The position numbers and the translations under genes were made by a program. Below the pieces are notes generated by a model that saw only the letters and a list, made by a program, of their open reading frames with translations, had not been told where the DNA came from and did not search any database. Positions 1 through 25,583 of a stretch of 25,583 bases of DNA are shown here, in pieces (position 1 is the first letter of the stretch; each line of letters starts with the position of its first letter). The DNA comes from an uncultured Coprococcus sp. (GTDB taxonomy: Bacteria > Bacillota > Clostridia > Lachnospirales > Lachnospiraceae): NCBI GenBank assembly GCA_900557435.1, contig USSH01000002.1, positions 1-25,583 on the forward strand. Direction: 5' to 3'.

Positions 1-549
1 CCGATCATCAAGATTGAGCAGATGGATACATGCGCAACATGCATAAACAATATGCTTAAGTATTCGCAGATTACACGTATCAACGAGGTCAAGAGACAGA
101 GCGAGCTTATGATGTTGTTTGCTACTATTATGGAAGATAATACATCCGAGCAGCAGGAGAAAGACAATGTAGAGTATCCAAGTAAGATATATGTCAAGGC
201 TGCAGTTGATTTCATTACTGAGAAGTATATGAACAAGATCAAGATAGATGACATTGCGGACTTCATAGGAATAAGCCGAAGTCATCTGACAGGAAGCTTT
301 AAGAAAGAAATGGGTGTGTCACCACAGGAATATCTGATCAATTTCCGATTGGAGAAAGCAGCAAGTCTGCTTAGATCTTCAAAGGAACAGATCAATATAA
401 TCGCATATCAGTGTGGTTATGAGGATTCGCTTTCATTCTCAAAGGCATTTAAGCAGAAGTTTGGGATGAGTCCGAAATCATTCCGAAATCTTGAAGTGGA
501 GCTTGAGACAAGTAAAGCCAAGGGTGACCATGAAGCATCTAAGCTTTAG
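1..549 (+). CDS. AraC-family transcriptional regulator, C-terminal part (5' end outside window)
   Basis: The frame is open from base 1, so this is the 3' part of a longer gene; the ATG at 22 is probably internal. The visible 182 residues hold a short linker-like region, then a complete AraC-type DNA-binding domain with two helix-turn-helix units: around 'KIDDIADFIGISRSHLTGSF' and the signature stretch 'IIAYQCGYEDSLSFSKAFKQ' followed by 'FGMSPKSFR'. Family knowledge: AraC/XylS activators with an N-terminal sugar-sensing cupin (MsmR/RafR type) control neighbouring sugar transporter operons. The context (alpha-galactosidase and sugar ABC genes downstream) suggests that role here, with the effector probably an alpha-galactoside; this is inference, since the sensing domain lies outside the window. 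A hairpin terminator follows the stop. Confidence 0.9.
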   Translation, partial: PIIKIEQMDTCATCINNMLKYSQITRINEVKRQSELMMLFATIMEDNTSEQQEKDNVEYPSKIYVKAAVDFITEKYMNKIKIDDIADFIGISRSHLTGSFKKEMGVSPQEYLINFRLEKAASLLRSSKEQINIIAYQCGYEDSLSFSKAFKQKFGMSPKSFRNLEVELETSKAKGDHEASKL

Positions 550-600
550 ATGTTACAAAATATAGAGATGCAACAGACTCTATCATAAAAAAGAATCATA

Positions 601-658
601 AAAAAGGATATATATTCCGTGTGTAAGATATCAGGGAATATATATCCTTTTTCTGTTG
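601..658. terminator. Bidirectional Rho-independent terminator
   Basis: An 18-bp perfect inverted repeat (601-618 and 635-652, arm AAAAAGGATATATATTCC) encloses a 16-nt loop. The stem has A-runs on its left and T-runs on its right, so it can end transcription in both directions. It sits between the convergent AraC gene and the DUF624 gene, as expected. Confidence 0.85.
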
Positions 659-700
659 TTATTTCTGTATCCGGGAAATTATTATTTTCTACAATACCCT

Positions 701-1582
701 TTATTTTCTACCCGGGTTGCTGACTTCCAGTTTCTTTGTTACTTTTCTTGGATCAACCGGATGTGAAGATTCATGATCTGCATCTTTCTGATCTGCATCT
801 TTCTTGTCTGCATCTTTCCGGTCTGTATCTTTCCGGTCTGCATCTTTCTGGTCTGCGACTTCCTGTACTTCATTGTCATTTTTTCCTAATGACTTATCTG
901 GAGCATCTATAGGCTTCATCCATGAGTCCGGATTATCGTCCGAGTACTGTTTTGTCACATCCTCAAGATAAGGGGAGAACGCCTTGACAAACATGAATGA
1001 TGACAGGTAAGCTATCAGTCCAAATCCACATACTATCAAAATAAATATTCCTACCATAAATATCTGTGGACTTGCCAGTAGAAAATATATAGGCAGAGTG
1101 TAAAGTATCATAATAAGTATAGTAAATATAAAATTCTTTGCTGCAAAGAATATTGATTGTAATATCAGTTCTTTTAATGTGTTCTCAAATGCGCATATGA
1201 CTGGAAACAGATAAATGGCAATGAAACATGTCAGTATGAACAGTACAACACAGGTATAATACATGGCAGCACTCTCCTGCGGACCGCCCTTGCCAAAAAG
1301 GTTGAAATCCATGGAGAATACAAATGAGATCAGTAAAAACAAAATCCATGCAATGGTTGACTGTTTGAAGTTGTCCTTAAATCCTTTAAAGAATGTCTTA
1401 ACAATTCCCCCACACTCTCCGGTACGTTGTTTCTTTAATAATGTGTAGTACATGGCACTCATTGACGCGCCTATGGTGAATATCGGAATGCTACATATTA
1501 TAAATAGAATGTTCACCACTATAATGTCGCCAATTGTGCCAAAGACTCTGGTAAACCAGCCGTCGCTGCTGAAAATGTTCAT
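701..1582 (-). CDS. DUF624 / YesL-family membrane protein
   Basis: A 293-residue integral membrane protein. The start chosen is ATG at 1582, preceded by AGGAGGT 5-6 nt upstream; an in-frame ATG 66 bases further out lacks such a site. The N-terminus 'MNIFSSDGWFTRVFGTIGD' and the following segment 'IFTIGASMSAMYYTLLKK' are characteristic of the YesL/DUF624 family. About five hydrophobic segments span residues 20-210. Family knowledge: these proteins sit beside oligosaccharide ABC transporters of the MalFG/YesPQ type in Firmicutes; their biochemical function is unknown. The last 60 or so residues are very hydrophilic and contain a tandem pentapeptide (KDADQ/KDADR, five to six copies) encoded by 15-bp DNA repeats, which is not a usual part of the family. 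Transcribed away from the sugar-binding protein gene across a shared upstream region. Confidence 0.85.
   Translation of the reverse strand: MNIFSSDGWFTRVFGTIGDIIVVNILFIICSIPIFTIGASMSAMYYTLLKKQRTGECGGIVKTFFKGFKDNFKQSTIAWILFLLISFVFSMDFNLFGKGGPQESAAMYYTCVVLFILTCFIAIYLFPVICAFENTLKELILQSIFFAAKNFIFTILIMILYTLPIYFLLASPQIFMVGIFILIVCGFGLIAYLSSFMFVKAFSPYLEDVTKQYSDDNPDSWMKPIDAPDKSLGKNDNEVQEVADQKDADRKDTDRKDADKKDADQKDADHESSHPVDPRKVTKKLEVSNPGRK
777..858 (-). repeat. 15-bp tandem repeat inside the DUF624 gene
   Basis: Five full copies and a partial sixth of a 15-bp unit (plus-strand TCTGCATCTTTCYKG) encode the charged pentapeptide K-D-A-D-Q/R/K near the C-terminus. The unit is a multiple of three, so copy number can change without breaking the frame. 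Variants occur (one copy has TGTATC, giving KDTD). Confidence 0.85.
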
Positions 1583-2002
1583 AAAAAACCTCCTGATGTA
1601 AATACTAATATAAAATGTAAATACTAATCTAGTATAGAACAGACACATTCGTGTTTATATCTGCGGAAAATGTGTCATCTTAGCATAAGTTAACTATAGC
1701 ACAAAAAGACATGTCGTAATATAGCAAGTTTTACAAATTACCATATGCATTCTACATTTTGCCATAAAATAGCACAAAAATAGCAAGCTTAACTACTTAA
1801 AAATATACATTTGTGACAAAAACCCATGACATTTTGACATTTTTCCATGTAAAAATATTCACCAAAATTTTATAATTCAATCATAGAAAGCACACAGAAC
1901 GCCGTAAGGCGAATCGGCAGAATAAGACACAGAATTCAGGGTATGAAAGAGAATGTGGGTGTCGTAAATCCTGCCGGTGATGTAAAAAAGGAGGAAGGTT
2001 TT
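1583..2002. promoter_or_regulatory. Divergent regulatory region between DUF624 and the sugar-binding protein gene
   Basis: This 420-bp AT-rich stretch has no gene. A perfect TATAAT lies at 1871-1876, but the matching -35 position (TGTAAA, 1848-1853) is weak, which is typical of activator-dependent promoters. Upstream, TAGCA occurs five times (1681, 1697, 1722, 1770, 1781); two of these clusters share the arrangement TAGCACAAAAA followed by TAGCAAG. These are candidate operator sites for an AraC-type regulator. A TTGACA at 1834-1839 is too far (31 bp) from the TATAAT to be its -35. A small GCC-GTAA-GGC hairpin lies at 1901-1910 in the likely leader. Site function is inferred from position only. 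Confidence 0.5.
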
Positions 2003-3310
2003 ATGAGAAGAACAATGAAGAAAGCAGTAGCAGTAGGGCTTGCAGCAGCAACAGCATTTTCACTGTGCGCATGTGGCGGCGGTGATGGAAGCAAGGGTAG
2101 CAGTAAGGATGCACTTGAGGTAGTTATCTGGGATAACAACCAGCAGAAGGGTCTGCAGCAGATATGTGATCTCTTCACAGAAGAGACAGGAATCAAGGTT
2201 GATGTACAGGTTAAGGAGTGGGATTCATACTGGACACTTCTTGAGGCTGGAGCATCAGGTGGAGATATGCCGGATGTATTCTGGATGCACTCCAACAACT
2301 CACAGATGTACATGAAGAACAACAAGCTCTTAAAGCTTGACGACTACATCGAGAAGAGTGATAAGGTTGATATGAGCAACTACATGTCAGAGATCACAGA
2401 GCTCTACACATATGATGGCTCGTATTACGCAATACCAAAGGATTATGATACTATCGCTCTCTGGTATAACAAGAAGATGTTCGATGATGCAGGACTTTCT
2501 TATCCAGATGAGACATGGACATGGGATGACCTCTATGAGGCAGCTAAGAAGCTTACAAAGGATGACGGTTCACAGTATGGTTTCTGTATGAATACATCAA
2601 ACGATCAGGATACTTACTACAACATGGTTTACTCAATGGGCGGTTACATCGTAAATGACGATCACACAAAGTCAGGATATGATGATGCCAACACTATCAA
2701 GGCTATGGATTATGTAGGAAAGCTCCTCAAGGATTGTTGTCCACCGGCAACAACAATGTCAGAGACAGGTACAGACGTTATGTTCCAGTCAGGCACAGTA
2801 GCAATGATCACACAGGGTTCATGGATGACAGCAGGATTCCTTGACAACGAGTATCTCGTTGAGAACTGTGACGTAGCAATTCTTCCATATGACAAGACAA
2901 CAGGCATGAGAACTTCTATCTGTAACGGACTTGGATGGGCTGCATCAGCTGACACAAAGAGACCAGATGACTGCTGGAAGCTTATCGAGTGGTTCGGTTC
3001 AAAGGAGATGCAGGAGAAGCAGGCTGAGCTCGGTGTAACAATGTCAGCTTACAACAACACATCAGACAAGTGGGTAAATTGCACAGACAAGTTCAACCTC
3101 AACGCTTACCTTGATATCACAAAGGAGTCAACAGTTTCAGGCGTAACAAATGAGCTTGTACTCAGACCTTACACATACAATTCAACAGTATGGTCACAGG
3201 CAGCACAGACCTTCTTCGCAGATGCATGGGCAGACCCATCAAAGATGGAGCAGTCATGTAAGGATTTTGCAACACAGATGAACGAGTACATCGCAGAGGA
3301 AGACAAGTAA
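2003..3310 (+). CDS. Extracellular sugar-binding lipoprotein of an ABC importer
   Basis: A 435-residue solute-binding protein of family 1 (MalE/MsmE/UgpB type). The ATG at 2003 follows AAGGAGGAAGG and begins a classic lipoprotein signal: basic start, hydrophobic stretch, then 'FSLCACGGG', with Cys24 the likely lipidated residue (Cys22 is an alternative). The mature part starts with 'EVVIWDNNQQKGLQQICDLF' and 'FTEETGIKVDVQ', as usual for the family, and 'AIPKDYDTIALWYNKKMFDD' is a typical hinge segment. It captures the sugar outside the membrane and delivers it to the two permeases that follow. The neighbouring alpha-galactosidase points to an alpha-galactoside ligand (inference). Codon use suggests high expression. 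Confidence 0.93.
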   Translation: MRRTMKKAVAVGLAAATAFSLCACGGGDGSKGSSKDALEVVIWDNNQQKGLQQICDLFTEETGIKVDVQVKEWDSYWTLLEAGASGGDMPDVFWMHSNNSQMYMKNNKLLKLDDYIEKSDKVDMSNYMSEITELYTYDGSYYAIPKDYDTIALWYNKKMFDDAGLSYPDETWTWDDLYEAAKKLTKDDGSQYGFCMNTSNDQDTYYNMVYSMGGYIVNDDHTKSGYDDANTIKAMDYVGKLLKDCCPPATTMSETGTDVMFQSGTVAMITQGSWMTAGFLDNEYLVENCDVAILPYDKTTGMRTSICNGLGWAASADTKRPDDCWKLIEWFGSKEMQEKQAELGVTMSAYNNTSDKWVNCTDKFNLNAYLDITKESTVSGVTNELVLRPYTYNSTVWSQAAQTFFADAWADPSKMEQSCKDFATQMNEYIAEEDK

Positions 3311-3342
3311 TCCTACAGAGCATTTATAAGATAACATAACGG

Positions 3343-3366
3343 TGGGTAGGATGAAGGTCCTACCCA
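3343..3366 (+). promoter_or_regulatory. Intercistronic stem-loop after the binding-protein gene
   Basis: TGGGTAGGA (3343-3351), a 6-nt loop TGAAGG, and TCCTACCCA (3358-3366) form a perfect 9-bp hairpin without a T-run. Such hairpins between a binding protein and its permeases commonly protect the upstream mRNA or partly block readthrough, so that more binding protein than permease is made. That role is inferred from position. Confidence 0.6.
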
Positions 3367-3427
3367 TTGCTTACCAGAAACAGGCGGGGTGTTAATTACA
3401 ATATAAATGAATAAGAGGAGGGATTTT

Positions 3428-4474
3428 ATGTCAGATAACAAGAAGAAACCTGATACCAAGGCAGCTGAGACAAAGGCGGCTGAGGAGAAGGATGTTCAGA
3501 CAAAGAAAGTAGAAGAAAAAGCGGCTGAGATAATCCAGGCTACAGAGACACAGACAGTTAAGCCGGCAGTAGCAGAAGATAAAGAGTTCAAGAAAAAGAG
3601 GTCAACAACATGGGAAAGAAACCAGCGTAAATGGGGCTGGGCATTCATCCTCCCGACAATGATAGGAATCATTGTACTTAACTTATGGCCTATAGTACAG
3701 ACAATATATCAGTCATTCTGTAAGGTTGGTTCATTCGGAACATCAACATTTGCAGGATTTGACAACTACAAGAAGATGTTCGCCGACCCAGAGGTATGGC
3801 AGTCACTTCTCAATACATTCAAGTATGCGATAATTGAGGTTCCATTCTCAATCGCAATTGCACTTGTACTTGCAGTATTCCTGAATCGTAAGATGCATGG
3901 AAGAACAGTATACAGAGCAATATTCTTCCTGCCAATGGTAGTTGCACCTGCAGCTGTAGCCATGGTATGGAGATGGTTATACAATTCACAGTTCGGTCTG
4001 TTAAACCACATCCTTGGTGCAAAGATCGAGTGGATATCCAATCCAAAGATCGCTTGGATCTCTGTTGCGATCATCGGTGTTTGGTCGATCATAGGTTACA
4101 ACATGGTTCTGTTCCTTGCAGGACTTCAGGAGATACCTAAGGATTACTACGAGGCAGCGGATATTGACGGAGCATCAGGAGTAAGAGCTTTCTTCAAGAT
4201 CACTCTTCCACTTCTCTCTCCTACAGTATTCTTCGTACTCGTAACAAGAGTAATCGGAGCACTTCAGGTATTCGACCTTGTATACATGGTAATGGATATT
4301 TCCAATCCGGCCCTCAAGAAGACAGAGTCCATCGTATATCTGTTCTACCAGTACTCATTCCAGAATGGTAACAAGGGTTATGGATCAGCAATAGTAGTTC
4401 TTCTTCTCGCAGTCATCATGGTACTTACGGTATTCCAGATGATAGGTCAGAAGAAGTGGGTTCATTATAACTAG
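3428..4474 (+). CDS. Sugar ABC transporter permease, MalF type
   Basis: A 348-residue inner-membrane permease with six predicted transmembrane segments. The ATG at 3428 is chosen because AGGAGGG lies 5 nt upstream; an ATG 21 bases earlier overlaps that site. The permease (BPD_transp_1) signature loop 'EAADIDGASGVRAFFKITLP' starts at about residue 242 and contacts the ATPase. The first membrane segment is 'WGWAFILPTMIGIIVLNLWP'. The N-terminus carries an unusual 55-residue Lys/Glu/Ala-rich extension with KAAE-like repeats, longer than normal for the family. It partners with the next gene to form the channel. No ATPase gene is nearby. Confidence 0.93.
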   Translation: MSDNKKKPDTKAAETKAAEEKDVQTKKVEEKAAEIIQATETQTVKPAVAEDKEFKKKRSTTWERNQRKWGWAFILPTMIGIIVLNLWPIVQTIYQSFCKVGSFGTSTFAGFDNYKKMFADPEVWQSLLNTFKYAIIEVPFSIAIALVLAVFLNRKMHGRTVYRAIFFLPMVVAPAAVAMVWRWLYNSQFGLLNHILGAKIEWISNPKIAWISVAIIGVWSIIGYNMVLFLAGLQEIPKDYYEAADIDGASGVRAFFKITLPLLSPTVFFVLVTRVIGALQVFDLVYMVMDISNPALKKTESIVYLFYQYSFQNGNKGYGSAIVVLLLAVIMVLTVFQMIGQKKWVHYN

Positions 4475-4489
4475 GAAGGGGGAATCGAT

Positions 4490-5332
4490 ATGACAAGAGG
4501 CGTACAGTTTAAGAGAAGAATGCAGAGATTATTGATTCACCTCATTCTGATCGTATTTTCAATCATTATGATAGTGCCATTTGCATGGATGACACTCACA
4601 GCATTTAAGACAGTAACAGAGGCAACTTCAGTAAGTCCATTCGTAATATTCCCATCACAGTGGCGTACAGACGCGTTCACAACTGTTTGGAATAACATGA
4701 ACTTCCTTGTTCTCTACAAGAACACATTACTGCTCATATTCTTCAGAGTTGTGTGTGCATGTCTCACAGCAACACTTGCAGGATATGCATTTGCAAGACT
4801 TAAGTTCAAGGGCAGAGACTTTATGTTCTCTCTGATACTTTTCCAGATGATGATTCCTTCACAGATATTCATCATCCCACAGTTCCTGATGATCAGTAAG
4901 ATGGGCATGACAAATACCATGTTCGCTCTGGTATTCCCAGGAATTGTAACAGCGTTCGGTACTTTCCTGCTTAAGCAGGCTTACATGGGACTTCCTGGAG
5001 ATCTCGAGGAGGCAGCAAGACTTGACGGATGTAACATTCCAAAGACATTCGTGTTCGTTATGGCTCCGCTTGCAAGATCATCGATGGTTGCCCTCGGTAT
5101 ATTCACAGCAGTGTTCGCATTCAAGGATCTGATGTGGCCACTGGTTGTAAACAGCAGTGCAAACAAGATGCCGCTCTCAGCAGCTCTTGCAACAATGCAG
5201 GGACAGTATCAGTCCAACTATCCACAGCTGATGGCTGCATCTCTTATATCATGTATACCAATGATAGTTATATACCTGATATTCCAGAAGCAGTTCGTAG
5301 AAGGTATCGCAACATCAGGTGGAAAGCTCTAA
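4490..5332 (+). CDS. Sugar ABC transporter permease, MalG type
   Basis: A 280-residue inner-membrane permease, the second channel subunit. The ATG at 4490 follows GGAAGGGGG at a normal distance and lies 15 bp after the MalF-type gene, so the two are clearly co-transcribed. The permease signature 'EEAARLDGCNIPKTFVFVMA' starts at residue 173. The conserved segment 'LIVFSIIMIVPFAWMTLTAF' forms the first membrane helix, and 'FQKQFVEGIATSGGKL' is the usual MalG-family end (family members end in 'QRYFVEGLTAGAVKG'-like sequence). With no ATP-binding gene in the window, a shared MsmK/MsmX-like ATPase from elsewhere probably powers it (family knowledge plus inference). Confidence 0.94.
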   Translation: MTRGVQFKRRMQRLLIHLILIVFSIIMIVPFAWMTLTAFKTVTEATSVSPFVIFPSQWRTDAFTTVWNNMNFLVLYKNTLLLIFFRVVCACLTATLAGYAFARLKFKGRDFMFSLILFQMMIPSQIFIIPQFLMISKMGMTNTMFALVFPGIVTAFGTFLLKQAYMGLPGDLEEAARLDGCNIPKTFVFVMAPLARSSMVALGIFTAVFAFKDLMWPLVVNSSANKMPLSAALATMQGQYQSNYPQLMAASLISCIPMIVIYLIFQKQFVEGIATSGGKL

Positions 5333-5361
5333 AGAAAGTTAAAGAAGATATTTTATATGAC

Positions 5362-5397
5362 CACAGGGTGACGTCACATACTGACGCCACCCTTGTG
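5362..5397 (+). terminator. Strong intergenic hairpin after the permease genes
   Basis: CACAGGGTGACGTCA (5362-5376) can pair with TGACGCCACCCTTGTG (5382-5397) around a 5-nt loop, with one bulge and one mismatch. It lies 30 bp after the permease stop. There is no clear T-run (GAAATATAT follows), so it could be an inefficient terminator or an mRNA-stabilising element. Confidence 0.5.
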
Positions 5398-5398
5398 A

Positions 5399-5562
5399 AA
5401 TATATCGTAAGTGCGGAGCACTTGCGATGTTGTGGACGCCGCGCGGAGCGCTTCTCATGCGTCTGCTCCAAAATATATCGTAAATACGAAGTATTTACGA
5501 TGCCGTGGACGCCGCGCGGAGCGCCTTTCATGCGTCCACTCCCAATATATCGTAAGTGCGAA
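5399..5562 (+). repeat. Tandem hairpin-bearing intergenic repeat (two copies plus a partial third)
   Basis: A unit of 72-73 bp begins with AATATATCGTAA at 5399, 5472 and 5544; the third copy breaks off after about 19 bp. Each full unit contains two hairpins. The first is CGTAAGTGC-GGA-GCACTTGCG in copy 1 and TCGTAAATAC-GAA-GTATTTACGA in copy 2. The second is GTGGACGC ... GCGTCCAC (copy 2) or GCGTCTGC (copy 1), enclosing GCGC-GGA-GCGC. Paired positions change together between copies, so the folded form is conserved. There is no coding role: short ORFs across it are shadows. The ribosome site of the next gene follows directly at 5566-5573. Confidence 0.85.
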
Positions 5563-5579
5563 ACGAAAGGAGGACGTCT

Positions 5580-6260
5580 ATGAAAAATCCGGTAATCACG
5601 GAAGAGGAAAAACAGAAGATCAAAGAGATGGACTCCACACGAAAAAAAATAGGATATATCTGGGATTATTACAAGCTTTGGATAATCGGTGCTGTCGTTC
5701 TCGTGGGACTTGTAGTGTATTTCACCGTTGTGTTTGCAACGAGGGAGAACAAGCCGATACTGGATGTCGTTCTTGTGAACAACTACGATGATATTTCAGA
5801 GGACAGTAAACTGACACAGGGGTTTGTGTCGTATGCAGGGGAAGAGAATCTTCCGGGAAGGGTTACATTTGACAACAATGCATTTTTTAATCTGGCAAAT
5901 AACTCAGATTATAAGAACAGTTATTATATGAAGGTGCTGGCATACCTTGAGGCGGACACTGCCCAGGCAGTCATGTGCCAGTATGACAATCTCATAGGTC
6001 TGGCGAAGAGCGGCAGACTTGCAGACCTGTCGGATGAGAAGGTCGGCGATATATTTGATAAGTATAAGGATAAGATAATTTATTACGAGGATGAAGATGG
6101 AAAGAAGATACCTGTCGGAATAGATATATCTGAAGGATACAAGGCAGCAGGACTTACTGAGTACACAGATGGCAAGGCATATATCGGATTGTCAGCATAT
6201 GCGGCGGACTATGGGTATGTGGAGAAATTTGTGGACTACATGGTGGAACTTGGAAAATAG
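5580..6260 (+). CDS. One-pass membrane protein with extracellular domain, function unknown
   Basis: A 226-residue protein. The ATG at 5580 follows AAAGGAGG at 6-7 nt; an earlier in-frame ATG at 5556 lies inside the repeat element. Residues 1-32 are hydrophilic, 'IGYIWDYYKLWIIGAVVLVG' (24-43) leads into one membrane helix (about 33-53), and the remaining 170 residues are predicted outside. The 'YIWDYYKLWII' entry motif resembles a set of hypothetical proteins common in Lachnospiraceae and Ruminococcaceae; I know no function for them. It sits between the transporter and the alpha-galactosidase, which suggests an accessory envelope role in the same locus. No enzyme motif is visible. Confidence 0.75.
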   Translation: MKNPVITEEEKQKIKEMDSTRKKIGYIWDYYKLWIIGAVVLVGLVVYFTVVFATRENKPILDVVLVNNYDDISEDSKLTQGFVSYAGEENLPGRVTFDNNAFFNLANNSDYKNSYYMKVLAYLEADTAQAVMCQYDNLIGLAKSGRLADLSDEKVGDIFDKYKDKIIYYEDEDGKKIPVGIDISEGYKAAGLTEYTDGKAYIGLSAYAADYGYVEKFVDYMVELGK

Positions 6261-6433
6261 CTTTTAAGAAGTTCGTATGGAACCCCAAAATGTAAAAATT
6301 GCAGGGAATTGAATAAAAACTTAATCAGGAATACATTCCGGCGGTGCCGGTTGTAGATAAATTATGAGGAAAGACCAGTCAAATGGAATTTGGCTGTAGA
6401 GAAACTGGAGATCATGAAAAGGAGGACTTGGGC
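6261..6433 (+). promoter_or_regulatory. Leader before the alpha-galactosidase gene
   Basis: This 173-bp gap holds a CCGGC-GGT-GCCGG hairpin (6338-6350) about 85 bp before the start codon and no T-run after it. I see no convincing -35/-10 pair; transcription from upstream is plausible. The ribosome site AAAGGAGG at 6418-6425 decides the ATG at 6434. Confidence 0.35.
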
Positions 6434-8626
6434 ATGGCAATATTGATAAATGAAGAGAAAAAGCTTTTCACATTGAATACCAAAAATACTACATATCAGA
6501 TGAAGGTGATTGATTATGGTTATCTGGCTCATTTGTATTACGGCAAGAAAATGGACGGGGATATGTCATATGTAATAACTCATTATGATAGAGGATTTTC
6601 AGGCAATCCTTACGAGGCACAGGAGAGCAGAGAGTTTTCTCTGGACAATATTCCACAGGAATATAGCTGCTATGGCAACGGAGATTTCAGAACACCTGCA
6701 TTCAACGTAAAGGATATAGAAGGAATCCACGGTTGTGATCTCAGATATGTTTCATACGAGGTTATGGACAAAAAATACAGTCTCAAGGGTCTTCCTGCAG
6801 CTTACACAAATGATGGCGAGAAGGGCGAGACACTCAAGATCGTTCTTCAGGACCCTCAGGTGGGAGTGGAGGTTGAACTCCTTTACGGAATTATAGAGGA
6901 CAAGGATCTGATCACAAGATCAGCTATAGTCAGAAATATAAGCGATGCGGATATATTTGTGGCAAAGGCATCAAGTGTGAGTCTGGATTTTGTGACAGGT
7001 GATTATGATCTCATACATTTTCATGGAAGACATGCCATGGAGCGTATGTATGAGAGAGAAGAGATCAAGCATGGTGTGAAGAAGATAGGCAGCACAAGGG
7101 GTACCTCAAGTCATCAGCACAGCCCATTTGTGGTACTTGCAGGCAAGGATGCAAATGAGGATGCAGGTGACTGCTATGGAATCTCACTTCTCTACAGCGG
7201 AAGCTTCAACTGTGAAGTTGAGAAGGATCAGACAGATCAGGTGAGATTCAACATGGGTGTTCAGGATGAGATGTTTGAGTATGTGCTCTATCCTGAGAGC
7301 GTGTTTGTGGCACCTGAGGCAGTCATGGTTTATTCACCTGATGGATTTGCAGACATGTCACATAAGATGCATGATGTTGTCAGATACAATATCTGCCGTG
7401 GCGAGTACAAGACAAAGAGAAGACCAATTCTCATCAACAGCTGGGAGGCAGTATACTTTGATTTCAACGGTGATGACATCGTAAATATAGCAAAGCAGGC
7501 TTCAGAACTTGGCGTTGAGATGCTTGTCCTGGATGACGGCTGGTTCGGTGTGAGAGATGACGACAAGTCAGGACTTGGCGACTGGTTCGTAAATGAGGAC
7601 AAGATGGGCGGACCTATGGCTGATGTTGTGAAAAGAGTGAAGGCTCTTGGCATGAAGTTTGGTATCTGGATCGAGCCGGAGATGGTATCTGAGAAGAGCG
7701 AGCTTTTCAAGGAGCATCCTGACTATGCATTTGTGATACCTGGAAGAAAGCCGGTCATGGGTAGAAGCCAGCTGAACCTGGACTTCTCAAGGAAAGAGGT
7801 CGTAAACTGCATATTTAATCAGATGACAGCGGTGCTTGACAAGATAGATGTTGATTATATAAAGATGGATATGAACAGAAGTATCCTCAATGTATACTCT
7901 ATGACAGAGGGAATCCAGAACAATGGAACGATCCTTTACAAGTATGTACTTGGTGTATATGATTTCATGGAGAGACTTCAGGCAAGATATCCAAAGATGT
8001 TCATCGAGGGCTGCAGCGGTGGCGGCGGAAGATTTGACGCCGGAATGATGTATTACACACCACAGATCTGGTGCAGTGATGATACAGATGCAATCTGCAG
8101 ACTTGACATACAGTATGGAACTTCATTTGGCTATCCTATATCGGTGGTTGGCTCACATGTATCAGCGGTTCCGAATCACCAGACAGGCAGGACGACTCCG
8201 TTCAATACAAGAGCTGTCGTTGCCATGGCAGGAAGCTTTGGCTACGAGCTTGATCTGAACAAGGTCAGTGATGAGGAGAAGGAAGAGGTTAAGGCTCAGG
8301 TAGAAAACTACAAGAAGTACTGGGATCTCCTTCACAACGGACTCTACTATAGACTGACGGATGCAGACAAGAGCAAAGGCGTAGCTGCATGGTCATTTGT
8401 CGCAAGGGATAAGTCAGAGACACTTGTCAACATCGTGACGGTGGAGAGCTTCTGCAATGCCCCTGTACCTTTTGTCAGAGTAAAGGGACTTGATGCGGAT
8501 GCCACATATGTTGACGAGGAGACCGGCGCAGAGTACAGCGGACAGGGACTTGACCAGATAGGACTTCCTGTTCCACTCAAGTTCGGCGAGTACAATGCTT
8601 ACCAGATCCACCTTGTGAGAAAGTAA
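6434..8626 (+). CDS. Alpha-galactosidase, glycoside hydrolase family 36
   Basis: A 730-residue enzyme, the normal size for the AgaA/RafA-type GH36 group. It removes terminal alpha-1,6-galactose from melibiose, raffinose or stachyose. No signal peptide is present, so it acts in the cytoplasm on imported sugar. Order: N-terminal beta-sandwich (about 1-330), catalytic barrel (about 330-650), C-terminal beta domain. Visible motifs: 'NSWEAVYFDF' (Trp337), 'LVLDDGWFGVRDDD', 'GIWIEPEMV', the nucleophile in 'YIKMDMNR' (Asp479) and the acid/base in 'CSDDTDAI' (Asp549), 70 residues apart as in characterised GH36 enzymes. The ATG at 6434 has AAAGGAGG 8 nt upstream; an upstream in-frame ATG at 6383 does not. 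The stop codon lies inside the first copy of a 16-bp tandem repeat. Specificity toward other alpha-galactosides cannot be excluded. Confidence 0.96.
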   Translation: MAILINEEKKLFTLNTKNTTYQMKVIDYGYLAHLYYGKKMDGDMSYVITHYDRGFSGNPYEAQESREFSLDNIPQEYSCYGNGDFRTPAFNVKDIEGIHGCDLRYVSYEVMDKKYSLKGLPAAYTNDGEKGETLKIVLQDPQVGVEVELLYGIIEDKDLITRSAIVRNISDADIFVAKASSVSLDFVTGDYDLIHFHGRHAMERMYEREEIKHGVKKIGSTRGTSSHQHSPFVVLAGKDANEDAGDCYGISLLYSGSFNCEVEKDQTDQVRFNMGVQDEMFEYVLYPESVFVAPEAVMVYSPDGFADMSHKMHDVVRYNICRGEYKTKRRPILINSWEAVYFDFNGDDIVNIAKQASELGVEMLVLDDGWFGVRDDDKSGLGDWFVNEDKMGGPMADVVKRVKALGMKFGIWIEPEMVSEKSELFKEHPDYAFVIPGRKPVMGRSQLNLDFSRKEVVNCIFNQMTAVLDKIDVDYIKMDMNRSILNVYSMTEGIQNNGTILYKYVLGVYDFMERLQARYPKMFIEGCSGGGGRFDAGMMYYTPQIWCSDDTDAICRLDIQYGTSFGYPISVVGSHVSAVPNHQTGRTTPFNTRAVVAMAGSFGYELDLNKVSDEEKEEVKAQVENYKKYWDLLHNGLYYRLTDADKSKGVAAWSFVARDKSETLVNIVTVESFCNAPVPFVRVKGLDADATYVDEETGAEYSGQGLDQIGLPVPLKFGEYNAYQIHLVRK

Positions 8627-8674
8627 CTTTGTGAGAAAGCAATCTTGAGAGAAAGTAATCTTGAGAGAAAGCAA
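8611..8674 (+). repeat. 16-bp tandem repeat spanning the alpha-galactosidase stop codon
   Basis: Four consecutive 16-bp copies: CCTTGTGAGAAAGTAA, CTTTGTGAGAAAGCAA, TCTTGAGAGAAAGTAA, TCTTGAGAGAAAGCAA. The first copy encodes the last residues and the TAA stop of the upstream gene; the others are downstream of the stop. The pattern suggests that the gene's 3' end was duplicated by slippage. Confidence 0.9.
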
Positions 8675-8690
8675 GAAGAGTAGTAGATAT

Positions 8691-8716
8691 AGATACAAGC
8701 TTGGTGTCTTATTTTT
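8691..8716 (+). terminator. Weak terminator-like hairpin
   Basis: AGATAC (8691-8696) and GTGTCT (8704-8709) can pair with one G-T pair around AAGCTTG, followed by TTATTTTT. It is a possible first terminator for the alpha-galactosidase transcript, but the stem is short. The hairpin at 8776 is much stronger. Confidence 0.35.
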
Positions 8717-8775
8717 AAAAAAATATATACAATACATTAGTTGAGTCATTTGATTGGTAATGTATTGTCCAAATT

Positions 8776-8832
8776 GGTGTCAGTCATCATTATCATGCCG
8801 GAAGCGGCAGACGATGGTGGCTGGCACTTTTT
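8776..8832 (+). terminator. Strong Rho-independent terminator of the sugar locus
   Basis: GGTGTCAGTCATCAT (8776-8790) pairs along its whole length (some G-T pairs) with ATGGTGGCTGGCACT (8814-8828). The hairpin encloses a small internal loop and an inner TGCCG-GAAG-CGGCA hairpin (8796-8809), and TTTTT follows. It is about 150 bp after the alpha-galactosidase stop and is the best candidate for the end of the operon. Confidence 0.75.
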
Positions 8833-8925
8833 ATATATGCATAGGTGGTATGCATACGTGTCCATTCTGCGTGCCTGCCTTGTTCCACTCAGATTTTTTA
8901 TATATGCATAGATGATAAGCATACG
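8828..8925. repeat. Pair of 31-bp direct repeats
   Basis: Two near-identical 31-bp copies, starting TTTTTATATATGCATAG and ending GCATACG, lie at 8828-8858 and 8895-8925, offset by 67 bp. They differ at three positions. The first copy begins in the T-run of the preceding terminator. Both contain the palindrome TATGCATA or a close variant. No gene is associated with them; the family is unknown to me. Confidence 0.8.
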
Positions 8926-8930
8926 CTGGT

Positions 8931-8982
8931 TTTCTGCATGGAATTTCTGCATGGAATTTTTGCATGGAATTTCTACATGGAA
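8931..8982. repeat. 13-bp tandem repeat
   Basis: Four consecutive copies of the 13-bp unit TTTCTGCATGGAA, with single changes in copies 3 and 4, followed by a partial copy. This is non-coding as far as I can see; the short ORFs that cross it show only repeat-derived peptides. Confidence 0.9.
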
Positions 8983-9036
8983 TTTTTCTGTGATTTTATT
9001 ATCCTCAGATAGCACTTTTTTGAGATGCAGGTATAA

Positions 9037-9078
9037 TTTTGTATCAAGAAGCCCGAAAATGGGCTTCAAAAGTACAAA
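9037..9078. other. Dyad-symmetric hairpin
   Basis: GAAGCCC (9048-9054) and GGGCTTC (9061-9067) form a perfect 7-bp stem around GAAAAT, flanked further out by TTTTGTA and TACAAAA. Neither strand has an adjacent long T-run, so it is not a clear terminator. It could be a weak terminator for the minus-strand MATE gene, or an operator-like dyad. Confidence 0.45.
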
Positions 9079-9185
9079 AATTGAAGAACTTGTCTCTAGA
9101 ACAGGATATTATAGAAAATGAGGATAATAATGTATCACAAAACAAAAAATACGCATAAAATAGAAAAACATATCGTTATAAAAAC

Positions 9186-9330
9186 CAGAATTGCACCCAA
9201 AAAAATACAAAACCCCAGAATTACAAAAATCTCCAGAATTGCAAAACCCTCTGAATTACAGAAAACATCACATTACAAAACCCCAGAATTACAAAAAACC
9301 CCAGAATTGCAGAAAACCCCGTATTACAAA
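9186..9330. repeat. Degenerate 18-bp repeat array, AC-rich
   Basis: About eight degenerate units of roughly 18 bp around the core CCCCAGAATTACAAAA occur here (clear copies start near 9216, 9234, 9251, 9284 and 9302; others are more diverged). A plus-strand ORF through the array reads P-E-L-Q-K-T repeats and is very Lys-rich, but it has no good ribosome site and no recognisable domain, so I do not call a gene. This fills most of the gap between the hairpin at 9048 and the MATE gene. Confidence 0.7.
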
Positions 9331-9383
9331 AACAAGCTAAATCAAATATAAATCATTTGAGCGAAAATAGTATTTATGTGATG

Positions 9384-10787
9384 TCATATTTTATATACAG
9401 GATCTTTGAAGTCTGCTCTGAATATCAGGGCGGCTCCCATGATGAATAGGAAACATACGACCCATGTCACCGGTTCACATACGCACACGGCAACGTAGCC
9501 GTAGACTGGAACGAGAAATACAGCAAATATTATCTTACCGATCATCTCCAGCGCGCTGCAGAGCAGTGGCGCCACTGAATGGCGCATTCCTTGAAGGGCA
9601 TTTCGTACTATTACGAGAACCGCCATAGGCGGAATCATCGGTATGCTGATCCGGAGATACATGAGACCATTGGATATAACTGTATTGTCTGAGCTTCCGG
9701 TTATCAGTACTAGAATAGATCTTGCAATGGTGAAGGTGCAGATCATCGCAAGCACCCACCAGACTCCATACATGGCAATGGCGGCGAATATTCCTTTCTT
9801 GATCCTGGAATTTTTGTGAGCACCATAGTTCTGGCTGGCAAATGTGGCAGCACTTGTTCCGAGGGCGATTCCCGGTGTGTAGAAGAACTCGGCAAGCCTT
9901 CTGCCTCCTACCTGGGCTGCGATGTAGACATTTCCAAGTGCGTTTATACTTCCCTGAAGAATAACACTTCCTATGTTATATATGGCACTCATAAGAGCCA
10001 TGCTGAGACCTGTCCAGAACATTTCAAATACAAAATGGATGGAAACTTTTATATCCTTTTTTCCAAATCTGAGTTCCGGATATCCACGAAGAATACAGAA
10101 CAGTCCGAGGATGGCGCTTATGCCCTGTGATGTTATGGTGGCGATGGCTGCACCGCGGACACCCATGGAGAAAGGTCCCATAAACAGGTAATCAAGTATA
10201 ACGTTGAGCACACTGCTGAACACAAGGAAGATAAGTGGTGTCACACTGTTGCCGATGGATCTCAGCAGGCTTGATTCCAGATTGTAAGCCATGGTGAGAG
10301 GTATTCCGGCGAGAATGACTGTAAGGTAACTCAATGCTCCGTCCATCGTCTCTGCAGGAACCTGAAGAAGCGCCAGCAAAGGTCTTCTGAATAACAGAAA
10401 TGACACGGTGAGAATGACGGTTGAGATAGCAGACAACAGTACAGCCCAGCATACGGAATGTTTCATTTCATTTTCATCGTCTGCACCAAAGTTTCTGCTG
10501 ACGAACAGGGCAAAGCCGTTATTTAGTCCGAAAGCTATATTCGTGATGAGGCTGTACAGTGCGGCTGTGGCACCTATCTGGGCAAGGGCAGTGTCTCCAA
10601 GAAGATGTCCTGCTAGAGAAGTGTCAGCCAGATTGTAAAATTGCTGAAGTATATTTCCGATAAAAAGAGGCATGGCAAAATAAAATAAAAGCTTTGCCGG
10701 GCTGCCTATCGTCATGTCAGTTGTTCGTTTGGTACGATGGGTCCGCTTTGTTTGACCGGACCGTTCGATGTCTAATGTGGTACTCAT
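9384..10787 (-). CDS. MATE-family efflux transporter
   Basis: A 467-residue inner-membrane protein with about twelve membrane segments in two similar halves. The family hallmarks are 'MTIGSPAKLLFYFAMPLFIG' at residues 25-44, 'LQQFYNLADTSLAGHLLGD' near 48, and in the second half 'AAQVGGRRLAEFFYTPGIAL' with 'GTSAATFASQNYGA'. Family knowledge: MATE proteins export drugs or cationic metabolites in exchange for Na+ or H+; the substrate cannot be told from sequence. The ATG at 10787 has AAGGAGA about 9 nt upstream. The basic N-terminal tail of about 24 residues before 'MTIGSP' is longer than usual. It is divergent from an AraC-type gene that probably controls it. Confidence 0.93.
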   Translation of the reverse strand: MSTTLDIERSGQTKRTHRTKRTTDMTIGSPAKLLFYFAMPLFIGNILQQFYNLADTSLAGHLLGDTALAQIGATAALYSLITNIAFGLNNGFALFVSRNFGADDENEMKHSVCWAVLLSAISTVILTVSFLLFRRPLLALLQVPAETMDGALSYLTVILAGIPLTMAYNLESSLLRSIGNSVTPLIFLVFSSVLNVILDYLFMGPFSMGVRGAAIATITSQGISAILGLFCILRGYPELRFGKKDIKVSIHFVFEMFWTGLSMALMSAIYNIGSVILQGSINALGNVYIAAQVGGRRLAEFFYTPGIALGTSAATFASQNYGAHKNSRIKKGIFAAIAMYGVWWVLAMICTFTIARSILVLITGSSDNTVISNGLMYLRISIPMIPPMAVLVIVRNALQGMRHSVAPLLCSALEMIGKIIFAVFLVPVYGYVAVCVCEPVTWVVCFLFIMGAALIFRADFKDPVYKI

Positions 10788-11051
10788 AAATATTTTCTCC
10801 TTCGAAATAAGTAATATTGTAAATGATCTGACAGGATTGAGGAGCCTGTAATCATGTCGGACTCATTTTATATTTGTTTGGCTATTGTTTCTTTACCAGT
10901 TTATTTACGTAGCTATATAATAGCGAATAAATAGGGTTGAATCTGTAATAAAAACGGCTCATAATATAATAAAAACGACATAAATCAGATATTCACAGAC
11001 GTGGCACAGGCGGTTTGAGGTGTCAATGAAAATGACAGGGAGGAATTCACC
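10788..11051. promoter_or_regulatory. Divergent promoter region with paired direct repeats
   Basis: A likely plus-strand promoter has -10 TATAAT at 10916-10921 and -35 TTTACC at 10892-10897 (18-bp spacer). Downstream of it, TAATAAAAACG occurs twice, at 10946-10956 and 10967-10977, exactly 21 bp (two helical turns) apart. This is the geometry of AraC-family half-sites on one DNA face. Their place after the predicted start suggests autorepression of the AraC gene (inference). On the minus strand, TACAAT (10816-10821 reversed) may serve the MATE gene, but no good -35 is visible. Confidence 0.5.
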
Positions 11052-11939
11052 ATGATACATCATAGAACCACAGTGATGGTTGACACATACGGGAGGGAGA
11101 GCCGGGATGATGAAGCGAACCAGTTTGACTTTGCAGCGTATGACGCTGATATGCACCAATTCATATCGGGATGCATACCGCCACATTGGCATGATGAACT
11201 GGAGATATTTGTTCTGCTCAGCGGACAAGTGGAGGTTGTAACAGGAGATGTCTCATGTGTTGTAAATTCAGGCGAGGGATGCTTTATAAATGGAGGAGTA
11301 CTGCACACTTTTAAGACCCTGTCACAAGATGAATGTCATTATCATTCATTTGTATTTGAGAACTCAATAATAGCGGGGGCGCCTGGAAGTATATTTGATA
11401 CCAAATATATGAAACCATTAATTGAAAAGGGACATGCATTTGTACATATGAAAAAGACAGAGAAAACGGAGATGTTTTTTGAGGAATTTGATAAATGCTA
11501 TGAGGCATGCGTTAAAGAGGATTACGCATATGAGTTTGTGATAAGAGACAGCCTTACAAAGATGATGCTGTGTATTGGTCAAAATATGAAGACTCTCAAT
11601 GGTGTAGATATGCCGCATCTGGCGGAGATCAGGGTGAAGGATATGCTGGGCTGGATAGACAGGAATCTAAAAGAGGAGATAACAGTGAGTGGTATTGCAG
11701 GCAGCGCAAATGTCTGTGTCAGGGAGTGCCAGAGGATATTCAGCCAGTATGTGCATTACAGACCGATGGAGTATGTACAGAGACGAAGGATAACTCTTGC
11801 CGCAGAGCTGCTAAGGACTACTCACAGACAGGTTACGGACATTGCGTTGGAATGTGGATTCAGCAGTGTGAGTTACTTCATCATGCAGTTCAAGAATATC
11901 GTTGGCTGTACGCCTTCAAGGTATAGGAAAATGGATTAG
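11052..11939 (+). CDS. AraC-family regulator with N-terminal cupin
   Basis: A 295-residue regulator of full family length. Residues about 30-110 form a cupin-like sensing domain with 'PPHWHDELEIFVLLSGQVEV' and 'GEGCFINGGVLHTF', the His pattern typical of small-molecule-binding AraC proteins. Residues about 195-293 carry the DNA-binding domain: first helix-turn-helix around 'ITVSGIAGSANVCVRECQRI', second around 'VTDIALECGFSSVSYFIMQF', then 'VGCTPSRYRK'. The ATG at 11052 follows GGGAGGA at 7 nt. Its divergent placement suggests it controls the MATE exporter and itself through the paired repeats between them. The effector is unknown. Confidence 0.93.
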   Translation: MIHHRTTVMVDTYGRESRDDEANQFDFAAYDADMHQFISGCIPPHWHDELEIFVLLSGQVEVVTGDVSCVVNSGEGCFINGGVLHTFKTLSQDECHYHSFVFENSIIAGAPGSIFDTKYMKPLIEKGHAFVHMKKTEKTEMFFEEFDKCYEACVKEDYAYEFVIRDSLTKMMLCIGQNMKTLNGVDMPHLAEIRVKDMLGWIDRNLKEEITVSGIAGSANVCVRECQRIFSQYVHYRPMEYVQRRRITLAAELLRTTHRQVTDIALECGFSSVSYFIMQFKNIVGCTPSRYRKMD

Positions 11940-12087
11940 TGAGATTTTTTTCTACAAAAAAATATTTATAAACATTTTCGTGTGTATTTTAGTTGGACAT
12001 ATAACCTATAAAATGCTACCATTATATAGAAATATATTGGTAAAGCATAAATGAATTAGGTGATAATAAATACAGAAGGAGAGTAAA

Positions 12088-13083
12088 ATGGACGAGAATA
12101 ATATGAATGGGTTCGGTAATGCGGACGAAGAAGATTATGAGGGAACCACGGTTCTCACAACTCCTGGTGTATATGCATTTTCAAATGCACAGGGGGGAAA
12201 CAATGATAATATGAATAATCCTGGCCAGTTCCAGCAGCCGGGACAGCAGAACCAGGCGGAGCAGCAGAATCAGTTTGGCGGATTCGGCCAGTTCCAGCAG
12301 CCGGGGCAGCAGAACCAGCCAGAACAGCAGAATCAGTTTGGCGGATTCGGTCAGTTCCAGCAGCCGGGACAGCAGAACCAGCCAGAACAGCAGAATCAGT
12401 TTGGCGGATTCAGTCAGTACCAGCAGCCGGGACAGCAGAGCCAGGCGGAACAGCAGAACCAGTTTGGCGGATTCGGTCAGTACCAGCAGCCGGGACAGTA
12501 TGCTCAGCCGGGACCACAGTTTGGAACACCTCAGGGCGGAGATATGAAACCGGGAAAGCAGCTGAACAAAAAGCTGTTTGTAATAATTGGCGCTGCGGTA
12601 TTGGCGGTTATCATCATAGTGGTAGTTCTGATACTTGTACTCTCAGGCGGCAAGGGTTCTGGTGGTGTTGATAAGATTGGTGATAATCTGGCAGCAGCCT
12701 ATGAAAAAGGCGATTCTGATGCTATGGTGGAGCTTATGAACAAGAACTACTATGACGTTTACAACGCGTCGATGGGCGAGAATTATGTTGAAGGCCTGTT
12801 CGATAGAGATGTCAAGGACATGGAAGATATGGTAGGAGATGTCGAGAGTATCAAGATCACGGACAGAATGGAAGACGACAGATATGATAAAGAAGATCTA
12901 GAGGAAGCAAACGCAAGTCTTAGTGCGCTTGGTGTTGACATGGAGATTGATGAGTGCGTCGATATGGAAATGAATATCGAGATAAAAGGATCTGAAGACA
13001 ATGCTGAAGGAGAGATTACATATACTGCAGTTAAGTCAGACGGAAAGTGGTATCTTGTAGACCATGATCTTTATGTAAACTAA
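12088..13083 (+). CDS. One-pass membrane protein with Q/N/G-rich cytoplasmic repeats
   Basis: A 331-residue protein starting after GAAGGAGAG at the ATG 12088. Residues 1-40 are acidic, residues 46-137 are built from four 21-residue Gln/Asn/Gly/Phe-rich repeats (core 'QQPGQQNQ.EQQNQFGGF') plus a partial fifth, and a membrane helix spans about 163-186 ('LFVIIGAAVLAVIIIVVVLI'). The outer C-terminal 145 residues ('DNLAAAYEKGDSDAMVELMN' onward, ending 'GKWYLVDHDLYVN') look like an NTF2/DUF4878-type extracellular fold; that assignment is tentative. Lys residues just before the helix predict the repeats lie inside the cell. The N-terminal composition resembles prion-like or phase-separating segments. 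A good terminator follows, so it is probably transcribed alone. Confidence 0.8.
   Translation: MDENNMNGFGNADEEDYEGTTVLTTPGVYAFSNAQGGNNDNMNNPGQFQQPGQQNQAEQQNQFGGFGQFQQPGQQNQPEQQNQFGGFGQFQQPGQQNQPEQQNQFGGFSQYQQPGQQSQAEQQNQFGGFGQYQQPGQYAQPGPQFGTPQGGDMKPGKQLNKKLFVIIGAAVLAVIIIVVVLILVLSGGKGSGGVDKIGDNLAAAYEKGDSDAMVELMNKNYYDVYNASMGENYVEGLFDRDVKDMEDMVGDVESIKITDRMEDDRYDKEDLEEANASLSALGVDMEIDECVDMEMNIEIKGSEDNAEGEITYTAVKSDGKWYLVDHDLYVN
12223..12497 (+). repeat. 63-bp coding tandem repeat
   Basis: Four full 63-bp copies (12223, 12286, 12349, 12412) and a partial fifth encode the 21-residue Q/N-rich unit. Copies 1-3 are nearly identical at DNA level; copy 4 has Tyr for Phe and Ser for Gly/Asn. The near-identity suggests recent expansion or gene conversion and makes copy number variable in principle. 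Confidence 0.92.
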
Positions 13084-13085
13084 GA

Positions 13086-13134
13086 AAAAGCCGTCACAGC
13101 GATTTTGAAGTTAAGAATCACTGTGATGGCTTTT
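13086..13134 (+). terminator. Rho-independent terminator
   Basis: AAAAGCCGTCACAGCGATT (13086-13104) pairs with AATCACTGTGATGGCTTTT (13116-13134) with one mismatch and one G-T pair; an A-run precedes it and a T-run ends it, so it can act in both directions. It ends the 331-residue protein gene. Confidence 0.85.
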
Positions 13135-13179
13135 CATGTATAAAAAGGGATTTAGTACAATAAAGGGAGGATGGAAATT

Positions 13180-16100
13180 ATGAGAAAGGCAAAAAGATAT
13201 CTGGCCTTGCTGATGGCAGGTGTCCTTGCTGTGACCAGTGTCAATCTGCCGACAGTGTCAGCATATGCACAGGACACAGCTGACAGTGTGGCGGAGGTTG
13301 CGGAGGCAACGCCAGGAGATGCAGACGAGATAATTGATATTGAGGAGGGAATTGTCACAAAGGTCAATATAACAACAGGTGGTCAGAAGATAAAACTCAG
13401 ATTCACCCCTAAAGAGGATGAAAAGTATGTAGTTTATTCCACATCTGACATGGATACTAAGGCGATCCTTTACAACTCTAAGGGTGTGGAACTGACAGAT
13501 GATGATGATTCAGGAGAAGACTCGAACTTTAAGTTTACATACGATATGAAGGCAGGAGAGACCTACATAATAAGTACATATCTCTATTCTTCGGATGCAA
13601 CAGGTTCATTTGATGTATGTGTTGAGAAAAAGGCAATGCCGGTGAGCATGGAGATTACAGAGGAGTGTACACAATTTCTTGAGAAGATAAACTATTCAGG
13701 GTTTGTTGATTTCAAAGCGTCTATAACATATGAGAATGGTGACGAGTTCAGCATGCAGGTTGGGGATGAATCATTTACCGTAGATGGTATACAGTTTTCT
13801 GTATGGATCAAGGATAAGGATGGCAAATATACACACCCGGACGAATACGGATATGAAGATAGTTATACCAGGCCCGGCATTCTTGACAAAGGCACATATA
13901 CTGTGGTGATAACAGATTATGAAGACTTTAAAGATGAAGGGCCCTCTTCAGATGCAAAAGTATGGGGGACATATGACATAAATGTACAGACTGCAGATGA
14001 TTATTTTGAGGGTAGAGATACCATAAGCGATGTTGAGAAGAAAAATTTCAAAACCAGAGATTATGTGTATGAATTCTATAAGTTCTCACCATCAGATACA
14101 GGTAAATATTTATTTGCGGGTACGGATAGCCCAATAAATATGACGGTGTATGACAACAGCTTGAATCCGGTTGCTGCGGTTAGCGTTGAACCCAGCAGGT
14201 ATAATATGGAAAAGGGAAAGGAGTATTATATTGGAGTAGAAGGCTGGCGATATGATACAGATGAAAATAAGTATAATGATACTGATATTATTGCACAGTT
14301 GTATTCTAAACCGGTAAAAGCAGATATTACAATGACACGCACAGAATTTATGTCGGGAATGTACAACGACATAGCTTCAAATATGCAGGTGACTATCCAC
14401 AGGGAGGATGGACAGACAGAGAAGCTGGAACCGCTTGAGTATTATTGGTTTAAAGACAAAAATGACCAGCAGTATGAGTTGTATTATGCGGCCGATGGAC
14501 AGGAATGGAATGCAGAAAGATTCAGCGGGGAACTCCCTGATATACATGGAACATACACCATGTCAGTGGGCTATTATGAGGGTGATGAAGATGTACAGTT
14601 AGGAAGTACCCAGATAACTATTGGTGATATGAATGAACTGACCCTTCCTGTGCTTAAGATTGGGGAGAATAAGCTGCATAGCACCAAAGAGTGGAGTATG
14701 TATGACGATAATGTATATAAATTTACAGCTGAATATGATGGAAAGCTTAAATTAGACCTAGATACATGGTATAAGGTATATCAGATAAAGGATGGTACAA
14801 AGACAGAGTTGTCATCAAGCGATATTTTACAGGCGGGAATGGTGTACTATGTGAAGATCAACTACGGATGGTACGATAATGAAGAAGACAGATATGTCTA
14901 TGATGCCACCGTGAATGTAACACAGACACCATGCATAAGATATTTGAAAGTTTCAAAGGCTCCTGACACACTAGACTTTATAAGGGGAATGAAAGGCAAC
15001 CTGCGTAAAGACGTAGAAATAGAAGTAGATTATAGCAATGGTGAATCTGAGAAGTTAAAGAGTGATGAAGGCAGATTCATAACCAAGTATCGTGAAAGAC
15101 TTGATATGTCGTTTATACATAATGGACAGACGATAGATTTGGGTAATGATATTTATTATGATGAGGATGGCATAGATACATCCAAGCTTCCATTGGGCAA
15201 AGTGGAAGCGGTGGTGACGTCGCCTAACGGTGTAAAGTGCAGTTATGAGCTGAATATACACAAAGTTACAGATTATGTAGCAGACACCCTGAAGCTTGGC
15301 AAGAATGAGATTGATACAAAGGGAAATAAAAATGTGTTCTATGAATTCACACCGGAAACCACAGCGATATATGATCTTGGAGCAAGCATTGTTAAGTTCG
15401 TAGGTCATGAGATCATGTACAATGGTGAGGAGAAGCTGACCTGTGATGCCGAGAGAGTTTCTCAGATGCTGCTTGAGAAAGGTGTCACATATTATCTGGA
15501 CCTCTCTGATGGAGCACAGGATAAGTGGGGAGAGACTGTATACAGTTGGACCATGGATATCCAGATTGCGGAGGACGGAGAATATGCAACTCCAGTCAAA
15601 TGGTCATTCGATCCGGACAATGAAAACAAAAAACTGGTTTACACAGATAAGAATAACCGTGAATCGGTGAAGAATGATATAGACGGCACGGTGATGAACA
15701 TATCATATGATAACGGCACTACCAGAACATGTATTTTACAGTTTGATTATGATTCAGATTCACAGGTAGATAGATTTAAAAATAAGTTAGAATTATCTCT
15801 TCTGAAATATAATGAAGATACTTCAGAGTATGAGGAATATACAGATTACATGCTGCAAAAAGGTCAGTACAAGGTCGTCTACAAGCTTGTGGACAGGAAT
15901 GGTACGGTATATACAAAGCTTGAAAGTCTGGAGACTTCATTTGAAGTATATGATGTCACAGATAGTCCGGATGGAGAGTGGGACATAACTAAGCCGTTGT
16001 ATATAAATAATAACCAGAATCGTTATCTGTATAAAGTGAATGTTCCAGAGAATGTCAGATCGGTAACATTTACATCAAACACAAGTCTGGATGAACTGAA

Positions 16101-19100
16101 TATATTTGATGGCGAGGGAAGCCGCCTCGATTCTGAATGGAATACTGACGATATGTATGAATACTCAAGGAGTATTGATGTCAATGGGAATGATATTTAT
16201 ATAGAAATAATCCCAAGTTCAAAAGTCGATATAAGCAAGCTGACAGTTGTCACCAACGAGGAGGTTGTGGCGGTCAATACAACAATTAAACGAACTGACT
16301 ACATATGCGGTGTAGACAGCATCGCAGAGTCAGACATAGTCACTACGATCGTATACAGAGATGGAACACATAAAGAAGTAGAAGGCCGGAAAAATGGAAT
16401 TGATATAAAACTTCTCGATGAAAACGGAGAATATGCAGGTTACTTTGCAAACAGACTTACAAAATCAGGCAAATACAAAGTAGTGGCAAGTGTAATCGGT
16501 ATGTCAGAGACATGTAAGGTAAATGGAGCAGACATAACTGTATCACCATTTGACGCCTCTGCTGCAACTAAGGTGAAGTTAGGTGAGAAAGTTACAGAGA
16601 GCAATACTTCGGATGTGGACAGTATCAAGGTATATAGTTTTACCCCTGATGAGGATATGGACGTCGCATTTGATTCGTCTGCCAGAGATGTCGGAGTGTA
16701 TACCATGACAGATGGCAATATAGACTACTATGGTGGCATCGGAATTTCTTATCCGGTTGACGCGGGTGTGACATATTATATAGTAGTCAAAGTAAAATGC
16801 GGTTCAAAAGATGTCACATCGGTAAATAAGTATGATCCGGGCAAGGCTATCAGAGAAACGATAATAGCCGGCACAGATAAAGAATTGACCATGTCAAGCA
16901 ATGATGTTGCATATCTTACATTTGTGCCTGAAGTATCAGGAGTGTATACAATATACATCGATGGTGATAAAAAAATAGATCCTTATGTAGAATTATTTAG
17001 AGATGGTGATCATGTTGTTTCAAGTGATGACTGTGAAGATGATAAGAAATTCAGCATGACTGCAGATTTTGATAAGGATGTTGAGTATGAGTTTGTGATA
17101 AATGTTCGCAGAGCGGGTACATTTAATGTTTCATTGAAACATGTGGAGAATGACAAAGAGATATCGTCAGTCAGATTCCTGGATGATACATTTGAAGCGA
17201 CAAGATCGGGATCGGAGGATTATGTAAGTGTATCTGGTGATATAGAGATTATTTACGATGACAACACTAGGGGAACGGTATCATATTCATATGGAACTAA
17301 TTACGACAAGTACAACAATGTAATTCAGGGACAGGATGATGAGGAAACTGTAGATGGCAAGGAACAGGCGGTCGTTGAGATAAAATATCGCAACAAGAAT
17401 TCATCAACATGGAGCGATGTATATAAGTTACGCATTGATGTAAAAGAGGATGATCCGGCGATTGTAAAGGAACTTGCAGAGGGAGAGACATTTGACAGCA
17501 GTCTGTCAAGTGATAAAGTGTCAAATTTTATATTTGCACCAGAAAAGACGGGTAAATACGTTATCAACATTACCGCTGATTCAGGAGACGAAGAGAGAAT
17601 AACAGTAACGGGTGATGCTGGTGAAATAATCTATGCCTATAAGTCGGCATACAGTATGAAAAAGGGCATACAGTATAGTATCAAAATAGATACATCTGGT
17701 GATTACAAGATAACTGTGGTAAAGGTATCTGCAATTGCGGATGTGGAGATAGTGTCATTCAAAGGACAGCTGTATAGCGGAATAATCGGATGCTACGGAG
17801 ATGACACACTGGAAGTCAAGGTGACATATGCAGATGGAACAACGGAGACTGTTGCAGGAGGCGGCAGGTTATCTGATGGAAGGACAGTTTATTATGATTA
17901 TAACTGCAACTCATCAGCGGCAGCGATAATCCATGTAGAAGTCGGCGGAGTATATACCTATAAGAAGGTGGCATACTCAGACAAAAATGATATAAAGTCA
18001 CTTGTATTTAAGAATGGAATCTCAACTACAAAGATTCCTAAGCTGGGTGGATCAGAGAAAGTCACAGCAAACCTCTACAAAGTGATAATTCCGGCAAATG
18101 GAAAATATGCTATAGAGTATGGTTCAGACAGAGAGGTACTTATGTCCGGCTTGGGTACCAATTGGTACAATGCGGATGATATACTTGACGACAATCTCAA
18201 AGCCGGTGACGTTTATTATCTCTGCATTCCGTCAGATGCGGGCGTATTCTGTTTTGCACCTGAAAGTGTCCTTGACTGGCAGGTAGTAAAAGCTGCGACT
18301 TGTACAAATGCAGGTTCAAAGAAAAAATACGAGCCGTCACATGGAAAGTATATAACTGAGACAATTCCTGCGACAGGCCACAGTTATACACATTATGTGT
18401 CGGACAATAATGCCACATGCCAGAAGGCGGGAACAAAGACAGCAAAGTGTGATAACGGCTGTGGAAGCAAGAAGGTGATAGAGGATACGGACAAGCCTGC
18501 ATTGGGACATTTGTACAGTGACAAGTGGTCACTTGTAAAGGCGGCAGGCTATAATGTAGACGGTTATAAGGCTCACATATGTACAAGATGCGGTGGTGCA
18601 AGTACAGCAAGAAGGATCGTAAATAAGATTGCTGCGGTTACACTTGCGCAGACAAGCTATGTATACGATGGCAAGGTGCATAATCCGGGTGTAATCGTTG
18701 TGGATTCAAAAGGCAAGCTGATACCTGTTTCCAAGTACAAAGTGACATATTCTAGTAAGAAGGAAGTAGGAAAGGTTGCAGTAAAGGTTACGTTTAAGGG
18801 CGACTATAAGGGTTCTGTAAAGCGTGAGTTTACCATCAAACCGGCGGCAACTTCGATCACCGGTATTCAGAATGTGGCAAACGGAATCAAAGTGTCCTGG
18901 AAGAAATCGTCCAGCGCAGGCGGGTATATCGTACAGAGAAGGACAGGCAATGGAAAATTTGTCAAAGTCAAGACTATAACATCGGCAAATGTACTGTCAT
19001 ATACAGATACCACAGCGAAACGACAGGGAACAGTATATAGCTACAGAGTGGTAGCTTATAAGGCTGTATCCGGAGTGAAATACGGTGCGAGTGCAAGTGC

Positions 19101-19407
19101 AGCAAAGACATATTACTTTGTAAGCGGAACAAAAGTGGCTAAGGCGGTCAATAGCAGAGCTGGAAAAGTTACTGTTTCATGGAACAAAAATAAGTCTGCA
19201 ACAGGCTATCAGATCCAGTATGCAACGAACACTAAGTTCAGTGGAGCAAAGACAGTTATTGTACGATCTGGCAGCAAGACATCGGCAGTCATAGCCAATC
19301 TGAAGAAGAAAAAGTACTACATAAGAATGCGCGGATATAAGAGCGTGAAGGGCACAAATTATTTCTCTGTATGGAGCAGTGCAAAGAACATTACGGTTAG
19401 TAAGTAG
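13180..19407 (+). CDS. Giant exported protein of alternating PPC-like and Ig-like modules
   Basis: A 2075-residue exported protein. The ATG at 13180 is chosen because GGGAGG ends 9 nt upstream; the in-frame ATG at 13171 abuts that site. A signal peptide ends near 'TVSAYAQD' (residue 30). From about residue 45 to 1690 I can trace around nine PPC-like beta modules (recurring 'Y.FTPE.TG.Y...' and 'L..G..YY' patterns) interleaved with about seven Ig-like modules (recurring '.YEDGT...' then 'GTYTV'). Then come a Cys/His repeat (about 1705-1765), a YDG-type Ig-like domain (about 1820-1885, 'YVYDGKVHNPGVIVVDSKGK') and two FN3-like domains (about 1889-2075). There is no protease or hydrolase motif, LPXTG, SLH or C-terminal membrane helix. 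A surface or adhesive role is inference. The C-terminus is paralogous to that of the next gene. Confidence 0.88.
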   Translation: MRKAKRYLALLMAGVLAVTSVNLPTVSAYAQDTADSVAEVAEATPGDADEIIDIEEGIVTKVNITTGGQKIKLRFTPKEDEKYVVYSTSDMDTKAILYNSKGVELTDDDDSGEDSNFKFTYDMKAGETYIISTYLYSSDATGSFDVCVEKKAMPVSMEITEECTQFLEKINYSGFVDFKASITYENGDEFSMQVGDESFTVDGIQFSVWIKDKDGKYTHPDEYGYEDSYTRPGILDKGTYTVVITDYEDFKDEGPSSDAKVWGTYDINVQTADDYFEGRDTISDVEKKNFKTRDYVYEFYKFSPSDTGKYLFAGTDSPINMTVYDNSLNPVAAVSVEPSRYNMEKGKEYYIGVEGWRYDTDENKYNDTDIIAQLYSKPVKADITMTRTEFMSGMYNDIASNMQVTIHREDGQTEKLEPLEYYWFKDKNDQQYELYYAADGQEWNAERFSGELPDIHGTYTMSVGYYEGDEDVQLGSTQITIGDMNELTLPVLKIGENKLHSTKEWSMYDDNVYKFTAEYDGKLKLDLDTWYKVYQIKDGTKTELSSSDILQAGMVYYVKINYGWYDNEEDRYVYDATVNVTQTPCIRYLKVSKAPDTLDFIRGMKGNLRKDVEIEVDYSNGESEKLKSDEGRFITKYRERLDMSFIHNGQTIDLGNDIYYDEDGIDTSKLPLGKVEAVVTSPNGVKCSYELNIHKVTDYVADTLKLGKNEIDTKGNKNVFYEFTPETTAIYDLGASIVKFVGHEIMYNGEEKLTCDAERVSQMLLEKGVTYYLDLSDGAQDKWGETVYSWTMDIQIAEDGEYATPVKWSFDPDNENKKLVYTDKNNRESVKNDIDGTVMNISYDNGTTRTCILQFDYDSDSQVDRFKNKLELSLLKYNEDTSEYEEYTDYMLQKGQYKVVYKLVDRNGTVYTKLESLETSFEVYDVTDSPDGEWDITKPLYINNNQNRYLYKVNVPENVRSVTFTSNTSLDELNIFDGEGSRLDSEWNTDDMYEYSRSIDVNGNDIYIEIIPSSKVDISKLTVVTNEEVVAVNTTIKRTDYICGVDSIAESDIVTTIVYRDGTHKEVEGRKNGIDIKLLDENGEYAGYFANRLTKSGKYKVVASVIGMSETCKVNGADITVSPFDASAATKVKLGEKVTESNTSDVDSIKVYSFTPDEDMDVAFDSSARDVGVYTMTDGNIDYYGGIGISYPVDAGVTYYIVVKVKCGSKDVTSVNKYDPGKAIRETIIAGTDKELTMSSNDVAYLTFVPEVSGVYTIYIDGDKKIDPYVELFRDGDHVVSSDDCEDDKKFSMTADFDKDVEYEFVINVRRAGTFNVSLKHVENDKEISSVRFLDDTFEATRSGSEDYVSVSGDIEIIYDDNTRGTVSYSYGTNYDKYNNVIQGQDDEETVDGKEQAVVEIKYRNKNSSTWSDVYKLRIDVKEDDPAIVKELAEGETFDSSLSSDKVSNFIFAPEKTGKYVINITADSGDEERITVTGDAGEIIYAYKSAYSMKKGIQYSIKIDTSGDYKITVVKVSAIADVEIVSFKGQLYSGIIGCYGDDTLEVKVTYADGTTETVAGGGRLSDGRTVYYDYNCNSSAAAIIHVEVGGVYTYKKVAYSDKNDIKSLVFKNGISTTKIPKLGGSEKVTANLYKVIIPANGKYAIEYGSDREVLMSGLGTNWYNADDILDDNLKAGDVYYLCIPSDAGVFCFAPESVLDWQVVKAATCTNAGSKKKYEPSHGKYITETIPATGHSYTHYVSDNNATCQKAGTKTAKCDNGCGSKKVIEDTDKPALGHLYSDKWSLVKAAGYNVDGYKAHICTRCGGASTARRIVNKIAAVTLAQTSYVYDGKVHNPGVIVVDSKGKLIPVSKYKVTYSSKKEVGKVAVKVTFKGDYKGSVKREFTIKPAATSITGIQNVANGIKVSWKKSSSAGGYIVQRRTGNGKFVKVKTITSANVLSYTDTTAKRQGTVYSYRVVAYKAVSGVKYGASASAAKTYYFVSGTKVAKAVNSRAGKVTVSWNKNKSATGYQIQYATNTKFSGAKTVIVRSGSKTSAVIANLKKKKYYIRMRGYKSVKGTNYFSVWSSAKNITVSK

Positions 19408-19419
19408 GGGGGAACACAT

Positions 19420-22400
19420 ATGGCAAGATTTAGGAAATCAATGGCGATTGCCATGGCACTTGTCATGGCGGGAAGTATGGCATGTATGTATCCTGTAAAT
19501 GCAGGTGCAATGCAACGTGTATACGCCGCTGAAGCCGATGCTGATGCATCGGCTGACGAGAGCCAGACGGCGGATATAGCAGCCTCAAGTGGTCTTGGGG
19601 TTGCTATACATACTCCGGCACAGATAAAAACATATATAAAGAATAGCGGGTCACTTCTGACAGACGAGGTACAGTACAAGACGGCATATTCAGATAAAAC
19701 TCCGTATGATCCGGGCAGTCTTACAGATGAGACGTTGAACAGTGCACTTGCAACGTTGAATATTGTGAGATATATAGCCGGACTCAATTACAATGTTACA
19801 CTGGACAGTTCATATAACGAACAGAGCCAGGCGGCGGCATTGATAAATCAGATAAATGGAATACTGAGCCATTCGCCTACACGACCGGACGGTATGTCGG
19901 ATTCATTGTATTCTCTTGCAAATACCGGATGCGGACACACCAATCTGGCAATGGGATCGGCGAACCTGAATACATGTATAGTCAACAGTTGGATGAATGA
20001 CAGCAGCGCAAGCAATATATCTCATGTAGGACATCGATCATGGTGTCTGAATCCGAAGATGGGTAAGACAGGATTTGGGGCGGCTGGGAATTACATGGCT
20101 ATGTACTCCATGAACTCAAGCAATTCTTCAAACATTAAGAATATTGCATGGCCGGCACAGAATATGCCTGTCGAATATTTCTCAAGCGACAGGGCATGGA
20201 GCCTTTTTACATGCCAGTCTGAGACGTCGAGTTCTGTAAAGGTGACTCTTGAGAGGAAAAGTGATGGTAAGAAGTGGACATTTTCTGAGAGTAGTTCGGA
20301 TGGATATTTCAATGTGTCGGATTATATACACAATGGAACTATCGTGTTCAGACCGGGCGATATAGATGGGTACAACGATGGGGATGTGTTCACGGTAAGT
20401 GTGACCGGAGTAAAGACACCGGTTACCTATACGGTCACATTCTTCTCAATCGGCGAACTTGGACATGTGCATACATTTGATGGAGTGTTTAATTCAACAC
20501 CTGATTTTACAAACATGACGGCAGAAGTATCAGCCAAATGTGACGGCTGCGGCAAGACATTTACAGACTCGGTTGATATAACCATCACATCAAGTGGTGT
20601 GAGCTGCGGATATAGCGGAAGCCTTTGGTATTCATATAAACCCAAATTCGCTGGAAAGACATACTCTGCATCGGCTATGGACAGAGTCACTTCACTGCCA
20701 CACCTGAACGGTGAACCGACATTTACATGGAACGGTGCAGAATGTACAGCAGCGCAGACATGTTCCAGATGTGGGGAGGTAACTACGACTCCATGTACAG
20801 TGACAAGCACCACAACTGCCACATGTACATCGGCGGGAACCACCACATACACTGCGACGCTTGGCAAGTACAGTTCGGTGAAAAACGTGGCATCAACAAA
20901 GTTAAGCCACAAATATACGAATTATATTTCAGATGACAATGCAACTTGCATACATGACGGTACCAAGACAGCAGAGTGCGACTACGGCTGCGGAACAACA
21001 GATACGATCACAGATGAGGGCAGTAAACTAGAGCATAGGTACACCAATTATGTATCAAATGATGACGCTGATTGTCAGCAGGCAGGAACCAAGACAGCGG
21101 AATGTGATTATGGTTGTGGAACCACAAAGACAGTGACCGATGAGGATAACCCACAGAGATCACACAGCTTTACAAACTATGTATCAGATGATAATGCGAC
21201 CTGTGAACATGACGGTACCAAGACAGCAGAGTGCGAATACGGCTGCGGAACGACAGATACGATCACAGATGAGGGCAGTAAACTAGAGCATAAGTATACT
21301 TACTATGTGTCAAACGGTGACGCAACCTGTCAGCAAGACGGCACCAAGACAGCGGAATGCGACTATGGCTGCGGAGCCACAGATACAGTGACGGATGAGG
21401 GCAGTAAACTAGAGCATAAGTATACTCACTATGTGTCAAACGGTGATGCAACCTGTCAGCAAGACGGCACCAAGACAGCGGAATGTGACTACGGCTGCGG
21501 AACGACAGATACGGTGACAGATGAGGGCAGTAAACTAGAGCATAAGTATACTCACTATGTGTCAAACGGTGACGCAACCTGTCAGCATGACGGCACCAAG
21601 ACAGCAGAGTGTGATTACGGCTGCGGGACGACAGATACGGTGACAGATGCGGGAAGTAAGATACCGCACAGTTTCACAAAGTTTGTGTCAAATGATGATG
21701 CAACCTGTCAGCATGATGGAACCAAGACAGCAGAATGCGACTATGGCTGTGGAGAGACAAAGACGGTTGATGATGTAGACAGTCCAAAGAAATCACACAG
21801 CTTCACAAACTATATTTCAGACAACAATGCAACATGTACAGAACGTGGCACAATGACAGCGGAATGTGATTACGGCTGCGGAGAAAAGAATGTCATACTG
21901 GATGAAAACAGCGTGCTTGCAGATCATAAGTACAGTAAATATGTGTCAGATGACAATGCAACCTGCCAGCAAGACGGCACCAAGACCGCAGAGTGTGATT
22001 ATGGCTGTGGAACAACCAAGACCGTGACCGATAAGGGCAGCCAGCTTGAGCATACACCTGTAGGTGAATGGATAGTTACGAGAAAGGCATCACCGGAAGA
22101 AGATGGTGCAATGGCAAGAAAATGTAAAGTATGTGGAGATACCGTGGAGGGTGCGAAGATACCTTCTATAGACAGAATGGTACTTGACTCGACCCGCTTT
22201 GTGTATAATGGAAAGGCGAAGAAGACAGGCGTTATCATATATGACAGAACCGGAGCGGAGATTGATGCATCACAGTACACCCTTAAATTCGAAAAGAATA
22301 CAGCTTCAGGAAGAGCTTCTGTAAAGGCGGTATTTTCCGACGACTATATGGGAACGCTCACAACATATTTTAATATTATGCCAAAGGGTACTTCTGTCAG

Positions 22401-22950
22401 GACACTTGCAAATTCAACGACAGGCGTAAGCATTACGTGGAACAAAGCTGTTGATGGAACCGGCTATTATATATATAGAAGTACAAATGGCAGGACATAT
22501 ACCCAGATAGCTGCAATCAATAAACTTACAACGACAAGCTATACGGATAAAACGGCAAAGACAAACGGAGCAAGATACTTATATAAGGTGTGTGTATACA
22601 GGAAAAATGCATCGCTTATATTAAAGTCATCTTCAAGCGCACCAAAGACCATATATTATGTGACAGCTCCGACATGCAGATCTGCGGCAAACAGCGCAGC
22701 AGGCTCAATCAAGGTTAATTATACCGGAAATACAAAGGCAACAGGCTACCAGATCCAGTATGCGCTGAACACGAAGTTCACTGGAGCAAAGACGGTGACT
22801 GCGGCCGGATATAAGACAACCACCAAGGTTATAACAAAGCTTCAGAAGAATAAAAAGTATTATGTGAGAGTACGCGGATACAAGAAGGTAAAAGGTGTGA
22901 TCTATTATTCAGCATGGAGCGCAGCTAAAAGTGCGGTTGTAAAGAAATAG
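19420..22950 (+). CDS. Exported CAP/SCP-like protein with nine Cys/His repeats
   Basis: A 1176-residue exported protein whose ATG follows GGGGGGAA by 6-7 nt, 12 bp after the preceding stop, so the two genes are co-transcribed. The signal peptide ends near 'GAMQRVYAAEADA'. Residues about 105-235 form a diverged CAP/SCP-type domain ('ALATLNIVRYIAGLNY', 'CGHTNLAMG', 'VGHRSWCLNPKMGKTGFG'). Residues 497-877 hold nine tandem 42-43-residue repeats, each with the pattern H-(K/S)-(Y/F)-(T/S)...'ATC'...'TAECDYGCG'. Then come a final 'CKVCGD' unit, a YDG-type Ig-like domain and two FN3-like domains matching the previous protein. CAP proteins are widespread secreted proteins of mostly unknown function in bacteria. 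The His and three Cys per repeat could bind zinc or form disulfides (inference). No anchoring motif is visible. Confidence 0.88.
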   Translation: MARFRKSMAIAMALVMAGSMACMYPVNAGAMQRVYAAEADADASADESQTADIAASSGLGVAIHTPAQIKTYIKNSGSLLTDEVQYKTAYSDKTPYDPGSLTDETLNSALATLNIVRYIAGLNYNVTLDSSYNEQSQAAALINQINGILSHSPTRPDGMSDSLYSLANTGCGHTNLAMGSANLNTCIVNSWMNDSSASNISHVGHRSWCLNPKMGKTGFGAAGNYMAMYSMNSSNSSNIKNIAWPAQNMPVEYFSSDRAWSLFTCQSETSSSVKVTLERKSDGKKWTFSESSSDGYFNVSDYIHNGTIVFRPGDIDGYNDGDVFTVSVTGVKTPVTYTVTFFSIGELGHVHTFDGVFNSTPDFTNMTAEVSAKCDGCGKTFTDSVDITITSSGVSCGYSGSLWYSYKPKFAGKTYSASAMDRVTSLPHLNGEPTFTWNGAECTAAQTCSRCGEVTTTPCTVTSTTTATCTSAGTTTYTATLGKYSSVKNVASTKLSHKYTNYISDDNATCIHDGTKTAECDYGCGTTDTITDEGSKLEHRYTNYVSNDDADCQQAGTKTAECDYGCGTTKTVTDEDNPQRSHSFTNYVSDDNATCEHDGTKTAECEYGCGTTDTITDEGSKLEHKYTYYVSNGDATCQQDGTKTAECDYGCGATDTVTDEGSKLEHKYTHYVSNGDATCQQDGTKTAECDYGCGTTDTVTDEGSKLEHKYTHYVSNGDATCQHDGTKTAECDYGCGTTDTVTDAGSKIPHSFTKFVSNDDATCQHDGTKTAECDYGCGETKTVDDVDSPKKSHSFTNYISDNNATCTERGTMTAECDYGCGEKNVILDENSVLADHKYSKYVSDDNATCQQDGTKTAECDYGCGTTKTVTDKGSQLEHTPVGEWIVTRKASPEEDGAMARKCKVCGDTVEGAKIPSIDRMVLDSTRFVYNGKAKKTGVIIYDRTGAEIDASQYTLKFEKNTASGRASVKAVFSDDYMGTLTTYFNIMPKGTSVRTLANSTTGVSITWNKAVDGTGYYIYRSTNGRTYTQIAAINKLTTTSYTDKTAKTNGARYLYKVCVYRKNASLILKSSSSAPKTIYYVTAPTCRSAANSAAGSIKVNYTGNTKATGYQIQYALNTKFTGAKTVTAAGYKTTTKVITKLQKNKKYYVRVRGYKKVKGVIYYSAWSAAKSAVVKK
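20908..22050 (+). repeat. Nine 126-129-bp coding tandem repeats
   Basis: Nine in-frame copies of 42 or 43 codons encode the Cys/His repeats. Copies 4-6 are nearly identical in DNA (for example GAGGGCAGTAAACTAGAGCA recurs), while copies 7-9 are more diverged, so the middle of the array seems most recently expanded. Not a CRISPR array: the repeats are long, gapless and open in one frame throughout. Confidence 0.95.
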
Positions 22951-23100
22951 TGGTTAAAAACAGGTCAATATAAAGTTGAGTCTACAGCAAATATAGCGAT
23001 TGACAAACCACAAATACTTGCTATACTAATGAATGGACAGATTCGGAAATGGCTTATACATGCGGTTTTTGAATTAAGCTCCAAGAATATATAAGATAAA
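22951..23100 (+). promoter_or_regulatory. Strong promoter for the ileS leader
   Basis: TTGACA at 23000-23005 is followed after 16 bp by TATACT at 23022-23027, with a TG one base before it (extended -10). This predicts a start near 23034 and an untranslated leader of roughly 440 nt. No clear terminator for the upstream secreted-protein gene is visible between 22951 and 23000. Confidence 0.75.
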
Positions 23101-23378
23101 AACTATGACAGAGACAGTACGGAGTCTGCGAGATCAGCAGCGAGCCGGGGGTGGTGCGAGCCCGGTGACAGTAGAGACTTTCGGAATATCACTCTGGAGT
23201 TGCAGACCAAAAGAGTTGCGGTGTTAAAGCGGTGATAACCGGTGAGGCATTTGCGGTATATCAAGTAGGCTCTGACGTATTTCCTGCGTTAAGGGGAGCG
23301 CATATGTTAGTATGTAAGTAATAGGTGGTATAACGAACTCAAAGCCCTTCGTCCTGATTACGACGAAGGGCTTTTTTG
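23101..23378 (+). promoter_or_regulatory. T-box riboswitch, tRNA-Ile responsive
   Basis: Stem I can be drawn: CAGAG (23109-23113) with CTCTG (23192-23196), AGTCT (23123-23127) with AGACT (23175-23179), and GCCGGG (23144-23149) with CCCGGT (23161-23166). The specifier loop 'GGAATATCA' carries the Ile codon AUC (23188-23190) followed by A, as is usual. The T-box bulge is TGGT (23326-23329, within AATAGGTGGTATAACG), which would pair with the ACCA end of tRNA-Ile. The terminator is AAAGCCCTTCGTC (23341-23353) with GACGAAGGGCTTT (23362-23374) and a T-run. Uncharged tRNA-Ile should favour antitermination and switch on ileS. The T-box core departs from the consensus AGGGTGGNACCGCG. Confidence 0.88.
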
Positions 23379-23472
23379 ATACTAATATCGCTGAAAGGCG
23401 GTACATCAGGTCACGCACATCAGATGGTGCGGTACTATTTGGAAATAAATTATCAGAGAAAGGAAAGACGAC

Positions 23473-25530
23473 ATGTACGACAAGGTTTCGACTAAACTGG
23501 AATTCGTGAACAGAGAGCAGAAGGTATTGGACTTCTGGAAAGAAAATCAGGTATTTGAGAAGAGTGTTGAAGAGACAAAGGATCTGCCAACATACACATT
23601 CTATGATGGACCTCCAACAGCAAATGGTAAGCCACATATCGGACACGTTCTCACACGTGTAATCAAGGATATGATCCCTAGATATCAGACAATGAAGGGA
23701 CATAACGTAGTCAGAAAGGCCGGATGGGATACACACGGTCTGCCTGTTGAGCTCGAGGTTGAGAAGCTCTTGGGAATCGACGGCAAGGAGCAGATAGAGG
23801 AGTACGGACTGGAGCCATTTATCCAGAAATGTAAGGAGTCCGTATGGAAATACAAAGGCATGTGGGAAGAGTTCTCAGGCAAGGTTGGTTTCTGGGCTGA
23901 TATGGACAACCCATATGTAACATACCATGATGACTTCATCGAGTCAGAGTGGTGGGCACTGAAGAAGATCTGGGATCAGGGACTTCTGTACAAGGGATTC
24001 AAGATCGTGCCTTACTGTCCAAGATGTGGAACACCTCTTTCAAGCCATGAGGTTGCACAGGGATACAAGACAGTCAAGGAGCGCTCAGCAGTAGTAAGAT
24101 TCAAGGTTATCGGAGAGGACGCATATTTCCTCGCATGGACAACAACACCTTGGACACTTCCTTCAAACGTAGCACTCTGTGTAAATCCAGATGAGACATA
24201 CGTGAAGGTTAAGGCAGCAGACGGCTACACATATTACCTTGCACAGGCGCTTGCAGACAAGGTTCTCGGCGGTCTTGCAAAGGAAGCTACAGACGACCAG
24301 GCAGCAGTTCCTGCATACGAGGTTCTTGAGACATACGTTGGTAAGGATCTTGAGTACAAGGAGTATGAGCCACTCTATGAGTGCGTAAAGCCTGTATGTG
24401 AGAGGCAGCACAAGAAGGGTCACTTCATCACATGTGACACTTATGTAACTATGACAGATGGTACAGGTATCGTTCATATCGCACCTGCATTTGGTGAGGA
24501 CGATGCAAATGTCGGAAGAAACTACGATCTTCCATTTGTACAGTTTGTAGATGGCAAGGGTGATCTCACTGAGGAGACTCCATTTGCCGGAATGTTCGTA
24601 AAGGATGCAGACCCTGAGGTACTGAAGGATCTGGACGCAAGAGGACTTCTCTTCGATGCGCCTAAGTTCGAGCATGAGTATCCACACTGCTGGAGATGTG
24701 ACACACCACTTATCTACTACGCAAGAGATACATGGTTCATCAAGATGACAGCGGTAAGAGACAAGCTGGTTAAGAATAATGACACTGTAAACTGGATTCC
24801 GGAGAGCATCGGTAAGGGACGTTTCGGCGACTGGCTGAAGAACGTTCAGGACTGGGGACTTTCAAGAAACCGTTATTGGGGTACTCCACTGAACATCTGG
24901 GAGTGTGAGTGCGGATGCAGACATGCCATCGGATCAAAGGAAGAGCTCCGCTCAATGAGCGACAACTGCCCTGAGAATATCGAGCTTCACCGTCCGTTCA
25001 TCGACGCTGTAACCATCAAGTGTCCTGAGTGTGGCAAGCAGATGCACAGAGTTACAGAGGTTATCGACTGCTGGTTCGATTCAGGATCAATGCCATTTGC
25101 ACAGTGGCACTATCCATTTGAGAATCAGGATATATTTCTGGGTGCCTTTCCGGTGATTGGTTTTACCGGGAAGAAATTGCTGGAGATGGAGTTTATTACA
25201 CCACATACGTCGGGAAGATTCAAAAATCCTAATCCCATCAGCCAGATTAAGGTCAGACCGGATGTAAAATTCGATTTTTGTTTTATTTTGTCGGATGATT
25301 GTTCGGAGGACGGTACAGTGATTGTATCTGCTGAGGAAAAGAAAAAATTGTTCAAACAATTGATTCTGGATATGGGAATGGGCGCCAAAACCCATGTTGG
25401 TTTTGGTCATTTTTCAGAGAGACGACCGATACAGCTTCGGGAGATTGCAGTCAGTCAGCCAAATCGCACGAACAATCGGTACGGACAGTCAAATCGGGGA
25501 CAGAATCAGTACAACAGAGGTAGGAGATAG
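23473..25530 (+). CDS. ileS: IleS N-terminal two-thirds fused in frame to a Cmr6-like C-terminus (chimera)
   Basis: A 685-residue frame starting at the ATG 23473 after GAAAGGAAAG. Residues 1-552 are isoleucyl-tRNA synthetase of the type with 'YCPRCGTPLSSHEVAQGYKT' (the eukaryote-like IleS2 group): 'HIGH' at 55-58, editing-domain 'WTTTPWTLPSN' at 222-232 and 'GTGIVHIAPAFGEDD', 'WDWGLSRNRYWGTP'-like segment, 'CWFDSGSMPFAQWHYPFENQ'. IleS normally runs to about 1040 residues; the KMSKS loop, the rest of the catalytic fold and the tRNA-binding domain are missing. From about residue 553 the sequence changes to 'DIFLGAFPVIGF', 'FITPHTSGRF', 'KVRPDVKFDFCFIL' and the Gly-rich 'GMGAKTHVGFGHF' (635-647), matching the C-terminal RAMP region of Cmr6, then an Asn/Gly/Arg-rich tail. 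The product as written could not charge tRNA-Ile. Real rearrangement or assembly join is undecided. Confidence 0.88.
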   Translation: MYDKVSTKLEFVNREQKVLDFWKENQVFEKSVEETKDLPTYTFYDGPPTANGKPHIGHVLTRVIKDMIPRYQTMKGHNVVRKAGWDTHGLPVELEVEKLLGIDGKEQIEEYGLEPFIQKCKESVWKYKGMWEEFSGKVGFWADMDNPYVTYHDDFIESEWWALKKIWDQGLLYKGFKIVPYCPRCGTPLSSHEVAQGYKTVKERSAVVRFKVIGEDAYFLAWTTTPWTLPSNVALCVNPDETYVKVKAADGYTYYLAQALADKVLGGLAKEATDDQAAVPAYEVLETYVGKDLEYKEYEPLYECVKPVCERQHKKGHFITCDTYVTMTDGTGIVHIAPAFGEDDANVGRNYDLPFVQFVDGKGDLTEETPFAGMFVKDADPEVLKDLDARGLLFDAPKFEHEYPHCWRCDTPLIYYARDTWFIKMTAVRDKLVKNNDTVNWIPESIGKGRFGDWLKNVQDWGLSRNRYWGTPLNIWECECGCRHAIGSKEELRSMSDNCPENIELHRPFIDAVTIKCPECGKQMHRVTEVIDCWFDSGSMPFAQWHYPFENQDIFLGAFPVIGFTGKKLLEMEFITPHTSGRFKNPNPISQIKVRPDVKFDFCFILSDDCSEDGTVIVSAEEKKKLFKQLILDMGMGAKTHVGFGHFSERRPIQLREIAVSQPNRTNNRYGQSNRGQNQYNRGRR

Positions 25531-25537
25531 GAGAAAT

Positions 25538-25583
25538 ATGAAGTCAACAGAGCCTGTATTGATGGCAAAATGTAATCACATAT
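25538..25583 (+). CDS. Start of an unidentified gene (3' end outside window)
   Basis: An ATG at 25538 preceded by AGGAGATAGGAG opens a frame that runs to the window end (15 residues, 'MKSTEPVLMAKCNHI'). It starts 7 bp after the chimeric stop, so it is translationally linked to the Cmr6-like tail. It is too short to identify. Position suggests a further CRISPR type III or accessory gene; that is inference. Confidence 0.55.
   Translation, partial: MKSTEPVLMAKCNHI

What the first reader, a model, noticed from the sequence alone, without database searches (positions are those of the whole stretch)
25111..25530. In-frame join of isoleucyl-tRNA synthetase to a type III-B CRISPR Cmr6-like C-terminus
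Up to 'HYPFENQ' (residue 552) the protein is ordinary IleS. It should continue with the 'FPADFISEAVDQTRGWFY'-like segment and then KMSKS. Instead it continues without a stop into a 132-residue sequence with the order of features known from Cmr6 C-termini: D-x-F-x-x-A-x-P, 'ITPH', 'NP.P...KV.P.VKF.F.F', and the terminal 'GMGAKTHVGFG' loop. Codon style also changes at the join. At the join both families carry a similar D-x-F...F-P string, so a short homology could have guided the recombination, or misled an assembler. Options: a deletion fusing ileS to a cmr operon (needs another IleS), an island inserted into a duplicate ileS, or a chimeric contig end. The closeness to the window end makes the last a serious possibility.
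Basis: partly seen in the sequence, partly recalled or inferred. Interest (0 to 1): 0.85.

Follow-up and report, generated by a model that had tools for sequence, protein, structure and literature searches.

The report
Misjoined contig end: ileS meets cmr6
The apparent hybrid of an essential tRNA-charging enzyme and a CRISPR protein is most likely an assembly error that glued two unrelated genes together at a short stretch both appear to share, close to the end of the sequence.

Summary
ORF 23473-25530 is IleS to residue 555, then a Cmr6 C-terminus (TIGR01898, above its cut-off). Both halves occur intact elsewhere. Native IleS P0020 (cluster of 1,870 sequences) equals the window at 552 of 555 residues and continues normally. 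An ordinary 258-residue Cmr6, P0121 (cluster of 44), equals the window's last 137 residues. Both native proteins read FENQDIF at the join. In two relatives' genomes, native ileS carries the window's 21 bases 25117-25137 without mismatch, and identity ends at 25137. The join is thus a shared word of about 21 bases, a usual smallest k of de Bruijn assemblers (recalled), 446 bases before the window's end. That cmr6 uses the same 21 bases is inferred. The same Cmr6 stretch occurs in another contig behind another species' ClpX. None of 5 genomes of the genus shows Cmr6. The hybrid lacks IleS KMSKS and the first 121 residues of P0121. The open frame follows from the shared peptide. Reads were not available, so a real recombination is not excluded.

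The parts
23473..25137 (+). 5' part of ileS (residues 1-555), Coprococcus type, cut before KMSKS
   Evidence: TIGR00392; 97.9% DNA identity to G002 over 23450-25137; 552 of 555 residues as in P0020; no KMSKS in the ORF
25117..25137 (+). 21-base word encoding FENQDIF: the join; native in ileS, and the same peptide in native Cmr6
   Evidence: 0 mismatches in ileS of G002 and G004; P0121 reads KENIFENQDIFLGAFPV; cmr6 DNA itself not seen
25138..25530 (+). 3' part of cmr6 (with the word: residues 122-258 of P0121) and stop
   Evidence: TIGR01898; identical to P0121 over the last 137 residues
25531..25583 (+). 53 bases after the cmr6 stop, with the open start of another ORF (ATG at 25538, MKSTEPVLMAKCNHI...), probably of the cmr6 donor
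   Evidence: sequence; belonging to the donor is inferred

Best explanation
The window is a Coprococcus contig whose last 446 bases come from another piece of DNA that carries a type III-B cmr operon. An assembler walked from ileS into cmr6 through a word of about 21 bases (25117-25137) that both genes carry, because both proteins read FENQDIF there. Shown: both native proteins, the shared peptide, the exact native ileS word, and the divergence right after it. Inferred: that native cmr6 uses the same 21 bases, that the two pieces come from different organisms, and that an assembler, not a cell, made the join.
For: Intact native IleS in a cluster of 1,870 and intact Cmr6 in a cluster of 44 with 137 identical residues. 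Exact shared FENQDIF, ileS word identical in G002 and G004, similarity ends at 25137. The same Cmr6 stretch (75 identical residues) stands behind a ClpX in P0001, from a 2,063-base contig; that ClpX is 82% identical to G146's and 76-78% to those of the 5 Coprococcus genomes, so it is from another species. No protein with both halves tops the searches: the best row (120 of 7,987 listed) covers 40% of the region, and none of the 21 proteins has IleS in front. 0 of 5 genomes of the genus match Cmr6. The join is 446 bases from the window's end.
Against: The native cmr6 DNA was not found, so its 21 bases are not seen. No reads, coverage or assembler name are at hand, and it is not known whether the window is a whole contig or comes from a metagenome. 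In P0001 the nearest ClpX (G146) reads LLDKD where Cmr6 reads LLDKE, so the exact shared word of that second chimera is not established. Only 5 genomes of the genus were searched.
Confidence: 0.91

Rival explanations
1. A chimeric DNA molecule made in the laboratory (template switching in amplification, or ligation in the library) at the same short word was sequenced and assembled faithfully.
For: Template switching also uses short identities and would give the same letters (recalled). The word and the divergence after it are as described.
Against: Such molecules are usually rare against the native path (recalled); nothing here tests it directly.
Confidence: 0.05
2. A real recombination in a Coprococcus strain at the short identity joined a broken ileS, or a broken second copy, to an acquired cmr operon; the hybrid ORF is a scar.
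For: An exact short identity is also what real short-homology recombination would use; the frame is open and TIGR01898 passes its cut-off.
Against: IleS is essential (established knowledge) and this copy lacks KMSKS. 4 of 5 genomes of the genus have one full-length ileS match and no second; 0 of 5 match Cmr6. No such fusion protein appears among the listed hits.
Confidence: 0.03
3. The hybrid is a working fusion protein, selected for an in-frame link between translation and type III-B defence.
For: Only the open frame.
Against: The frame is kept by the shared peptide itself. IleS is cut at profile position 557 of 861 before KMSKS, and Cmr6 lacks its first 121 residues. No relative with this architecture is listed.
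Confidence: 0.01

Closest known systems
Inter-genome chimeric contigs of short-read metagenome assembly (described in passages of PMC7299287 and PMC9795473)
   Same: Two sources joined at a shared short word, near a contig end
   Different: The word lies in coding frame in both genes, so the false join looks like a gene fusion; reads to prove it are not at hand
Cmr6, type III-B RAMP protein (TIGR01898; P0121)
   Same: Last 137 residues identical to P0121; above the family cut-off
   Different: The first 121 residues of P0121 are replaced by IleS
Isoleucyl-tRNA synthetase IleS (TIGR00392; P0020)
   Same: 552 of 555 residues identical to P0020
   Different: About 500 C-terminal residues, with KMSKS (607 in P0020), are missing
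ClpX-Cmr6 chimera P0001 and IleS chimeras P0002-P0018 of the protein database
   Same: Singleton proteins with a native segment of this IleS or this Cmr6 joined to a foreign partner
   Different: Other partners and other join points

Membership tests
IleS (TIGR00392) | Profile score above the curated cut-off | tested here: met
   629.2 bits against 621.4, but only profile positions 2-557 of 861
IleS (TIGR00392) | KMSKS and the C-terminal half | tested here: not met
   KMSKS absent from the ORF, at 607 in P0020
Cmr6 (TIGR01898) | Profile score above the curated cut-off | tested here: met
   53.2 bits for the whole ORF, 54.4 for the tail, cut-off 51.1
Cmr6 (TIGR01898) | Complete RAMP protein including its N-terminal half | tested here: not met
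   Profile positions 94-194 of 195 only; first 121 residues of P0121 missing
Cmr6 (TIGR01898) | Set in a cmr operon | tested here: inconclusive
   No other cmr gene was seen in the ORF list of the window (by inspection); only 53 bases follow the stop. The relative in G146 lies in a cmr-like operon (by inspection)
Assembly chimera | Both halves native elsewhere and a short exact identity at the join | tested here: inconclusive
   Met for both proteins and for the ileS DNA; cmr6 DNA not seen
Assembly chimera | No reads spanning the join, or a coverage step | not testable with these tools
   No reads are held

The most novel reading that the evidence does not exclude
A Coprococcus strain really acquired a type III-B cmr operon by recombination at a short identity of about 21 bases inside an ileS copy, leaving an ileS-cmr6 hybrid gene and relying on a second IleS.
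Probability: 0.04. Interest if true: 0.45.

Novelty: not a real feature. Interest (0 to 1): 0.06.

Why it matters
It is a worked example of how an in-frame 'gene fusion' can arise in an assembly: a conserved motif of two unrelated proteins (FEN-x-DIF, seen in IleS and in Cmr6) appears to share codons, so the false join keeps the frame open. Surveys of fusions and new architectures in metagenome proteins should look for an exact shared word at the join and for singleton clusters. As biology it would matter only if reads showed the join to be real.

Tried and rejected
The window's own genome: none held. The cmr6 donor's DNA: genome-contig scan with the tail (72 pattern matches, 0 relatives), plasmids (no near match for 23473-25583; 3 records, all Arcobacter, 42.7% identity), viral contigs (no relative, no exact match), and species samples of family, order and class (5 of 397, 11 of 392 and 8 of 391 genomes with a match, the draws overlapping; best 52% identity, G146; one search gave the same 5 of 397). 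The donor was not found. A duplicate ileS in the genus: not found. Codon usage as a test of origin: weak. Papers holding both 'isoleucyl-tRNA synthetase' and 'Cmr6': 0 in one search. No structure was predicted: both halves are cut and the question is the join. One of three searches of the protein database was left unused.

On checking I mended: the claim that P0001 is joined at an exactly shared LLDKE (the nearest ClpX reads LLDKD), the range of identities of other synthetase matches, the count of C-halves with a close partner (7 of 15), and the odds, which the garbled text gave as 0.06 in one field and 0.93 in another; they are 0.91 here.

Full report
What is there. The last long ORF of the window, 23473-25530 on the + strand, has 685 codons. 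NCBIfam sees isoleucine--tRNA ligase at residues 5-552 (TIGR00392, 629 bits, profile 2-557 of 861) and the type III-B protein Cmr6 at 550-647 (TIGR01898, 53 bits, cut-off 51.1, profile 94-194 of 195). Pfam gives tRNA-synt_1 for the first part and only a sub-threshold RAMP match for the tail.

The host of the ileS part. L001, from a Coprococcus MAG, was among the best of the 80 loci (84% DNA identity over its best piece). Of 5 genomes held for its genus, 4 match the ileS part, G002 and G004 at 98%. Against the single-contig genome G002 the window runs in the same order from base 1 to ileS, with several small gaps and one stretch of about 9 kb that G002 lacks; the last match, 97.9% over 23450-25137, stops at base 25137. 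The 105 bases up to that point are identical to G002, and the 446 bases after it are 25% identical to the G002 continuation, i.e. unrelated.

Native forms of both halves. The cluster of P0020 stands for 1,870 IleS sequences; P0020 equals the window at 552 of 555 residues and goes on normally. Native IleS reads HYPFENQDIFEKHFPADFISEA (P0006; G002 and G004). A search of the protein database with the tail found 21 proteins among 42 candidates. The best, P0121, is an ordinary 258-residue Cmr6 standing for 44 sequences, identical to the window's last 137 residues, from F549 on. It reads KENIFENQDIFLGAFPV.

The join. Both native proteins read exactly FENQDIF, so the window is ileS up to and through that heptapeptide and cmr6 from it onward. 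The window's 21 bases there, 25117-25137, occur without mismatch in the ileS of G002 and G004; the other ileS examined have 3 to 6 mismatches (14 rows, several being the same gene held twice). The native cmr6 DNA could not be fetched, so that it shares all 21 bases is inferred. Twenty-one is a usual smallest k of de Bruijn assemblers (recalled). By plain arithmetic (no call), 10^8 distinct bases hold some 2,000 chance pairs of equal 21-mers, 4^21 being 4.4 x 10^12, so such coincidences are expected in a metagenome. Because both genes read the heptapeptide in frame, the join is in frame without any selection.

Other signs of misjoining. P0001, from a 2,063-base contig, has 75 residues (314-388) identical to residues 106-180 of P0121 behind a ClpX. 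The ClpX part is 82% identical to that of G146 and 76-78% to those of the 5 Coprococcus genomes, so the same Cmr6 stretch is attached to genes of two different species in two sequences. There the Cmr6 block begins LLDKE; the nearest ClpX, of G146, reads LLDKD at that place, so a short shared word is likely but not established. In the IleS search, 17 of the 120 listed hits (of 7,987 scored) carry the Coprococcus-type segment 360-555 at 97% or more; 16 of these 17 have a foreign C-terminal part (15 another IleS at 63-69% to P0020, and P0009 an FtsX-like part after GQKMS), each a cluster of one sequence. For 7 of the 15, the C-half is 99-100% identical to another listed IleS whose N-half differs (for example P0107, N-half 82.5%); for the other 8 the best such partner is 78-95%. 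These look like cross-species chimeras at a conserved gene, though real recombination among them is not excluded, and several sit in long contigs.

Could it be real? IleS is essential (established knowledge), and KMSKS is missing here. Of the 5 genomes of the genus, 4 have one full-length ileS match; further matches are at 25-34% identity, as expected of other synthetases; G005 shows no full-length match. None of the 5 has Cmr6, by protein or by TIGR01898, a search that rings in 3 of 14 control genomes. No protein with both halves is among the listed hits, whose length limits (0.55 to 1.75 times the query) would have let a 685-residue fusion into. A real recombination remains possible and needs reads.

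Literature. Passages of two papers (PMC7299287; PMC9795473) describe chimeric contigs arising where genomes share k-mers or are closely related; neither was read whole. One search for papers holding both 'isoleucyl-tRNA synthetase' and 'Cmr6' gave 0.

Verdict. The feature is most likely a misjoined contig end (0.91). Interest is low; its value is as a worked example of a false in-frame fusion.

Noticed in passing
proteins P0002-P0018 (not in the window): 16 of 17 listed IleS proteins with the Coprococcus-type segment 360-555 carry a foreign C-terminal part, each a singleton cluster, several from contigs of 100 kb and more; chimeric assemblies or real mosaic ileS genes.
   Followed up: partly
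window 13654-22910: About 9.3 kb with most of two large surface-like proteins (ORFs 13171-19407 and 19420-22950) is absent from the otherwise collinear genome G002; both ends in the window carry the 9 bases AGCATGGAG, as if G002 lost the stretch between short repeats.
   Followed up: partly
window 21200-22013 and 12225-12480: Internal repeats: a unit of about 42 residues (..HKYTHYVSNGDATCQQDGTKTAECDYGCG..) in ORF 19420-22950 and Gln/Pro/Gly-rich repeats in ORF 12088-13083.
   Followed up: no
protein P0001, residues 389-405: The ClpX-Cmr6 chimera departs a second time from P0121 near its end (VDFSDEVSVIVSAYDKI against DDCSEDGTVIVSAEEKK), perhaps a further join, a variant or a poor consensus.
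   Followed up: no
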